Positions 1 to 64,000 of a stretch of DNA of 64,000 nt are shown piece after piece. The stretch lies in the NCBI GenBank assembly GCA_946560065.1, contig CAMNUE010000003.1, forward strand, positions 62,001-126,000, given 5' to 3'. Below the pieces are notes generated by a model that was given only the letters and a program-made list of their open reading frames with translations, was not told the origin of the DNA and did no database searches. The position numbers and the translations under genes were made by a program. Within the stretch, counting starts at the first letter, position 1; each line of letters starts with the position of its first letter. Source of the DNA: an uncultured bacterium (lineage in GTDB: Bacteria; Bacillota_I; Bacilli_A; RF39; UBA660).

Positions 1-801
1 TAGTAGAGCTCCACCGGAATTTCCACCATTTATTGCAGCATCAATTTGAATCATTTTTGATTTAGTATTATCGATTGCTACTTCTCTATTTACGGCACTT
101 ACAACACCAGTAGTAACTGATTGTCCATAACCTAAGGCGTTACCAATAGCAATGATTCCATTACCAACTTTTAATTTTTCGCTATCACCAATAGTTGCAA
201 TTTTAATTGCTTCAATAGTTTCTTTATCAATATCACTTAACTTAATGGCAATTACAGCAACATCACGTCTTTCAGAAGTTCCTTTTACAGTAGCATCTAC
301 TGATTTTTCATTTACAAATTGAACTGATAATTCCTCAGCACCTTCAATAACATGATTATTTGTTAAAATTAATAATTCATTATCGGTTTTACTAATTATT
401 ATTCCTGATCCGGCACCTTCTTGGTATTGTTCTTGATTATAATAACTAGGTCCGAATAAGCCTTGTTTTACTAAAGTTTTACTTGTAATTGAAACAATTG
501 AAGGCATTACTTCTTCTACTACTTCAGAAACATCAGTAATATAGATTCCTTCTTTTTGTTTATTATTTGTTGTTGTATAATTTAGTTCTGCTTTCTTAGC
601 AGGGTTTACTCCATCAAAACTAATTATTCCAACATTTCTTAATGCAATTACAAATGCTACACAAATAATTATGATAAATAGGCAAATAATTAGATAAATA
701 CCTATATTTTTACTATTATTTTTTTTCTTACTACTTTTTTTTATCTTGTCATCTTTGATAACTTCTGCTTCTTTTATTTTTTCTGTTTTATTTTTATCCA
801 T
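1..801 (-). CDS. htrA: HtrA/DegP-type membrane-anchored serine protease (3' end cut by window edge)
   Basis: This is a trypsin-like S1C protease that degrades or senses misfolded proteins outside the membrane. The minus-strand translation begins with a Lys-rich cytoplasmic tail and one membrane segment (about residues 30-52), followed by the protease fold. All three catalytic residues are in view: His in TNNHVIEG, Asp in RRDVAVIAI and Ser in GGNSGGALL. The C-terminal part, where a PDZ domain is expected, lies outside the window. The ATG at 801 is preceded by GAGGTGATAG, a strong ribosome binding site of the type used across this window. It was absent from the ORF track because it runs off the edge. 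The family call is confident; whether it is HtrA, HtrB or YyxA cannot be resolved. Confidence 0.93.
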   Translation of the reverse strand, partial: MDKNKTEKIKEAEVIKDDKIKKSSKKKNNSKNIGIYLIICLFIIIICVAFVIALRNVGIISFDGVNPAKKAELNYTTTNNKQKEGIYITDVSEVVEEVMPSIVSITSKTLVKQGLFGPSYYNQEQYQEGAGSGIIISKTDNELLILTNNHVIEGAEELSVQFVNEKSVDATVKGTSERRDVAVIAIKLSDIDKETIEAIKIATIGDSEKLKVGNGIIAIGNALGYGQSVTTGVVSAVNREVAIDNTKSKMIQIDAAINGGNSGGALL

Positions 802-868
802 TCTATCACCTCTTCATGTTTTCTTCTAAAATATATACTTATTTTGTGAAATTTATATGAAATTTGAA

Positions 869-1681
869 TTATTGTTCTGTGAACTTTTTATTTTCTAAAA
901 ACTTTTTTATCACTTTAAGTGTCTCTTCATAAACCATCTTATTAGATATTATAGCACCATTTATGTCTTTATCATACCTTTGATTATTACCAAATAAATC
1001 GGTAACTATTCCACCTGCTTCTTCAACAATTAGTTTCACTGCTGCTATATCACAGTATTTTTTATGTACTCCAGGAAATATTGCTAAATTAAATTCGCCA
1101 CTAGCAACACATAGGGCTGCTCTTACTATGCTACCGATTGAAACAAAATATGTTTTGTCTGAAAGTTCTTTTAAAACGTCTTCTAATTTATATGGAGTAT
1201 GTTGCATCATATCAAAATGTGAAACGCTTTCCATATTGGAAAACCCTATGTCACTTACATAAATTCTTTGATGGTTTAGGTAGGCGCCTTTTCCTTTTAT
1301 TGCTGTATATAGACTATCAGTAAATGGATCTAGAGCTACTCCAACAATTGGATTACCATCATTGACTAAGGCTAAAGAAAATGTCGCAGTTGGAATTTTT
1401 CTTGCATACATTGCTGTTCCATCTACTGGATCACAAATCCATTTGTAGTTACCATTTCCGTATTTTTCTTCTTCTCCATCAACAGAATGATTTGGATATT
1501 TCTCTTTTACTTTAGTAATCAATAAATGATTTATTTCAGTGTCTGCCCTAGTAACTATTGTTTCATCAGATTTATAGTGACTTTCTACATCTCCATAAAA
1601 ATAACTCAACATAATCTCTTTAGCTTCACTAGCTAATTCTATGGCAAAGTCTAGGTATTCTTGGTAATTTTCACTATCCAT
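869..1681 (-). CDS. Inositol monophosphatase family protein
   Basis: Mg-dependent sugar-phosphate or nucleotide phosphatase of the IMPase/FBPase/CysQ superfamily. The protein shows the metal site DGEEEKYGN, the signature CDPVDGTAMYA and the C-terminal motif YCDIAAVKLIVEEAGG. The track ORF of 300 aa starts too early: its first 30 residues are an out-of-frame reading of the Gly-rich end of the upstream gene. The start at 1681 (MDSENYQEY) gives 270 aa, the normal family length, and it overlaps the preceding stop by 8 bp, with GGGGTGG as the ribosome binding site. It is the last gene of an operon with the TPM and zinc-ribbon proteins. Substrate (inositol phosphate, 3',5'-bisphosphate nucleotide or other) cannot be told from sequence. 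Confidence 0.88.
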   Translation of the reverse strand: MDSENYQEYLDFAIELASEAKEIMLSYFYGDVESHYKSDETIVTRADTEINHLLITKVKEKYPNHSVDGEEEKYGNGNYKWICDPVDGTAMYARKIPTATFSLALVNDGNPIVGVALDPFTDSLYTAIKGKGAYLNHQRIYVSDIGFSNMESVSHFDMMQHTPYKLEDVLKELSDKTYFVSIGSIVRAALCVASGEFNLAIFPGVHKKYCDIAAVKLIVEEAGGIVTDLFGNNQRYDKDINGAIISNKMVYEETLKVIKKFLENKKFTEQ

Positions 1682-2618
1682 GTCGACCACCCCCACTACT
1701 ATGTCCACCACCTGATGAACCAATGCTTGATGAGAAACCTCCGCCTCCGCCGAAGCTTCCTCCACCTCCACTATCTGATGAGATGGTATGGCTTGATGTA
1801 TGAGATGTGATAAATTTGTCTTTTCTTTCGCTCAATTTTACAGAGCCTTTATTTAAGTATTCTGTTGCTTCACTAGCCTTCATAACCATTTTATTCTTTT
1901 CTATTAAAATTATTATAATAATCGTCGTAATAATAGCTGCTATTAGAAAAACCATAATCCAAGGCACTTGATATGGCTGATAAAGAAAGCCTTTTTCATT
2001 AACTTTATAATTTTGCATGGTTGATGGTATACCAGAATTATAATCATCAATCATCATGTCAATGTATCTAGAAAGTCCTTTAAGATAATTTCCAGACTTT
2101 ATATCATTATAAATACTATCAAGAATTTCTTCTAATCTGGTAAAATCAAAATATAATTGAGCATTACCAAAAGTATATATATTAAAATATGGGTCTAATT
2201 TATTATTATTTCTTAAGAATAAAACCCCACTATTTTTTTCAAACTCCATTCCAAAATCATTGTAATCGTAAAAGTCAGCGGCATATTCTTCATTTTCAGA
2301 ATCATTTGAATAATAAAATGATGGAACGACAATAACCATATCCATACTTGTTATGGAGATAAATTCATCAATTTTTTCTTTAAGAATATTTTCTTCTTCA
2401 TCAGTTAAGATATTGTCATAATCATATATTTTTTCTGATGCATCTACTGCAGGAGTTTTTAAAACGTTACTTTTATTTTTACTAGTTATTTCCCATTTCT
2501 TTCTAACTCCATAGTTATCTAATTCATTTCTATCGTATGTTTTAGTACTCGCATTACATGTAATAGTTCCTATTGTGAAGAGGAAGATGACTAATAAAAT
2601 TTTAAATATCTTTTTCAT
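1674..2618 (-). CDS. TPM-domain membrane protein with Gly-rich C-terminus (YgcG-like)
   Basis: Secreted or membrane protein with a signal sequence (MKKIFKILLVIFLFTIGTIT), a TPM domain (starting near VYDYDNILTDEEENIL-type sequence), a membrane helix around residues 220-245 and a Gly/Ser-rich tail ending GGGHSSGGGRHG. TPM-domain proteins are linked to envelope maintenance and photosystem repair in other organisms; the function here is unknown. The track start at 2630 is rejected: GGAGG sits 5 bases before the ATG at 2618, and this leaves 1 bp after the upstream stop. It is translationally coupled to the zinc-ribbon gene, a pairing that suggests a joint membrane role. The repetitive GGGG coding stretch is locally GC-rich compared with the surroundings. 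Confidence 0.82.
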   Translation of the reverse strand: MKKIFKILLVIFLFTIGTITCNASTKTYDRNELDNYGVRKKWEITSKNKSNVLKTPAVDASEKIYDYDNILTDEEENILKEKIDEFISITSMDMVIVVPSFYYSNDSENEEYAADFYDYNDFGMEFEKNSGVLFLRNNNKLDPYFNIYTFGNAQLYFDFTRLEEILDSIYNDIKSGNYLKGLSRYIDMMIDDYNSGIPSTMQNYKVNEKGFLYQPYQVPWIMVFLIAAIITTIIIIILIEKNKMVMKASEATEYLNKGSVKLSERKDKFITSHTSSHTISSDSGGGGSFGGGGGFSSSIGSSGGGHSSGGGRHG

Positions 2619-2619
2619 T

Positions 2620-3684
2620 TTAACCTCCATTTATATATATTAGATAGTTGACTAAGATTGTAATTATTAGTGCAATTATAAATATAACAATTGTGAAGAC
2701 TATTGTTTTTGTTTTATCTAAAGGAATATTTCCGATGAATTCACCTGTTTGTCCATTCATGGCGAATGTATACATTTTATCTTTATATTTTACATTTACC
2801 ATCCAGACTGGTAATAAAGCATATTCTTTTCTTGTTTCAGTTGCTTTTAGTGAATTAGTCTTTAGAGTTGTTGAAGTGTAGCCACTTATTTCACTTAATA
2901 ATAACTGTTTGGCAGAATTAAGTGCTCTTTCTGAAACTTCTTTGAATATAGTTGCTCCTTCAGTATCGTACTTTTCTGCATAAAATCCTGATAAGTACTC
3001 ATGATTATATGGTACCATCTCTTTATAATCAAATGGCTCTAAAGTGTTCATAATGGCATTATCAAATCTTGTAGATCCATCAATTGGCACACTAGCAAAG
3101 TCCATTGAACCACCTCTTATAACTTCATATTCAGAGGTTCTAGTATAACGAGTATTTCCTGTAGTCCAGGTATCAACTTTTTTTCCTAAAACATTTAGAT
3201 TACCTTGAACATTTATATCATATAGCCAGAATGGAATATAGATTCCTCTTATTTTCTCAATATTATTTGTATTATTGAAATCTTTAGGCATTAATGGTCT
3301 ACCGTGAGATAATTTTTTGAAAGCTTCGATTGCTTGATTTTTTTCTGTTTTAAATGGAATAATTCGACTAGGACGGAAGCTTCCAGACAATTTGCTTTTT
3401 AAAATAGCTGTGTTGCCACAGTAGACACAGAATGTTGCGGAAGTTTCTTCATCAGCTATAATTTCTGCTCCACAACTTTCACAGTGATAAGATATGTATT
3501 TATCAAATTCATCATGAGGAATTTCTTCTACTTTAGTTTTAGAAGGAGATTCTGCCTTTTTAATCTCTTCTAGTGTAAAAGTACTACCACAATACTCGCA
3601 TTTCCATTTACCTAATTTAGGATTAAAAGAAATTGAGGCATTACAAGCAGGACACTTTGTTTCTAACGCTTCCTCTTTACTCAT
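2620..3684 (-). CDS. Double zinc-ribbon protein with C-terminal membrane anchor
   Basis: The N-terminus carries two zinc ribbons: CPAC...CEYC (residues about 11-34) and CESC...CVYC (about 68-95). A long mixed alpha/beta region follows, and one membrane helix at the extreme C-terminus (TIVFTIVIFIIALIITILV), so it looks tail-anchored with the bulk in the cytoplasm. Such proteins are sometimes mis-annotated as PriA-like helicases because of the zinc fingers; no helicase motif is present. It is the first gene of an operon with the TPM protein and the IMPase. Start ATG follows GAAGGTGAATATT. The biochemical function is unknown; a role in recruiting or regulating the TPM membrane protein is an inference from coupling only. 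Confidence 0.75.
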   Translation of the reverse strand: MSKEEALETKCPACNASISFNPKLGKWKCEYCGSTFTLEEIKKAESPSKTKVEEIPHDEFDKYISYHCESCGAEIIADEETSATFCVYCGNTAILKSKLSGSFRPSRIIPFKTEKNQAIEAFKKLSHGRPLMPKDFNNTNNIEKIRGIYIPFWLYDINVQGNLNVLGKKVDTWTTGNTRYTRTSEYEVIRGGSMDFASVPIDGSTRFDNAIMNTLEPFDYKEMVPYNHEYLSGFYAEKYDTEGATIFKEVSERALNSAKQLLLSEISGYTSTTLKTNSLKATETRKEYALLPVWMVNVKYKDKMYTFAMNGQTGEFIGNIPLDKTKTIVFTIVIFIIALIITILVNYLIYINGG

Positions 3685-3768
3685 ATAATATTCACCTTCT
3701 ACTCTGTTACTAATTATAACATACTTAGTTAAGTTATTTGTAATTTTATGAAGAAAAATTCAAATGAA

Positions 3769-3800
3769 AAGAGAAAAATGAATTATATCAAATTTCTCTT
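3769..3800 (-). terminator. Possible terminator after the VWA surface-protein gene
   Basis: On the minus strand AAGAGAAA...TTTCTCTT forms an 8-bp stem with an inner TGA/TCA pair, followed by the T-rich TTCATTTG. It lies in the 249-bp gap between the VWA gene and the zinc-ribbon operon. The T-run is poor, so this is tentative, and coordinates may be off by a base or two. The rest of the gap shows only an isolated TATAAT-like -10 near 3713-3718 (minus strand) for the downstream operon. Confidence 0.35.
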
Positions 3801-3933
3801 ACCCTTATCTCGACTAACCATAGTTAGGTGTTATTGTTGCTTTATATGACATTTTTTAAGTATTTATTAATGTTGTATGAAATTACGACTTAGGATATGT
3901 CTGTTTTTTCAATCTTCATCCAACTAATATCAT

Positions 3934-6900
3934 CTAATGGTCTATTTCTATAACATATGGTGCTTCAATACTACCATCTCCTGAATTGTATGTAACCCCA
4001 TTTTTCAATGATATAGATGGTCGTACTCCCATTAAGCCTCCGATATAATCTCTACCATAGTAACTATCATCACCATCTTGAGCCAAGTAATTTCCATATG
4101 CATTACCATAACGATAATAATAAGGTGAATTAAGCCAACTAACACTTTTTGACATTATTGGTGATTCTTTCGTTGAATATTGAAATGCCATTTTTCTTTC
4201 TTGTTCGGTAATTAATCCAACAGGGTATGTCAATGCTCCATTACCGTTCATTTTATCAACTGTAAATCTATCAATTTCATTCAGACAGGTTAAATTTTCT
4301 TTGTTGTCTGTGTATGCAGAGAATTTTATTTCAGATTTATATCCTCCTCCATCTTTATTCAGTCCATTTTCATTCATATTACTTATACTTCTTTCATTAC
4401 ACCAAACTGTATCCTCAAGATATTTTGTGTATTGTCTCATATATTTTGAATACCATAAATCTATTACGCTTTTAATTGCAGAGTTGTATTTATTCACATC
4501 ATTGGCATATAACATTTCATTGATGATAGTTTCGATATCTTTACCAGAATTCAGTTCGAAATAGTATGGAGATATATTGCTTATGGGAACGTTATTCATA
4601 TTCACTCCTTGTATATTGTATATGTAGGATAGTGTTTTACATTTACCTTCAGAATTCCAGCAAGTATAGTGTGTATTTTCTAATTTTGCATCTGAATTTT
4701 CCGCTCCCCATTCTAAAAAGTTTTGAACTTTTCCATTTAAGGTATACTCTCCTGTTGAGTTGTCGTAAATAAATGAGCTTCCATATTTATAGTTATTAGA
4801 AATATCTAAGCGGACAAAAAGATTGGGAGCGGTCAATGTAACGTAATATACCTTATCACAAGTAAGATTTGAACAATAATATTTGTTCTCATAATTTTTG
4901 TGTTCATTAAACCATTCTATTTTTTTTACTTTTTTAGTTGTTTTTGGATCTAACACTTGTTTTCCATTCCCATCATCAACTAAAGAATCTGCAAAATAAT
5001 AAGATTCCTCAGTAGAATGTATATTTTCCCCGTCTCTAAAAGCTACTGTATACATAGTGCGACTTCTTTCATTTATACCTTCTATGTACTTTACGTAATT
5101 TTTGCTGAATACTTCATCTGAACTAGAAAAGGTATATTTTCCAGCTATATTTAAATAATCTGATGAAGATGTTATTTTAAATGGATTTACTAATGTATAT
5201 TCCATAGTAGATGGATTCCACTCAATATCATCAGCATAATAATAACTATTTGATATTGATTCGTCATTAAGAGTCAGTTCAGTGTTATACATTTGCTTTG
5301 TTTTAGATATATATCTTGCATTGTACATATATCCTACATCGGCTATTGATGTGTCATTGTTATTAAATTTACTTTTTCCAATTTCAGAATATTTTGTGTT
5401 TAAAGATATTGGTATGACTTCTGCAGATGTGTTGGATTTATATGATTCCACATAGTACAATGTACTACAAGTTCCTGTTGTATTTGCACAGGTATATCTT
5501 CCTATTAAATTCTGGTAAGTTGTGGAATTCCAAATTACTTGTTCTAAATCTCCAGACAAAGTAAATGTTTTAGATACTTCATCGTATGTATAATCCGTTC
5601 CATAGTTATAGTTAGCTGAAAGTGTTTGAGTTGTTCTTGAATCATACCCAACATGAGTTTCTCTATTTGTTCCACATTTGCCTTCAGAATCTGGTTCTCC
5701 ATTATAAATCATTTTTACTCCACCTGTATCTGTTGTTCTATACATACTCCAACAAAATCCACCAAAGATAACATTATTATTTTGAGTTTTTCCCTTGTAA
5801 TAGTAAATATCTTGATTTTCTTTGAACGTACTTGTATCTCCAGTATATTTTTGGGCACCTTTATTATTTTCATAATCTTGTTTAATTTGTTTGTATAAAG
5901 TAATTTTTTCCTTGATAGTACCTTCCATTGATTTACTAATACCTAATTTACTCCAATTTGCTTTTAAAGTAACATCTTCCTCTGGCATTATGAAGTAATC
6001 ATCATTAACTTTTTTAGCATTCTTGTTAATTATCTTCCATCCTTTGAATTGATAACCTTCGCATTTTGGAACACTATTGCTTATTTCAACTGTATCGAAT
6101 ACTGTGTGTTGTTTTTCTGAAGGGACACTTTCTACTTTGCAACCAGATGGCTTATTCCCGTCATATACTACTTTATAATTATTAGAAAGTATTGGTGTTT
6201 TGGAACTAGTAACGTTTTCTTCATCTTCGTTTAGTGTACTTTTAACATCTTCCTTTTCGTTTGTTGAATAGATTCCACCTTTTCCTAATAATTCTTCCTT
6301 TAATTTGGCTTTGATTGTCACTTTTGCTTTTAGACCAGATTTTAAATCGTCCATTTTCCAAGTAAATTTTTGATTATCCTTATCGAAAGATATGTTCCCT
6401 TGACTTACTTTTATGTCATTTTCACTCTCTACATAAAAATAGTTTGTATCGATGTAATCTGTTATCTCAAAATTTTCATAAGTAACTGGAGTAATAGATG
6501 CTTCAAATAAAACATTGTTTAAAGTCTCCATATCCGCTATATATTGATTATCACTAACTTTTTTTATTGGATTCAAAATTGTACTTCCCATTTCATATTG
6601 AACTCCATTAATTGTGATAAATGGATATTGACTCTTCAAATAACTGTATTGTCCTTCTTCATTTGGAATTTCTTCATTAGGATAACCATCTGTTAAAAAT
6701 AAAACTATACATTCTTTATCTTTTTCTTTTACATAATCCTTTAAAACTGTATCGACATTTACTAATGCTTGGTAATAGTTCGTACAGCCTGTAGTAGTCA
6801 AAGAATTTATTTTATTTATTAATTCTTCTTTATTATTAGTTAGTGGAGAAACAATCTGAGAATTAGTCTCAAAAGTAATAAGTCCCGCTTTATTCTTATC

Positions 6901-7293
6901 ATTTGCAAGTAAACTCTCAATTAGCTGAATACTATCTGCTTTTACCTTATCCAACTTTTCCCCATCCATCGAACCAGATACATCTAGTACAAATAAAATA
7001 TCAGTGTACTTAGTATTACTCTTCATGATAGAATCAACATCAAAAGTAATTTCTGCAGTCCCCTTTTCTTTCCACTTTGCACTCTTCTTTATCTTCCAAG
7101 CACCTGGTTCCTTTTTTTCATAATCTAATTTCTCAGAAAAGATTTCCACACTCTTCACTGGGTGTAGTTGGGCAAATATTCTTGGTGCTGTAACAATTCC
7201 TAAGACAAAAATTAATGCTAGATAAAAATATGGAATTTTATTTTTACTTAGAACTGTTTTTAATTTTGGAATATTCACCTTTATTTTATTCAT
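3934..7293 (-). CDS. Large surface protein: signal anchor, VWA domain, InlB-like module, C-terminal repeats
   Basis: Predicted cell-surface protein of 1119 aa. Residues about 20-40 form an uncleaved signal anchor. A von Willebrand factor A domain follows, with the MIDAS motif D104-V-S-G-S108, which binds divalent metal and typically a protein ligand. Near residues 370-450 is an InlB B-repeat/Flg_new-like module (YKVVYDGNKPSG...FKGWKI...ANW). The C-terminal ~650 residues contain at least four degenerate units with a Tyr/Cys pattern (Y.C....C..LYYV), then a tail like a DUF6273/fibrobacter-type domain ending GVRPSISLKNGV. No LPxTG is present. Its first ~450 residues are paralogous to the broken gene at 23-25.4 kb. 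An adhesive or sensory role is inferred from architecture. Start ATG has AGGAG upstream and a strong promoter at 7330-7358. Confidence 0.8.
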   Translation of the reverse strand: MNKIKVNIPKLKTVLSKNKIPYFYLALIFVLGIVTAPRIFAQLHPVKSVEIFSEKLDYEKKEPGAWKIKKSAKWKEKGTAEITFDVDSIMKSNTKYTDILFVLDVSGSMDGEKLDKVKADSIQLIESLLANDKNKAGLITFETNSQIVSPLTNNKEELINKINSLTTTGCTNYYQALVNVDTVLKDYVKEKDKECIVLFLTDGYPNEEIPNEEGQYSYLKSQYPFITINGVQYEMGSTILNPIKKVSDNQYIADMETLNNVLFEASITPVTYENFEITDYIDTNYFYVESENDIKVSQGNISFDKDNQKFTWKMDDLKSGLKAKVTIKAKLKEELLGKGGIYSTNEKEDVKSTLNEDEENVTSSKTPILSNNYKVVYDGNKPSGCKVESVPSEKQHTVFDTVEISNSVPKCEGYQFKGWKIINKNAKKVNDDYFIMPEEDVTLKANWSKLGISKSMEGTIKEKITLYKQIKQDYENNKGAQKYTGDTSTFKENQDIYYYKGKTQNNNVIFGGFCWSMYRTTDTGGVKMIYNGEPDSEGKCGTNRETHVGYDSRTTQTLSANYNYGTDYTYDEVSKTFTLSGDLEQVIWNSTTYQNLIGRYTCANTTGTCSTLYYVESYKSNTSAEVIPISLNTKYSEIGKSKFNNNDTSIADVGYMYNARYISKTKQMYNTELTLNDESISNSYYYADDIEWNPSTMEYTLVNPFKITSSSDYLNIAGKYTFSSSDEVFSKNYVKYIEGINERSRTMYTVAFRDGENIHSTEESYYFADSLVDDGNGKQVLDPKTTKKVKKIEWFNEHKNYENKYYCSNLTCDKVYYVTLTAPNLFVRLDISNNYKYGSSFIYDNSTGEYTLNGKVQNFLEWGAENSDAKLENTHYTCWNSEGKCKTLSYIYNIQGVNMNNVPISNISPYYFELNSGKDIETIINEMLYANDVNKYNSAIKSVIDLWYSKYMRQYTKYLEDTVWCNERSISNMNENGLNKDGGGYKSEIKFSAYTDNKENLTCLNEIDRFTVDKMNGNGALTYPVGLITEQERKMAFQYSTKESPIMSKSVSWLNSPYYYRYGNAYGNYLAQDGDDSYYGRDYIGGLMGVRPSISLKNGVTYNSGDGSIEAPYVIEIDH

Positions 7294-7329
7294 ATGAGAA
7301 CTCTCCTAAACCCATTATTCTATAGAAAA

Positions 7330-7358
7330 ATGATACCCCCTCCCCACGTTTTTGTCAA
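7330..7358 (-). promoter_or_regulatory. Promoter of the VWA surface gene with G-rich spacer
   Basis: On the minus strand: TTGACA (7353-7358), exactly 17 bp, then TATCAT (7330-7335), about 40 bp before the start codon. The spacer contains GTGGGGAGGGGG, the most G-rich tract seen in this AT-rich window. Consecutive G runs of 4 and 5 inside a promoter spacer are prone to slippage that changes spacer length. Confidence 0.75.
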
Positions 7359-7409
7359 GTTAATATACTCACGTCTAACTGTGTATTTACTGGTTTTAAG
7401 TATAGTTTA

Positions 7410-7418
7410 TGTTATAAT
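7410..7418 (+). promoter_or_regulatory. Extended -10 promoter of the M16 peptidase pair
   Basis: TGTTATAAT, a perfect extended -10, lies 19 bp before the GTG start of the first M16 gene. No convincing -35 is visible 16-18 bp upstream, which is typical of extended -10 promoters. Confidence 0.7.
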
Positions 7419-7436
7419 CTTATTTGAGGTGATTTT

Positions 7437-8693
7437 GTGGAGAAAATGAAGATGAACCCTACTCCTATAATTCTAAATAATACTGATTTTCAAACTATTA
7501 TAGTCACAGTAATGTTTCCTTTTGAAGAAACTGTTGCTGATTTAGCTAAAATTCAGTTATTACCAAATATGCTTAATAAAATGAATAATAAATATCCTAG
7601 TGAAGAAACTTGGCAACTGGCTAAAAAGAAAGCCTATATCCTTAGAACAAATTGTTCAAAAAGTGTAATTGGTACGACAGGATGCTTTTCTTTTGATTTA
7701 GTTATTCCTGATGTAAAGTCTTTAGAAAAAGATGTTTTAGATAAACAATTTAGTTTATTCAGTGAATTAATTTATAATCCAAAAGTTTCGAATAATCAGT
7801 TTGGGGAAGAAGAACTGACAAGAGAAATTGATAACGTTAGATTAGGAATGGATAATGCTTTAAAAAATATTCGACCATATCATAGTATTAGACTTAGAGA
7901 GTTGGTTGATGATGAAGGAATTTTATCTAGAGGTTTAATTCATCATCAAGAATTACTTGATGAGATTACTCCTGTTAATCTTTATGAATATTATTTAAAA
8001 GTAATAAAAAATGCTCAACCTGTGATTTATATTATGGGAGATGTTGATTCAAAGAGAATTACTTCTTTATGTGAAAAATATTTGTATCAAAAGAAATTCG
8101 AATTAAAAACATATAATGCTAATTTCGATAATTTCTTAAAACCTAGAAAAGATATTTTAAATATTGAAGAGGATTCTACTTTTAAAGATTCTGTTTTTTC
8201 ATTAGTTTATAAAGTTAAAGACATGTGTCATGATGATGTAATTTTACTTAATGCTTTAAGAGATATATTAGCTTCTATGTCTTCAAGATTACTTGCAGAG
8301 AAGTTAAGAGATGAAAATGACTTGATTTATTCTTCAAAAGTTATGATTTATCCCCATTTTGGGCTTTTTGAAATAACTGTTTACATTAATAAAAACAATA
8401 TTGATTTAGTTAAAGAGAAGCTATTTGAACTTATTGATGAATTTAAAAATAAAGATTTAATTACTAAGTCACTTAATAATATAAAAGAAAGAAAAAGAGT
8501 TGATTTAATGAGACAACTTGATGATAAATTCTTTTTGTTTGATGACTTTGTGTTCAATGACTTAGGTGTTGATATTACTTTTCAAGAGTATTATGAGAAA
8601 TATATTATGTTAACTGCAAAAGATATCAGTAATTTTGTTGATAGATTAGTATTAGATACTACTTATTTTTTAAAGGAGGGAAATGATGAATAA
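7437..8693 (+). CDS. ymfF: M16 peptidase-like protein, non-catalytic partner (YmfF-like)
   Basis: A 418-aa protein with the two-domain insulinase/pitrilysin (M16) layout but without the zinc-binding HxxEH motif; the equivalent N-terminal region reads LAKIQLLPNMLNKM. Catalytically dead M16 subunits pair with an active one, and the next gene provides that. Start is GTG at 7437, 5 bases after GAGGTG. Its 3' end overlaps the next gene, so the two are translationally coupled. The ymfF-ymfH pair is widespread in Bacilli and in some species takes part in peptide processing; the substrate here is unknown. Alternative starts at ATG 7446 and 7452 lie in frame but lack as good a ribosome binding site. 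Confidence 0.82.
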   Translation: MEKMKMNPTPIILNNTDFQTIIVTVMFPFEETVADLAKIQLLPNMLNKMNNKYPSEETWQLAKKKAYILRTNCSKSVIGTTGCFSFDLVIPDVKSLEKDVLDKQFSLFSELIYNPKVSNNQFGEEELTREIDNVRLGMDNALKNIRPYHSIRLRELVDDEGILSRGLIHHQELLDEITPVNLYEYYLKVIKNAQPVIYIMGDVDSKRITSLCEKYLYQKKFELKTYNANFDNFLKPRKDILNIEEDSTFKDSVFSLVYKVKDMCHDDVILLNALRDILASMSSRLLAEKLRDENDLIYSSKVMIYPHFGLFEITVYINKNNIDLVKEKLFELIDEFKNKDLITKSLNNIKERKRVDLMRQLDDKFFLFDDFVFNDLGVDITFQEYYEKYIMLTAKDISNFVDRLVLDTTYFLKEGNDE

Positions 8694-9927
8694 AATAGAA
8701 ACTTTAGTTTTAGAAAATGGTTTAAAAATATATTTATATAATGATAAAAGACGTCATTCTACCTTCTTTCAGCTTACTACCCTATTTGGAGGACTTACTA
8801 AAGATTTTAAAGTTAATGAGAAAGAGTATCATTTTCAAGATGGAATTGCTCATCTTTTAGAGCATTATTTAGTCGAATGTAATGAAGTTGGTAACTTCTT
8901 AAAAGAATTAGGAAAGAGACAAATGAATACTAATGCATCTACACATTATGATATGACTAATTTTTATTTTGAGGCTGTTGAAGATGTTGATTTTGGAATT
9001 AGAACAATTCTTAATGGTATTTATAATGTTAAATTTGATGAACATAAATTAGAAAAATTAAAGAATCCTATATATCAAGAAATTAGAGGAAAAAAAGATA
9101 ATAAATTTTATCATGCTAATATAATGACTTTGAATAATTTATTTGACGATATTAAATTTAGAAATATTGGTGGAACTATTGAGGAAGTAGAAAGTGCTAC
9201 AATAGATGATTTAAAGATTTGCTATGAAGCTTTTTATCAACCTAGTAATCAGTTTATAGTAGTAGCTGGTAATTTTGATAGAGATGTTGTTGTTAATGAG
9301 ATTAAAAAGTTTTATGATAACATTGATATTAAGACTGTTGAGGTTGAATTAATCACGCATAAGGAAAAGTTAACTGTTCATAAGAGTGAAGATACTTTAT
9401 ATTTTCCTACTCCACTTGATTATGTAGAAATTTCTTTTAAACTAGATATTAGTAAACTTTCTCCAGTGGAAAGATTAGATTTAGATTTTTATTTAGGATG
9501 TTTTTATAATCAATTTTTTGGAATTACGTCTTTACTACACAAAGAATTTATTGATAAAAAGATAATTACTTCTGGGATAGGTTGTAGTGATATTAAAGTT
9601 GAGAATTTTTTAATTGTTAGTATTGGTTCTTATACTTATGATGCTTTATATTTTAAAAATAGAATATTAGAAGTTCTTAAAGAACTTAAGTATTTTAATG
9701 AAGAAAAGTTTGAGTTAGAGAAGAAATCTGCTATTGTTAGAATTATTCTTCGTGATGAAAATGTTATGAAGATGGTTATGCCCTTTATTGACAATATTGT
9801 TAATTTTAATTATCCGTACTTAGATAAAGTTAGTGAAGTTGAAAGATTAAAGTATAGTGATTTTGTTGCTAATATTAAGAAATTAGATTTTTCTAATTAT
9901 ACTATTACAACTATTAAAGAAAAATAA
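8686..9927 (+). CDS. ymfH: M16 family zinc metallopeptidase (YmfH-like, catalytic subunit)
   Basis: Active M16 peptidase of about 413 aa. The inverted zinc motif HLLEH is present near residue 57, with the downstream glutamate ligand plausibly in YQEIRGKK. It shares the fold of the preceding catalytically dead protein and presumably forms a heterodimer with it. Two adjacent ATGs (8683 and 8686) are possible; 8686 is preferred since GGAGG is then 6 bases away. The preceding gene stops at 8693, an 8-bp overlap. A strong bidirectional terminator follows at once. Cytoplasmic: no signal peptide or membrane segment. Confidence 0.9.
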   Translation: MNKIETLVLENGLKIYLYNDKRRHSTFFQLTTLFGGLTKDFKVNEKEYHFQDGIAHLLEHYLVECNEVGNFLKELGKRQMNTNASTHYDMTNFYFEAVEDVDFGIRTILNGIYNVKFDEHKLEKLKNPIYQEIRGKKDNKFYHANIMTLNNLFDDIKFRNIGGTIEEVESATIDDLKICYEAFYQPSNQFIVVAGNFDRDVVVNEIKKFYDNIDIKTVEVELITHKEKLTVHKSEDTLYFPTPLDYVEISFKLDISKLSPVERLDLDFYLGCFYNQFFGITSLLHKEFIDKKIITSGIGCSDIKVENFLIVSIGSYTYDALYFKNRILEVLKELKYFNEEKFELEKKSAIVRIILRDENVMKMVMPFIDNIVNFNYPYLDKVSEVERLKYSDFVANIKKLDFSNYTITTIKEK

Positions 9928-9972
9928 AAAGAGTTAGTGTTAGATAATTTATCTTGAACACTACTCTTTTTT
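9926..9972. terminator. Bidirectional terminator between convergent ymfH and M48 genes
   Basis: AAAAGAGT-T-AGTGTT-AGATAA pairs with TTATCT-TG-AACACT-ACTCTTTT, giving a long stem with small bulges flanked by A- and T-runs on both sides. It serves the plus-strand ymfH and the minus-strand protease, whose stop codon lies at its edge. Confidence 0.88.
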
Positions 9973-11560
9973 ACATAATTGAGATTCCAATAAGTGCTAT
10001 TGCTATAAATAAAGCTAGAACGTATAAGAATACTCTAAATTTGTACGTGTAAACTTTTTTTACTTTTCCATCTATTTCGATTGTTTTTAACTCAACATAT
10101 GGAACTGGACTTCTACGATACCAACCTGTTACTTTTACATTTTTATCGAAATATTCAGGTGATTTAAATAAGGCAAATATTTTATTTACAATATGAATTG
10201 GTTGATTGTAATCTAGGAAGATAATTCCTGTTGAGTCTTTAATTACAAAATCTTCATTGAAAATACATCCAGGATTTCCACGTCCAATAATTGTTCCTTC
10301 TAGACTACATGGAATTGATGTGATATGTGATACTTTTACTTCACTTAATAAATCTCTAACTGTTGTTTCTTTGAATGCTTGATTTCGATATTGTCTTTTG
10401 AATTTAATAAATGAGAATAATAAGCATACTAATATACAGACTCCTGTAATTAAGAAGAAGTTTGTCTCTAATGTTACTGAGAATATGACTACAAACATTG
10501 AAATAAGTAAAGTTAATGTTGGCATAAAGTTAATTAATACTTCTACTAGGAAATCATCCACATAAGATTCTGTTTTTTCTAAATCGAAGACAATGTATGG
10601 TTCTTGACCAAAGTCTTTACTACGATTAGATATTGCTAATAATCTTTTAGAAATAAGCGGATGTGTTGAATTAAACTCATACCATTTAGCCCAAACATTC
10701 CACTGTTCCCATTTCATGGCTTGTTTAATATTTTCTTTTGAAATTTCTCCATCACTTGAACTTGCAACAACTAAAGTTTTTGAAGCTTTTGAATCAAAGA
10801 TTCCTAAAGCATTAGATTTAGCAGCTGAATGTTTTTTATTGGTCGTAGCTGTAGTAAGTCCATATCCTATTTTTACTAGGGCACTTGCTAAAGCATTTGG
10901 ATTCTTAGTTGTTTCAATTGAAAGTTCATCAGCATAATACTCTCTAGTTCTTGATAACCAAAGAATAACATAATTACTGATTACATATAAAATGTAGGCA
11001 AGCATTCCAATCGACTGAAGATAACTGTTATTATTGTTATCATTATCATTTGATGTACATATTTCATATACTCCATATAGGAATAATGGCACTAGTTGAG
11101 CAACTGTCATGAATAACATATCATAGTGAACTGCATGGCCTAATTCATGAGCGACTACTGCTTTTACCTCTTCTTCTGTTAGAAGTTCAAATATTCCTCT
11201 TGTCAAAACTATTCTAGCATCATTTTTTGTATGTCCATAAGTGAAAGCATTAGGAGCACCATCATCAATATATCCAATTCTTGGATACTTCATGTTGTTT
11301 GATGCACATACTTCTTCAATAAACTTTTTCAAATACTCTGGAACTTCATATTTAAATTTAGCTTTGTAGAACCATTTCATTGATAAGTCTGTAAAGAATG
11401 GAGATACTAAAAATTGAATTATCAATACTGCAATACTTATTCCTATACCTGTGATTACTGGAGCACCAATAAGTATAGTAACTAAAATAATTATTGCTGA
11501 TAATAAAACATATAGTCCTCCTAATGTTACTAATGAAATACCTAATAAATTTCTTTTCAT
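9971..11560 (-). CDS. M48 family membrane metalloprotease (HtpX-like) with C-terminal extension
   Basis: Membrane zinc protease of 529 aa. Two N-terminal helices (about residues 8-55) precede the catalytic domain with HELGH at 138-142 and the third zinc ligand in REYYADE (E207). HtpX/Ste24-type enzymes cut damaged membrane proteins with the active site on the cytoplasmic face. Classical HtpX is about 290 aa; this protein carries about 200 extra residues: two more membrane helices (350-385), a beta-rich region resembling an OB or SH3-like fold (VKVTGWYRRSPVPYVEL) and a last helix at the C-terminus. Start follows AAGGAG. It is divergent from the kinase-like gene across a shared dyad. Confidence 0.85.
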   Translation of the reverse strand: MKRNLLGISLVTLGGLYVLLSAIIILVTILIGAPVITGIGISIAVLIIQFLVSPFFTDLSMKWFYKAKFKYEVPEYLKKFIEEVCASNNMKYPRIGYIDDGAPNAFTYGHTKNDARIVLTRGIFELLTEEEVKAVVAHELGHAVHYDMLFMTVAQLVPLFLYGVYEICTSNDNDNNNNSYLQSIGMLAYILYVISNYVILWLSRTREYYADELSIETTKNPNALASALVKIGYGLTTATTNKKHSAAKSNALGIFDSKASKTLVVASSSDGEISKENIKQAMKWEQWNVWAKWYEFNSTHPLISKRLLAISNRSKDFGQEPYIVFDLEKTESYVDDFLVEVLINFMPTLTLLISMFVVIFSVTLETNFFLITGVCILVCLLFSFIKFKRQYRNQAFKETTVRDLLSEVKVSHITSIPCSLEGTIIGRGNPGCIFNEDFVIKDSTGIIFLDYNQPIHIVNKIFALFKSPEYFDKNVKVTGWYRRSPVPYVELKTIEIDGKVKKVYTYKFRVFLYVLALFIAIALIGISIM

Positions 11561-11580
11561 ACTACACTCTCCTTAGAATA

Positions 11581-11613
11581 ATTCTATCATTATTTGTCGA
11601 AAAATGATAGAAT
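11581..11613. promoter_or_regulatory. Perfect 11-bp dyad with divergent -10 elements
   Basis: ATTCTATCATT (11581-11591) and AATGATAGAAT (11603-11613) are perfect inverted repeats 11 bp apart. Each arm contains TGATAGAAT in the outward direction, a near match to an extended -10, so each arm could serve as -10 for one divergent gene. Alternatively the dyad is an operator controlling both genes. Confidence 0.6.
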
Positions 11614-11642
11614 ATTAATTAAATTTCTAAGAGGAGAAAAAT

Positions 11643-12644
11643 ATGTTACGTCAAGAGATGAAAACTATAAATGTTACTGATGAGGAACTTCGAAGATTAA
11701 GATGTATCGGAAGTGGTGGTTTTGGCACTGTTTTTGCAGATAATGCAAATGAGTGTACAATTAAAAAATATCATGATTTTATTAAATCGGATTGTCATGT
11801 TTCTATTCCTAATCCTTGCCTTAGGATGAGAAAAAAGAAATTCAAACGTTTAAATAAACGTGATAATATGATTAAATATACTGATGTTTTTGTCGAACTT
11901 GTTTATCAAGGATTTAAGTTTGTTGGGGTAAAGAAAAAACTCTATTGTGGAGAAACTTTAGATAAACTTGGTAGTATGCCTTTGACAATAAAAAAAGATA
12001 TGATGAGTAAACTAATCAGAAATGCTCAAGAATTAACAAAAAATAAAATTTACACTCTTGATTTTAAGGCTAATAATGTTATTCTTACTACGCATGGAGA
12101 AATAAAAATAATAGATTTGGATGATGTTCTTACTAAAGTTACATTATTACCTAATTTTTATTATAAAAAGAAAAGTCTTAAGAAATTAAAGGATACAATT
12201 ATTTATTATTTTTATAATAATCAATTTTATTTTTCTTCTGAGGTTGCTAGAAAAATAACTAGTGGTCCAGAAAATAATCAAGATTTACAGAAAAAGATGT
12301 CTTATAACGAATTACAGGAACTGGTGAATTCTATTAAGATGGAAAGAAATATAATTATTTTAGAATATCAGGATATTAGTAAAATTGATTTGAGTTTACT
12401 AAAAAGTTATATGACTGATAATGAGTTATTCTTAGTACTTGCGTTCAATGGAAATGCTTTGTTTAGAAATGAGAAAGCTATTTCTTTGATTGAAAAATTG
12501 AATGATGCAGGTATTGATGTGTATGATATTTTTAGATATGACGATGATAGTTATGAATCTGATATTGAATCATATATTAATGCTCATGAATCTACTAGTG
12601 TTCATATTTATGATGATAAATTCAAAGTATTAAAAAGAAAATAA
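11643..12644 (+). CDS. Small protein-kinase-like protein
   Basis: A 333-aa protein with a eukaryotic-type kinase N-lobe: Gly-rich loop GSGGFGTV (23-30) and a candidate ATP-binding Lys in ECTIKKY. The C-lobe has D140-F-K-A-N-N145 matching the catalytic DxKxxN, and KIIDLDDV in place of DFG, so the metal-binding Asp is kept while FG is not. The HRD histidine and arginine are missing (YTLD). It lacks membrane segments and PASTA repeats. The last ~110 residues are of unknown fold. It could be a divergent Ser/Thr kinase or a small-molecule or lipid kinase; activity is plausible. Start follows AGAGGAG. It is divergently paired with the M48 protease. Confidence 0.65.
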   Translation: MLRQEMKTINVTDEELRRLRCIGSGGFGTVFADNANECTIKKYHDFIKSDCHVSIPNPCLRMRKKKFKRLNKRDNMIKYTDVFVELVYQGFKFVGVKKKLYCGETLDKLGSMPLTIKKDMMSKLIRNAQELTKNKIYTLDFKANNVILTTHGEIKIIDLDDVLTKVTLLPNFYYKKKSLKKLKDTIIYYFYNNQFYFSSEVARKITSGPENNQDLQKKMSYNELQELVNSIKMERNIIILEYQDISKIDLSLLKSYMTDNELFLVLAFNGNALFRNEKAISLIEKLNDAGIDVYDIFRYDDDSYESDIESYINAHESTSVHIYDDKFKVLKRK

Positions 12645-12664
12645 TGGTTTTACAGCCATTATTT
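12640..12664. terminator. Bidirectional terminator between kinase-like gene and gpmI
   Basis: AATAATGG-TTTTACAG-CCATTATT, an 8-bp stem with A/T-rich flanks, between convergent genes whose stops are 26 bp apart. Confidence 0.7.
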
Positions 12665-12669
12665 CTTTA

Positions 12670-14175
12670 TTATTTTATTAAAGAATCTCCATTAATTTCA
12701 ATTGGAATTGGGATATTTAAAAGACTTAACATTGTAGGTGCAATATCTGCAAGTTTTCCACCATCTTTTAATTCAATTCCTTTTTTTGTAACAATAAATG
12801 GAACTTTATTAGTTGTGTGAGTTGTACATAGAGTACCATCATCGTTTACCATTACATCGCAGTTACCATGATCTGCTGTTATAATCATTGTTCCATCAAT
12901 TGATAAGATTTTATCATAAAGTCTTTTTAGACACTTATCTATAAATTCTATTGCTGTTACGGCAGCATCATAATTTCCTGTATGTCCTACCATATCACCG
13001 TTGGCATAATTTAAGATGATAACATCTAAATAGTCTTTATCTATTTCAGCTAAAAGTTTGTCTGTAATTTCTTCAGCACTCATTTCTGGTTTAAGATCAT
13101 AAGTAGCAACTTTTGGAGATGGTACAAGAATTCTGTTGGCATTTTTTAAATCTAATTCTTTTCCTCCATCGAAAAAGTAAGTTACATGAGCATACTTTTC
13201 TGTTTCAGCAATTCGTAACTGGGTAATACCTAAATCATCTAAGTACTGTCCTAATGTATTGTCTAACTCTTGATGATTAAAAGCAGTTAATCCTTTTACT
13301 GTATCTGTTATTGGCATCATTGAAACTAATTTTACATTATTGAATTTTGTTGTTTCCATTGGAGATGCTTCTGGATTTGTGATTGCTGTAAACATTTCTC
13401 TTAATCTGTCTGGTCGATAGTTAAAAACTATGATTCCGTCATTATCTTCTAATTTTCCTCCTTTTATTACGGAAGGTTTAATAAATTCATCGGTAACATC
13501 TTGGGCATAAGAAGCAGTTAATAATTCTTCTGGAGTCTCATAATAATCCCCTATTCCATAGCAAATGGCATCATATGCTAGTTTTACTCTATCATAGTTA
13601 TTATCTCTATCCATTGCATAGTATCTTCCTGAAATTGTAGCTATTCTCCCAATTTTTACTTCAGAAATTTTATCTTCTAGCATTTTAATGAATTTGGGTG
13701 CACTATGTATATCAGTATCGCGTCCATCTGTAAATAAATGGAGATATATTTCATTTACATCTTTTTGTTTGCACATATCTACTAGCGCCAATAAATGTTC
13801 TATACGAGAATGAATTCCACCATCACTGATTAAACCCATTATATGTAATTTGGAATTATTGCTTTTTGTATGTTCTATTATTTTATTTATGTTTTCATTA
13901 TCAAAAAACTCTTTTGATTCTATTGACTTATTTATCAACTCTTGTGGTTGGTAGACTACACGCCCAGCTCCTATATTCATGTGTCCAACTTCAGAATTAC
14001 CCATTTGTCCTTTAGGTAATCCTACTGGTTTTCCTGAGGCTTCTAAAGTAGTATGTGGATAATTTTTTTCTAGATAATCAAATGTGGGTTTATTTGCATT
14101 TTTAAAGGCATTTCCATTTGACTCTTCTCTAATTCCACAACCATCTAATATGCATAAAAGTAATGTTTTTTTCAT
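12670..14175 (-). CDS. gpmI: 2,3-bisphosphoglycerate-independent phosphoglycerate mutase
   Basis: Glycolytic enzyme interconverting 3- and 2-phosphoglycerate with two Mn ions. The 501-aa length is normal. Visible features are the N-terminal metal site CILDGCG, the phospho-serine loop QMGNSEVGHMNIGAGR, substrate residues RYYAMDRD and YRPDR, and the C-terminal metal motif TADHGNCD with THTTNKVPF. The start ATG follows TAGGAGGAAAGT. An extended -10 promoter is upstream, so it seems to be transcribed on its own rather than in the usual gap-pgk-tpi-gpmI-eno operon. Confidence 0.98.
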   Translation of the reverse strand: MKKTLLLCILDGCGIREESNGNAFKNANKPTFDYLEKNYPHTTLEASGKPVGLPKGQMGNSEVGHMNIGAGRVVYQPQELINKSIESKEFFDNENINKIIEHTKSNNSKLHIMGLISDGGIHSRIEHLLALVDMCKQKDVNEIYLHLFTDGRDTDIHSAPKFIKMLEDKISEVKIGRIATISGRYYAMDRDNNYDRVKLAYDAICYGIGDYYETPEELLTASYAQDVTDEFIKPSVIKGGKLEDNDGIIVFNYRPDRLREMFTAITNPEASPMETTKFNNVKLVSMMPITDTVKGLTAFNHQELDNTLGQYLDDLGITQLRIAETEKYAHVTYFFDGGKELDLKNANRILVPSPKVATYDLKPEMSAEEITDKLLAEIDKDYLDVIILNYANGDMVGHTGNYDAAVTAIEFIDKCLKRLYDKILSIDGTMIITADHGNCDVMVNDDGTLCTTHTTNKVPFIVTKKGIELKDGGKLADIAPTMLSLLNIPIPIEINGDSLIK

Positions 14176-14199
14176 ACTTTCCTCCTAACTTTCTATATT

Positions 14200-14208
14200 A
14201 TTATAGCA
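14200..14208 (-). promoter_or_regulatory. Extended -10 promoter of gpmI
   Basis: TGCTATAAT on the minus strand, about 25 bp before the gpmI start codon; no clear -35. Confidence 0.65.
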
Positions 14209-14231
14209 CTTTATTTATCAAATAATAAATT

Positions 14232-14262
14232 ATTTCAAAAAGAAAAAGGACATAATGTCCTT
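14232..14262 (-). terminator. Terminator after the thioredoxin-like lipoprotein gene
   Basis: On the minus strand AAGGACA-TTA-TGTCCTT is followed by TTTCTTTTTG. The stem begins at the stop codon of the lipoprotein gene and separates it from gpmI. Confidence 0.85.
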
Positions 14263-14965
14263 AACAGCTATTCTTTTGACAAGTCTTACTTTCTTTTTCG
14301 ATACATTTTACCAAACATTCTATTTTTTTGTATGTTTCTTTACGCATCTTATCTGTTAATTTTCCATATGGATCTTTTAGAGCTTCACTTACACCTGTTT
14401 CCATTGATATTGCTTCACCGTTTGCTACAGCTACTATATTAGGTGCAAAAATTCTTTTTTCTTCAGCTGACTTTTCTTCTTCGTCTTTAACCAAAGTATA
14501 GTCATCTAAAACATTTCCCATTTTCTCTAATAAAGCATTATATCCTTCAGATCCTTCTTTAGTTGTTTTGATGTTACCTTCATCATCAATTTCTTTTGTG
14601 TCTCTTATTTTTGAAACATCTACATAATATATTTTTGAAATTGCTTTATCATTTCCTACTTTTACTAATTCTTCTACAATACTTCTACACCAAGGACAAT
14701 CTTTAAAACCGAAATATACTATAAATGATTCTTTATTATCCATCTTATCTGCTATTTCTTCTGCTGTTTTATATACCATTGGATTCTCTTCTGGAATAGA
14801 TACTTCTCTTATTTTTTTATTATCTTTTTCGCGAGTGGTATTATTTATACTTTCATATTCTTCTTTAAATCTTTCTGCATCAGTTAATTCAACTTCTTCT
14901 TTTTTACAGCCTGTTACCGATATTATTAAAGTTACAATTAATAATAAATTAATAATTTTTTTCAT
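14261..14965 (-). CDS. Lipoprotein with thioredoxin-like CPWC domain
   Basis: Predicted exported lipoprotein. After a Lys-start signal peptide comes the lipobox VTGC, giving a lipidated Cys near residue 20. A thioredoxin-fold region follows with YFGFKDCPWCRS as active site, so a thiol oxidoreductase role at the outer membrane face is likely. The C-terminus holds three further cysteines (CLVKCIEKESKTC) plus one in the last residue, unusual for the family. The track start at 15004 is replaced by ATG 14965, preceded by GAAGGTGATAGT and starting the signal peptide directly. It sits alone between terminators and has a 14-bp palindrome upstream. The partner protein is unknown. Confidence 0.8.
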   Translation of the reverse strand: MKKIINLLLIVTLIISVTGCKKEEVELTDAERFKEEYESINNTTREKDNKKIREVSIPEENPMVYKTAEEIADKMDNKESFIVYFGFKDCPWCRSIVEELVKVGNDKAISKIYYVDVSKIRDTKEIDDEGNIKTTKEGSEGYNALLEKMGNVLDDYTLVKDEEEKSAEEKRIFAPNIVAVANGEAISMETGVSEALKDPYGKLTDKMRKETYKKIECLVKCIEKESKTCQKNSC

Positions 14966-14994
14966 ACTATCACCTTCATTTGTTATTATATATG

Positions 14995-15008
14995 ATATTT
15001 GCAAATAT
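14995..15008. promoter_or_regulatory. 14-bp perfect palindrome upstream of the lipoprotein gene
   Basis: ATATTTGCAAATAT lies 30 bp before the start codon, just upstream of a TATAAT-like element (minus strand). It may be an operator. In such AT-rich DNA short palindromes arise by chance, though the central GC is less common. Confidence 0.3.
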
Positions 15009-15063
15009 TTCTATAAATTTCGACAAAATGTGACTTATTCTGCCTAATCTCCATTTTATATTT

Positions 15064-16113
15064 TTAGTTTTCATTTCTTTTAATTAGTTTTTTATTGATA
15101 CTTAATGTTTCTTGTCCTCTATAATTAGTAGTTATTTGAAAAATTCTTTTTTCTATCATTGGTTTTATTAATTTAGTAATCACTTTTTCATTTGATTTAT
15201 GAGAATCATAGTCATTATAGAAGCTTGCTAAATTATCAACAGTTGGTATGTCATTAAGGGATAGATATGACTGAAGTACTTGTTTATCATCTATGCCTAA
15301 CTTTTTGGCTTTATCAATACAATTTATTAAGTATTCTTTTTTTAATTCTTTTAAAGTACTTGTTAAAATGTAGTCTAAAAAGTAAGTTAGATTTCCTTTT
15401 TTTCGAGATTTTCGAATGGCTTTTTTGTAGTCATCTCTTGAATAAGTAATGGCTCTATTAAAAATAACATATGGGTTGGCATTTTGATTTAGTAAGTACC
15501 ATGTTGCTAATGTTCTACCTGTTCTTCCATTAATATCATAATAAGGGTGAACATAAATTAAATAAAAATGAATAATTTGGGATTTGATAAACTCGTCAAT
15601 TGGAGATAATTCTTCTTTTTGATTGATGTAATTAAGGCAACTTTCCATGTATTCTTCTACCTTATCTGCGGGAATTCCTTTATCATAGTCACATTCTATA
15701 AAACTACTGTTTAGAATAAATACTTCTCTATTTCGATAGTATTTTCCCATATTTTCTTTTGAATAGTCATCTAAAAGATTTGCACTTAAAATTTTATATA
15801 AAGTCTTTAGAGTGTTTTTTGTGATTTTTTGGTTGCTTTCTATATACTTATAACCTCGAATAATGTTGATTAATCTTGTCTTTTCAGCTTCAGATTTATC
15901 TTTAGAATCTTTAATTTGCTCTATTATTTTTTCTTCTTTGAAATCTTGCGTTTCTTTTAAAAATAATATTTGTTTGACAAAATCAATGTCATTTAAAGAT
16001 TCTTTTTCTAAAAGAAAAGTATCTATTTTCTTTTTTAGATGGTTAATTTTTAAATTATTGTAGTAGAGAAAACCATCGTTTCCTATTTTTAGATTTTTAA
16101 TTCTTGTATACAT
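15064..16113 (-). CDS. Fic family protein
   Basis: Fic-domain protein of 349 aa; the family transfers AMP or other nucleotide moieties to hydroxyl groups of target proteins. The core motif is HPYYDINGRTGR at residues 189-200. The consensus HxFx(D/E)GNGRxxR is kept except that the first Gly is Ile, while the catalytic His, acidic residue, Asn and both Arg are present. An N-terminal helical region (1-100) precedes the Fic core, and a C-terminal winged-helix-like region follows, as in many Fic/DOC-like proteins of Firmicutes. It starts 6 bp after the TtcA-like gene with no good ribosome binding site, so it may depend on coupling. The target is unknown. Confidence 0.85.
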   Translation of the reverse strand: MYTRIKNLKIGNDGFLYYNNLKINHLKKKIDTFLLEKESLNDIDFVKQILFLKETQDFKEEKIIEQIKDSKDKSEAEKTRLINIIRGYKYIESNQKITKNTLKTLYKILSANLLDDYSKENMGKYYRNREVFILNSSFIECDYDKGIPADKVEEYMESCLNYINQKEELSPIDEFIKSQIIHFYLIYVHPYYDINGRTGRTLATWYLLNQNANPYVIFNRAITYSRDDYKKAIRKSRKKGNLTYFLDYILTSTLKELKKEYLINCIDKAKKLGIDDKQVLQSYLSLNDIPTVDNLASFYNDYDSHKSNEKVITKLIKPMIEKRIFQITTNYRGQETLSINKKLIKRNEN

Positions 16114-16119
16114 TAATAT

Positions 16120-16944
16120 TTATTTATCATACTCATCCAAGAATGAATGATATTCCTTGTTTTTTTTGTATCCAACTATAGTATCAAGATTAACATTAGC
16201 AGCACTTGTGAAGATATTAGAATCTACTCGGTTATTTCCTTCTTTTAATTTTTTGATTAACTCTTTTATTTCTTTTCTCTTACTTTCTTCTTCTTTTTGT
16301 GATACTTTTTCAGTAAAATGACAAGCACAGTTTAAGAAAGTTAGTTCATTAAAGTTTTTCCAAGCAATTATATCATCTTCTTTTACTAGATATAGTGGTC
16401 TTATTAGTTCTAACCCTTCAAAATTTTCACTATGAAGTTTTGGCATCATTGTTTTAAATTCTGCTCCATAAAACATAGAAAGTAGTGTTGTTTCTATTAC
16501 ATCATTGAAGTGATGTCCTAAAGCTATTTTGTTACAACCTAATCTTTGAGCTTCTTTATAGAGACAACCTCTACGCATTCTAGCACACAAATAGCATGGA
16601 CTACCTGTAGTAGTTTCATCAACAACATCAAAAATATTAGACTTAAACATTTTTAGATTAATATTTAATAATTTGGCATTTTCAATTATTTGTTTTTCAT
16701 TTTTTGGAGTATAACCAGGATTCATACAAACATATTCTGCTTCAAAAGGGATTTTACTGTGTTTATGTAATTCTTCGATACATTTAGCAAGTAGAAATGA
16801 ATCTTTTCCACCACTGATACAAACCATGATATGATCATTTTCTTTGATAAGTTCGTACTCCTTAACAGCTTTTACAAATCTTGACCAAATACTTTTACGG
16901 AATTTTTTTATTATTGTTCTTTCTATTTCTTGATATTTTTCCAT
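16120..16944 (-). CDS. TtcA-like tRNA 2-thiolation enzyme (PP-loop ATPase)
   Basis: ATP-dependent sulfurtransferase of the TtcA/TtuA family, which thiolates tRNA bases such as C32 using an Fe-S cluster. The PP-loop SGGKDS is at residues 44-49. Cluster-type cysteines are present in CYLCARMRRG, with a further CAC near residue 200, fitting the three-Cys cluster of this family. GHHFNDVIETTL is the conserved central motif. The track start at 16965 is replaced by ATG 16944: AAGGAG lies just before it, and the longer version would read into the mnmA end. It is 8 bp downstream of mnmA, so two tRNA thiolases share one operon. Whether the target is C32 or another base is not known. Confidence 0.82.
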   Translation of the reverse strand: MEKYQEIERTIIKKFRKSIWSRFVKAVKEYELIKENDHIMVCISGGKDSFLLAKCIEELHKHSKIPFEAEYVCMNPGYTPKNEKQIIENAKLLNINLKMFKSNIFDVVDETTTGSPCYLCARMRRGCLYKEAQRLGCNKIALGHHFNDVIETTLLSMFYGAEFKTMMPKLHSENFEGLELIRPLYLVKEDDIIAWKNFNELTFLNCACHFTEKVSQKEEESKRKEIKELIKKLKEGNNRVDSNIFTSAANVNLDTIVGYKKNKEYHSFLDEYDK

Positions 16945-16952
16945 ACTACTCC

Positions 16953-18053
16953 TTACAGATACCATAATTTTTGATTATTTTTGCGAACTTCTTTGATTAT
17001 TCCTCCACCAAGACATTCTTCACCATCATAGAAGACGCAAGCTTGACCTGGAGTTACTCTTTTTACTCCTTGTGGATATTTTACTAAAACCTCATTGTTA
17101 TACCATTCTAATTCCACAGGAATATCTTCCTGGCGATAGCGAAATTTCGCAGTACATTTTGTAATCTTTTCTTTTCCTAAATAGTTGATATTGTCAACAA
17201 TGGCTGATGTCGATACTAAATAGCCATTATCTTCTCCTATACAGATATAAAGAATATTTTTTTCTAGATTTTTTCCAACTACAAACATTCTTTCATCTGT
17301 TCCACCTATATTTAATCCTTTTCTTTGACCAATTGTATAGTTCATTAGACCAATATGTTTTCCTATTACCTCATTTGTTTCAATGTTAACAACGTCACCT
17401 GGCTGATTTGGTAAATAATTTTTTAAGAAGTTGGTAAAATTTCTTTCTCCTATAAAGCATATACCTGTTGAATCTTTTTTCTTAGCTGTGATTAATCCAT
17501 ACTCTTCAGCTATTTTTCTAACATCAGGCTTTATCATATCGCCGATTGGAAAGAGAACATTTTCTAACTGTTTTTTACTCACTTGTGATAAGAAATAAGT
17601 TTGATCTTTGTTATTGTCTACCGCTCTTAAAAGTCTTCCATCCTTAATTCTAGCATAGTGACCTGTTGCAATAAAATCAGCACCTAGTTTTATTGCTTCT
17701 TTCGCAAACATGTCAAACTTTATATATTTATTACACATTATATCGGGATTAGGAGTACGCCCTTTTTTTAATTCATCTAAAAAATAGGTAAAAACATAAT
17801 CCCAGTATTCTTTGACAAAATCCTTTCTATGAAGAGGTATTCCTAATTTATCACAAACAGCTTTGGCATCATTGTAATCTTCTTCTTGAGGGCACATGCC
17901 ACTAGCAGTTGTTGGTCCATCTAATTCTCCGTCAGCTAGCGAATCCCAATTTCTCATAAAAAGTCCTATTACTTCATACCCTTGTTTTTGAAGCATTATA
18001 GCAGCAACACTACTATCTACTCCTCCTGACATACCTATTACTACTTTTTTCAA
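16953..18053 (-). CDS. mnmA: tRNA-specific 2-thiouridylase MnmA
   Basis: Thiolates U34 of Lys, Glu and Gln tRNAs, taking sulfur from a cysteine desulfurase relay. Visible: PP-loop GMSGGVDSS at the N-terminus, first catalytic Cys in NPDIMCNKYIKF, second in STGICFIGERNF, and the C-terminal beta-barrel. The track begins at GTG 18080, which adds nine residues before the PP-loop. A TTG at 18053 is preceded by GTAGGTGATAAT, the ribosome binding site type most used here, and yields the usual MnmA start (-KKVVIGMSGG). I prefer TTG but GTG with AAAGGA remains possible. First gene of the mnmA-ttcA-like-fic operon. Confidence 0.95.
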   Translation of the reverse strand: MKKVVIGMSGGVDSSVAAIMLQKQGYEVIGLFMRNWDSLADGELDGPTTASGMCPQEEDYNDAKAVCDKLGIPLHRKDFVKEYWDYVFTYFLDELKKGRTPNPDIMCNKYIKFDMFAKEAIKLGADFIATGHYARIKDGRLLRAVDNNKDQTYFLSQVSKKQLENVLFPIGDMIKPDVRKIAEEYGLITAKKKDSTGICFIGERNFTNFLKNYLPNQPGDVVNIETNEVIGKHIGLMNYTIGQRKGLNIGGTDERMFVVGKNLEKNILYICIGEDNGYLVSTSAIVDNINYLGKEKITKCTAKFRYRQEDIPVELEWYNNEVLVKYPQGVKRVTPGQACVFYDGEECLGGGIIKEVRKNNQKLWYL

Positions 18054-18102
18054 ATTATCACCTACTTTGATTTTTTCCACTTTTCCTTTAAATTGCTGTA
18101 TT

Positions 18103-18111
18103 ATTATAACA
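18103..18111 (-). promoter_or_regulatory. Extended -10 promoter of the mnmA operon
   Basis: TGTTATAAT on the minus strand between copA and mnmA, about 50 bp before the mnmA start; -35 is weak. Confidence 0.6.
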
Positions 18112-18151
18112 CTTACTTACAAAATAATAAAGTTAAATCTATGTGAATATT

Positions 18152-20335
18152 TTATCTTTTCTTTAGTCTTAGTGCATTTATTGTCACGGTTAGGCTACTT
18201 GCAATCATAGCAAGACAGGCAATCATTGGATTAATTCTAATACTTTTAATTATACCCATTGCTAGAGGTATCATAATTATGTTATAGGCAAAAGCCCAGA
18301 AAAGGTTCTGCTTTATATTTGTAATTGTTTTTTTACTGATAGTAAATAGTTCTAATATTTTTGATAAGTTATTCATTATGATTACATCTGCTGATGATGT
18401 TGCAATGTCTGTTGCTCCTTTAATAGAAATACCGATAGTAGCACTAGAAAGACTTGGAGCATCATTTATTCCATCTCCTACCATGATTACCTTTTTACCT
18501 TCCTTTATTAATTTGTTAATATAGGCAGTTTTCTCTTTTGGTTTTACTCCAGCAACTATTTTATCTATTTCTAATTCTTCTCCTATGGCATTTGCAGTTA
18601 CTTGATTGTCTCCTGATAACATTATTACTTCAATATTCTTGTTTTTTAGTTCTTTTACTAAATTTTTAGCTTCTTTTCTAACCACATCTTTTAGTCCAAA
18701 TGTCGCTAAAACTTTATTATTTCTTACTAGATAAATGATACTATTTCCATCTTTAGCCATACTTTCTTCTTCAGCTTTATAGGAATTAATAATATCTAAT
18801 TTCTTTAAAAGAGTTGCATTACAAGCATAATAGATTGTTTTATTATCTTTAGCTTTAACACCATAACCTGCTAAATCTTCTGTTATAAATTCTTGATTAA
18901 CTTTTATTTTTTTATCTTTTAGATAAGCATTTATTCCTTTAGCAAGTGGATGAATACTATTTTTTTCAATTGAACCTAATATTTCTAAAAGTTCTTCATC
19001 TTTTAAGTCGGAGTGATTATTTATTTTATTAATACTTAAGTTACCATTGGTTAAAGTACCTGTTTTATCAAATACCGCTACATCAATTTTATTTACTTCT
19101 TCTAATACTTCATTGTTTTTAATTAGAATGCCTTTTTTAGCAGAGTTACCAATTGCAATAACCATTGCTAAGGGAGTTGCAAGTCCTAAACTACATGGAC
19201 AAGCAACTACTAAAACTGTAATAAAATTATTTATTGATTCAGATAGATTTTTTGTTAAGATTAAATTTGTTATTAAACTTATAAAAGCTAGAATGATAAC
19301 AGTAGGAACAAATATTCCACAAACTTTATCAGCAAGCCTAGAAATAGGTGCTTTAGTATTAGTTGCTTCTACTACTAATCTTACTATTTCGGAAATTGTA
19401 GAATCTTTTCCTATTTTTTCTGCTTTGTATTCAATAGGTTCTTCATAGTTAATACTTCCGGCTATTACTTTGTCTTTTATTTTCTTTTCAACAGGAATAC
19501 TTTCTCCAGTTATAAATGATTCATCGATATGAGAATTTCCTTTTACTATTTCACCATCGACTGCTATTTTTTCTCCAGGTAAACAAATTAAAATATCTCC
19601 CTTTTTTACTTCATCAATTGTTATTTCTTTATAACCATTTTCTTCTTTTAGGCGCGCTATTTCGGGAGTAATTTGAACTAATCCTCTAATAGCATCTTTA
19701 GTTTTATTTTTACTTTTTTTATCGATATGTCTTCCTAATTTTAGAAAGTAGATTACAAAGGCAGTTGATTCAAAGTACATAGCATGAATAAATTCATTTG
19801 AACCTGTAATTATCATTATTACTGAGAATATACTGTAGATAAAACTACTTGTAATACCAATTGTTACTAATGTATCCATATTAGGAATTCCGTGGATAAG
19901 ATTTTTAAGCCCAGCTTTTAGGATATCAATTCCATAAATTAGAAATGGTATTGTCATTAATAATAAAGTAACACTATAAATAATTGGATTTTTAGATGGA
20001 TTTAATAAAGAAATAATTGGGAGCTTTAGCATGTGAGCCATAGAAATATACATCAAAAATAAGCCTAATATTCCATAGATTATTTGTGGTGTAAGAGATT
20101 CTTTTTCTTCTTGAAGAAGATAATTTTCATCTCCTAGTGAAGTGAATCCTGCTTCGCTAATATATTTTTCAATGTCTTCGATACTTAAATCATCTTGATA
20201 GATAATACTAGCTGTTTGTAAAACTAAATTTACTTGGGCTTCTTTAATCTTTTCTTGTCTGTTTAAATATTTCTCTAATCCGTTTGAACAGGCACTACAG
20301 CTCATACCACCTATTCTTAATATAACCTTCTTCAT
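18152..20335 (-). CDS. copA: Copper-translocating P-type ATPase
   Basis: P1B-type ATPase exporting Cu(I), 727 aa. One N-terminal heavy-metal-associated domain with GGMSCSAC (residues 8-15), then membrane helices, the actuator ITGESIPVEK, the ion-binding CPCSLGLATP, phosphorylation site DKTGTLTNG and hinge GDGINDAPSL. The CPC followed by SLGLATP is the copper subgroup form, and a second transmembrane signature near the C-terminus (YN..MIPLA) agrees. It starts 7 bp after copZ, behind AGGTGACTT, so the two are co-transcribed. No CopY or CsoR repressor gene is adjacent. Confidence 0.96.
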   Translation of the reverse strand: MKKVILRIGGMSCSACSNGLEKYLNRQEKIKEAQVNLVLQTASIIYQDDLSIEDIEKYISEAGFTSLGDENYLLQEEKESLTPQIIYGILGLFLMYISMAHMLKLPIISLLNPSKNPIIYSVTLLLMTIPFLIYGIDILKAGLKNLIHGIPNMDTLVTIGITSSFIYSIFSVIMIITGSNEFIHAMYFESTAFVIYFLKLGRHIDKKSKNKTKDAIRGLVQITPEIARLKEENGYKEITIDEVKKGDILICLPGEKIAVDGEIVKGNSHIDESFITGESIPVEKKIKDKVIAGSINYEEPIEYKAEKIGKDSTISEIVRLVVEATNTKAPISRLADKVCGIFVPTVIILAFISLITNLILTKNLSESINNFITVLVVACPCSLGLATPLAMVIAIGNSAKKGILIKNNEVLEEVNKIDVAVFDKTGTLTNGNLSINKINNHSDLKDEELLEILGSIEKNSIHPLAKGINAYLKDKKIKVNQEFITEDLAGYGVKAKDNKTIYYACNATLLKKLDIINSYKAEEESMAKDGNSIIYLVRNNKVLATFGLKDVVRKEAKNLVKELKNKNIEVIMLSGDNQVTANAIGEELEIDKIVAGVKPKEKTAYINKLIKEGKKVIMVGDGINDAPSLSSATIGISIKGATDIATSSADVIIMNNLSKILELFTISKKTITNIKQNLFWAFAYNIIMIPLAMGIIKSIRINPMIACLAMIASSLTVTINALRLKKR

Positions 20336-20342
20336 AAGTCAC

Positions 20343-20549
20343 CTATTTAATTTTGGCTTTGAAGCCAGCTGTTTCAATTATTTTTATTAGTTCTTTCTCT
20401 GCTAAACCATTATACTTAATTTCTGCTTTTTTGTCCTCTAAGCTAACTTTAGCTGAGATTATTTCTTCTTTAGAATTTAAAACTTTCTCTAATCTATTTG
20501 AGCATCCTTCACAATGCATTCCTTCTATATTTATTATAATTTCATTCAT
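20343..20549 (-). CDS. copZ: Copper chaperone CopZ-like heavy-metal-associated protein
   Basis: A 68-aa single HMA domain with the metal-binding GMHCEGCSNRLEKVL. Delivers Cu(I) to CopA, the next gene. Full length for the family. Start follows AAGGAGAATTTAT. The 218-bp gap upstream, shared with divergent cysE, is very AT-rich; I see no CopY box (TACANNTGTA) or CsoR box in it. Confidence 0.93.
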   Translation of the reverse strand: MNEIIINIEGMHCEGCSNRLEKVLNSKEEIISAKVSLEDKKAEIKYNGLAEKELIKIIETAGFKAKIK

Positions 20550-20767
20550 ATAAATTCTCCTTGTTTTTTATTTTATAATAATAAGGTAATGAGTATATTT
20601 ATTTTTCATTTATTAACTCTATTTATTATTATGCTTAAATTATAACATTTTTTGTGAAAAGTTAATAGTAAGATTTATTCTATTAGTGAAGATGAAATGG
20701 TTTGTATTTATACTTCTACATATATTATTTATATACTAAATATATACTAAACGATTTTGGAGGTAGT

Positions 20768-21265
20768 ATGATTCGAGAACAAATAAAACTTATAAAAGAA
20801 AAAGATCCAGCTATAAAATCTACATTTGAAGTTTTTTTATATCCAGGATTTAGAGCTTTGATGTATTATAATATTTCGCATTGGTTTTATTTAAGGAAAC
20901 ATTTCTTTATAGCGAGATATTTATGTGAAAAAGCGAAGAGAAAGACTGGTATTGAGATACATCCTGGAGCTACTATAGGTAAAAGGCTATTTATTGATCA
21001 TGGAAGTGGTATTGTAATTGGAGAAACTGCGGTTATTGGGGATGATGTTACTATTTATCATGGAGTTACATTAGGTGGAGTTAGTAGTAAAAAGAAAAAG
21101 AGACATCCAACCATTGGTAATAATGTTATGATTGGATGCCATGCGATTATTCTTGGAGATATTAATGTTGGAGATAATGTTAAAGTCGGTGCAAATAGCG
21201 TAGTTCTTAACGATATTTTAGAAAATACTTCTGTAGTTGGAGTTCCTGCAAGATATGTGAAATAA
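20768..21265 (+). CDS. cysE: Serine O-acetyltransferase
   Basis: Left-handed beta-helix acetyltransferase that makes O-acetylserine for cysteine synthesis. The hexapeptide region IGKRLFIDHGSGIVIGETAVIGDDVTIY contains the catalytic His in DHG; ...YHGVTLGG and the C-terminal VVGVPARYVK complete the signature. The track start at 20702 adds 22 hydrophobic residues that do not belong; ATG 20768 follows GGAGGTAGT. The resulting 165 aa is the short bacterial form, lacking the long N-terminal helical domain of E. coli CysE, as in many Firmicutes. A terminator follows; no cysK is adjacent. Confidence 0.93.
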   Translation: MIREQIKLIKEKDPAIKSTFEVFLYPGFRALMYYNISHWFYLRKHFFIARYLCEKAKRKTGIEIHPGATIGKRLFIDHGSGIVIGETAVIGDDVTIYHGVTLGGVSSKKKKRHPTIGNNVMIGCHAIILGDINVGDNVKVGANSVVLNDILENTSVVGVPARYVK

Positions 21266-21268
21266 TAA

Positions 21269-21300
21269 GAACTATTGAAATTACTATTCAATAGTTTTTT
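21269..21300 (+). terminator. Terminator after cysE
   Basis: AACTATTGAA-ATTACTA-TTCAATAGTT followed by T-run; 10-bp perfect stem immediately after the stop codon. Confidence 0.92.
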
Positions 21301-21330
21301 AATGCACTTTTTCTATATTGGCAACTTTAT

Positions 21331-22200
21331 TTATTTTTTCTTTAAATTATTTGTAACATAGATTGTAACGTATTTTATTTTTAACTTACGATGTCTTATT
21401 ATTTCTTTTTTTAATTTGTTTTCAAGATTAGTTACCTGTCTTAAACTTAATCTTGAATCAAGTACAATTGTTAATTGTAATTTGTAGTATGAACCATATT
21501 TAATTAATTCATATTTGTATTCTTTTATTTTCTTATTATCATCTAATATCTCTTTAATTTTATTATTTTCTTCTGAATCAGTTTCAACTTCACCAATTAT
21601 AGATAGAGAATTATCAATGATTATTTCTAATGATGTTTTGAAGACAATTAAGCCAATTAGTATGGAACCAATGATATCAACCTTGTCTAGTATTGGATAC
21701 TTATTGGAAAACTGAAGAATTATTGTGATGATTGCAACTCCTATTGTTGAATATAAATCTGCTTTTGACTCTTTTACTGAAGTTATTAATAATTGAGAAT
21801 GAATTTTTTCTCCAACTTTGTGCATTATTAGTATCGCAATCACTTTTAATGAGAAAACAATTAATAATAACCAAAGTAGTGATATTGGAGGAACAGTTGC
21901 TTTTTTAAAAAAACTACTAATAACTATGTAACTTCCTAATAAGAAAAGTATAACACCTACAAAAAGGTTGGTAAGATACTCGACTTTTCCAAAACCAAAA
22001 GGATGATATTTAGTTGGCTTTTTCTTAGAAAGGTTTGCTCCTAATAAGCAGACAATATCAGTAATAAAATCACTAAAGGTATGCATTCCATCTGCAAATA
22101 AGGATCCTAATCCGTAAAATATTCCTCCTATTATTTTGATAATAGCAATAAATAAATTATTTATCATACTATAAATTAATACTTTTAATTCTAATTTCAT
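21331..22200 (-). CDS. Cation diffusion facilitator family transporter
   Basis: Proton-coupled divalent-metal exporter (Zn, Mn, Fe, Co, Ni or Cd) of the CDF family; 289 aa. Six membrane helices fill the first ~200 residues. Metal-site motifs are SLFADGMHTFSDFITD in helix 2 (HxxxD: H38, D42 region) and the paired Asp in helix 5 (ESKADLYSTIG). The motif KYHPFGFGKVEYL is the typical loop. The C-terminal ~80 residues form the cytoplasmic dimerisation domain. Metal specificity is not certain, as helix 2 and 5 combine D/H and D/D-type residues. The start follows GAAGGTGCATT, and it lies 14 bp after the Nudix gene, so they are likely one operon. Confidence 0.9.
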   Translation of the reverse strand: MKLELKVLIYSMINNLFIAIIKIIGGIFYGLGSLFADGMHTFSDFITDIVCLLGANLSKKKPTKYHPFGFGKVEYLTNLFVGVILFLLGSYIVISSFFKKATVPPISLLWLLLIVFSLKVIAILIMHKVGEKIHSQLLITSVKESKADLYSTIGVAIITIILQFSNKYPILDKVDIIGSILIGLIVFKTSLEIIIDNSLSIIGEVETDSEENNKIKEILDDNKKIKEYKYELIKYGSYYKLQLTIVLDSRLSLRQVTNLENKLKKEIIRHRKLKIKYVTIYVTNNLKKK

Positions 22201-22214
22201 AATGCACCTTCTTA

Positions 22215-22892
22215 TTAAAAGATTATTTTATTTTTTTGTTGTTTTTTAAATTTATATAGTTTTGCTGGTTTTTTTCCAACGAAACTTTGAGTTTTATTTG
22301 TATCAATAATTAAACCACTGTTTAGGAGTTTCTTTCTAAAATTACGACGGTCTAACTCTTTATCTAGAACAGTTTCATAAACCTTTTGAATTTCTGGAAG
22401 AGTAAAACCATTTGGATATAGTTGTTCTAGTACATTTGATGTCATTACAAGTTTTTTTATTTCTTCAACCGTTGCATCAAGAATTATTCGATGGTCATAA
22501 GCTAGTTCTTTAGGTATTTCTTCTAATGTAAACCAATGAGCATCTGTAGTTTTTGTTGTTTCTTTTAAAATATTAGCTTTGTCTATATCTACACTACACA
22601 CAAAACTAAAGCAAATCATTCTTTGAAGAGGTGACCTATTTATATCATCAAATATTTGAGACATTGTTAAATCAACGTTATCTATATTAGTCTTTTCCTT
22701 AATTTCTCTTTTGGCAGCATCCATGACTTTTTCATCATTATACATCGCTCCACCTACTAAAGCCCATTTATCTTTGAATGGTTCATTCTTTCTTTTGATT
22801 AATAGTAGTTTGAATACTCCTTTATCAACAGTAAATATTGTTGTAAGGGCATGAATACCAATATTTTTGTATCTTTTATTATTTATTTCCAT
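22215..22892 (-). CDS. Nudix protein with C-terminal winged helix (NrtR-like)
   Basis: The first ~140 residues form a Nudix domain and the rest a winged helix (FTLPEIQKVYETVLDKELDRRNFRKKLLNSGLI). This two-part layout matches NrtR, the ADP-ribose-sensing repressor of NAD genes, and related ADP-ribose hydrolases. The Nudix box GGAMYNDEKVMDAAKREIKEKTNID departs from consensus: the REUxEExGU stretch reads REIKEKTNI, losing one catalytic Glu and the Gly. This favours a ligand-binding regulator over an active hydrolase. No NAD-biosynthesis gene is in the window; the CDF transporter follows by 14 bp. Regulon unknown. Confidence 0.78.
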   Translation of the reverse strand: MEINNKRYKNIGIHALTTIFTVDKGVFKLLLIKRKNEPFKDKWALVGGAMYNDEKVMDAAKREIKEKTNIDNVDLTMSQIFDDINRSPLQRMICFSFVCSVDIDKANILKETTKTTDAHWFTLEEIPKELAYDHRIILDATVEEIKKLVMTSNVLEQLYPNGFTLPEIQKVYETVLDKELDRRNFRKKLLNSGLIIDTNKTQSFVGKKPAKLYKFKKQQKNKIIF

Positions 22893-22995
22893 AAGCCTCT
22901 CCTAAAACTTTCTATATAGTTTTATCTCTTTTTATTTTAATGTTTTTTTCGAACTTTTGTCAATATTCTTAAGAAAGATGTTATTTTTTAGTAGA

Positions 22996-23022
22996 AAAGC
23001 CACCTCAAAATGAAGTGACTTT
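22996..23022 (-). terminator. Terminator after the broken VWA gene
   Basis: On the minus strand AAAGTCACTTC-ATTTT-GAGGTGGCTTT is fully paired with two G-T wobbles, followed by TTTTCTACT. As the plus-strand reading would contain A-C mismatches, the hairpin acts on the minus strand. Confidence 0.8.
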
Positions 23023-23033
23023 ATTATATTTTT

Positions 23034-25447
23034 TTAACTTGTTAAGGATACAGCTTGACCTTTAACAACGTTTTTTCTTTCTTGTCTTGTAGCTATAATT
23101 TTGTCTGCTAATTCTTCACTGCCTTCCAAATAATTAACAATAATCTTACCATCTCCACTAGTTGATATGTAACCGAAAGCATTAGAATAAGAACTTATTT
23201 TGTTTCCTAGAGTTAAAGATATGTTTATATTTCCTACGTATGCAAACATTGTATCCATATTAACTACATTGTAAAGATTCATATTGGTAACAATTAAATT
23301 ATTTAGACCTGTGCACCACCAAAACATGTAAGATACATCCTCAACATTTGAAAAATCGAAGTTACTGATGTTAAGGGCTAAAAGTTTACTAGAGCCTGCA
23401 AACATATAACTCATCTTTGTAACTTTTGATGTGTCAAAGTTGCTTAAGTCAAGTTCAGCTAAATCTTCATTCCAATAAAACATTGAAGTCATGTCAGTTA
23501 CTTTGCTAGTATTAAAACTACTTACATTAAGTGATTTTAAACTAGTTGCATAGAACATTCCTGCCATTGTCTCCACATTAGATGTATCAAAACTACTTAG
23601 ATCTAAATTTGTAAAGCTACTCCAATAAAACATTCCATACATATTAGTTACTTTTGATGTATTAAAATTACTAAAATCTAGATTTTCAAGTCCACAATTA
23701 TAAAACATAAGAGTCATATTTTCGACGTTAGATGTATCTAGAAGATTGATATTTATTATTGATTTCAGATTTGTGAATTCATAAAATAAATACGAGCTAT
23801 CTGGGTTGGCAAGAATTGTTTCATCACTTTGAATATAGGCTGTGTATTTTGTATTATCATCTTCTCTTGGAACAATATATCCCATTATTCTTTTATCTTT
23901 ATTTTCAGATAGATCCAAGACATCGATAGCTTCTGGGATTTGCTTTATACTATCTTGAAAAACTATTTCTACGAGGCTATCAGCATATTTATGTAAGCCT
24001 GCTTCCATTTCATCTGTTTCTTCATTGTATATTACGCGTTCTAAGAAATTTGGACTGTTTTTGGAAACAGTTCCTTCAAGTTTTTTCTCAACTGAAGTAC
24101 GTCCCCATACTGCTCTAATTACAACATCTTTTTCTGGCATAACGAAATAATCCATATTAAGCTTACTAACATTTTCTGTAACTATCTCCCAGCCTTTAAA
24201 TTTATATCCTGAACATCTTAATTTCTGTTCACTTATTTCGACTGAATCAAAGACAGAATAATATCTTTCATTCGGAATGTCTCCCTCTACTTTGCATCCA
24301 AATGGGGCATTATCATCGTATACAACTTTATAATTATCTGCCAAAATAGGTGTGCTTTCACTTGTAACTTTTTCCTCATTTTCATCTAATTTACTTTTTA
24401 TTTCTTCTTTTTTATTAGTAGGAAAAATTCCGCCTTGATTAACAAATTCTTCTTTTAATTTAACTTTTATTGTCATTTTGGCTTTTCTTCCAGAATTTAA
24501 TTCATCAATTATCCATGTTATTTTTTGGCTTTCTTTGTCCAGTGTCGCTTTTCCTCTATTTGTTTTGATATTACTTTCATCTTCTATGTAAAAATAATCC
24601 GTGTCAATGTAATCTGTTATCTCAAAATTCTCATAAGTAGTTGATGTTATTGAAGCTTCAAATAAGACATTATTTAAGTTTTGCATATCAGCAATAAATT
24701 GGTAATCACTAACTTTTTTTATCGGTTCTAGAATTGTTTTACCCATCTCATATTGAATTCCATTTATTGTGATAAATGGGTATTGGCTTTTTAAATACTC
24801 ATATTGCGCAACCTCATTAGGAATATCTTCATTTGGATATCCATCTGTTAAGAACAATACAATACATTCCCTATCTTTTTCTTTTACATACTCTTTCAAA
24901 ATAGAGTCTACATTAATTAGTGCTTGATAATAATTAGTACAACCAGTAGTACTTAGTCTATTCACCTTTCCAATCAAATCATCTTTGTTATTGGTAAAGT
25001 TAGAAATTATTTGTGAGTTAGTTTCGAAGGTGATTAGACCGGCTTTATTTTTACTGTTAGATAGTAAACTATTGATTAATTCGATTGTATCAAGCTTAAC
25101 TTTATCCAATTTTTCTTCATTCATTGATCCAGATGTATCTAAGACAAAAAGTATATCGGTAAACTTATCATTGTTTTTAATTATTGTGTCAACATCAAAG
25201 GTAATTTCAGCAACACCTTTGATTATCCATTTAGCACTCTTATCAATTTTCCATGATCCTGGCTCTTTTTTTTCGTAGTTAGCCTTTTCCGAAAATATTT
25301 CTATTTTTTTACAACTTGTGGTTGGGCAAGTATTTTGGGAACTGTAACTATTCCTATAAACAATAATAAAATAAAACTTAATGCGATGATTTTATTTTTT
25401 CTTGTTAATGAATTCAAATAGTAAAACTTGTTTTTTTGCTTATTCAT
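23034..25447 (-). pseudogene. Frameshifted or phase-variable VWA/InlB-like/DUF285 (BspA-type) surface protein
   Basis: Paralog of the VWA surface gene at 3.9-7.3 kb. A true start at 25447 (after AAGGTGGGATAGT) encodes a signal anchor, but the frame ends in TAG after about 48 codons at the poly-A tract near 25303-25312. Adding a single A (8 instead of 7) restores the frame through KKIEIFSEKANYEKKEPG into a VWA domain with the MIDAS motif DTSGS, then an InlB-like module, then seven ~23-residue repeats of LDLSSFDTSNVxxMxxMF type (DUF285/BspA leucine-rich). The track ORF (23034-25124) starts within the VWA motif and would lack both anchor and the first MIDAS residues. Remaining reading frame is intact, which argues for recent, reversible or sequencing-derived change. 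Product would be a surface adhesin-like protein. Confidence 0.8.
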
Positions 25448-25468
25448 ACTATCCCACCTTACAGTAAA

Positions 25469-25477
25469 ATTATAGCA
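25469..25477 (-). promoter_or_regulatory. Extended -10 promoter of the frameshifted VWA gene
   Basis: TGCTATAAT on the minus strand, 22 bp before the ATG at 25447. Its presence suggests that the gene is still transcribed. Confidence 0.65.
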
Positions 25478-25504
25478 AACAATTAATTACTAAACAACTG
25501 TCTT

Positions 25505-26257
25505 TTATAGGACTTCTAATCCTATTGGGCAATGGTCACTTCCATAAATATCTTTGTAAATAATTGGATTCTTAATGTGGGTAATAAAATATTTAGAAGT
25601 GATGAAATAATCTATTCTCCAGCCAATATTTCTTTCTCTAACGCCTTTCATATAGCTCCACCAAGTATAAGCATCTTTCAAATCAGGATTAAAATGTCTA
25701 AAAGTATCAATGAACCCACTTTCTAATAGTTCAGTGAATTTATTTCTTTCTTCATAAGTGAAACCAGCATTCCCAATGTTTGTTTTATAGTTTTTTATAT
25801 CGATTTCTTGATGTGCTACATTAAAATCTCCACAAACTATTACTGGCTTTGTTTTTGCTAGATTTTTTAGAAAGATTTTAAAAACTTCTTCAAAATACAT
25901 TCTAGAATCCATTCTACTTAAATCTCTTTTAACATTTGGAACATAGCTATTAACAAGAAAGAAATCATCATATTCTAGGGTAATAGTCCGTCCTTCATCA
26001 TCATACTCAGCTTCTCCTATTCCATAAGTTACAGTTAAAGGTTTTACTCTTGAATAAACTAAGGTTCCTGAATATCCTTTTCTTTTGGCTGGAAAAAGAT
26101 AAACATAATAATTTTCTGGGTAAAATGTTAATTGCTCTTCTGTTACTTTTGATTCTTGAAGACAAAATACATCGGCATTTGCTTCGTAGAAAAATTTTTC
26201 AAAACCTTTTTTTAAGCAGGCTCTAAACCCTGCAACATTCCAAGAAATTAACTTCAT
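25505..26257 (-). CDS. exoA: Exodeoxyribonuclease III / AP endonuclease
   Basis: Mg-dependent base-excision-repair enzyme of the EEP superfamily, 250 aa. Motifs: ISWNVAGFRA at the N-terminus, the metal Glu in CLQESKV, the catalytic Tyr region NSYVPN, GDFNVAHQEID with the active-site Asp/Asn, WWSYMKGVRERNIGWRIDYF, and the catalytic pair GSDHCPI at the C-terminus. All key residues are present and the length is normal. Start follows GGTGAGATAGT. It lies upstream of the VWA gene with its own end 57 bp away. Confidence 0.97.
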   Translation of the reverse strand: MKLISWNVAGFRACLKKGFEKFFYEANADVFCLQESKVTEEQLTFYPENYYVYLFPAKRKGYSGTLVYSRVKPLTVTYGIGEAEYDDEGRTITLEYDDFFLVNSYVPNVKRDLSRMDSRMYFEEVFKIFLKNLAKTKPVIVCGDFNVAHQEIDIKNYKTNIGNAGFTYEERNKFTELLESGFIDTFRHFNPDLKDAYTWWSYMKGVRERNIGWRIDYFITSKYFITHIKNPIIYKDIYGSDHCPIGLEVL

Positions 26258-26376
26258 ACTATCTCACCAGTCTTTTTAATTAATTATTACTTAATAATTC
26301 AATATTATTATACATTATAATACTTAATGTGTATAAGTTTTCTTTTTTTGGAAACAATATAATTGGAGGATATGAT

Positions 26377-26805
26377 ATGGAAAATAATATTAATACATTA
26401 GATGAATTAAATAAAGGTTGTTGTATGGGAATGACTGCTTTAGACTATATACTTGAGAAAGTTGATGAGTTTGAGTTTAAAGAGTTGCTTGAAAAACAAT
26501 ATAAGGAATATCAAGAATTATCTAATCGAATTGATGAATTATATAGAGAATATACTAATGATGATTTACATGAGACTTCAGTTATGGAAAAGATGATGAC
26601 TTGGTATGGTATTCAAAAAGATACTATTCTTGATGATAGTGTTTCTAAGTTAGCAGATTTACTTATAAATGGAACTAATATGGGAATTATTGAGGGCAGA
26701 AAATTACTTAATAATAAAACTATGGACAAAAAAGTTCATAAAATATGTAGTGAGTATGTCAAGGTACAAGAAAAGTATATTGAAAAATTAAAGAAGTTTT
26801 TATAA
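26377..26805 (+). CDS. Small all-helical cytoplasmic protein, unknown function (ferritin-like fold suspected)
   Basis: Soluble 142-aa protein rich in Glu and Lys, predicted all alpha. It resembles hypothetical proteins of clostridia with the layout ...KGxxMGMxALxYI...EF.LLEKQYKEYQEL...NxGIIEGRKLL...; these look like a four-helix bundle of the ferritin-like or DUF2383-like kind. No metal-binding EXXH pattern is evident, so catalysis is not claimed. Two adjacent Cys (KGCCMG) near the N-terminus are notable. The track start at 26329 is replaced by ATG 26377, directly behind GGAGGATATG. A strong terminator follows, so it is a single-gene unit. Confidence 0.6.
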   Translation: MENNINTLDELNKGCCMGMTALDYILEKVDEFEFKELLEKQYKEYQELSNRIDELYREYTNDDLHETSVMEKMMTWYGIQKDTILDDSVSKLADLLINGTNMGIIEGRKLLNNKTMDKKVHKICSEYVKVQEKYIEKLKKFL

Positions 26806-26813
26806 GTTAAAAG

Positions 26814-26848
26814 AATTATTATAAATATTATTTTATGATAATTTTTTT
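26814..26848 (+). terminator. Terminator after the small helical protein gene
   Basis: AATTATTATAAA-TATTAT-TTTATGATAATT, a 12-bp stem with one G-T pair, followed by TTTTT. Confidence 0.75.
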
Positions 26849-26952
26849 GTTATTTTTACAGGCATTAATACTTTTATTAATTGGCTTTTAGATAGTCTTA
26901 GATAAAGTACTACTCTCTTTAAGGTAATATCAACGATTTCTTTATAATACAT

Positions 26953-26980
26953 ATTAAAATATTATATTTTAATGTATAAT
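26953..26980 (+). promoter_or_regulatory. Promoter of ankyrin gene overlapped by an inverted repeat
   Basis: A -10 TATAAT at 26975-26980 lies 22 bp before the start codon. Just upstream, ATTAAAATA-TTA-TATTTTAAT (26953-26973) is a perfect 9-bp inverted repeat in the -35 spacer region, so a regulator bound here would compete with polymerase. All-AT sequence makes chance possible. Confidence 0.4.
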
Positions 26981-27001
26981 ATTATTTAAGGAGGTTTTAG
27001 T

Positions 27002-27808
27002 ATGTCAAAAGGTATTCTAAATTCAAACGATTATGATTCGTTTTTAAATTCTTCATTAATAGAGTCTGCAGTAACATCAGATTGTAAATTATTGAATGAA
27101 ACTATTACTAATGGAGGAAATATTAATTTTCAAACACCTATGGGCTTGGATTTGATTATGCTTAATCTAGGATATGGGGAATTAACAAGTGCACCAGAGT
27201 ATATTTCGTGTTTAATAGAAAATGGTATAGATGTAAATCATGTTGATAAATATTATGGAAATAATGCTCTTCAATATGCTAGTAGATATGGAGCAGACGA
27301 TGTAGTTAATTTATTGATAGAAAATGGTTCTAACATCAATTCAATTAATAACAATGGTTATAATCCTCTACTTAATGCGTGTGAAAGTATTCCTTTATTT
27401 TTTCCATTTTATATTTCAGACTGGCATATGCAAGAAATGCCATACTCATTCTTTCGAAAAAAGAAGGATGAAATAAATAAAAGTTATGGAAGCCATAAAG
27501 GAAGAAAACATTATAAATTAGAGCAAGAAAAAACAATACGAACTTTATTAGAAAATGATATAGAAATAGACAGAATAACTAAAAATGGATTTTCGGCTAT
27601 GGATTTAGCAATTTTGAATACCTATATTAACGATACAAACATGATAAAACTATTAAAAGAATATGGTGGTGAGATGAATAGTAATATTACGGGTGCTAAA
27701 GGAAGTTTATTGGACTCATTATTCTATGGAGGGCCACAAGCTTTTTACCAATATCATAGAGAAGATAAGTTAATTAAAAGAAAAATTAAAGAGTATAATA
27801 AAAGTTAA
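27002..27808 (+). CDS. Ankyrin repeat protein
   Basis: Cytoplasmic 268-aa protein with at least two clear ankyrin repeats (NALQYASRYGADDVVNLLIENGSNIN and NGYNPLLNACES), a weaker first unit (ISCLIENGIDVNHVDKYYG) and one near residues 195-225 (NGFSAMDLAILNTYI...IKLLKEYGG). A 45-residue basic insertion splits the array (HMQEMPYSFFRKKKDEINK). Ankyrin arrays bind other proteins; partner unknown. There is no signal peptide. Start follows AAGGAGG. Isolated gene with its own promoter, and its C-terminus is highly basic. Confidence 0.8.
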   Translation: MSKGILNSNDYDSFLNSSLIESAVTSDCKLLNETITNGGNINFQTPMGLDLIMLNLGYGELTSAPEYISCLIENGIDVNHVDKYYGNNALQYASRYGADDVVNLLIENGSNINSINNNGYNPLLNACESIPLFFPFYISDWHMQEMPYSFFRKKKDEINKSYGSHKGRKHYKLEQEKTIRTLLENDIEIDRITKNGFSAMDLAILNTYINDTNMIKLLKEYGGEMNSNITGAKGSLLDSLFYGGPQAFYQYHREDKLIKRKIKEYNKS

Positions 27809-27922
27809 TACAACAAATACTTATTATTTTATAGTTACAGATGATTTTTATAACAATACGAATTTAAATCTATGTTGGTGTTGTCAATAAGTAGTAATAA
27901 TTTTAATTCTTTAATTTAAAGT

Positions 27923-27957
27923 AAAAAAAACATTTCAATAAAAATGAAATGTTTTTT
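27923..27957. terminator. Bidirectional terminator between ankyrin and ASCH genes
   Basis: AAAAAACATTTCA-ATAAAAA-TGAAATGTTTTTT, a 14-bp stem with A- and T-runs on both sides, between convergent genes. Confidence 0.92.
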
Positions 27958-27967
27958 GTGTTTAATC

Positions 27968-28360
27968 TTATTTATAATCATAATCCCAAAAGCTCAATTT
28001 TCCTTTAGCTGGGATTGGATTAATTTTTTCAATATTTTCTAGTTTAAAACCGTAACCTTCCCAAGTAGAGTCTTCTTTTATTATTCCATGGTAAACTAAT
28101 GGATTTTTTTCTCGTAATTCCTTTTTTAGTTTATCATCTACTTCTATGCAATCTGTCATAGTACATTTCGCAATGATCACGCCTTGTGGATATTCTAAAT
28201 TTAAATGTTCATATCTTTTCATTGCTTTTTTATCTACTCCAAGACCTGCGTGGATTAAAAGTTCTCCACGATATTTAGCTCTCCAAGTACGAAATTCATA
28301 TTCTTTTAAGCCTTCTGCTATTAAGGTTGCGAATGGCTGCTTTATTGTGATTGTTTTCAT
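27968..28360 (-). CDS. ASCH domain protein
   Basis: A 130-aa single ASCH domain, a PUA-related RNA-binding-like fold. Typical start TITIKQPFATLIAEGLKEYEFRTW with the conserved Gly-Lys/Glu and Arg-Trp, then ELLIHAG and a C-terminal PAKGKLSFWDYD. Some ASCH proteins are N4-acetylcytidine hydrolases (YqfB) or act in translation; which applies here is unknown. It overlaps the upstream HExxH gene by 4 bp (ATGA), so it is the last gene of a tightly coupled three-gene operon. Confidence 0.85.
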   Translation of the reverse strand: MKTITIKQPFATLIAEGLKEYEFRTWRAKYRGELLIHAGLGVDKKAMKRYEHLNLEYPQGVIIAKCTMTDCIEVDDKLKKELREKNPLVYHGIIKEDSTWEGYGFKLENIEKINPIPAKGKLSFWDYDYK

Positions 28361-30336
28361 ATTGTCACCTGTCTTTCATAATTCGTTTGTTTAGTCATTT
28401 GGAACTTACGCATATTTTCCATTATATGATTTTTTCTATCAACAAGTTCGTAATAGATTCTTGTTTGTTCAGTATCTTTACCACTAGATAAATCGGATAA
28501 TAAATTATATATTTTAAAGCCACTGAAATTATCATTATAAATTTTAAATAAACTATTTAGTTCATCAAAGTTATCTTTTCCTACTTCATTCCAAATTACT
28601 TGAATGTTTCCATTTCTTCTACTTTCAATAATTTTATTTCTAAATTCATCAAAGAAGTCTTTTACTAAGAATAAAGAATGTTCATAGCTTGTAGCATGTT
28701 GATACTTGGCTGTTTTAGGATTATCAAACACATGAATATTATTTTTATGCATAATTTTACTAATTTCTTGAGCAATTAATTCATTAATTATTTCATTAAA
28801 CAATTCATATGGTCTTTTTTCTCTTTCTGGGCCTATTGTATTAGCAGGATTTTGTGTATCTTTAATATCCTCTACAAGAATGTCCCACCCACAGGTTGTT
28901 GTGTATTCCCTCTCCCCTACTAGTTCTAGGTATAGTTCATAGACATGATTTAACTCATGAACAATAAAATGATCTTTAAAATCGTCATCAGGATTATCAA
29001 GTGATATTACAAGAAGCGAAAATAGTTCGTGAATATTGTTAGTTAACCTTACATTTGGTGCGACAAAGGTTCCAGATTTCATATAAATGGAAGCATCAAA
29101 GCAATCATCCTTACTCAATAAGTTGAGGCTATCTATTTCTTGACGAATATTCTGATGATCTGGAGTTGTTGTATAAAATTCATTATTATAATCATTTAAG
29201 CAGTCATCTTTAAAAGCTAGAAATGAATCAGCTAATTCAGTAGATGGCCAAATTTCTTTTAATGATTCCTCTTCTAAGTATAATTCATAGGAATCTCCTA
29301 AGTCTATTCCATTAGCTTTAAAATAATTTATTCTTCCCTTTATAATTTCATCTTTTCGCCAATTAGCTTCTTGATTTTCACTTATTAATTTTTCTGATTC
29401 GGATGAGAAAAACTCTAAAGGAAACTCACTTAATAAAGAATAACCAAAGAAATATTTAATATATTTATCTAGAGTGTAGTCTTCCTTTTCTCCTCGTAAA
29501 TATTCTTCTAAATTAGTACTCTTATTTGCTGGTATTAAATGTTTATATTTACTAATTAGCTTTTTGTGATATTTATCTTGGAGTATTTTTTTAGAATTAG
29601 AAATTATTTTTTCTTTTTCACAATATTCTTTTATACTTTCTTTAAAAATATCATAGCTTTCTACAGATTCTTTGTATGAATCTAGTATTTTATTTAATTC
29701 TATTAGTCTAGAATCATTCAAATAATCTTTAATATTGGAGATTTCTATTTCTGGAATTATTTTCTTTAAAAGAGGTTCAGCATCTTTGTATAATTTTCTA
29801 TATTCCATACGACTACTTTTTTCATTGGTATAATATTTGATTGTATCTTTTATATGTTGAGGGATATTTTCATACTTTTCTGGTAAACGTTTTTCTTCTA
29901 TAATTCTGTTATATTCTTCTCTTGTTAAAGTACCTAAATAACTTTTAATTACCTCATAGCCTCTATCAGTAAATCTTTTTTTTCTTTCTTCAGCACCTAA
30001 ACAAAAAGCTTCATAAAAACTTTGATATTTATAGATTGGTTGGAGAGTTGTATATTCAAAAGAATAATTATCAATCAAATCTTCTTTTTTTAATGTTGTT
30101 GGACTATTCTGAAGAATTCGAATAAATGATTCATCTGTAAATTTCTTTACTATATCACTTAAATTTCTACTTAATTGTTCTGGACTTATGTAGCCTATTG
30201 GTAGTATTTTAGAAAATTTATCTTCTATTTCTGTTCTTGATTCTTCACCATAGAACTCAATAAAAGCTTCTTTAAACTTATCAAGATTATTTCTTAATAC
30301 TTCATTTGGCATTAATAATTTTGCTATATTATCCAT
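28357..30336 (-). CDS. Large cytoplasmic protein with HExxH motif, candidate zinc metallopeptidase
   Basis: Unrecognised 659-aa protein. HELNH is at residues 460-464 in a helix (DHFIVHELNHVYELYL), and downstream helix FNEIINELIAQEI offers Glu residues that could be the third zinc ligand as in gluzincins. The N-terminal 400 residues are helical, charged and rich in Lys/Glu with no known domain. There is no signal peptide or membrane segment, so it should act in the cytoplasm. It overlaps both neighbours (8 bp upstream, 4 bp downstream). Proteolytic activity is an inference from a short motif; a phage-type or toxin-linked peptidase is one option. Confidence 0.55.
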   Translation of the reverse strand: MDNIAKLLMPNEVLRNNLDKFKEAFIEFYGEESRTEIEDKFSKILPIGYISPEQLSRNLSDIVKKFTDESFIRILQNSPTTLKKEDLIDNYSFEYTTLQPIYKYQSFYEAFCLGAEERKKRFTDRGYEVIKSYLGTLTREEYNRIIEEKRLPEKYENIPQHIKDTIKYYTNEKSSRMEYRKLYKDAEPLLKKIIPEIEISNIKDYLNDSRLIELNKILDSYKESVESYDIFKESIKEYCEKEKIISNSKKILQDKYHKKLISKYKHLIPANKSTNLEEYLRGEKEDYTLDKYIKYFFGYSLLSEFPLEFFSSESEKLISENQEANWRKDEIIKGRINYFKANGIDLGDSYELYLEEESLKEIWPSTELADSFLAFKDDCLNDYNNEFYTTTPDHQNIRQEIDSLNLLSKDDCFDASIYMKSGTFVAPNVRLTNNIHELFSLLVISLDNPDDDFKDHFIVHELNHVYELYLELVGEREYTTTCGWDILVEDIKDTQNPANTIGPEREKRPYELFNEIINELIAQEISKIMHKNNIHVFDNPKTAKYQHATSYEHSLFLVKDFFDEFRNKIIESRRNGNIQVIWNEVGKDNFDELNSLFKIYNDNFSGFKIYNLLSDLSSGKDTEQTRIYYELVDRKNHIMENMRKFQMTKQTNYERQVTI

Positions 30337-30637
30337 TTATCTCACCTATTATATCTAATAGCCTTTTGTAGTTATTTGGATATATTCCTTTTCCATGAAT
30401 TTTATCTACGCTATCTGTTGTTGTGATGGTAATTGTAAACTCTTCTAAATCAATTCCATCTTTTGTACTATATTCAATTTCCCACAAGGAAATTAGTGCT
30501 AGAATTCTATCGATTATTTCCTTTTCGATTGAATATTTCTTATTGTTTAAGTAACATATATTTTCATTTGGAATTATCATAAGATTATATTTATTTAAAA
30601 TTCCAGCAGTAATTGATACTTCAATTAAATTTATCAT
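30329..30637 (-). CDS. Small protein of unknown function, first gene of the HExxH operon
   Basis: A 102-aa acidic protein with mixed alpha/beta content, ending GIYPNNYKRLLDIIGEING. I do not recognise the family. No membrane segment, signal or Cys motif is present. It overlaps the start of the HExxH gene by 8 bp and has a good ribosome binding site (AAGGTGATAAA), which supports it being real. Its size and position before a putative peptidase would fit an inhibitor, chaperone or immunity-type partner, but this is only a contextual guess. Confidence 0.6.
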   Translation of the reverse strand: MINLIEVSITAGILNKYNLMIIPNENICYLNNKKYSIEKEIIDRILALISLWEIEYSTKDGIDLEEFTITITTTDSVDKIHGKGIYPNNYKRLLDIIGEING

Positions 30638-30663
30638 TTTATCACCTTGTATTTATTATAGCA

Positions 30664-30672
30664 TGATATAAT
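30664..30672 (+). promoter_or_regulatory. Extended -10 promoter of the ylmH-like gene
   Basis: TGATATAAT, 24 bp before the ATG at 30696. Confidence 0.65.
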
Positions 30673-30695
30673 ATGTCACATAAAGGGTGATTTTA

Positions 30696-31376
30696 ATGTA
30701 CTTTATTCAGAAGAACTTAACGAGATTAAATAATAATCAAAGTACTTTTTTTCTTGATCCTAGGGAATTAAGAGATGTCAAGGGTAAGCTAAAGAAAAGT
30801 GAATATAAAATATATTATCCATATAAAGATAGTGAAAAAAATATTATTTATAAAAAGAATACTCCAGAAGTATTACTTTATGAAATTAAAGTTAAGGTTT
30901 TAGTTAGACATCAAGATATACTTGGAAGTATTTATTCATTAAATATTTCTCATGAATTATTTGGAGATATTTTGATTATTGAGAATAGATATTTTATTTA
31001 TATTTTGCCAATTGTTAGAAACTATTTTGAATCAAATTTTTTAATGGTCAGAAATAGTTCTGTTGAATTAGAGTTATTGGATATTGATTATTTGAAGGAT
31101 TATGAACGTAGTTATGAAGAACTTGAGTTAATTGTTTCTAGTAATAGAATTGATACGGTGATTTCTAGTATTTGTCGTTGTGGAAGAAATAATATTGGAG
31201 AAATGATAAAGAAAAAAGAAATCATGCTTAATTATGATTTCTTAAAAGATTCTTCTTATAAACTGAGAGATAATGATATTTTTAGTATTAAAAGAATTGG
31301 TAAGTTTAAATATATTGGGGTTTTAAAAAATACTAAAAGTAATCATTTAATTATCAAAGTCTTAAAATATTTATAA
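30696..31376 (+). CDS. ylmH: S4-domain RNA-binding protein (YlmH-like)
   Basis: A 226-aa protein with a divergent N-terminal half and a C-terminal S4 domain (RIDTVISSICRCGRNNIGEMIKKKEIMLNYDFL...LRDNDIFSIKRIGKFKY). YlmH family members bind RNA or stalled 50S subunits and are otherwise found near the division genes ylmD-ylmG; here it stands alone. The track start at GTG 30687 is replaced by ATG 30696, behind AAAGGGTGATTTTA. Its stop codon directly abuts that of the convergent DUF4097 gene, with no terminator between. Confidence 0.82.
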   Translation: MYFIQKNLTRLNNNQSTFFLDPRELRDVKGKLKKSEYKIYYPYKDSEKNIIYKKNTPEVLLYEIKVKVLVRHQDILGSIYSLNISHELFGDILIIENRYFIYILPIVRNYFESNFLMVRNSSVELELLDIDYLKDYERSYEELELIVSSNRIDTVISSICRCGRNNIGEMIKKKEIMLNYDFLKDSSYKLRDNDIFSIKRIGKFKYIGVLKNTKSNHLIIKVLKYL

Positions 31377-32216
31377 TTACTTTCCTACTTCAATATCTCC
31401 AGATGTTGTATTTACTGAAAGTTCTGTTTTAGCATAACGATCATTATTACTGATTTCTACTTCTCCTGATATTGTTTCAGTTTTTACATAGCTTCCAGCA
31501 TTGGAATTTATTTCGACATCACCACTTACAGTTGAAATTTTTGAATTATTGGTAATTTCTAGTAATTCAATTTCAACATCTCCTGAAGTTGTTTTTATTT
31601 CACAACTTCTTTTTATTTGGTTAACATTAACTTCACCTGAAACTGTTTTTACAGTTAAGTCATTAACGTTGTTTACATCGATGTCACCACTTGTTGTTTC
31701 TAATTTTGCTTTTAAGGCATTAACCATTCCGATATCTCCACTGATTGTTCTGATATTTAGATTATTTAAATTGATATCTGGCACATAAACATCTCCACTT
31801 GCAGTTTGAAGATTTAACTCATAATCTATGTCTTTGGGAATGCTTAAAACTAGCTTTTGTTCTGCATGATTACAGAAGCCAATACAGAAATAATCACCAT
31901 CTTCGTTTATATTTAATGTTTCATTATCTGTAGCGACTGATAAGTTTTTATCATCTTTTTCTCCGTAGTATTTAATCGAAATTTTATCTGTATTATTATC
32001 TTCTATTTGAATGTCTGAAGCTTTGGTAGTAATATTTATCTTCTTAATTGGTTCTGTTATTTCTTTTTCATAAACTAGTTCACTTCTAGATGAGAATCTA
32101 AAGAAATTAATATTACCTTTTGGGTTTACTAAAAGAACGATTAAAATTCCGGTTAAGAGTAAAGCGATAAATGATAATATTACTAATTTAATGATTGTTA
32201 AAGTTTTATCTTCCAT
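31377..32216 (-). CDS. DUF4097-type beta-solenoid membrane protein
   Basis: Signal-anchor helix at residues 10-32, then an extracytoplasmic beta-helix built from alternating TTSGDIEV/TVSGEVEI turns (at least eight), characteristic of the DUF4097/putative adhesin family (LiaG-like). A Cys pair (CIGFC) lies near residue 115. Such proteins often accompany envelope-stress regulators. It overlaps the XRE regulator gene by 11 bp, with GGAGG inside the upstream reading frame, so the two are co-translated. A role in envelope stress or as a structural scaffold is inferred, not shown. Confidence 0.82.
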   Translation of the reverse strand: MEDKTLTIIKLVILSFIALLLTGILIVLLVNPKGNINFFRFSSRSELVYEKEITEPIKKINITTKASDIQIEDNNTDKISIKYYGEKDDKNLSVATDNETLNINEDGDYFCIGFCNHAEQKLVLSIPKDIDYELNLQTASGDVYVPDINLNNLNIRTISGDIGMVNALKAKLETTSGDIDVNNVNDLTVKTVSGEVNVNQIKRSCEIKTTSGDVEIELLEITNNSKISTVSGDVEINSNAGSYVKTETISGEVEISNNDRYAKTELSVNTTSGDIEVGK

Positions 32217-32856
32217 CTTTATTACCTCCTAATTCAAAAACTATTTTTATGATGTTTTCAATTACAGCATAAATTAACCAAATTATCCAAGTTATGTGCC
32301 AAGCCATTGTAGAAAAACTTATAATAAAATAAATTATTAAAAATATTATCGCAACTGATTCTGTTATTAATTTTACTCTTGGAGATTCCTGTTCTTTTTC
32401 TTTTAATTTTTCTTCTTTTGAGTAAACCATAGCTTGATAGATAATTAGACTTGTAGCAATTCCACAAATTATTAGAAAACTACTAACTCCTATGATTGAA
32501 TTTAATCCTATTTCTTCAAAGACGATTATAGACACAACACTTAAAAAGTATAGAAATATTCCTGTGGAAAGTAGGATTGCTCTTTTTCTGGTAATTTCTT
32601 GTTTTTCTTTATTATTAATATTAGAAATTGTTTCTTTTATATTTTCTTTTTTTTCTGCTTGTTTTCCAGATAGTAATTCTTCTGTTGTAATTTCAAAAAG
32701 ATTACAGATAGGAACTATCTTATCAAAATCTGGTTTTGATTCACCTGTTTCCCACTTAGAAATAGTTTGTCTTGTAACATTTAATTTTTCTGCTACTTCT
32801 TCTTGGGATAAATTTTTCTTTTTTCTTAAATTATATAGATTTTCTCCTAAATCCAT
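32206..32856 (-). CDS. XRE-family HTH regulator with C-terminal membrane segments
   Basis: Membrane-tethered transcription regulator. The N-terminal HTH spans residues 1-65 (NLYNLRKKKNLSQEEVAEKLNVTRQTISKWETGESKPDFDKI). A linker and four hydrophobic segments follow (about residues 85-110, 115-140, 165-185 and 190-210). The track start at 32931 adds 25 residues in the promoter region; ATG 32856 follows GAGGTGAGAAG. The promoter region has a TATAAT near 32887-32892. It is the first gene of a pair with the DUF4097 protein, so it may sense membrane state and adjust that gene or its own expression. Confidence 0.88.
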   Translation of the reverse strand: MDLGENLYNLRKKKNLSQEEVAEKLNVTRQTISKWETGESKPDFDKIVPICNLFEITTEELLSGKQAEKKENIKETISNINNKEKQEITRKRAILLSTGIFLYFLSVVSIIVFEEIGLNSIIGVSSFLIICGIATSLIIYQAMVYSKEEKLKEKEQESPRVKLITESVAIIFLIIYFIISFSTMAWHITWIIWLIYAVIENIIKIVFELGGNKDGR

Positions 32857-32943
32857 TCTTCTCACCTCACGAGTAAAATTATAATATTTTTTGAGGTTGC
32901 ATTCTACCAATAAGACTTGGAAGTTTGTCAACTGATTTTAACA

Positions 32944-34152
32944 TTACTTATACATTATATTTATGTCAACTAGATTATCATCTATTCCTGATACTTTACC
33001 ATTACTACTAATTTGCCATATTTTATATTTACCTTGATAATCTGTTTGCTCAGTATAATGAGCTAGCCAAACTGCATATTTTTCATTAGACCAAATAGTT
33101 TCAAGATAATTTTTAGAACTATAAAGCATTCCTTTGTAGCCGTTTTTTTCAACTGCTTTATTGAAGGCATTAGATACTTCTGTTAACTTATGAAAGCTTA
33201 AATCAAATTCTTGAAATGATGACCAGTTCTCCCAGTCGAAGGCAATTTCCAAATCAACTTTATATTTTTTGATTTGCTTCATAACCCATTTAGCTTCCTT
33301 TATGGCATCCTTGGTACTATTAGCGTAAGAATAAAAATAAACTCCTACTGGTATTCCAACTTTATTAAATCCTTCAATGTCTTGTTTAAATTTATCATCT
33401 AAGACGTATTTTTCACCAATACCATCTCCACGACCTACTCTTATATAAACAAACTCTACTCCTGCATCTTTTACTTTTTCAAAATCAATATCACCTTGCC
33501 AATGAGAAACATCAATTCCAATCTTTGTTTTTTTATTTTTGTATTTCTTGATAATATTTTCATAGTCTGTAGATTTTACTTCAGTTTGATTTTTTGTTTT
33601 TTCCTTACTTTTCTCTTTAACATTTAGCGTAAACTTTTTGGCAGATTTATTCTTAGAAGAGTCTTCTCCAATGAATGTTAAATTGTACTCTCCTGCTTTA
33701 TTTAAATCATATTCTCCTTCGATTGAACATTTAGGATTATCGTCATAATTATCTCCACAAAATAATTCCTTTTCAATATTTCCATCATAACCTACATCTA
33801 CAGAGAAAGTATTCATTTGACTAATTAGTGGTGGTGTTTTGTCAACTACATTTATTTCTACTGTGTATGGTACTTTAATTCCTTTATCAGTGATATATTC
33901 AAAATGAATTTTTCTTTTTCCCAACTTAGTTGTATCAACTTTAGGATTATCAATTAATTCTCCATTAATACTTTTTATTAAATCTTTAAGTTTAACTTTT
34001 TCGTATACTTCTACTTCTTTTGTGGAAAGTTTAACTTCTTTAAGGGCATGTTTTATTCGGTATCCTCTATAAAATATATATCCAAGCAGTATAATTAAGA
34101 CTACTACTATGCTTGATATTATTATTGTGATTAACCTTTTATTTTTCTCCAT
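32944..34152 (-). CDS. GH25 muramidase-like protein with N-terminal anchor and Ig-like domains
   Basis: Cell-wall hydrolase of about 402 aa. Signal-anchor helix (about residues 5-30), then two beta domains of the DUF5011/Ig-like kind (DKTPPLIS...; ...AGEYNLTFIGEDSSKNKSAKKFTLNV), then a GH25 catalytic barrel: GIDVSHWQGDIDFEKVKDAG, FVYIRVGRGDG, VGVYFYSYANS, AFDWENW (catalytic Asp and Glu) and the final DINIM. It likely cuts the MurNAc-GlcNAc bond in peptidoglycan. The track start at 34176 is replaced by 34152, preceded by GGAGGTAATC. Single gene, with a terminator between it and the metal ATPase. Confidence 0.9.
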   Translation of the reverse strand: MEKNKRLITIIISSIVVVLIILLGYIFYRGYRIKHALKEVKLSTKEVEVYEKVKLKDLIKSINGELIDNPKVDTTKLGKRKIHFEYITDKGIKVPYTVEINVVDKTPPLISQMNTFSVDVGYDGNIEKELFCGDNYDDNPKCSIEGEYDLNKAGEYNLTFIGEDSSKNKSAKKFTLNVKEKSKEKTKNQTEVKSTDYENIIKKYKNKKTKIGIDVSHWQGDIDFEKVKDAGVEFVYIRVGRGDGIGEKYVLDDKFKQDIEGFNKVGIPVGVYFYSYANSTKDAIKEAKWVMKQIKKYKVDLEIAFDWENWSSFQEFDLSFHKLTEVSNAFNKAVEKNGYKGMLYSSKNYLETIWSNEKYAVWLAHYTEQTDYQGKYKIWQISSNGKVSGIDDNLVDINIMYK

Positions 34153-34244
34153 GATTACCTCCACTTTCCTCTTCATTATAACAGAATGTGGTAATAAAAT
34201 AAATCTGAAACTTATTTTTATTTATTTTATAAATACTAATAGTA

Positions 34245-34295
34245 AAAAAGAAGTCACTTTAGGTGAACAGATTTGAACACTTAAATGGACTTCTT
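34245..34295 (-). terminator. Terminator of the CadA/CadC operon
   Basis: On the minus strand AAGAAGTC-CA-TTTAAGTG...CACCTAAA-GT-GACTTCTT is followed by TTTTACTATT. The stop codon of the ATPase lies inside the hairpin. Confidence 0.85.
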
Positions 34296-36113
34296 ACTTT
34301 TATTTTTTATAAAGATTAATAAGACATTTAATATAGCAATGAATGTTACTCCAACATCCGCAAATACTGCCATATAAATAGTACTTATTCCGAAAACTCC
34401 AAGTATCAAAACAATAAATTTTATTGTTAAGGCTAATATGATACTTTCTGTAACTTTTCTTTTTGTAGTTTTTGCTATTCCAATAGCAGTTCTAATGCTT
34501 GAGATATCATCATTCATTAGAACTATATCGCTTGCTTCTATCGCAGCATCACTACCTATTCCACCCATTGAAACACCAAAATCAGCAATTTTTATTACAG
34601 GAGCATCATTAATTCCATCACCTACAAACATTACTTTTCCTTTGTTTTTATAATCTTTTACATAGTTAACTTTATCTAATGGTAGGAGATTACTATAATA
34701 TGTAGTGACCCCTACTTTTTTGCTTGTTTCCTTAACTATTTCTTCATTATCCCCAGAAAGGATTATTAAATCTTTATTTATTATTTTCTTTAAATCTTTT
34801 AAATTTAGACTGCTCTTTTTAATTTTATCAGATATAACTAGATATCCTTGATACTTGTTATTTATGGCAAGATAGATTATTGTGCCAACTTCTTTGGCTT
34901 TCTTAAAATCAACTTTATTATCTTCTAGTAATTTAGCGTTTCCTACTAAAATTTTATCTTTTTCGATTGCACAACTGATTCCTTTACCTTCAATTTCTTT
35001 ATAATTTTTAATAGTTTTCATTTTTTCTTTATTGCATTCTTTTATTGTAGTTGCGATTGGATGAATAGAATTTACTTCTACTGATGCGATTATATTTATA
35101 AATTCTTTTTCATTTAATTTTGTATTTACTTTAGTAACTTCAAAGACACCTTCTGTTATGGTACCAGTTTTATCTAACATTAAGTAGTCAATGTCTGTTA
35201 AATTTTCGAGTTCTTTAGAGCCTTTTATTAGAATACCTTCTCTAGATGAAGCACCTATTCCACAGAAATATCCTAAGGGAACAGATATAACTAAGGCACA
35301 AGGACATGATGTTACTAAGAATACTAATGCCCTATATAACCAAGTATTAAAATCTTGTCCAAATATGGTTGGAATTAAAACTAGGAGAATAGCTGATAGT
35401 ACTACTATTGGAGTATATATTTTGGCAAATTTCCTAATAAATGTTTCCGTTGATGATTTGTTATTATTAGAGTTTTCTATTAAGGAAATTATCTTTTGAG
35501 CAGTTGTTGTTTCATATGTAGAAGTAGCTTTTACTTTCAAAACTGTATTTTTGTTAATACAACCACTTAGTACTGAACTGTCCTTTTTTACTTTTCTTGG
35601 AACCGATTCTCCAGTAATTGAAGAAGTATCTAGGTATGATTCTCCTTCAATAATTATTCCATCTAATGGGATTTTTTCTCCTGGTTTTACAATAAATACA
35701 TTACCTATTTTAGCATTTTCGATTGGAATATCTTTAATTTTATCATTCTTTTCTAAATGAATCTTTTCAACTCTTAAATCCATTAGTTTGGTGATTGACT
35801 CTTTACTTTTATGAACTGCAAGATGAGAAAAATATTCTCCAATTTGAAATAGTAAAATTACTAATACTGCTTCAGTGTAACTACTAATAAAGAATGCACC
35901 TATAGTGGCGATAATCATTAGAAAGTTCTCATCAAAGATTTCTCCCTTAATAATATTTTTAAATGCTTCGATGTACATTTCATAAGAGATTATGATATAA
36001 CTTATTATTAAGATTACTAATTTTATATTATTTACTTTTATTGGATAAGAAATTAGAAAAAGAAAAGTACTTAGAATTATTTTAATTAAAGTTCCATTCA
36101 AATATTTTTTCAT
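34281..36113 (-). CDS. cadA: Heavy-metal P-type ATPase (CadA/ZntA type)
   Basis: P1B-type exporter, 610 aa, for Zn/Cd/Pb-like ions. Motifs: actuator SITGESVPRK, membrane ion site SCPCALVISVP (the Zn/Cd group form, in contrast to copA's CPCSLGLATP), phosphorylation site DKTGTITEG, hinge GDGINDAPVI. There is no N-terminal heavy-metal-associated domain, so it begins directly with membrane helices. Its start codon follows the arsR-family stop with no gap, using GGAGG inside that gene. Expression should be controlled by that repressor acting on the operator at 36427-36446. Confidence 0.93.
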   Translation of the reverse strand: MKKYLNGTLIKIILSTFLFLISYPIKVNNIKLVILIISYIIISYEMYIEAFKNIIKGEIFDENFLMIIATIGAFFISSYTEAVLVILLFQIGEYFSHLAVHKSKESITKLMDLRVEKIHLEKNDKIKDIPIENAKIGNVFIVKPGEKIPLDGIIIEGESYLDTSSITGESVPRKVKKDSSVLSGCINKNTVLKVKATSTYETTTAQKIISLIENSNNNKSSTETFIRKFAKIYTPIVVLSAILLVLIPTIFGQDFNTWLYRALVFLVTSCPCALVISVPLGYFCGIGASSREGILIKGSKELENLTDIDYLMLDKTGTITEGVFEVTKVNTKLNEKEFINIIASVEVNSIHPIATTIKECNKEKMKTIKNYKEIEGKGISCAIEKDKILVGNAKLLEDNKVDFKKAKEVGTIIYLAINNKYQGYLVISDKIKKSSLNLKDLKKIINKDLIILSGDNEEIVKETSKKVGVTTYYSNLLPLDKVNYVKDYKNKGKVMFVGDGINDAPVIKIADFGVSMGGIGSDAAIEASDIVLMNDDISSIRTAIGIAKTTKRKVTESIILALTIKFIVLILGVFGISTIYMAVFADVGVTFIAILNVLLIFIKNKSKKSI

Positions 36114-36410
36114 TTATATTACCTCCGAAATATGTTCTAAACCATATTTTAAAATGATTTTGATATGTTCATCTGCAATACTATAATAGACGTTTTTACC
36201 TACTTTTTCTGTTTTTACTAAGTTTGATGATCGTAGATTCTTAAGCTGATGCGAAACAGCTGATTGTGAGATATCTAAGATTTCACTTATTTCATTGACA
36301 CAAAGTGGTTTATTAACTAGTACATCTAATATTCTTAGTCTCGTTTGATCTCCAAATATTTTATAAAATTCACTTAAACCGTATAGTAACTCTTTACTAT
36401 GTATTTTCAT
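36114..36410 (-). CDS. ArsR/SmtB-family metal-sensing repressor (CadC/CzrA-like)
   Basis: Homodimeric winged-helix repressor of 98 aa that releases DNA upon metal binding. LYGLSEFYKIFGDQTRLRILDVL is the family start; KPLCVNEISEILDISQSAVSHQLKNLRSSNLV is the recognition helix region with one Cys in the LCV position. Metal ligands of the CzrA type (Asp/His pair in the C-terminal helix) may be provided by DEHIKIILKYGLEH. It heads the operon with the CadA-type ATPase, with its own operator overlapping the transcription start. Confidence 0.92.
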   Translation of the reverse strand: MKIHSKELLYGLSEFYKIFGDQTRLRILDVLVNKPLCVNEISEILDISQSAVSHQLKNLRSSNLVKTEKVGKNVYYSIADEHIKIILKYGLEHISEVI

Positions 36411-36426
36411 ATATCCTCCTTTTCAA

Positions 36427-36446
36427 TATGAATAATTGTTCATATA
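36427..36446. promoter_or_regulatory. Operator for the ArsR-family repressor
   Basis: ATATGAATAA-TTGTTCATAT, a 10+10 inverted repeat with one mismatch, matches the 12-2-12 operators of SmtB/CzrA-type repressors (TGAA..A..TTCA core). It lies between the -10 and the start codon of the repressor gene. A further half site TTCATAT follows at 36448 and beyond. Confidence 0.8.
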
Positions 36447-36450
36447 TTCA

Positions 36451-36479
36451 TATTAATATAATACGTCTAATTTGTCAAC
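36451..36479 (-). promoter_or_regulatory. Promoter of the arsR-cadA operon
   Basis: Minus strand: perfect -35 TTGACA (36474-36479), 17-bp spacer, -10 TAATAT (36451-36456), placing the start of transcription in the adjacent operator. One of only two clear TTGACA promoters seen in the window. Confidence 0.8.
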
Positions 36480-36526
36480 AGATGAAAAAAAAGAAGATTG
36501 TTTCTTCTTTAATATACTTTTAAATA

Positions 36527-36919
36527 CTACATTAAGTCTTTTTCTATTAACATTGGTATTATATATTTACCTAAAATACTTCCAACTTTTATTCCTGATT
36601 TTTGATAGTTTCTATCTATCCATAGTGCTTCTTTTATTTCGCTTTGAGGTTTTATGACTCCTTCTACTTTAACTAAATAAGTTTGAACATGAATTGATTT
36701 ATTTGAAAATACTGCGATGTCTTCGTATCCACCAATAAATTTAGCCTCTATTAATTCGACATCTAATTCTTCTTTTAGTTCTCTTTTTAGTGTTTCGAAG
36801 TCGGTTTCATTCCCTTCTCGTTTTCCACCAGGAATTATACATTCTTCTCGATTATTATTTTTTCTTTGAACCAAGATTTTTTTATCTTTTAGAATAATTC
36901 CCCCTACTTTGTCAATCAT
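36527..36919 (-). CDS. Nudix hydrolase
   Basis: A 130-aa one-domain Nudix hydrolase that cleaves a nucleoside-diphosphate-X substrate. The box GGKREGNETDFETLKRELKEELDV agrees with GX5EX7REUXEEXGU except Asp replacing the last Gly, which is a common variation. The track start at 36940 overlaps the preceding gene; the true start at 36919 (MIDKVGG) follows AAGGAGAAGACG. It is co-transcribed with the TSCPD and FemABX genes upstream. Substrate unknown. Confidence 0.88.
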   Translation of the reverse strand: MIDKVGGIILKDKKILVQRKNNNREECIIPGGKREGNETDFETLKRELKEELDVELIEAKFIGGYEDIAVFSNKSIHVQTYLVKVEGVIKPQSEIKEALWIDRNYQKSGIKVGSILGKYIIPMLIEKDLM

Positions 36920-36929
36920 CGTCTTCTCC

Positions 36930-37175
36930 TTACTTTTCAAATTCTTCTAAGGCTTTTGCAAGTTGTGCTGGACAAGAAGTATTTCTTGGACCACATTTAA
37001 TTTCTTTTAATTTTTCTTTAATAACATTTACATTTTGTCCTTCAACTAAAGCTGCTATTCCTTTTAAATTCCCATTACAGCCATCTTGAAAAGATAAGTT
37101 ATAAATTTTACCATCTTCAATATCAAAATCTATTTGTTTTGAACAAACACCACTTGGTGTATATGTTTTATGCAT
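36930..37175 (-). CDS. TSCPD-domain small protein (TIGR03905-like)
   Basis: An 81-aa protein of the TSCPD-domain group, resembling the C-terminal zinc-binding tail of class II ribonucleotide reductases. Cysteines occur at VCSKQI, DGCNGN, IKCGPRN and the signature TSCPAQLAKAL (usual TSCPDQLA). A metal or redox role is likely but unproven. It follows the FemABX gene by one base and precedes the Nudix gene, all in one operon. Confidence 0.85.
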   Translation of the reverse strand: MHKTYTPSGVCSKQIDFDIEDGKIYNLSFQDGCNGNLKGIAALVEGQNVNVIKEKLKEIKCGPRNTSCPAQLAKALEEFEK

Positions 37176-37176
37176 A

Positions 37177-38409
37177 CTACTTTACTCCTTTTATTTTATG
37201 AATTAATTTAAAAATATTATAGTGCCATGTTATAGGAAGCTCATATTCCCCGATTAGTTCTTCAACATAACCATTAAAGCCTCTTTTAAATTCATATATT
37301 CCATAATCTTTAGGATGTTCATTTATATTTTCTGGGATACCATAGAAATTATGTTTTTTAAAACCATTTTCAATTCCATATTTTATTAATTCCCATTGAA
37401 TTAGATATTGTGAATTAAACTTCATATATTCTTCATAGTTACCGCTAGAAAGATAAATTATTTCTGGTTTTATTAACATGAACATAGAACCTGATAAAGT
37501 TATAACATCTTTTTTCTCTTTTTCAATTATCTCTTCTGATTCTTTAATACGTTTGTTTATTGATGTTATTTCATTAGTTAGTCCTTTCTTCTGTCCATCA
37601 TTATATTTGGCGTCACTTAAACTATTCATTTTATCTTCTTTTTCTTTCTTTTCTTTTTCTAATCCTTCAATATATTTTTTTAGATTTAGTTCAGTGATAA
37701 AGAATTTCACTTCATTTTTGTCATGGAATAATTTATACATTTCTTGGAAGTAAGATAGTTTTCTAACAGTAAAGCCTTTTCTGGCACCAGTTTCGACCAT
37801 AATATTTTGAAATCTTTCTAGTTCATCATAACCTATTTCATTTACTGTAATACCGAATTTTTCTGTTTTACGTATTTGGTTTCTTGTATTTGGTTTCATT
37901 TCTTTTAAGATTTGTTCTTCACTTTTACCTTCTAAATCAAGTGAAAACATCCAACCTACTTGTTCTTTCTTTTCCATTGGAACCTTTTGGAAACCTAGTT
38001 TTAGAAGATTATTTACAACTTGTGAATTATCTTCTCCATCTTCAACGATATTTCCATCTATATCTCTTTCTTTGTAGATAATATATGGATCAATTCTTAA
38101 AATATAGCCTTTTTTGTCTTTGATGTATTTTTTTAATTCAGTTGTGAAAAAATTAAGTAGCTCCTCATCTTTGAAATCCATTAAATAACCACGTGGTGAA
38201 TAGAATTCATACTTATTGAAGTGTCTTTTATGACTAAGAAGCATGGTTGCGGCAATTATCTTTTTATCTTTCTTTACTCCAACATATGATGTTTCCCAAT
38301 TTGATTTTTCTCTTAATTTAGAAATTTCTGGAGCAGATAAAAATGTTTTTAAGGGATGATTTTCCCAATATGTTCGGTATTCTTTTTCTGTTATTTCTTG
38401 AAATTTCAT
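37177..38409 (-). CDS. FemABX-family peptidoglycan bridge aminoacyltransferase
   Basis: Aminoacyl-tRNA-dependent ligase of about 410 aa that adds residues to the peptidoglycan cross-bridge (FemA/FemX/MurM-like). Two GNAT-like halves are visible: ...FYSPRGYLMDF... and ...GSMFMLIKPEIIYLSSGNYEEYMKFNSQYLIQWELIKYG...HNFYGIPENINEHPKDYGIYEFKRGF. Between them lies the charged coiled-coil arm (EGLEKEKKEKEDKMNSL), which is the FemA hallmark. The start is ATG 38409 behind GAGGAGTGATTAC; the track start adds five residues. It is first in an operon with the TSCPD and Nudix genes. Which residue it adds is unknown. Confidence 0.9.
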   Translation of the reverse strand: MKFQEITEKEYRTYWENHPLKTFLSAPEISKLREKSNWETSYVGVKKDKKIIAATMLLSHKRHFNKYEFYSPRGYLMDFKDEELLNFFTTELKKYIKDKKGYILRIDPYIIYKERDIDGNIVEDGEDNSQVVNNLLKLGFQKVPMEKKEQVGWMFSLDLEGKSEEQILKEMKPNTRNQIRKTEKFGITVNEIGYDELERFQNIMVETGARKGFTVRKLSYFQEMYKLFHDKNEVKFFITELNLKKYIEGLEKEKKEKEDKMNSLSDAKYNDGQKKGLTNEITSINKRIKESEEIIEKEKKDVITLSGSMFMLIKPEIIYLSSGNYEEYMKFNSQYLIQWELIKYGIENGFKKHNFYGIPENINEHPKDYGIYEFKRGFNGYVEELIGEYELPITWHYNIFKLIHKIKGVK

Positions 38410-38466
38410 GTAATCACTCCTCATATGTTTTCTATAAATATTATACCATATTTTTTAATAATAAAA

Positions 38467-38484
38467 CTACTTATAGATAAGTAG
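38467..38484 (-). terminator. Terminator after the two-TM protein gene
   Basis: On the minus strand CTACTTAT-CT-ATAAGTAG followed by TTTTATTATT, directly after the stop codon. The loop is tight (effectively 4 nt after fraying). Confidence 0.7.
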
Positions 38485-38485
38485 C

Positions 38486-39187
38486 TTATTTTTGTTTAAG
38501 TTTTCTTTTTAATAACTTTTTCGTTCTTCTTATTTCAGCTTCAAGTTTTTCATCGATATTATCTACTAATTTATCTTTATCAAAGATTGTAATGATTAAT
38601 AGTACTATTACAGTAAATAGTAGTATTAATGAGATACATAGTATTATATTAAATCGATCTTTTTGCCCTTTTGTAGTATCTAAATAGCTATTAGTAAGAT
38701 ATGTTTCGTAATTCTCTTCTGTAATTTTTACTTCATTCTCTGCTGGTACAAAATTTGGAATGTTCTTAATAGCTAAATTTTTTATTTCTTGATTAGCGAT
38801 TACTGGATAGCCATAAGCTCTGATTGGCTCAGGAACCTCTGTTGTTCTTTCATAAGAATAATCTATGATATCTTTATACTTATTGTAGTCACTCTCATCA
38901 ATTGCAATTATATAAGTGTGCCAAAGACCAGTTGATTCTTGTTCTATGACAAAGTGAATTCCAACATTGCTTTCTTGGTAGTAGGCAAACTTTTCAGACA
39001 TCTTATATATTTCAATATAGGTACGTTCATCAACATTTTCTACTTCATCCCATGGTACAACATCTTTCTTTTCTTGAAATAATTGATATGATCCAACAAA
39101 AAGGATTGTAATGATTGCAAGATACACTAAACAAACGACCATTTTTATGACTAATCTTTTTTCATTTATTTTCTTTTTCCTCTTCAT
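38486..39187 (-). CDS. Two-TM membrane protein of unknown function
   Basis: A 233-aa protein. Membrane helices lie at about residues 12-32 and 182-205, enclosing a ~150-residue extracytoplasmic domain that is acidic and beta/alpha mixed, and both tails are strongly basic. No recognised domain. The start follows GAGGAAGTAAT. It lies as a single gene between two terminators. Topology (inside-outside-inside) is predicted from the positive-inside rule. Confidence 0.6.
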   Translation of the reverse strand: MKRKKKINEKRLVIKMVVCLVYLAIITILFVGSYQLFQEKKDVVPWDEVENVDERTYIEIYKMSEKFAYYQESNVGIHFVIEQESTGLWHTYIIAIDESDYNKYKDIIDYSYERTTEVPEPIRAYGYPVIANQEIKNLAIKNIPNFVPAENEVKITEENYETYLTNSYLDTTKGQKDRFNIILCISLILLFTVIVLLIITIFDKDKLVDNIDEKLEAEIRRTKKLLKRKLKQK

Positions 39188-39250
39188 ATTACTTCCTCTA
39201 TCCTTGATATAATCATAACATATTTTTATAAAAAGGATAAGCCCAATTAG

Positions 39251-39270
39251 AAAAAGCTATTTAAATAGCC
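39251..39270 (-). terminator. Terminator after the SDR gene
   Basis: On the minus strand GGCTATTTAAATAGC, then TTTTTC; the palindrome GCTATTTAAATAGC is the stem. Confidence 0.7.
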
Positions 39271-39280
39271 TATATACTTA

Positions 39281-40018
39281 TTAGTAACCACCATCTATTT
39301 TTATTATTTCACCATTGATATAAGTGTTTTCTTCACTGCTTAAATAGTAAACAAAGTTGGCAATCTCCGCTGGTTCTGCAAATCTTTTTAAATAAATCTT
39401 ATTTGTTTCTTCTTTTTTTAAATCTTCTGGCAAATCAGCATTCATTTCAGTATTTATCCAGCCTGGTGCAACTGAATTTACAAGTATTTTAGGTGCATAT
39501 TCTAAAGCAAAATTATGAGTCATGGAAATTATTCCTGCTTTTGATGCATCATAGTCTATACTTGTTGGGAAGAAAGCGTTAATACCATTAGTTGACGAAA
39601 TATTAACTATTTTTCCAAAATCATTGTTTTTAAACATGTATTCTCCAATATATTTAGACATTAAATAAGTTGAAGATAAATTATTAACAATTGTTTCATT
39701 AAAGATTTGACCTGTTCTTTCCGATAGCTCCATATCGTAAACAATGGCAGCATTATTTATTAAAACATCAATATGTCCAAATTTATTAATTACTTCAGTA
39801 AGTAATCTCTTAACATTTTCTTCTTTAGAGATATCTAATAATAAACTTAGGACTTCTACTTGATACTTATTTTTGATATTGTTTTCTACTTTAACTAGAG
39901 ATTCAAAATCCTCTTTGTCGTTTAGAACGATGTCATAGCCTTTACTGGCAAATTTGTGTGCTATTTCTTTTCCTAATCCTCTTCTTGAACCTGTTACGAT
40001 AACTACCTTTCTGCTCAT
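39281..40018 (-). CDS. Short-chain dehydrogenase/reductase (FabG-like)
   Basis: NAD(P)H-dependent oxidoreductase of 245 aa. Cofactor motif TGSRRGLGKEI, NNAA motif (DVLINNAA), catalytic Ser in NISST, the YDASKAG active site (Tyr and Lys) and C-terminal INGEIIKIDGGY. The length and motifs match FabG-type enzymes (3-oxoacyl reductases) but adjacent fatty-acid genes are absent, so other SDR substrates are possible. It follows the membrane-protein gene by 1 bp and forms an operon with it and the lipid kinase. Confidence 0.88.
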   Translation of the reverse strand: MSRKVVIVTGSRRGLGKEIAHKFASKGYDIVLNDKEDFESLVKVENNIKNKYQVEVLSLLLDISKEENVKRLLTEVINKFGHIDVLINNAAIVYDMELSERTGQIFNETIVNNLSSTYLMSKYIGEYMFKNNDFGKIVNISSTNGINAFFPTSIDYDASKAGIISMTHNFALEYAPKILVNSVAPGWINTEMNADLPEDLKKEETNKIYLKRFAEPAEIANFVYYLSSEENTYINGEIIKIDGGY

Positions 40019-40019
40019 T

Positions 40020-40850
40020 TTAACTCTCCTTTTGTAGTGTGTTTTTCTTTTTCAGTCTTGGAATAAATACTTCGGCAAATTTATAACCATCTCTATTTAA
40101 AATGTATAGGTATCCTATTATTGAGAAAACTAGTGCCCCAATGAAGTTAACAAATAAATCTTTCATAGTATCTATTAATCCAATATCTAAATAACCACCT
40201 TCGATTATATTTACTGTTTGATTATCATTACTGTATATTTTTACTTTCGAAATGTTATCTATGACAATTGCTTCATTTTCCCCATTAGGATTTATTTTGG
40301 TTGAAGAAATTTGTTCAACCATTCTATCTTTTTGCATGTCAGTTGCGAAATATTTATCTGCACTATACTCAAAAAATTCCCATAAAATTCCTATTGTCAT
40401 TGAAAAGGAAAAAGCTACTAAAGCTACGAAAGCTGGTGTCATTTTAATGTAAAAATCATCTGTATTGTTTAAAATATCAATTAAGGAAAAACCAATTGCT
40501 GCACATAGAAATCCATTTAGAGTATGAAGCATTGTATCCCAATGATGAAATATTCCATAAAAGTTTTGAATTTCTCCTAAGATTTCTGATGAGAAAATAA
40601 AGAGATAAACAATTACTTCTAGGGTTGTAGGTAAAGTTATATTAAATTTTTTTGATATTATCATTGGTAGTGTAAAAAGTAATAGTGTTAAGATACATAG
40701 GAAAACATTATTCCAGTTTCCATGAAGACTTTGAGCTACCATACAAATGATTACAAAGAATCTTAACACAAGATATACTGTTATATTTAATTCTTTTTTC
40801 TTTCTTGATTCTTTAATTGATTTTTTGTTCTTTTTTTTATTATTTGACAT
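40020..40850 (-). CDS. Polytopic membrane protein of DUF2238/YjdF type
   Basis: A 276-aa protein with a basic N-terminus and about six hydrophobic segments (residues 25-65, 70-90, 95-125, 140-165, 235-265). The motif HHWDTMLHTLNGFLCAAIGFSL, followed by EFFEYSAD, is characteristic of the DUF2238/YjdF membrane family. Function is unknown. The start follows AGTAGGTGGCATA, 11 bp after the lipid-kinase stop, with the SDR 1 bp downstream. The three genes may act on a lipid or lipid-linked substrate. Confidence 0.75.
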   Translation of the reverse strand: MSNNKKKNKKSIKESRKKKELNITVYLVLRFFVIICMVAQSLHGNWNNVFLCILTLLLFTLPMIISKKFNITLPTTLEVIVYLFIFSSEILGEIQNFYGIFHHWDTMLHTLNGFLCAAIGFSLIDILNNTDDFYIKMTPAFVALVAFSFSMTIGILWEFFEYSADKYFATDMQKDRMVEQISSTKINPNGENEAIVIDNISKVKIYSNDNQTVNIIEGGYLDIGLIDTMKDLFVNFIGALVFSIIGYLYILNRDGYKFAEVFIPRLKKKNTLQKES

Positions 40851-40861
40851 TATGCCACCTA

Positions 40862-41782
40862 CTATTCATCAAAAAGCTTTTTTATATTTTCTTGTGGAAC
40901 TAACATTTTCATATTTTGTTCTACATGGAAAGAAAATTTATTATTTTTTACTTTATATTCTTCTCCATCGATACACCATGATGTTTTTGGTTTAGTTAAA
41001 AATTCTATCTCAAAATTATTTGTTTGGTAATATTTAATTCCTGGTATATCTTTTACATCCATCGTACTTATTAGTACTAGCATTTTTAACATATCCTTTT
41101 TTGTTTTTATATCGGCTAAGGCTACCTCAAACATATTATCATCTAGTTTTACATCATAATAGACATCAGGTTGTCCAGCTATTCTTGATGAATTTGATAT
41201 GAATATAAAAGCATATGTTCCTTGATGCTCTTCTTTATTTACTTTATATTTAATGTCATAGCGATTAATTTTATTACGTAATTGTTTGAAACCATACATT
41301 ATATAGGCGATTTTTCCATATCTCTTTTTTAAGCTTCTTGGCGTTGCATATGCCATGTCTATATAATCTCCTAGGCAGGCTACGTAAATGAATGGTGTTT
41401 TATCTATAAAGCAAACATCTACTTTTTTTGCTTTACCTTGAAGTAATATTTCAAGATTTTCATATACACTTTTATTTAATCCATACATATTTCCAACATC
41501 GTTAGTACTTCCCATAGGAAGCGGAGCTATTGTAAGAGGCTTTTCTCGTAAGATATTTCCAGAGACAATTTCATTTAATGTACCATCTCCTCCTCCACTT
41601 ATTACTAGTGAAGTTTTCTCGTCTAAAGCTTGAATGATATTTTTAGCGTCTCCTTTAGCTTTGGTAAAAATTATTTCAGTGTCGTAGCCATATTTTCTTA
41701 ATATGTCGTAAAAGTCTTGGTAAGTAGTTATCTTTTTCTTTTTTCCGCTTTCTGGATTCATGATGATTACACATTTTTTCAT
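40862..41782 (-). CDS. Diacylglycerol/lipid kinase (DagK/YegS-like)
   Basis: Soluble lipid kinase of 306 aa. N-terminal NPESGKKKK, the nucleotide-binding VISGGGDGTLNEIVSG, and PMGSTNDVGN are the DAGK catalytic-domain signatures; the C-terminal beta domain includes IDGEEY. Firmicutes DgkB recycles the diacylglycerol released by lipoteichoic acid synthesis, which fits an envelope-focused region. Starts after GGGAGATGGTGCTTC. First gene of the operon with the membrane protein and SDR. Confidence 0.9.
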   Translation of the reverse strand: MKKCVIIMNPESGKKKKITTYQDFYDILRKYGYDTEIIFTKAKGDAKNIIQALDEKTSLVISGGGDGTLNEIVSGNILREKPLTIAPLPMGSTNDVGNMYGLNKSVYENLEILLQGKAKKVDVCFIDKTPFIYVACLGDYIDMAYATPRSLKKRYGKIAYIMYGFKQLRNKINRYDIKYKVNKEEHQGTYAFIFISNSSRIAGQPDVYYDVKLDDNMFEVALADIKTKKDMLKMLVLISTMDVKDIPGIKYYQTNNFEIEFLTKPKTSWCIDGEEYKVKNNKFSFHVEQNMKMLVPQENIKKLFDE

Positions 41783-41855
41783 GAAGCACCATCTCCCTTT
41801 AATACCTTTATTATAACATTTTTTATAATTTTTACTAGCATTTAATTATTTATTA

Positions 41856-41892
41856 CAAAAAAGAAAGAAAAAGAGTTTTATACCTTTTCCTT
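41856..41892 (-). terminator. Terminator at the end of the polysaccharide cluster
   Basis: On the minus strand AAGGAAAAGG-TATAAAAC-TCTTTTTCTT (two G-T pairs) is followed by TCTTTTTTG. Confidence 0.55.
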
Positions 41893-41909
41893 GTTATAGT
41901 TATTCTTTA

Positions 41910-42620
41910 TCATTCTATTATGTATGGTAGTAAAACTCTTGTTATTTTAGCATACCCCATTGTATTTGGGTGAATACCATCGTTTGTGTATTTTGGATCT
42001 AATTCTCCAGTAGAATTGATTAATTCATCAAACATGTTTATATAGGTAACATTGTCCGATTTGCAGTATTTTTCTAATCTTTTATTCATTCCTTTAATTA
42101 TTTCATTATCTCCTGGCTCTGCTAAAATATCTTTCATCTCAACATTGATTGGATATATTGATTCTAAATATATTTTTGCTTTAGGACGGTTTGTTTTTAT
42201 TTCAGATATTATTTTCTTTATATTATTAATAATTTTAGTTTGATTTTCTGATGATTTGTTTGGCATTAAGTCGTTAATACCTATTAGTAAGATTACTTTT
42301 GAAGGATTATATTTATATAGCATGGAATCCATTCTATCTAATAAATCTTGTGTTCTGTATCCTGATACACCACTATTTAATACTGGCATATCGCCATATA
42401 TATCTTGAACCGGATATAATTCAGTAATTGAATCTCCAAAGATAACAATATTTTCTTTTCCTAAATCTTGGTTTTTACTAGTCTCCGTTGGTGTAGTTTG
42501 AGCAATCTCCTTACTTTCTTCTTTATTGAAGTAGTTATAAAAGAAGACTGAAGAAAATATTGCTACTATAACAATAATTACAAATATTGATATATTTATT
42601 TTTAATTGATTATTTTTCAT
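41910..42620 (-). CDS. SGNH/GDSL-family esterase, membrane-anchored
   Basis: A 236-aa secreted hydrolase with a signal anchor (residues about 8-28). All SGNH blocks are visible: GDSITELYPVQD (nucleophile Ser), GVSGYRTQDLL (Gly), GINDL (Asn) and DGIHPNTMGY (Asp/His). Such enzymes remove or transfer acyl groups on polysaccharides. The track start at 42656 is replaced by 42620, behind GCGGTGATAAAT. It is closely related to the SGNH protein at 53.4-54.2 kb. Preceded by an acyltransferase gene, so acyl addition and removal or acyl relay on the exported polymer is likely. Confidence 0.88.
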   Translation of the reverse strand: MKNNQLKINISIFVIIVIVAIFSSVFFYNYFNKEESKEIAQTTPTETSKNQDLGKENIVIFGDSITELYPVQDIYGDMPVLNSGVSGYRTQDLLDRMDSMLYKYNPSKVILLIGINDLMPNKSSENQTKIINNIKKIISEIKTNRPKAKIYLESIYPINVEMKDILAEPGDNEIIKGMNKRLEKYCKSDNVTYINMFDELINSTGELDPKYTNDGIHPNTMGYAKITRVLLPYIIE

Positions 42621-42704
42621 ATTTATCACCGCTATTCTATTGTTATATTCGTACATGGATAATTATAACATTATAATTATTAATTTTGTATAATATCTTG
42701 TTCT

Positions 42705-43844
42705 TTATTTGAAGTATTTCTCACATTTGTCAGATATTTTGTGTATTGTTTTATAATATTTGTCTCTTATTTTCTTTGAAATATTTCTATTATATATGAA
42801 TAAGAATATTTTTTGTCTTATAAATTCGATTATTCCACAAACTATAAAGATTAGGACTGCAACTAGAATAGCGTATGGAATGAATGAAAGATTACTTCTA
42901 TTAATTGAACCCATTCCTATTACTTGGTAGAGATTTTCTCTAATATAGTTATTTTCATGAATAAAGTAAATTCCTAACATTAAAACTGAAATTTTATTGA
43001 TTACTTTTGATCTAAAGGTGATTGCTGTAAAGATTGAGAAATATGCAATACTTTGAATTATTATTAATGGATTGCTATAGTTCAATGCAGAATATTTTAT
43101 GTACTCAGAAATCAAGCTAAGTGGTCCATTTAGTGCCCCTATTTTTATACCTATATAGTATATTAAAGTATTTGCTAGAGCACAGGTAAAGAAAATAAAT
43201 ACCATGATTTTTATGAATTTTTTAATTTTAAACTTTTTAAATAAGAAATCTTTTTCTGGCGGATAAATTCTTAGGTATGCACCTATGAAATATAGATAGA
43301 TAAAGTTATATAGTGAATATCCATCATTTGAGAAGAATTCTCCACCAGTCGAAGCAGGAATAATACTAAATATAATAAAACACACTAATAGTAATATTCT
43401 ATATGCTTTCTTATCTAGGCTTTTAATAAATCTATTTAAAAATGGGCTCAGACAATATAGTATTAGATAATTTTTAAGAAACCAGTAATTATCTATACCA
43501 ATTGGAGCAAGTTCTTTTAATAATTGAGTCTTTGATATAGATGTCCAACTGAATAGTAAAAAAATGCAAACAATTACAACTCTATAGAACCAACTACTGT
43601 TTATGATTCTCCATAGATTGGATTGCTTAAAAGTTGTCTTTGATTGATAATACCCTGTTAATAAAACATAGGAATTTACATGAATACAGATTAAAAATAA
43701 CATCAAATTATAAAATAAGAGTGTGAAGCTATTATTAACTCCTCTTAGTGTTATATTTATAATTACATGCCATAAAACTATGAAGAACATTGAAATTATA
43801 CGCATTAATTCATGATTAGAATTCTTTGTTTTTGCAGAACTCAT
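42705..43844 (-). CDS. Membrane acyltransferase family protein (acyltransferase 3)
   Basis: A polytopic protein of about 379 aa with roughly ten helices, of the acyltransferase-3 family that O-acylates sugars and peptidoglycan. The start region NHELMRIISMFFIVLWHVIIN carries the catalytic-type His in the first helix; ...YWFLKNYLILYCLSPFLNRF is the family middle motif. The start at ATG 43844 is preferred over GTG 43856, which is too close to the ribosome binding site GGGAG. It is followed by the SGNH esterase gene and mirrors the pair at 52.4-54.2 kb. Confidence 0.85.
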   Translation of the reverse strand: MSSAKTKNSNHELMRIISMFFIVLWHVIINITLRGVNNSFTLLFYNLMLFLICIHVNSYVLLTGYYQSKTTFKQSNLWRIINSSWFYRVVIVCIFLLFSWTSISKTQLLKELAPIGIDNYWFLKNYLILYCLSPFLNRFIKSLDKKAYRILLLVCFIIFSIIPASTGGEFFSNDGYSLYNFIYLYFIGAYLRIYPPEKDFLFKKFKIKKFIKIMVFIFFTCALANTLIYYIGIKIGALNGPLSLISEYIKYSALNYSNPLIIIQSIAYFSIFTAITFRSKVINKISVLMLGIYFIHENNYIRENLYQVIGMGSINRSNLSFIPYAILVAVLIFIVCGIIEFIRQKIFLFIYNRNISKKIRDKYYKTIHKISDKCEKYFK

Positions 43845-43903
43845 ACTTATTTTCACTCCCTTATATTTTTAAGTTACTAAATATATAGTATAAAATTCCA
43901 TAA

Positions 43904-43939
43904 AAAAAAGCAATAAATTAATTTTATAATTGCTTTTTT
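43904..43939. terminator. Terminator between glycosyltransferase and acyltransferase genes
   Basis: AAAAAAGCAAT...ATTGCTTTTTT (plus and minus symmetrical), about 10-11 bp stem with T-run on both strands. It ends the glycosyltransferase operon and separates the acyltransferase/SGNH pair. Confidence 0.85.
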
Positions 43940-43985
43940 ATTAAAAGTCTATGCTTTGTATTTTACACTTTAAAATATTGTTTTA

Positions 43986-44894
43986 TTATAGTAGGTCAGC
44001 ATTTATACTTTTCAGACTTTCTTTTACGCTTTTCGAATATTTTTTTCTAAATTTAGTATATTCATTTAGAATTAGCTTTTTATTTTTCTTAACTTCTAAT
44101 ATTTTGTCTTTAATTTCATTGATATCATCATCACTCTTCATGACTAAGTGTTTTTTCAAAATCTCATTTGAATCAAAGAAGTCAGTATTTCCAACAATAC
44201 ATGGTATTCCTTTATCCATACTTTCTAATATTAATGGATAACTTATTCCACAAAAGTTTACATAAAGATTTATTTCGTTATTGCTTATGACATCTCTCAT
44301 ACTTTTTTCTTTAATCATTTTTATGTTGAAGTCTTTACAAAACTTTCTTACTGGTTTAATTGGGTTATATAATCTAACTTCCCTATAATCAGTAAAAGTT
44401 ATGGCACTAAGTTCGTTTACTATTCCAGAATAATAATCATCTGATTCTGCAATAATTCCAATTGTTTCTCCAGGACATTTTTCTTGTTCATCAATATCTA
44501 GTTGAATATATTTGAATTTGTACTTAGGCTCAAAAATTTGATATGTAGCTTTATTTAGACAATAAACATTTTTTATTATACCGATTTCCATATATTTTAA
44601 AATAAGTAATGCTTCACTTGATTTATCAAAATCGGAAAATTCTGATACTGAATATTCAAATATAACACTTATATTAACTTTTTTTGGTAACATATTTAAT
44701 AACAAATAATTTGTTTTAGTTAGATTAAAAAATATAATATTAGTTTCCTCTTCTATTTCTTTAGAAATTTTTTCTAATATTTTAATATCTTCCTCTTCTT
44801 TTAAATAAATTATATTTTCTTTACCAAAGCAATGCTTTAATGCTTCACAATAGTCAGATGTTTCATGGACAATTACTTTATTAACTTTACTCAT
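43986..44894 (-). CDS. Glycosyltransferase-like protein, homologous to the C-terminal half of its upstream neighbour
   Basis: A ~302-aa protein with the GT-B/GT4-like C-terminal half: INLYVNFCGISYPLILESMDKGIPCIVGNTDFF matches INLYVTYSECAPMLPLESFYVDVPCITGNNHHYF in the neighbour, so the two are paralogs. It lacks the DXD-type domain. The start ATG 44894 overlaps the upstream stop by 8 bp (ATGAGTAA); GTG 44909 and ATG 44903 are earlier options. Donor and acceptor sugars are unknown. Last gene of its operon, followed by a terminator. Confidence 0.75.
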   Translation of the reverse strand: MSKVNKVIVHETSDYCEALKHCFGKENIIYLKEEEDIKILEKISKEIEEETNIIFFNLTKTNYLLLNMLPKKVNISVIFEYSVSEFSDFDKSSEALLILKYMEIGIIKNVYCLNKATYQIFEPKYKFKYIQLDIDEQEKCPGETIGIIAESDDYYSGIVNELSAITFTDYREVRLYNPIKPVRKFCKDFNIKMIKEKSMRDVISNNEINLYVNFCGISYPLILESMDKGIPCIVGNTDFFDSNEILKKHLVMKSDDDINEIKDKILEVKKNKKLILNEYTKFRKKYSKSVKESLKSINADLL

Positions 44895-46707
44895 TTCTAT
44901 CATCCTCACTATTTATAAATTTTTTTACTAATCTTTGTCCTTCTTTTAAATTGTCTTCACTAAACTTTTCATAAAGTGATAGGACTTTATCGGTATTTTT
45001 TAAACAATTATCAATTGTCTCTTTTATATCAATTGGATTATTTTCATTATTAACTACTAAGTATTTTTCTAATTCAGTACCTTTGAAGTAATGATGATTA
45101 TTTCCTGTTATACAAGGAACGTCAACATAAAAACTTTCTAGAGGAAGCATTGGAGCACATTCTGAATATGTTACATATAGGTTGATATCACATTCGCTCA
45201 TTCTTTGAATTAATTCTGCTCTTGGTATAGCTTTCTCTACTCCATCTGTCTCTATTCCTAAAATGTACATAAAGTCTTCTGCAACTTCAGATTTTGGAAC
45301 GATGTCAACAATAATCTTTTTCTTACCTTTTAAAGAATTATTCATTAAAGTAATGGCTCCTAGACTTGAAAAGACATTCTTACGCCAGTTTCTCGTTTGA
45401 ACTGCATAAACACCAACTCTAAGTTCATCTTGTTTCTTTTTTGTCTTTTTTATATCGAAGTCAATGTTTACTAAATTTCTTAAGAAAGTAGTATTGCACT
45501 TTTTATCTTTATAAAATTCTATAAGACTTTCTTTACAAAAGGCCATTTCACTAACGATACCTTTTTTCTCTAAATTATAGATGATATTGTTCATTTCCCA
45601 ACCGTATTCATCTAGATATTGAGAGTGACTTCCGTGGAAGTAAGTTTTTACTATAACTCCATTTTTATGTAACTTTATGGCTAGTTCTTTCCAACCAATA
45701 CAAAATCCACTGAAGATTATTTCTTTAATTCCATTTTCTAGAATTGCATCTTTAACCATATTAATTTCCTTTTGAGAAATTAGTTCTCCACATGGAATAC
45801 TATTCTCAAATAATTCTATTGTAGCATTTGAAACTCCAGTCCACTCTGGGTTATGAAAGGCTACATAATACTCACCTTTATTTTTTGCAATATCTTCTAA
45901 AGCACTCTTTACTAGATTTTGATGTTTTTGATTATTTTTCTTCTTAAACTTTTTATATTTTAGTAATGGTGTTAGTAAAAATATTAAAATTCTTTTTACT
46001 AATCTGAATAGTTTGAATAAGCCTTTTGAAATTGATTTACCAAAGATAGTTATTGTTAGATTTTTTAAATGGCCTTTTGGAGTGATATAGTCATAATGTA
46101 TATAATTTTTTACTCTTGTGTTGACTGTTTTAGATTTTGTACAACCATCATATGAGTATGGGAAAAAATAATCCTTTCCATATACTGTTATGTCATGTTG
46201 TAAATGCTGAGTGTTTGTATCCTGTTGATTAAAATCAGTTAAGATTTCTTTTAGCATTATCGGTAAATCTAAATAGAATCCATTATGTTTACCTTTATCA
46301 AAGTCTTTGATAAACTTCTTGTATAATGCTGTTGCTAGGAAACTTTTTTCCTTTTCTTCGTACCAAATTGTTGGATTGATATTGTGTCTTTCATCAATTC
46401 CTAAGAAGGAGGAACTCTCCTCCATTAGGTCTTTTATATCTTTAATTAACTCAAGATTCTTATCTACGTAGATACCACCATATTTGTAAATAGCATAAAT
46501 TTCTATGAAAACTTTTTGTAAACCAAAAATGTTAGTGGCTTGAACTTTTTTTGCAATTTCCTCGTCAATACTATTTAAGTCATTAACACTCCATATTTTT
46601 AATTCAAAATCAGGAGATAAATTATTTTTCCAACTGTCTAGACATTTATTACTAAAACTTGGAATATTTGATTCTTCTTCGACAAAATAATGAATATACT
46701 TAGTCAT
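44887..46707 (-). CDS. Two-domain glycosyltransferase (DXD-type plus GT4-like)
   Basis: A 606-aa fusion. Residues 1-230 resemble the capsular 'glycosyltransferase sugar-binding region with DXD' family (TKYIHYFVEEE..., ...YKYGGIYVDKNLEL). The usual YLDTDVE is VDKNLE here, so the second Asp of DXD is Asn. A basic amphipathic or membrane-associated stretch (LFKLFRLVKRILIFLLTPLL) lies at 230-255. The second half (260-606) is GT-B-like with the ESFYVDVPCITGN donor-site motif. It likely adds sugars to the polymer at the cytoplasmic membrane face. The downstream gene duplicates its second half. Confidence 0.78.
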   Translation of the reverse strand: MTKYIHYFVEEESNIPSFSNKCLDSWKNNLSPDFELKIWSVNDLNSIDEEIAKKVQATNIFGLQKVFIEIYAIYKYGGIYVDKNLELIKDIKDLMEESSSFLGIDERHNINPTIWYEEKEKSFLATALYKKFIKDFDKGKHNGFYLDLPIMLKEILTDFNQQDTNTQHLQHDITVYGKDYFFPYSYDGCTKSKTVNTRVKNYIHYDYITPKGHLKNLTITIFGKSISKGLFKLFRLVKRILIFLLTPLLKYKKFKKKNNQKHQNLVKSALEDIAKNKGEYYVAFHNPEWTGVSNATIELFENSIPCGELISQKEINMVKDAILENGIKEIIFSGFCIGWKELAIKLHKNGVIVKTYFHGSHSQYLDEYGWEMNNIIYNLEKKGIVSEMAFCKESLIEFYKDKKCNTTFLRNLVNIDFDIKKTKKKQDELRVGVYAVQTRNWRKNVFSSLGAITLMNNSLKGKKKIIVDIVPKSEVAEDFMYILGIETDGVEKAIPRAELIQRMSECDINLYVTYSECAPMLPLESFYVDVPCITGNNHHYFKGTELEKYLVVNNENNPIDIKETIDNCLKNTDKVLSLYEKFSEDNLKEGQRLVKKFINSEDDRNE

Positions 46708-46727
46708 TAATTAATCTCCTTTCTTCT

Positions 46728-48005
46728 TTATTTTTGTGATATCTTTTCAAATAATTCTTTAGCTTGAAGCATACAATCCTCCATAGAACAGTATGTCCAT
46801 GCTCCATATCGTCCGATACTATAAATATTATCTTCAGATAGTTTCTCGAAAGTTTCTCTTACTTTTTTGTCAGTATTATTTTCAATATGAACGTATGCTG
46901 GACTCATGATTATTGACTCATGGTCAATTAGCTTCATATCTTTATCAATAATTTCTTGTTTTTCTAGATTTTCTAATGTTAATTTAAGCTGTTTTTCTAT
47001 TTCTTCTTCAGTTATTACTGTATCTTTATCATAACCTATCTCAATATACATACTTAATTTATCAGCTGATAAAATGTTGTCATAGAATCCGATACGGTAG
47101 TAGTTACATTCTTTACTTGGAATGTACATCCAATGTTCTTTTTGTAATTTTGATTTTTTATCAAATCCTAGATTGAAAACTAATACCTGGTTGTATGATA
47201 GCTCATCTTTTAGAGAATGTAATTCTTGATTATCAAATAATTCTAAGAACTGATTTAGTGGAGATGAGTTAACTAAATACTCATATTCAATATTATCTCC
47301 TTTATCTGTTGTAGCTATTTTATTTTTTAAGTCTATAGACACTATTTTCGTATTTAACATTATATTTTTCTCATCCAAATTATCATGAAGAATTTTGATA
47401 AATGTTTCTGCACCATGTTTTGGGTACAAGAATGAATTATTATATGAAATATCTTTCGAATTTCTCATATTATTAATAATTTGTTCTTTGTCGGCGTATG
47501 GAAAAAATCTTCCCATTGCATCTTCATCAAGTTTTCTTAAATCTATAGCATATAATTTTTCATTATATGGTTTTAGGAATTTCTCAGTAATAGATTTACC
47601 AAATTTTCCATACAGCATTTCTAAGAAACTGTCATATTTTTCTTTTTCCTCTTTATTGAATAAATCGTATAAACAGTCAATAAACTCTTCTTTCTCTAAC
47701 TGATGAATGTTAGTTTGGAATGGATAATCTATTAATAAATTTTTGTCATATAGTATTTTAGTGCATTTATCTTGGGTTACTATTTCATCCTTTGGTACTT
47801 TATCTAAAAATTTCTTTTTAAATTCTTCTGTTTTGAAATGGAAGAAATGACCTGCATAATCCCAAACGAATCCATTCCTTTCTGTTGTTCGACAATACCC
47901 CCCTACTTTATTATCTTTTTCAACTATTAGGTAATCTTCTTTTGCATAATTTGCAAATGTCAAATTAGAAATTCCTGCTCCTATTAATAAATATTTTACT
48001 CTCAT
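46728..48005 (-). CDS. FAD-dependent oxidoreductase, UDP-galactopyranose-mutase-like
   Basis: A 425-aa flavoprotein. The N-terminal FAD fold has LIGAGISN (GxGxxx variant), followed by VEKDNKVGGYCRTTERNGFVWDYAGHFFHFK, and the C-terminal FAD-end GRYGAWTYCSMEDCM. The layout is that of UDP-galactopyranose mutase and protoporphyrinogen-oxidase-like amine oxidases. In this polysaccharide cluster, formation of UDP-galactofuranose is the plausible role, though the length and motif differences from classical Glf leave it open. Start follows AAGGAGGTAAAA, 2 bp after the bifunctional GT. Confidence 0.7.
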   Translation of the reverse strand: MRVKYLLIGAGISNLTFANYAKEDYLIVEKDNKVGGYCRTTERNGFVWDYAGHFFHFKTEEFKKKFLDKVPKDEIVTQDKCTKILYDKNLLIDYPFQTNIHQLEKEEFIDCLYDLFNKEEKEKYDSFLEMLYGKFGKSITEKFLKPYNEKLYAIDLRKLDEDAMGRFFPYADKEQIINNMRNSKDISYNNSFLYPKHGAETFIKILHDNLDEKNIMLNTKIVSIDLKNKIATTDKGDNIEYEYLVNSSPLNQFLELFDNQELHSLKDELSYNQVLVFNLGFDKKSKLQKEHWMYIPSKECNYYRIGFYDNILSADKLSMYIEIGYDKDTVITEEEIEKQLKLTLENLEKQEIIDKDMKLIDHESIIMSPAYVHIENNTDKKVRETFEKLSEDNIYSIGRYGAWTYCSMEDCMLQAKELFEKISQK

Positions 48006-48007
48006 TT

Positions 48008-50584
48008 TTACCTCCTTATTAGTTTACTTATTTTATTAATAAATCCACTCATCCAAATTAGGTGTCCATTTGTCTTACGATGTAATTTTACTTTTCTACC
48101 TGCTATTGCTGGATTATTGTAGAATGATTCGTATTTTTTGAATTGCTTTTCAAAAGATACGAAATTTTTGTTATCTTTGAATAATTCTGTTGTCAATTCG
48201 TATTGTCTTTTGCACATTGGAACGATGATACAATTTTTTAAATAATTTTGTTTACTTACTGATAATTTTGCTTCTTGTTTTGTATATTCGTCAACAATTC
48301 TTAAACATACTTTTTCGTGATGTTTTATATTCTTTTTATAAGATTCTTTAGAAATTGATTGTCCTTGTCTTCCTAAATAGTAGTTATAAATATCCAAAGG
48401 ATAGTATGAAACTGTTTTAGCGTTTATATAACCAATTAAATTGTATTCCATATCTACATAGAAGCAATGTTCATCTATCTTAAAATTAGCATTTTTTAAA
48501 ACTTCTGTCTTATAAGTACTTGTTGGTAGTAATGGCCCAAACATTATGAATCCATATTCATTTCCGTTATAGTACATATTGTCCATATCGTACACTGCTC
48601 CTGGAGTTAAATTAGGATAGAAGCGACATGGATTATAGACTGCAGTGATTGCAAAGTCTTCAATGTAGTTAGATAAAACAATATCACTATCTTCATTTTT
48701 TAAGTGTTCCATCAATTTGTCTAAATTCTCTGTTAGATAGTAATCATCACCATCCATAAGTCTAAAATATTTACCTGTTGCTAGTTCAATACCTTTATTA
48801 ATTGTTGAACCATGTCCACCATTTTCTTTATCAATTACTCTTACTATTGGATTTTTTCCATTATAGTCATTTAATAGTTCGTTACTTTTTTCTAATGTGT
48901 TGTCTTTTGAACCATCATTTACAATGATTATTTCTAAATCTTCAGCGTATTTTGATCTTAGAAGACTTTTTACTCCACCTTTAATATACTTTCCAACATT
49001 ATATGACGGAATTATGATTGATAATAAAGGATTCTTTTTAAGAGAAGGAACCTCTATCTTTTCTACTTCTGTAAATTTTTTGATTGTTTCCATATCTTTT
49101 TTGATTGAATAATCATAGCTACATGTTTTCATAACTGATTCATGCATTTTTTTGGATAGTGTTTTAAATGTTTTTGGTTCATTATATAATTTCTCGATTA
49201 AATCTGCATATTCTTTAATATTTTCTGTTTCACAGAATGTTCCTAAGCCTTCATCAATGTATTCACATGTTCCTACATCTTTTGAACTTATTACTACGCA
49301 TCCTGACATGGCTGCTTCACAGGAAGATACTGCTTGTGTATCAAACCGTGTTGCGAACAAACCAATTCCATTTTCTGCATGCATTTTTCTTATCTCTTCA
49401 TGAGTTAAGAATTTTTTGTAAATGTGAACATTGGGGAAATCTTTAATAGGAAGTACTAATTTTTCATGGATGTTACCGTCTCCATAAATTGAGAACTCCA
49501 TATCTTTAAAGCATTCTCTTTTACTTAGTTCTAAAATTACTCTTACATCTATATCAATTGAATAAGTATTTAAATCATCAAATTTTCTTAAAATGAATAC
49601 TTTTTTTCTTAAATTTTCATCTTTTTCTTGATATGGAAATTGATTTTCGTCTATAAAACATGGTATTACTTCGGAATTATTATATTTTATACCAATAATT
49701 CTTTCACTCATTTCTTTAGCCCAGTTAGAGACAAAAACAAATTTTACATTTGGTAAGTCATTATATTTTTTAATATAGTAATCTCTTATTTCATAGGTAC
49801 TTGTCATTATCTCTGGAACTTGATAGTCATTTGTGAAGTAAGGTTGTCCAATTCTATCAAACACACGATATAAAGCATCTGTGCCATGCGAATATAAAAT
49901 TATTTGAGTTTCTGATAAATCTTGTGGTTCTAATAATTGAAAATAAGCTGGGTCAAAAAAGTGAACCAATATTTTGTCATATTTCTTTTCTTGTAATAAA
50001 TTTCTAATTTGATTGTATCCCGTTCTAATATATTCAACATCTTCAAATGATGAAAATTCTGTTTTATCAATATATTCTCTATTGACTACAGCAACATCAA
50101 CTTGCATTTTACTTTTTTTGTACTCTAAAACTCTAGAATGAATAAATGAAAATAAATATTTATTTTTTTGTAATGGATAACCAGGACATATTAGCAAGAT
50201 ATTACCAGAAAAATATTTTTCTATTTTCTTTTCTTCTTTTTCTAAATCAACTTCTAAACAATCTATTTCTAATGTTGACTTTGGTAATATTGATATTCCT
50301 ATATATACTTTAGAAGGTAAATTATTAAGATATGCATCGTCATTTATATCGACAGATTGAATAACTCTTAATCTCCTACTTAATACTTTTATAGTAGCAT
50401 TTTCTATAGCATTTAGATTGCCTTTTGAATTGATACGTAATTTCTTATCACTACTTTTAAAAGATTTTAAAAATATAATTTTTTCTTTTTTATCTGAATT
50501 ATTTGTAACAATTAGTTTATTTTTATCTTTTTTTAATGATACATTTAACGATGTTTTAATAATTTTTTTTCCAAGTATATTCAT
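48008..50584 (-). CDS. Bifunctional glycosyltransferase (GT4 plus GT2)
   Basis: An 858-aa protein. Residues ~1-115 form a beta-rich N-terminal domain with no clear relative, 120-500 a GT4-type GT-B fold (EAAMSGCVVISSKDVGTCEYIDEG as donor site), and 515-858 a GT2 GT-A fold (LSIIIPSYNVGKYIKGGVKSLL, IVNDGSKDNTLE, ATGKYFRLMDGDDYY). The GT2 DXD equivalent is DGDD. Such double enzymes extend repeating units. It lies between the ABC exporter genes and the UGM-like gene. The sugars are not known. Confidence 0.85.
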   Translation of the reverse strand: MNILGKKIIKTSLNVSLKKDKNKLIVTNNSDKKEKIIFLKSFKSSDKKLRINSKGNLNAIENATIKVLSRRLRVIQSVDINDDAYLNNLPSKVYIGISILPKSTLEIDCLEVDLEKEEKKIEKYFSGNILLICPGYPLQKNKYLFSFIHSRVLEYKKSKMQVDVAVVNREYIDKTEFSSFEDVEYIRTGYNQIRNLLQEKKYDKILVHFFDPAYFQLLEPQDLSETQIILYSHGTDALYRVFDRIGQPYFTNDYQVPEIMTSTYEIRDYYIKKYNDLPNVKFVFVSNWAKEMSERIIGIKYNNSEVIPCFIDENQFPYQEKDENLRKKVFILRKFDDLNTYSIDIDVRVILELSKRECFKDMEFSIYGDGNIHEKLVLPIKDFPNVHIYKKFLTHEEIRKMHAENGIGLFATRFDTQAVSSCEAAMSGCVVISSKDVGTCEYIDEGLGTFCETENIKEYADLIEKLYNEPKTFKTLSKKMHESVMKTCSYDYSIKKDMETIKKFTEVEKIEVPSLKKNPLLSIIIPSYNVGKYIKGGVKSLLRSKYAEDLEIIIVNDGSKDNTLEKSNELLNDYNGKNPIVRVIDKENGGHGSTINKGIELATGKYFRLMDGDDYYLTENLDKLMEHLKNEDSDIVLSNYIEDFAITAVYNPCRFYPNLTPGAVYDMDNMYYNGNEYGFIMFGPLLPTSTYKTEVLKNANFKIDEHCFYVDMEYNLIGYINAKTVSYYPLDIYNYYLGRQGQSISKESYKKNIKHHEKVCLRIVDEYTKQEAKLSVSKQNYLKNCIIVPMCKRQYELTTELFKDNKNFVSFEKQFKKYESFYNNPAIAGRKVKLHRKTNGHLIWMSGFINKISKLIRR

Positions 50585-50589
50585 ATTTA

Positions 50590-51429
50590 TTACTCCTTAC
50601 CGCTCTTATTTTTTTTCTTGCTCTTATTTTTTTTATTTTCTTGAACTCTCTTTTGGGCCTCTTCAAGAGTTTCGCCCATCTGGTAATAATAGTAAGAATC
50701 AATAACCTCCTCTGGCTCCCCTATCATTTTTATTTGACCATGTTCAAGCCATACTACTTTTGTGCATAGTTCTCTGATACTTTCTAATGAGTGAGAAACA
50801 TATAGTACTGTAGTTCCTCCATTAATCATACTCATCATTTTATTACGACTTTTCTCTTGAAATTTTATATCACCAACAGATAGTATTTCATCGACTATAA
50901 GAACTTCAGGATCAACTATTGTTGCGATTGAGAAGGCTAATTTGGCAATCATCCCTGATGAATAATTTTTTATTGGTACATCAAGAAAATCTATAAGTTC
51001 TGAAAACTCTACTATTTCATCAAATTTAGTATCGATAAATTCTTTGGAGTATCCTAGAACTGCACCGTTTAAATAAATATTTTCTCTTGCTGTTAATTCA
51101 GAATCAAAACCAGCACCTAGCTCTATCATTGGAGCAATTGAGCCATTAACTGTTACTTTACCTTTTGTTGGTTTCATTACACCGCTAACTATTTTTAAAA
51201 GAGTTGATTTTCCTGCTCCATTGCTACCAATTAGTCCAACAACTTCTCCCTTTTCAACATGAAATCCGACATTGCTTAAGGCATAAAAATATTCTTTGTC
51301 TTTGCCTTTATTTTTTTGTTTTGCTTTTCTTATTTTTGGATCTAGTAAATCTACAAATAGTTGTTTAAAGGAAAAACCTTTATCTATTCCCATTTTAAAA
51401 CGCATTGTTACATTATCTATATTTATCAT
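50590..51429 (-). CDS. tagH: ABC exporter ATPase for teichoic acid or O-antigen-like polymer
   Basis: A 279-aa ATP-binding subunit. Walker A GSNGAGKSTLL, Q-loop, signature YSSGMIAKLAF, Walker B VLIVDEIL and switch His in YVSHSLES are all present. The TagH/Wzt-type N-terminal extension (NIDNVTMRFKMGIDKGF...KRKAKQKNKGKDKEYFYALSNV) is the mark of polysaccharide exporters. The tail is Lys-rich, with no long carbohydrate-binding domain. It is preceded by the TagG permease gene (12 bp gap), so they form one exporter that moves a lipid-linked polymer outward. Confidence 0.92.
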   Translation of the reverse strand: MINIDNVTMRFKMGIDKGFSFKQLFVDLLDPKIRKAKQKNKGKDKEYFYALSNVGFHVEKGEVVGLIGSNGAGKSTLLKIVSGVMKPTKGKVTVNGSIAPMIELGAGFDSELTARENIYLNGAVLGYSKEFIDTKFDEIVEFSELIDFLDVPIKNYSSGMIAKLAFSIATIVDPEVLIVDEILSVGDIKFQEKSRNKMMSMINGGTTVLYVSHSLESIRELCTKVVWLEHGQIKMIGEPEEVIDSYYYYQMGETLEEAQKRVQENKKNKSKKKNKSGKE

Positions 51430-51440
51430 TTTGTTCCCTC

Positions 51441-52232
51441 CTATGCGTAGTAAATAAAGTCATCTTGGTGACGTTTAAATACTATTGCTCCTACTATTAA
51501 AGCTAAAACTCCATATGCTACCATTAGTATTAAATTCATTGCTGATGGACAGTTTCCATATAGAATAATATCTCTAGCACCATTTATGTATATGTATAAT
51601 GGATTTAATCTAAATATTTTTTGTAGAGCATCTGGAACTATTGAAATGTCATAGAATAATGGTGTCGCATAAGTCCAGATAGTTAAGATAATACTATAAA
51701 TATAGAACATATCTCTTAGGAAAACAGAGATTGTTGATAGGATAAAGCTTATTCCTACGGTAAATAAGAATCCAAATAGAAATATTAATGGTAATAAAAG
51801 GTAATACCATGAAATATGAGAGATTGTACCTGTAAATAAAATTACAGCGAATAAAGGAATCAATGTTAATAAGAAATTAATTCCACAAAATAGACATTTT
51901 GATAATGGAAAAATATATTTTGGTATATATACTTTTGTTAGTAAATTGAAATTAAATACTACTGATGTCATTCCATTATTTGTTGCTTCACTAAAATAAT
52001 TAAACATTATAAAACCTATTTCATAGTACACAAGATAACTAACTCCTGGTACACTGAATCTGAACATCTTTGAAAATACAACTGCCATTACTAGCATCAT
52101 TAGAATTGGATATAATAATGACCAAACTACTCCTAAAACACTTCTTTTGTATTTTACTTTGAAATCTCTTGATATAAGTTGTCGCATCAAGAATTGATAC
52201 CTATTAAAATTTGCCATTATGTTTTTTAGCAT
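51441..52232 (-). CDS. tagG: ABC exporter permease for lipid-linked polymer
   Basis: A 263-aa ABC-2-type permease with six membrane helices, RDFKVKYKRSVLGVVWSLLYPILMMLVM being the family motif near the N-terminus. It pairs with the ATPase gene that follows. Starts after TAGGAGGTTATTAAG. A 145-bp AT-rich gap upstream may hold its own promoter; the gap contains a 16-bp perfect ATTATTATATAATAAT palindrome (52344-52359). It should export the product of the surrounding glycosyltransferases as in the wall teichoic acid or O-antigen ABC route. Confidence 0.92.
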   Translation of the reverse strand: MLKNIMANFNRYQFLMRQLISRDFKVKYKRSVLGVVWSLLYPILMMLVMAVVFSKMFRFSVPGVSYLVYYEIGFIMFNYFSEATNNGMTSVVFNFNLLTKVYIPKYIFPLSKCLFCGINFLLTLIPLFAVILFTGTISHISWYYLLLPLIFLFGFLFTVGISFILSTISVFLRDMFYIYSIILTIWTYATPLFYDISIVPDALQKIFRLNPLYIYINGARDIILYGNCPSAMNLILMVAYGVLALIVGAIVFKRHQDDFIYYA

Positions 52233-52377
52233 CTTAATAACCTCCTAGTTATTGTTTATTTTTATTTTTTTAATCAAATTTTTTAATTCTATATCATTAT
52301 TATCATAGCCTTAATCTTATTTTTGATTAACATCTTTTCAACGATTATTATATAATAATTGCATTAAAATGTACAGT

Positions 52378-53445
52378 TTAGCCTATTTTTTTGAATTGTT
52401 TTTTTCTTAAATTCATCAAATAATCGATTAGTAATCCAAGTGCAAATGAAATAATAATTACGATAAAAGAATGAATTATTAATTGTAAACTGTAACCTAT
52501 AAATCTTTGAGGTACATAGATATTATTAATAACTTTTCTACTAACCTCTATTACTAAGACATGAACTAGATATATGTAGAATACACTATTAGCTATTTTA
52601 TTTATGTATTTTTCATTTTTAGCTGAAATCTTTACTTTATGAAGATTATATTTTGCAAAAAGGAAGACTGCTATAGCATAGAAAAATGGAAATATTGACA
52701 GTGCAAGTAGCATACTATCTTCTCTAATATTAACTGTACATATATAGTCAAAAATTGGCATTAAAATTAATGAGATTATTCCAATAATATATGCTTTCTT
52801 TCTATCTTCGAGTTTTATATCATATTTAAATAAATAGTAACCTAAAAATGTATAGTTCATATATATGAGTAAATCTGGTACTTTGAAGGCTGTTAGAAAT
52901 CTTGTTTCCATTCTTGAAAGAACTACATTGATTGTATTTATTAAGTTACCAAAAATAAATATAACTATTATAAGTGTTCTTAAATCTTTTTTATCAATTT
53001 TTTCGATAAATTGTTGTAAAAAAGGTATGAATAAGTAGATTGTTATTATTGAATACATGAACCATAAGTGGTATTTGATTTCAAGACCGGAGCTAAATTT
53101 ATTCCAAAAGTCTATAAGTGACATTCTTGAATGTAGTGTCATTCCATCATAAATATAATAAATCACACAAAAAATAACTAATGGAATTAAAAGTTTGGGA
53201 ATTCTCTTTTTTAAGAATTCTTTATAGCTCTCTTTATTTTTCCTTCCAAGCATAAATGCACCTGTTATCATAAAAAAGATGGGAACTGCGAATCTTGGAA
53301 TTGAATCTAAACATGTTAAAATAAAATAATATTTTTTGTTTAGAACAAGATAAGCATCTCTCATATTGGCCATAAGGTGAAGACAAATTATACCTATTAT
53401 GGAAATTATTCTTAAAATATCACAATATACTACTCTTTTTTTCAT
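52378..53445 (-). CDS. Membrane acyltransferase family protein (second copy)
   Basis: A 355-aa acyltransferase-3-type protein with about ten helices. The first helix has YCDILRIISIIGIICLHLMAN with a His in the catalytic position; SIPRFAVPIFFMITGAFMLGRK and KYHLWFMYSIITIYLFIPFLQQF follow the family layout. It is paired with the SGNH hydrolase gene upstream (6-bp gap) and is the counterpart of the 42.7-kb copy. It likely acylates the exported polysaccharide or peptidoglycan outside the membrane. Confidence 0.87.
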   Translation of the reverse strand: MKKRVVYCDILRIISIIGIICLHLMANMRDAYLVLNKKYYFILTCLDSIPRFAVPIFFMITGAFMLGRKNKESYKEFLKKRIPKLLIPLVIFCVIYYIYDGMTLHSRMSLIDFWNKFSSGLEIKYHLWFMYSIITIYLFIPFLQQFIEKIDKKDLRTLIIVIFIFGNLINTINVVLSRMETRFLTAFKVPDLLIYMNYTFLGYYLFKYDIKLEDRKKAYIIGIISLILMPIFDYICTVNIREDSMLLALSIFPFFYAIAVFLFAKYNLHKVKISAKNEKYINKIANSVFYIYLVHVLVIEVSRKVINNIYVPQRFIGYSLQLIIHSFIVIIISFALGLLIDYLMNLRKKQFKKIG

Positions 53446-53451
53446 AATATT

Positions 53452-54177
53452 CTACCCTTCTAGATATGGTAATATTGTCTTTGTTACTTTTATGTATCCT
53501 AAAGTATTCAAATGTAGTCCATCTTTTGTATATTTCAAATCTAAATTACCATCTTCATCTGTTAATTCATCATAAACATTAATGTATGTAACATTATTCT
53601 TTTTACAGTATTCTTTAAGCTTTTTATTTATTTCTATTATGTCTTCTTGCTCTCTTTTACCTACAACTTCGTCAACAATCTTTTCATCATCTGTCTTGTT
53701 GATTGGATAAATTGATTGAAGGTATATTTTGGCACCGCTTCTATTGTCATGTATTTTTTGAATAATCTTAATTACTCTGTCGATTATCTCGTCGTTTGAA
53801 TCAGGACTGGGTACATTTAAGTCATTAGTTCCAATTAAAATTACTACTTTGGTTGGATTGTAGCGATAAACCATTTCCTCTAGTCTTTCTAAAATGTCCT
53901 TCGTGTTAAATCCGGCTTTACCGCTATTTACTATTGGTAAATTTTCATACATTTCGTCGATTGGATACCAATCTGTTATTGAATCTCCTAGGAAAACAAA
54001 ATTATCACTTTTCTTCGCTTTATATTCCCAAGAACATTTATTACCAGTAATTGTCTCTACTTTTTCTTCTGTTTTCGGAAGGGCATAGGTATTCTTCGAT
54101 ACAAAGAAGTGTGCTGCTAAAATAGTTGCATTTAATATAGTTAAAATAATAATAATTGTTTTTTGTCTGTTATTCAT
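53452..54177 (-). CDS. SGNH/GDSL-family esterase, membrane-anchored (second copy)
   Basis: A 241-aa secreted hydrolase with signal-anchor (about 6-24). SGNH blocks GDSITDWYPIDEM, GKAGFNTKDILERL, GTNDL and KDGLHLNTLGY are complete. Its start overlaps the stop of the DUF6056-like gene by 8 bp, and the acyltransferase follows 6 bp on, so the operon order is membrane protein, SGNH, acyltransferase. Closest visible relative is the SGNH gene at 41.9 kb (same GDSI-Y-P and GI/TNDL pattern). Confidence 0.88.
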   Translation of the reverse strand: MNNRQKTIIIILTILNATILAAHFFVSKNTYALPKTEEKVETITGNKCSWEYKAKKSDNFVFLGDSITDWYPIDEMYENLPIVNSGKAGFNTKDILERLEEMVYRYNPTKVVILIGTNDLNVPSPDSNDEIIDRVIKIIQKIHDNRSGAKIYLQSIYPINKTDDEKIVDEVVGKREQEDIIEINKKLKEYCKKNNVTYINVYDELTDEDGNLDLKYTKDGLHLNTLGYIKVTKTILPYLEG

Positions 54178-55501
54178 TTACTTCATCTCTATCCTCTTTT
54201 AATTTTATTGAATCTATTTCATAATACTTTGCTATTAATTTATTAGTCCAGTGATTTTTATCTTCTTCAATGTCTGATAAACCAAAGGCTGGATTATATC
54301 TATTGTATGTTTGATATTTATACATTTCAATGTCTTTTTTATTCTTCTTTTTTTCTGCTTTAATATAGTTACTTCTATACTCCCAAGAATTTCTTAAATT
54401 GTTAATGTCTTCTGCGGCCTGTAAGTAATCTCTCACATAAACAACACCAAATATTATAATTAAATCTATAAAAAGATATTTAAATATTTTACTTACTTTT
54501 TCAAGATTAAATATGATTGATACAGTGGCGATTATAATAAAAACAAATACTCCTGTCCAAGCTCTTTCTGGAAATTGTGGAGAAAGTACCATTGAGTAAA
54601 CACATAGAATACTTGCAATTAAATAAATATAAGATTGAATTTCTATTTTTTGTTTCTTATACATTTTTATACTAGTTGCTATTACTATTATTGCAATAAA
54701 TGGTAATAAAAATTCAACTAATGTGTATGTGTATCCTAATGCTCTATAAATCCATTTTATTATGAAGAATGTATTATCTACAACGGCATCTTTTCTGACA
54801 AAATTTCCTGGTGCCATAATCATAATTATGAAACCTATTAAAGCTCCAGCAAAGCCACTTATATGCCATTTTTTTATTTTATTTTTAGATTTATTCGTTT
54901 TGTAGCAAATTATTAGTAAAGCGATACTTACTATTAATCCAACTGCCGAATTTTCATTTGTCCAACCTGCAATAATACCTATTAAAAACATTGTTACTAT
55001 TAATATTGGACTATCTTTTTTATCAATATTTTTTCTAAAAGGCAATAAAAATGCCAGTATAATTACTGATGTCCATAAATAATTGCATGAACCTATCAAC
55101 CATAAAAATGTTTGCCCAAAAACTGGTAAGGAAAACCATAAAAATAAATGAATTATTGGAATCATTATTGGATTTTCTTCTTTATCTCCCTTAGCGTGTA
55201 GGTATATTAAATAAACTAGTAAAACATAAACTGCTGAATTACAAATACTAAATATCCATTTTGGTAGTAGTAAGAAAAGCTGAGCAATGAAGTGAGCAAC
55301 GGTTCTTCCACCCCAATTGAAATAATGCCATACTTGGTAACCAACAATGTCTAAAATATTTTTTATTTTTCCGTCGGTTCCAAACGAATAACCAAAATCA
55401 TCTGCTAATAGTGGTGTTAAGAAATTAAAAAGTAAAATCATCAAAAAAATACTTAGTAGATAAATTACTATTTGTTTTTTTGGTGGAATTTTTATTTTCA
55501 T
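54170..55501 (-). CDS. Polytopic membrane protein of DUF6056/glucosyltransferase-like type
   Basis: A 443-aa protein with about ten to eleven helices. The first outer loop carries LADDFGYSFGTDGKI, a D-D pair resembling the catalytic loop of GT-C membrane glycosyltransferases, followed by HYFNWGGRTVAHFIAQL; this matches the DUF6056 family. A role in transferring sugars from a polyprenyl phosphate donor onto the polymer is plausible, especially as the GtrB-like GT2 lies in the same operon. The start follows AAGGACTAAAAC. It ends within the SGNH gene's start. Confidence 0.72.
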   Translation of the reverse strand: MKIKIPPKKQIVIYLLSIFLMILLFNFLTPLLADDFGYSFGTDGKIKNILDIVGYQVWHYFNWGGRTVAHFIAQLFLLLPKWIFSICNSAVYVLLVYLIYLHAKGDKEENPIMIPIIHLFLWFSLPVFGQTFLWLIGSCNYLWTSVIILAFLLPFRKNIDKKDSPILIVTMFLIGIIAGWTNENSAVGLIVSIALLIICYKTNKSKNKIKKWHISGFAGALIGFIIMIMAPGNFVRKDAVVDNTFFIIKWIYRALGYTYTLVEFLLPFIAIIVIATSIKMYKKQKIEIQSYIYLIASILCVYSMVLSPQFPERAWTGVFVFIIIATVSIIFNLEKVSKIFKYLFIDLIIIFGVVYVRDYLQAAEDINNLRNSWEYRSNYIKAEKKKNKKDIEMYKYQTYNRYNPAFGLSDIEEDKNHWTNKLIAKYYEIDSIKLKEDRDEVNE

Positions 55502-55532
55502 GTTTTAGTCCTTCTTTCTTTTATCTATAAAA

Positions 55533-56477
55533 TTAAAATATATGGTTACAATATATTTTAGTCAAAAATTTATTTTTTTCAATCGTTCTTTTTAATAGTG
55601 ATCTATTTTTGTAGTATTTATTACTCTTATAATCAGGTATTTCCTTTTTCATATATGCAAATGCCTCATCGATGAATTTTGTTCCGATTTTTTTATCTTC
55701 TTGATATCTTTGTTGAATTGTGTAGTTTGTTAACATACGTACAGTTAATTTATCTAGTTCTTCTTTAATATACTCTTTATTTTTAAAGTACTGTCTAATT
55801 ATTTCTATAATTTTTAAGATATCAAAAACTTTTTTGTCTCTGACTGTGGTCTCACTGTTATCATGAATTGCATAATAATTTAGACATTCATCTAATTTTC
55901 CAATTTTTTTTGCTTTATCTAGAGCTTCTAGGACGAAAGGTGCATCTTCGTATTTTAAATTTTCAATAAATTTTATTTCATTTTTAACAATAAGATTTCT
56001 TTTGTATATTTTGGCCCATGGAGCTAAATATTCATTAAGTATTTTAGGATTATCTTTTAAAGATGTTGGCCTGAAAGTTGGTATTCGTACTTCTTCTGTA
56101 TTTCCATTATCGAATATTTTATAAAAATCGCAGATTACAACATCCAATCCATAAGTTTCTGCTTTGTTGTATAATTTTTCGCAGGCATCTTTTTCAAGAA
56201 AATCATCACTATCTAAAAACATGAGATATTTTCCTGTTGCTTTTTGAATTCCAAAGTTTCTAGTTTTGCCTATACCTTGATTTTTATTTTTATAGTATTT
56301 TAAACGTTTATCGTTATACGACTTAATTATTTCCTCTGAATTATCTTTTGAACCATCATTAACCAAGATAATTTCTAATTCTTCTTTTGTTTGATTTAAT
56401 ATTGAGTCTATACATTTTTTTAGATATCTTTCGGCATTATAGATTGGAACAATTATACTTACGTCTTTTTTATTCAT
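55533..56477 (-). CDS. Family 2 glycosyltransferase
   Basis: A 314-aa GT2 enzyme: VSIIVPIYNAERYLKKCIDSIL, LVNDGSKDNSEEI, KNQGIGKTRNFGIQKATGKYLMFLDSDDFLEKDA with DSDD as metal site. The C-terminal half is typical of capsule or teichoic-type transferases. Follows the GtrB-like gene with 1-bp spacing and uses GAGGATTAAT for initiation. Acceptor and sugar unknown. No membrane helix. Confidence 0.9.
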   Translation of the reverse strand: MNKKDVSIIVPIYNAERYLKKCIDSILNQTKEELEIILVNDGSKDNSEEIIKSYNDKRLKYYKNKNQGIGKTRNFGIQKATGKYLMFLDSDDFLEKDACEKLYNKAETYGLDVVICDFYKIFDNGNTEEVRIPTFRPTSLKDNPKILNEYLAPWAKIYKRNLIVKNEIKFIENLKYEDAPFVLEALDKAKKIGKLDECLNYYAIHDNSETTVRDKKVFDILKIIEIIRQYFKNKEYIKEELDKLTVRMLTNYTIQQRYQEDKKIGTKFIDEAFAYMKKEIPDYKSNKYYKNRSLLKRTIEKNKFLTKIYCNHIF

Positions 56478-56478
56478 A

Positions 56479-57429
56479 TTAATCCTCGTCTTCTTCTGTT
56501 TCTTTTGTGATATATATTGGTCTTTTCTTCACTTCTAAATACGTTTTAGAAAGGTACATACCAATTATTCCTAAAAAGAAAAGTTGTACTCCACTGACGA
56601 AGATTATAATACAAGCAAGTGATGGCCAACCACCTACTGGATCTCCAAAGGCGATTGTTTTTATAATTATCACGATTATTGCTATGAAGGCTATTAAACA
56701 AAATAGTAATCCAACAAATGCAGACAATACTAATGGCATTGTAGAAAATGCAAGAATTCCTTCTAAGGCATACTTAAATAGTTTAATAAAGTTAAATTTT
56801 GATTCTCCTGCTACTCTATCTGGTGCTTCATAATCAATCCATTTTGTTTCAAAACCAACAAATGAAAAAATTCCTTTAGAATAACGATTGTATTCTTGCA
56901 TACTGATGATTGAATCAACCATTTTTCTTTTCATTAATCTAAAATCTCTTGCTCCTGGAACTTGTTTAGTTGAAGAAATTACACCAATTATTTTATACCA
57001 CCAATTTGTAAAAAAACTTCTTAAGAACGAGTACCCTTTATGAGAACTGGTACATAAAGCAACGCAATCATAACCATCTTTTTTAATCATTTCATACATT
57101 TTTTTAACCATTTCTGGTGGATCTTGCATGTCCGCATCCATTATCGCAACATAGTCACCTTTAGAATTTTCAAGTCCAGCATACATTGCTCCTTCTTTGC
57201 CGAAGTTTCTTGAAAATGATATATACCTTACACGTTTATCTTTCTTGGCTAAATCTTTTATTATCTTTAGTGTGTTATCTTTACTTCCGTCATTGACAAA
57301 AAGAAACTCAAAGTCTACTTCTTTAAGTTCATTTGTTAACTTATCTGCTTCTTTATAAAATGTTGGAAGAGACTCTTGCTCATTATAGCAGGGAACAATT
57401 AAAGTTATTAACTCTTTATTTTTCTTCAT
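56479..57429 (-). CDS. Polyprenyl-phosphate glycosyltransferase (GtrB/DPM1-like GT2)
   Basis: A 316-aa GT2 enzyme with two C-terminal helices (about 232-258 and 268-292), the layout of GtrB/CsbB that makes polyprenyl-P-glucose or similar. Motifs: LIVPCYNEQESLP, FVNDGSKDNTL, AIMDADMQDPPE (metal DAD) and KGIFSFVGFET. It would supply the lipid-linked sugar used by a GT-C protein such as the DUF6056-like membrane protein two genes on. The track start at 57438 is corrected to 57429, 6 bases after AAGGTG. Confidence 0.92.
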   Translation of the reverse strand: MKKNKELITLIVPCYNEQESLPTFYKEADKLTNELKEVDFEFLFVNDGSKDNTLKIIKDLAKKDKRVRYISFSRNFGKEGAMYAGLENSKGDYVAIMDADMQDPPEMVKKMYEMIKKDGYDCVALCTSSHKGYSFLRSFFTNWWYKIIGVISSTKQVPGARDFRLMKRKMVDSIISMQEYNRYSKGIFSFVGFETKWIDYEAPDRVAGESKFNFIKLFKYALEGILAFSTMPLVLSAFVGLLFCLIAFIAIIVIIIKTIAFGDPVGGWPSLACIIIFVSGVQLFFLGIIGMYLSKTYLEVKKRPIYITKETEEDED

Positions 57430-57455
57430 AAAATACACCTTACCTCTACATAGTA

Positions 57456-58376
57456 TTATACATTATTGCGATAATAAAATCTAGGACTTATCTTAACCAC
57501 AATCTTCTTGATTTTTCTTGGAATTGTATCAGTTTGTAGATTATCAAAAATCTTATTATTTCGCAATTTTTTTAAATAGCTTTTATAGTCATTTTTATCC
57601 AATTCACATATTTTTAGAAGCATGCTATTGGATATAAAACTTTTAAATATTTTTTTATTTAAATTCGTTTTATTAATTTCTGATAATAAATACTGATAAT
57701 GTGTATAAAAATCTTGAACCTTTTTCTTAACCTTTTCATAGTTATTAGTACTCATTATACTTCCTGATCTTTGAAGATAATTATAGCCTGTGTATGGAAT
57801 TGAATTAACTATCTTAGCTTTGATAATTACTAAGGGAATTAAACCAAAATCTTCATGAATAGTTCCTTCTTTAAAGGCATATTTTTCTTTTAAGTAATAT
57901 TTTTTCTTAATAGCATAGCACCAAGCATTTTCAACAAAATGATACTTAGTAATTGCTTCGAAGGCTTTTTCTCCATTTAAATTTGTGAATGGCACTTCTG
58001 GATATTTTTTGATTATATTACCTTCTTCATCTACTTCTTGGATTTGGAATCTTACCAAGTCAGGGTCATTATCAAGAGAATTTTCAATTTCTTCTAAAAG
58101 TCCTTCTTCCCAATAGTCATCGCTATCTAGAAATATTAAATATTCTCCTTTAGCATGTTTTACTCCAGTGTTTCTAGCAGCGCTTAAACCTTTATTTTTT
58201 TGATTAATTATTTTTACATTTCTATCTTTTATAAGTTCTATACTATTATCTTTTGTTCCATCATTTACAACAATTACTTCATAATCAGTAAATGTTTGTC
58301 TTTCGATATTATCGATACATTTCTCGATATATTTTTCTACGTTATAAACAGGGACAATTATACTAAATTTTGGCAT
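57456..58376 (-). CDS. Family 2 glycosyltransferase
   Basis: A 306-aa GT2 enzyme starting MPKFSIIVPVYNVEKYIEKC, with VVNDGTKDNS, KNKGLSAARNTGVKHAKGEYLIFLDSDDYW (DSDD). ATG 58376 is chosen over the track start at 58412, which adds 12 residues with no ribosome binding site. It is the first gene of the operon that continues to the DUF6056, SGNH and acyltransferase genes. The region upstream is altered by the insertion sequence, and I do not see a clear promoter in the ~60 bp left. Confidence 0.88.
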   Translation of the reverse strand: MPKFSIIVPVYNVEKYIEKCIDNIERQTFTDYEVIVVNDGTKDNSIELIKDRNVKIINQKNKGLSAARNTGVKHAKGEYLIFLDSDDYWEEGLLEEIENSLDNDPDLVRFQIQEVDEEGNIIKKYPEVPFTNLNGEKAFEAITKYHFVENAWCYAIKKKYYLKEKYAFKEGTIHEDFGLIPLVIIKAKIVNSIPYTGYNYLQRSGSIMSTNNYEKVKKKVQDFYTHYQYLLSEINKTNLNKKIFKSFISNSMLLKICELDKNDYKSYLKKLRNNKIFDNLQTDTIPRKIKKIVVKISPRFYYRNNV

Positions 58377-58434
58377 TAAAATCACATCTTTTCTTTTATT
58401 TAATTTTAACAAATACCTAGGTAAAAGTCTAGAA

Positions 58435-58460
58435 ATTACTAGAAATATAAAAAGAACAAG
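58435..58460 (+). repeat. 26-bp direct repeat, left copy, flanking the insertion sequence
   Basis: ATTACTAGAAATATAAAA-AGAACAAG; differs from the right copy at one base. It holds the distal arm and T-run of a terminator whose whole hairpin survives only at the right copy. Best explained as a long target duplication. Confidence 0.8.
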
Positions 58461-58474
58461 TGTAGCGTTACAAT

Positions 58475-58487
58475 TGATGTGACACCT
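58475..58487 (+). repeat. Left terminal inverted repeat of the insertion sequence
   Basis: TGATGTGACACCT, perfect inverted match to 59551-59563. Confidence 0.88.
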
Positions 58488-58501
58488 TTTATATACAAAA
58501 A

Positions 58502-58562
58502 AAGCAATAAGTCGTATAAAATATTAATTAAACCAAAAACTATACGAAAGGACTTATTGCTT
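58502..58562 (+). promoter_or_regulatory. Hairpin covering the transposase ribosome binding site
   Basis: AAGCAATAAGTC (58502-58513) pairs with GACTTATTGCTT (58551-58562), and the inner GTATA pairs with TATAC, leaving GAAAG bulged. The ribosome binding site AAAGGA lies in the bulge and stem, and the arm ends on the base before the ATG. RNA entering from outside would be folded and poorly translated, a known way for IS elements to limit transposase made by read-through. Confidence 0.75.
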
Positions 58563-59531
58563 ATGACAAGTATACCACACACTCAACGTTATTTTCCACA
58601 TGATTTGAATACAAAATTTTATTCAGTTAATCTATACAGGAAAGGTTATTCTATTTCTTTTGTTTGTAGAAGATATAAAATATCTAAGTCATCTCTCATG
58701 AGATGGAATAGGAGATTTGATGGTTCTAAAGAATCCTTAATTGATAAATCTCATAGACCTCTATCTAAACATCCTAATGCTCACTCTGATATTGAAATTA
58801 AATGGATTAAAAATCTGATTAGGCGTAACCCTCACATCTCTATGTCAGAACTATATGGGAAATTAAGAACTGAATATGGCTACTCTAGACATGCAACTTC
58901 ATTATTTAGAGTTCTTAGAAAAATGGGATTCTATATTGATAAAGAGAAACATACCAAATATATTCCTAAACCTTACGATACTCCTAACGAAATCGGAATA
59001 AAATGGCAACTCGACGTTAAATATGTTCCTACAGAATGTTATTCTGGTACTGATAAAGAAAAATTTTATCAATATACAATAATAGATGAAGCTTCCCGTG
59101 AAAGATTTATTTATCCATACAAAGAACAATCATCTTATTCAACTGTTGACTTTATTAAAAGAGCTATTGTTTATTTTGGTTATAAACCAAAAATTATACA
59201 AACTGATAATGGATTTGAATTTACTCACCATGCAAATACAAAAAGAGTTCATCCATTCGATGTATTATGCAATGAACTTAAAATTGAACACAAACTAATT
59301 TGGCCTCGTACTCCTAGACATAATGGTAAAGTGGAAAGAAGTCATAGAAATGATCAAAACAGATTCTACAACTATTTAAAATTCTATTCTTATGAAGATT
59401 TAAAAATTCAAATGAAGGCATATTTAAAACGTTCCAATAATATTCCAATGCAAGTTTTAGGCTGGATTTCTCCCATTGAAAAAAGAAACAAAATAAAGGA
59501 AGCTTATGCAAAAGCATCGCTTCCGAATTAA
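58563..59531 (+). CDS. DDE transposase (integrase core, IS481/IS1202-like)
   Basis: A 322-aa transposase. The N-terminal helix-turn-helix (SISFVCRRYKISKSSLMRWNRRF) binds the ends; the rve-type core has D in WQLDVKYV, D in IQTDNGFEF and E in HNGKVERSHR (DDE). The track start at 58479 lies within the terminal repeat region; ATG 58563 is chosen since AAAGGA precedes it and it begins the family-like MTSIPHTQRY. Intact, so potentially active. It is the only plus-strand gene between 31.4 and 62.1 kb, and the cluster around it reads on the minus strand. Confidence 0.92.
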   Translation: MTSIPHTQRYFPHDLNTKFYSVNLYRKGYSISFVCRRYKISKSSLMRWNRRFDGSKESLIDKSHRPLSKHPNAHSDIEIKWIKNLIRRNPHISMSELYGKLRTEYGYSRHATSLFRVLRKMGFYIDKEKHTKYIPKPYDTPNEIGIKWQLDVKYVPTECYSGTDKEKFYQYTIIDEASRERFIYPYKEQSSYSTVDFIKRAIVYFGYKPKIIQTDNGFEFTHHANTKRVHPFDVLCNELKIEHKLIWPRTPRHNGKVERSHRNDQNRFYNYLKFYSYEDLKIQMKAYLKRSNNIPMQVLGWISPIEKRNKIKEAYAKASLPN

Positions 59532-59550
59532 CATTTTTTACGACTTATTT

Positions 59551-59563
59551 AGGTGTCACATCA
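59551..59563 (-). repeat. Right terminal inverted repeat of the insertion sequence
   Basis: AGGTGTCACATCA, perfect inverted match to 58475-58487. Confidence 0.88.
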
Positions 59564-59576
59564 TTGACAACTAAAC

Positions 59577-59602
59577 ATTACTAGAAATATAAAAGGAACA
59601 AG
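59577..59602 (+). repeat. 26-bp direct repeat, right copy
   Basis: ATTACTAGAAATATAAAA-GGAACAAG; one base different from the left copy (A/G at position 19). It forms the distal half of the terminator at 59585-59615. Confidence 0.8.
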
Positions 59603-59615
59603 ATGCTTCCTGTTC
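59585..59615 (-). terminator. Terminator after the polymerase-glycosyltransferase gene
   Basis: On the minus strand GAACAGGA-AGCA-TCTTGTTC (one G-T pair) is followed by CTTTTATATTT. Part of it is repeated on the far side of the insertion sequence. Confidence 0.85.
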
Positions 59616-59639
59616 TCTTTAATGTTGTTTATTTTCACT

Positions 59640-61943
59640 TTAACAATTTATTATTGTTTCTAATTGTCTTACTCTGTCTTTTTGAATTTTATCTAAATCA
59701 ATCTTTGTTTCTTTTGGATTTTTCTTTAAAATTTGTTTTACTTCTTCAACCATTTTTTTAGAGTCTTTTGAGATAATATAGGCATAATCACTTATATCTA
59801 GTAGGTTATCGCTTGTTGGAATTGTCGTGATTATACTTTTATTTAACGCAAGGGCTTCTAGATATATTACAGGAAAACCTTCATAGTCAGATGTTAATAT
59901 TATATAATCCGCTTGTTTCATATAAGGATATGGATTTTCCTTTTTTCCAAAAAATGTTACCCTATTTTTTAATTCTAATTTTTCTGTATATTTAGTATAC
60001 ATTGCTTTATCCGGTCCATCTCCAATAACCCATAGTTCTATTTCGGGTATTTCTTTAGTAAGCTCAAGGGCCCTCTTTAATTTTTTAGAACTATCATCTA
60101 GACGACCTACAAAAACAAATAGTTTTTTAGATTCTGATTTTTTTTCAATTATTTCTTCTTGGCTTTTCTTAATAATTTCTTTTACGTTTACAAGGTTATT
60201 TAAAACATGAGTCTTTTCTTCTAAGTTTTTATAGTATTTTAAGAAAGAGTCTTTAGATTCATTTGAAACAAAAATTAGATGTTTATATTCTTCTACTTTT
60301 CTACTGTCAAAGAACTCTCTAAATTCGGATTCTTTTTTATAGATGTAACTATAGTCACTATGAATGTAGAAAGCATTATTCTTCGATGATAACTTAGCTA
60401 TCTTATTACAACTATAACTATATGTTGTATAACAACAACTAAAATCATAGTTGTGGTAATTAAAAATTTTAAATATTAGTTTTCTTGTCATATTAATTAT
60501 TTTTCTTAAAACGACTATACTATTGCTGCTTACTTTTAATTCTTTTACTTTAACATTTGTATTTAGTCTAGAAAGAAGACTTCCTTTTTTTTCTTCAAGT
60601 ATTAATGTGACATCGTATTTATTGTAATCAAGGCTATTTAAAAGATTAACCTGAGCTGTTTCTATTCCCCCTATTTCTAGATTTTTATCTGCAAATAGTA
60701 AATCTTTTTTCTTTCTTTTTGTTAGGGACAAGATAATAATAATCGAAAGTAGACTTACTGATGGTGCTGTGATTATATGTCCTGTAAAGAAAGCTAGAAA
60801 AATTATTAGCAAGGCACTTGTGTGTAACATAAAGTTCTCGTAACTAAATTTTCTATCTTTTTCTAAGATTTTATATAGAACGTATAAGGCTATTACAAAG
60901 AATATTATAGAGCCAACTAAACCATGACTATAGTAAATATCAAAATAGTCCATTTCAATCATTTTAGTTGCTTTATTATTTTTTAAATAACCAATACCAA
61001 ATAATTTTTGATATGCTGAAGCCTTATTATATAGAGATGCTTTTCTTTCTAAGAATGTAAGTCTTTGGCTAAAAATAAAATGATCGATTAATTTCTTATC
61101 TTGGAAAACTTCAGTTATACTATCTAATTCTAAATAATTTAGATGAGTTTTAATATTCTTATAAAAGTTTGTTTTAGGAATAATAACTGCAAGTGCTAAA
61201 CTTCCTAGGATAACTATTACTAATGAAATAAAGATATTTTTATATTTTCTTTCTTTATATGATTTTGTCCACAAATATAGTAGACTTGCTCCAATAGTTA
61301 TTCCTAAAGATAATAATGGTGTTTTTGTTCCAATCATTAAAATTACAATTAGATACATTACTGTAGCTATTATTTTAGGAACGATATTTTTAGAACCTGA
61401 AAAGATTATAAACATAATCGGAGTTAGTATAGATATAATACCACTGATTTCATTTGCTGAATTGAAGAAACCTAATGTTCCAGCTTTTGTAATTTCATAT
61501 GTTTTAAAGCCAATTCCAAGTACTAATGGAATAAATATTAAAATTAAATATAAAAACAAGGTTGTAAAAAGAGTTAAGTTGCTAATTTTAATTTCCTCTT
61601 TCAAGGCATAAAGACTTATAAAAAGAATTGGAAAATAATATACTTTGACTAGACCTTGAATCTCTTGAAATAAGCCTCCATCTTTGTAGATTATTATTCC
61701 AATTAAATAAAGTATACAATAGAGTCCAATTATAAAATATGGAATTAAAATATTTTTCTTTTTAAAGGTAAAGATTGTAATATAACAGATAAATCCCAGA
61801 AATAATACTCTTACTATAATTCCAATTGTTAAATTCAAATCTAAAACATGAAGGCAAAGTCCTGTAAAAAAGTCTAATAAAGGTTGAATTAAAATAAATA
61901 AAGCTATGATAATATTAATATTATTTTTAATTAGTTTTTCCAT
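59640..61943 (-). CDS. Fusion of O-antigen polymerase-like membrane protein and GT4 glycosyltransferase
   Basis: A 767-aa protein. Residues 1-405 have about twelve membrane helices with an O-antigen ligase/polymerase (Wzy/WaaL) style pattern (NSANEISGIISILTPIMFIIFSG..., large loop near 255-325). Residues 410-767 are a GT4 glycosyltransferase: ADKNLEIGGIETAQVNLLNSL, FVFVGRLDDSSKKLKRALEL, WVIGDGPDKAMY, SDYEGFPVIYLEALAL. Both halves look complete, with a Lys-rich join (TKRKKKDLLFA). The polymerase acts outside the membrane, the transferase inside, so one protein could link synthesis to polymerisation. Separate genes are the rule elsewhere. A readthrough of two genes is excluded as there is one continuous frame. 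Confidence 0.82.
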   Translation of the reverse strand: MEKLIKNNINIIIALFILIQPLLDFFTGLCLHVLDLNLTIGIIVRVLFLGFICYITIFTFKKKNILIPYFIIGLYCILYLIGIIIYKDGGLFQEIQGLVKVYYFPILFISLYALKEEIKISNLTLFTTLFLYLILIFIPLVLGIGFKTYEITKAGTLGFFNSANEISGIISILTPIMFIIFSGSKNIVPKIIATVMYLIVILMIGTKTPLLSLGITIGASLLYLWTKSYKERKYKNIFISLVIVILGSLALAVIIPKTNFYKNIKTHLNYLELDSITEVFQDKKLIDHFIFSQRLTFLERKASLYNKASAYQKLFGIGYLKNNKATKMIEMDYFDIYYSHGLVGSIIFFVIALYVLYKILEKDRKFSYENFMLHTSALLIIFLAFFTGHIITAPSVSLLSIIIILSLTKRKKKDLLFADKNLEIGGIETAQVNLLNSLDYNKYDVTLILEEKKGSLLSRLNTNVKVKELKVSSNSIVVLRKIINMTRKLIFKIFNYHNYDFSCCYTTYSYSCNKIAKLSSKNNAFYIHSDYSYIYKKESEFREFFDSRKVEEYKHLIFVSNESKDSFLKYYKNLEEKTHVLNNLVNVKEIIKKSQEEIIEKKSESKKLFVFVGRLDDSSKKLKRALELTKEIPEIELWVIGDGPDKAMYTKYTEKLELKNRVTFFGKKENPYPYMKQADYIILTSDYEGFPVIYLEALALNKSIITTIPTSDNLLDISDYAYIISKDSKKMVEEVKQILKKNPKETKIDLDKIQKDRVRQLETIINC

Positions 61944-61965
61944 ATTATTCTCCTTTTATGTTCTT

Positions 61966-61974
61966 ATTATATCA
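61966..61974 (-). promoter_or_regulatory. Extended -10 promoter of the polymerase-GT fusion gene
   Basis: TGATATAAT on the minus strand, 23 bp before the ATG at 61943; no clear -35. Confidence 0.6.
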
Positions 61975-62101
61975 TGCTTTTTAATGTTTAAATAATTAAT
62001 CTTTTGGATTTAGATGATTTTACTTAGAATTTATTCTTCTTTTTTATACATTTTTTTACAAAATAACAACTCTACTTATTTATCTTTTTTAGTATTTAAG
62101 G

Positions 62102-62107
62102 TATAAT
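62102..62107 (+). promoter_or_regulatory. -10 element of the PASTA gene
   Basis: TATAAT 24 bp upstream of ATG 62131. The -35 is weak. The 187-bp space shared with the divergent fusion gene shows nothing else clear. Confidence 0.5.
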
Positions 62108-62130
62108 TATAATGATAATGGAGGGATATG

Positions 62131-64000
62131 ATGAGTAATAATAAACATAAAGATACGAATCCTAATGGTTATAAGCAAAATAATCATAAAAAGAAGAAAT
62201 ATAATTCAAATGTAAATAATAAAAGCATTAATAAGTCAAACATAGAAAGTAATAAATTAAAAGAAGAAAGATTTAATAAGGAAGAAAAGATTGATATTCC
62301 TGCTAGTGAGACAACTTCTAATTTAGAAAAAAAAGAACTTGATAGAGTTTTTGGTCAAGATTTTAATGTTAAAGGAAAGGATAAAAGTATGAAGAAAAAT
62401 GTAATTATACATATATTTTTAATTGTTTTGAGTATTGTTGCAGTTGTCTTTTTAGGAGTTAATATTTGTAATAAAGATACATCTGCTTTAGTACTTATAA
62501 GTAATTTATTATTAACTTTATTTACTGTATTGTTTACTGTTATTTGTATTACTTCTACTAAGAAGAATAAATCAACAATATTGGTGAGTGGCTTATTATT
62601 ATTTGTATACTTCACAATAGAACTTAGTAATTCATTTAATTTTTTAAATATCAATGGTAAAGTTGTTGAAGATTTTAGTGGTAAAAGTTTAACATATGTT
62701 ATGAAGTGGGCTGAGGCAAATAATGTTACTGTTAATCAGGATTATGAGTATAGTGATATGGTTGATGAGTATAAAATTATCAGTCAAGATAAAGAATATG
62801 GTACTCGTTTAAAAAATTCAGGCGAAATAACTGTTTCAGTTAGTGAGGGACCTAATCCATCTAAGGAAGTTATTGTTCCTAGTATGATTACTTGGGATAG
62901 TGAAAGGGTTTTAGAGTTTGTAAAAGAAAATTATTTAAGTAATGTAATAGTTGAATTTGTAGAATCTGATAAAGCACAGGATACTGTTATTGAACAAAAT
63001 ACTAGTGGTAGTTTAAAAAGAGATGATGAATTAAAGTTAACTTTTTCTTATGGTGAAGAACTTGGTTATGAAGAAGTTTCATTGATTGATTTTACTGGTA
63101 AAAGTAAATTTGAAGTTGAATTCTATATGAAGCAACATCAATTAAAATATGAATTTGATAATGATTTTTCTAATAAACAAAAACGTGGTTTAGTAATTAA
63201 GCAAAGTATTAAACCAGGTAAAAAAGTTAAAATTAATGATGAAACTGTTAAAGTTACTATAAGTAAAGGTCCAAAAATAAAAGTTCCTGATTTTAAAGGA
63301 ATGAGTATGACTGAAGTTACTGAGTGGGCAATTAAAAACAAGGTAAAATTAGAATTCAGTGATAAATATGATGATTCTATTAAAGAAAATAATGTAATTA
63401 GTGTTAATTTTGAAAAAGGTAAAGTTATTGAACAAGGTACTGTTCTAAAAGTTGTATTATCTCGTGGAAAACTTACAATGCCAAAGTTTAAATCATTTAA
63501 TGAGTTTAGAGAATGGGCAGAGAAATATGAGATTAAATATGAAGAAAAACATGAATTTAATGATGATATTGCTATTGGAGAAGTAATTAGTTTCTCTTAT
63601 AAAAAAGGTGATACTATAAAGAATGGTGACACTATTGTTGTAAAGATAAGTGATGGTAAGAAAAAAGAGGTTCCAAATTTAAAGGGACTTACTAAGAGTG
63701 AAGCAATTTCTAGATTAGAAAAAGCAGATTTAAAATATAATTTTGTTTATAGTTCAAGTAATGATGTTGAGAAAGATAAAGTAATTAGTCAATCTCTTAG
63801 TGCAGGAAGTGAAGTTTCTAGTGGAACTACTGTTACAGTTACTTTAAGTAGTGGTAAGAAAGAGACATCAAATAATAAAAATTCTGGTAGTTCTAGCAGT
63901 TCGAATGGACGTCCAAGTAATTCTGGTGGTTCTAGTGGAAGTTCTAATTCTGGTAGTGGTTCTAGTTCTAGTGAAAGTCCTGCTCCTGTCTGTACCCCTT
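62131..64000 (+). CDS. Membrane protein with six PASTA repeats, no kinase domain (3' end cut by window edge)
   Basis: Not in the ORF track as it runs off the end. Translation from ATG 62131, 5 bases after GGAGGG, is open for 623 codons. Residues ~1-85 are Asn/Lys-rich and cytoplasmic. Three hydrophobic segments lie at about 90-175. Six PASTA repeats follow, each ~65 residues and ending in VSxG-P or SGK-like signatures (for instance PDFKGMSMTEVTEWAI and PNLKGLTKSEAISRLEKADL). The tail is Ser/Gly/Asn-rich (SGSSNSGSGSSSSES). PASTA repeats bind peptidoglycan stem peptides, usually as the sensor of PrkC/PknB kinases. No kinase domain is present here, unlike the usual layout. Confidence 0.85.
   Translation, partial: MSNNKHKDTNPNGYKQNNHKKKKYNSNVNNKSINKSNIESNKLKEERFNKEEKIDIPASETTSNLEKKELDRVFGQDFNVKGKDKSMKKNVIIHIFLIVLSIVAVVFLGVNICNKDTSALVLISNLLLTLFTVLFTVICITSTKKNKSTILVSGLLLFVYFTIELSNSFNFLNINGKVVEDFSGKSLTYVMKWAEANNVTVNQDYEYSDMVDEYKIISQDKEYGTRLKNSGEITVSVSEGPNPSKEVIVPSMITWDSERVLEFVKENYLSNVIVEFVESDKAQDTVIEQNTSGSLKRDDELKLTFSYGEELGYEEVSLIDFTGKSKFEVEFYMKQHQLKYEFDNDFSNKQKRGLVIKQSIKPGKKVKINDETVKVTISKGPKIKVPDFKGMSMTEVTEWAIKNKVKLEFSDKYDDSIKENNVISVNFEKGKVIEQGTVLKVVLSRGKLTMPKFKSFNEFREWAEKYEIKYEEKHEFNDDIAIGEVISFSYKKGDTIKNGDTIVVKISDGKKKEVPNLKGLTKSEAISRLEKADLKYNFVYSSSNDVEKDKVISQSLSAGSEVSSGTTVTVTLSSGKKETSNNKNSGSSSSSNGRPSNSGGSSGSSNSGSGSSSSESPAPVCTP

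What the first reader, a model, noticed from the sequence alone, without database searches (positions are those of the whole stretch)
25298..25320. Single-base frameshift in a poly-A run separates anchor from VWA domain
The minus-strand sequence GTT-GTA followed by seven A then TAG closes the frame after ~48 codons. Eight A would restore VVKKIEIFSEK, matching the paralog's VKSVEIFSEK. The rest of the 2.3-kb frame, promoter and ribosome binding site are intact. A homopolymer of seven or eight A at this site can vary by slipped-strand mispairing or transcriptional slippage, giving on/off surface display. A sequencing error is the dull alternative.
Basis: partly seen in the sequence, partly recalled or inferred. 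Interest (0 to 1): 0.7.

Follow-up and report, generated by a model that had tools for sequence, protein, structure and literature searches.

The report
Frameshift silencing one surface-protein gene copy
One of ten related surface-protein genes in an uncultured gut-type bacterium is cut off after its secretion signal by a one-base frameshift, and the evidence points to an ordinary recent gene knock-out (or a sequencing slip) rather than a built-in on/off switch.

Summary
The frame break is real in the given sequence. On the minus strand a 48-codon ORF (25447-25301) encodes a signal-peptide-like segment and ends at TAG just after a run of seven A (25310-25304). The next frame stays open for 2.27 kb and encodes a VWA / InlB-type repeat / PARCEL (DUF285, BspA-like) protein.

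The gene is one of ten paralogs. Eight are intact. Another (contig C6) is broken twice, at sites without long homopolymers. All 83 distinct homologs from other genomes with enough upstream sequence read through this junction, so the site is not a conserved programmed shift.

The A7 run is not special. Across 671 genes of this genome A7 runs occur as often as synonymous shuffles predict (560 seen, 581 expected). A8 is halved and A9 nearly absent, so the slippage-prone threshold lies above seven. An in-frame A8 run lies 30 nt downstream in the same gene. The missing base cannot be assigned to the run.

Best reading: a recent null allele of a redundant surface-protein gene. Sequencing error is the main rival. 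Phase variation as in Mycoplasma hominis vaa or Listeria inlA is possible but unsupported; no reads or conspecific genome were available. Low interest.

The parts
25469..25497 (-). Promoter-like site: TTGTTT, 17 nt, TGC-TATAAT (extended -10)
   Evidence: read from the sequence; not listed by the scan because of its weak -35 box
25454..25460 (-). Shine-Dalgarno-like AAGGTGG, 6 nt before the ATG
   Evidence: sequence
25301..25447 (-). Upstream ORF, 48 aa: lysine-rich start, hydrophobic stretch, ILA-Q: signal-peptide-like segment of the surface protein
   Evidence: SPase-like pattern in 78 of 83 family members
25304..25310 (-). Run of seven A; codons GTA AAA AAA, an in-phase A_AAA_AAA heptamer
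   Evidence: 331 in-phase A_AAA_AAA heptamers in 671 genes of the genome
25301..25303 (-). TAG that closes the upstream frame
23034..25310 (-). Downstream open frame (758 aa from 25310), mature part of the surface protein
   Evidence: 73% identity to the paralog at 3934-7293
24765..25157 (-). VWA domain with intact DxSxS metal-site motif (DTSGS)
   Evidence: Pfam VWA_2 1.9e-16, VWA 1.1e-13
24102..24212 (-). Divergent InlB B-repeat (Flg_new_2)
   Evidence: Pfam 1.1e-6
23217..23777 (-). PARCEL / DUF285 (BspA-like) repeats
   Evidence: Pfam DUF285 5.6e-37; NCBIfam TIGR02167 1e-35
25266..25273 (-). In-frame run of eight A in the same gene, longer than the run at the break and not shifted
3934..7293 (-). 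Intact paralog, 1119 aa, reads from signal peptide into VWA in one frame

Best explanation
The gene is a recently silenced copy in a ten-member family of secreted VWA/BspA-like surface proteins. One base was lost at or right next to a run of A just after the signal-peptide codons, most likely by replication slippage. Translation now stops after 48 codons and no mature protein is made. The cell keeps eight intact paralogs, so the loss is tolerated. Shown: the break, the family, the intact paralogs, the lack of decay downstream, the absence of the break in relatives. Inferred: that the loss is a real mutation, that it arose by slippage, and that the allele is simply null.
For: Break and open downstream frame. 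Ten family members in the genome, eight intact. All 83 external members with enough upstream sequence are intact at the junction. The downstream part keeps 106 of 111 residues that are invariant in seven intact paralogs, and pairwise synonymous differences far exceed nonsynonymous ones, so the break is recent. Frame breaks in the genome are concentrated here: 2 of 10 family genes against 2 of about 661 other genes in 864 kb (Fisher p = 0.0012). One of those other two is also a surface gene, on contig C9. The other broken family gene (C6) has two breaks at sites without long homopolymers, as expected for decay.
Against: No reads and no conspecific genome could be examined, so a real mutation is not proven. 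A singleton frameshift with intact homologs is, by the expectation in PMC3711429, more often a sequencing error than a true indel. The focal copy has only one lesion.
Confidence: 0.48

Rival explanations
1. Sequencing, consensus or assembly error: the real gene is open, and one base was dropped at a homopolymer, or a consensus was drawn over mixed strains.
For: Homopolymer site; singleton break; the genome is a draft in 25 contigs with estimated contamination 5.99%. Two identical 1.1-kb transposase copies lie inside contigs, which suggests long reads or another assembly that is not plain short-read. PMC3711429 expects singleton breaks with intact homologs to be mostly errors.
Against: 679 runs of seven or more A sit in 671 open genes of the sampled part of the genome, so the per-run error rate is low. 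Breaks cluster in surface or multi-copy genes, which random error does not predict; strain mixing could.
Confidence: 0.28
2. Phase-variable contingency locus: slippage in the A run switches the protein on and off within the population, as in Mycoplasma hominis vaa or Listeria inlA.
For: Surface protein in a paralog family; A run 137 nt into the gene; precedents of nearly the same form: vaa is on with eight A and off with seven or nine (PMC524362); inlA varies between A7 and A6 (PMC2831843). A8 runs are avoided twofold in this genome's genes, so runs of eight are probably less stable.
Against: No run of this kind is kept at this site in relatives or paralogs. A7 runs are not avoided: 560 seen, 581 expected. 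A longer in-frame A8 run 30 nt downstream is unshifted. Loss from an A8 run is not the only single-base change that fits.
Confidence: 0.17
3. Recoding: -1 ribosomal frameshifting at A_AAA_AAA before the TAG, or transcriptional slippage, makes some full-length protein from the sequence as it stands.
For: The heptamer is in the right phase and the shift is in the right direction. The genome holds a prophage tail-gene pair with an A_AAA_AAC site in the same arrangement. An IS cluster with A_AAA_AAA is a proven case of -1 frameshifting (PMC4066793).
Against: Not conserved: none of 83 relatives and none of the intact paralogs has the break. 331 in-phase A_AAA_AAA heptamers sit in ordinary genes. 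No Shine-Dalgarno-like stimulator upstream by eye, and downstream folding is weak (z = -1.4). Transcriptional slippage becomes evident at about nine A in many genomes (PMC1088944), and A7 is not avoided here.
Confidence: 0.07

Closest known systems
Mycoplasma hominis vaa (variable adherence-associated adhesin)
   Same: Surface protein of a low-GC bacterium; [quoted passage not shown] a seven-A state puts the gene out of frame (PMC524362)
   Different: In vaa length variation was observed in isolates at 1e-3 to 1e-4. Here there is one sequence, no observed variation, and no conserved run. Protein architecture differs.
Listeria monocytogenes inlA 5' poly(A) tract
   Same: Poly-A tract close to the start of a surface-protein gene; a one-base change truncates it (PMC2831843)
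   Different: In inlA both alleles were found in many isolates and the rate was measured.
BspA-like / PARCEL (DUF285, TIGR02167) surface proteins
   Same: The C-terminal part matches both models strongly
   Different: Here the repeats follow a signal peptide, VWA domain and InlB-type repeat; the window paralog has no DUF285 match.
Singleton frameshifted genes of the GeneTack survey (PMC3711429)
   Same: Single break, homologs intact, no conserved shift site
   Different: The break lies in a multi-gene surface family that has a second broken member.

Membership tests
Secreted VWA / BspA-like (PARCEL) surface protein family | VWA domain with DxSxS motif | tested here: met
   Pfam VWA_2 1.9e-16; DTSGS present
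Secreted VWA / BspA-like (PARCEL) surface protein family | PARCEL / DUF285 repeats | tested here: met
   DUF285 5.6e-37, TIGR02167 1e-35
Secreted VWA / BspA-like (PARCEL) surface protein family | Signal peptide in frame with the VWA domain | tested here: not met
   Signal-peptide-like ORF ends at TAG; VWA is in the other frame. Met in eight paralogs and 83 external members
Phase-variable homopolymer contingency locus | More than one run length in a population or among close isolates | not testable with these tools
   No reads; one genome per species; no conspecific found
Phase-variable homopolymer contingency locus | Run longer or more conserved at the site than expected | tested here: not met
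   A7 at expected frequency; A runs of 2-8 without conservation at the site in relatives
Programmed -1 frameshift gene | Slippery heptamer in the right phase | tested here: met
   GTA AAA AAA
Programmed -1 frameshift gene | Break and slippery site conserved in homologs | tested here: not met
   0 of 83 external members and none of the intact paralogs broken at the site
Programmed -1 frameshift gene | Stimulatory structure or Shine-Dalgarno-like element | tested here: inconclusive
   Downstream fold z = -1.4, 22 of 200 shuffles as good; no SD-like element upstream by eye
Pseudogene / null allele | Non-conserved break in a gene with intact homologs | tested here: met
Pseudogene / null allele | Further lesions or relaxed constraint downstream | tested here: not met
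   No further stop; 106 of 111 invariant residues kept. A recent break would look the same.

The most novel reading that the evidence does not exclude
A reversible A-run switch of the vaa/inlA type controls one member of a ten-gene VWA/PARCEL surface family in an uncultured gut-type Bacilli lineage where, as far as the papers found here show, no such switch is described.
Probability: 0.15. Interest if true: 0.4.

Novelty: new member of a known kind. Interest (0 to 1): 0.15.

Why it matters
It is a caution: in AT-rich genomes a seven-A run next to a frame break is expected background, not evidence of a switch. If the switch reading were true it would extend homopolymer phase variation to surface proteins of uncultured gut Bacilli. 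The more solid by-product is that frame breaks in this genome are concentrated in large surface-protein and multi-copy genes.

Tried and rejected
Orthologs of this gene at the same place in congeners: none; the strong congener DNA matches are to the neighbouring exonuclease gene, and the family search (291 genomes) found only distant relatives. Internal start at 25124 as a way to make a cytoplasmic VWA protein: rejected, since it would start inside the metal-site motif. A candidate break on C5 (8913) was judged to be two separate genes. The candidate on C1 (84496) is a prophage tail-gene pair.

Full report
Observation. The minus-strand sequence at 25315-25301 is GTT GTA AAA AAA TAG. The upstream ORF runs from ATG at 25447 to this TAG, 48 codons. 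The run is seven A in total, 25310-25304. Read from 25310 the other frame is open for 758 codons to 23034. Its protein has a VWA domain, a divergent InlB repeat and PARCEL/DUF285 repeats.

Family. The window lies in contig C3 of a 1.98-Mb draft genome in 25 contigs. The genome has ten members of this family. Eight read from the N-terminal hydrophobic segment into the VWA domain in one frame. The focal gene does not, and the copy on contig C6 is broken twice: about 20 codons after the junction, in a sequence without a long homopolymer, and near its 3' end in a short TA repeat. Together with members found by genus and family searches, 83 distinct external members have at least 40 codons upstream of the junction, and all 83 read through it with a hydrophobic segment. 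None is conspecific.

The N-terminal segment. In most members it has a lysine-rich start, a hydrophobic core and A or S at the expected cleavage position (IFA-Q, AFA-A, SFA-L; 78 of 83 fit a loose SPase-like pattern). It is better described as a signal peptide than as an anchor; this is inference from sequence pattern, not from a dedicated predictor.

Where the base was lost. The frame changes between the GTA codon and the GAA codon that follows the run (alignments). That interval is the run and its next two bases. Intact relatives differ in the bases they have there, and two congeners have an intact gene with seven A at the same place. So the claim that the ancestral run had eight A is possible but not established.

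Is the run special? In 671 genes (737 kb of coding DNA) of this genome, compared with shuffles that keep each protein and its codon counts, A7 occurs 560 times against 581 expected, A8 118 against 216, A9 once against 72, A10 to A12 never against 57. Long runs are clearly avoided, with the threshold at eight to nine. This agrees with the survey of 108 genomes that found nine to be the usual length (PMC1088944). A7 itself is tolerated. In-phase A_AAA_AAA heptamers occur 331 times. The focal gene also has an in-frame A8 run 30 nt downstream. A runs of seven or more are more common in the first tenth (17.8%) and last tenth of genes; the 5' excess agrees with PMC2831843 but is genome-wide.

Age of the break. 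The downstream part keeps 106 of 111 residues that are invariant among seven intact paralogs, similar to the intact copies. Pairwise synonymous divergence is near saturation while the nonsynonymous proportion is 0.15-0.23. Constraint held until recently, or still holds.

Census of frame breaks. A frame-aware hexamer model was run on 464 kb and then on 864 kb. It finds 65 of 80 simulated one-base losses. Clear breaks: the focal gene; the C6 paralog (two); a DUF3137 gene at C2:49631 at an A6G run, with an intact tandem paralog and intact homologs in congeners; and a surface gene with Listeria-Bacteroides repeats at C9:29860 in no long homopolymer. A prophage tail-gene pair with an A_AAA_AAC site at C1:84.1-84.7 kb was also found, probably a true programmed frameshift. 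Two of ten family genes are broken against two of about 661 others (Fisher p = 0.0012). The test was chosen after seeing the data and the numbers are small.

Weighing. Recoding is disfavoured by lack of conservation, lack of a clear stimulator (z = -1.4) and the abundance of the same heptamer in ordinary genes. A switch of the vaa or inlA type (PMC524362; PMC2831843) has strong precedent in form, but its defining observation, more than one run length, cannot be tested here, and what could be tested (conservation, unusual length) is negative. A sequencing error is a serious rival; PMC3711429 expects singletons with intact homologs to be mostly errors, but 679 long A runs in open genes and the clustering of breaks in surface genes speak for a real mutation. 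The most likely reading is a recent null allele in a redundant surface-protein family.

Noticed in passing
L011 (G000:C6:37500-43800), breaks near C6:42600 and C6:40126: A second family member is broken twice, at a non-homopolymer site about 20 codons after the junction and in a short TA repeat near the 3' end.
   Followed up: yes
L162 (G000:C2:40001-60000), break near C2:49631: A DUF3137 gene is broken at an A6G run followed by TAG, in the same arrangement as the focal gene (A_AAA_AAG in phase); its tandem paralog and congener homologs are intact.
   Followed up: partly
L215 (G000:C9:20001-40000), break near C9:29860: A surface-protein gene with Listeria-Bacteroides repeats and a C-terminal hydrophobic segment looks frame-broken in no long homopolymer.
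   Followed up: partly
L203 (G000:C1:80001-100000), about C1:84138-84704: Phage tail-gene pair (phrog_2115 followed by phrog_10988) overlapping in the -1 frame at A_AAA_AAC: probably a programmed frameshift of a tail assembly chaperone in a prophage.
   Followed up: partly
G000, 671 genes in 864 kb: A9 and longer runs are almost absent from genes (1 against about 129 expected for nine to twelve), A8 is halved, and T runs of 6-9 are also depleted.
   Followed up: yes
window 58479-59531 and G000:C9:14638-15738: Identical 1.1-kb transposase copies lie inside two contigs, which suggests the assembly was not made from plain short reads alone.
   Followed up: partly
L108-L147: The same VWA family occurs in many copies in MAGs labelled Candidatus Saccharibacteria, often with a much longer N-terminal part (over 650 codons); either a wide transfer or mislabelled MAGs.
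   Followed up: no
window 23387-23738: DNA matches to the PARCEL repeat region recur at many places in congener genomes, in line with repeated spread of these repeats.
   Followed up: no
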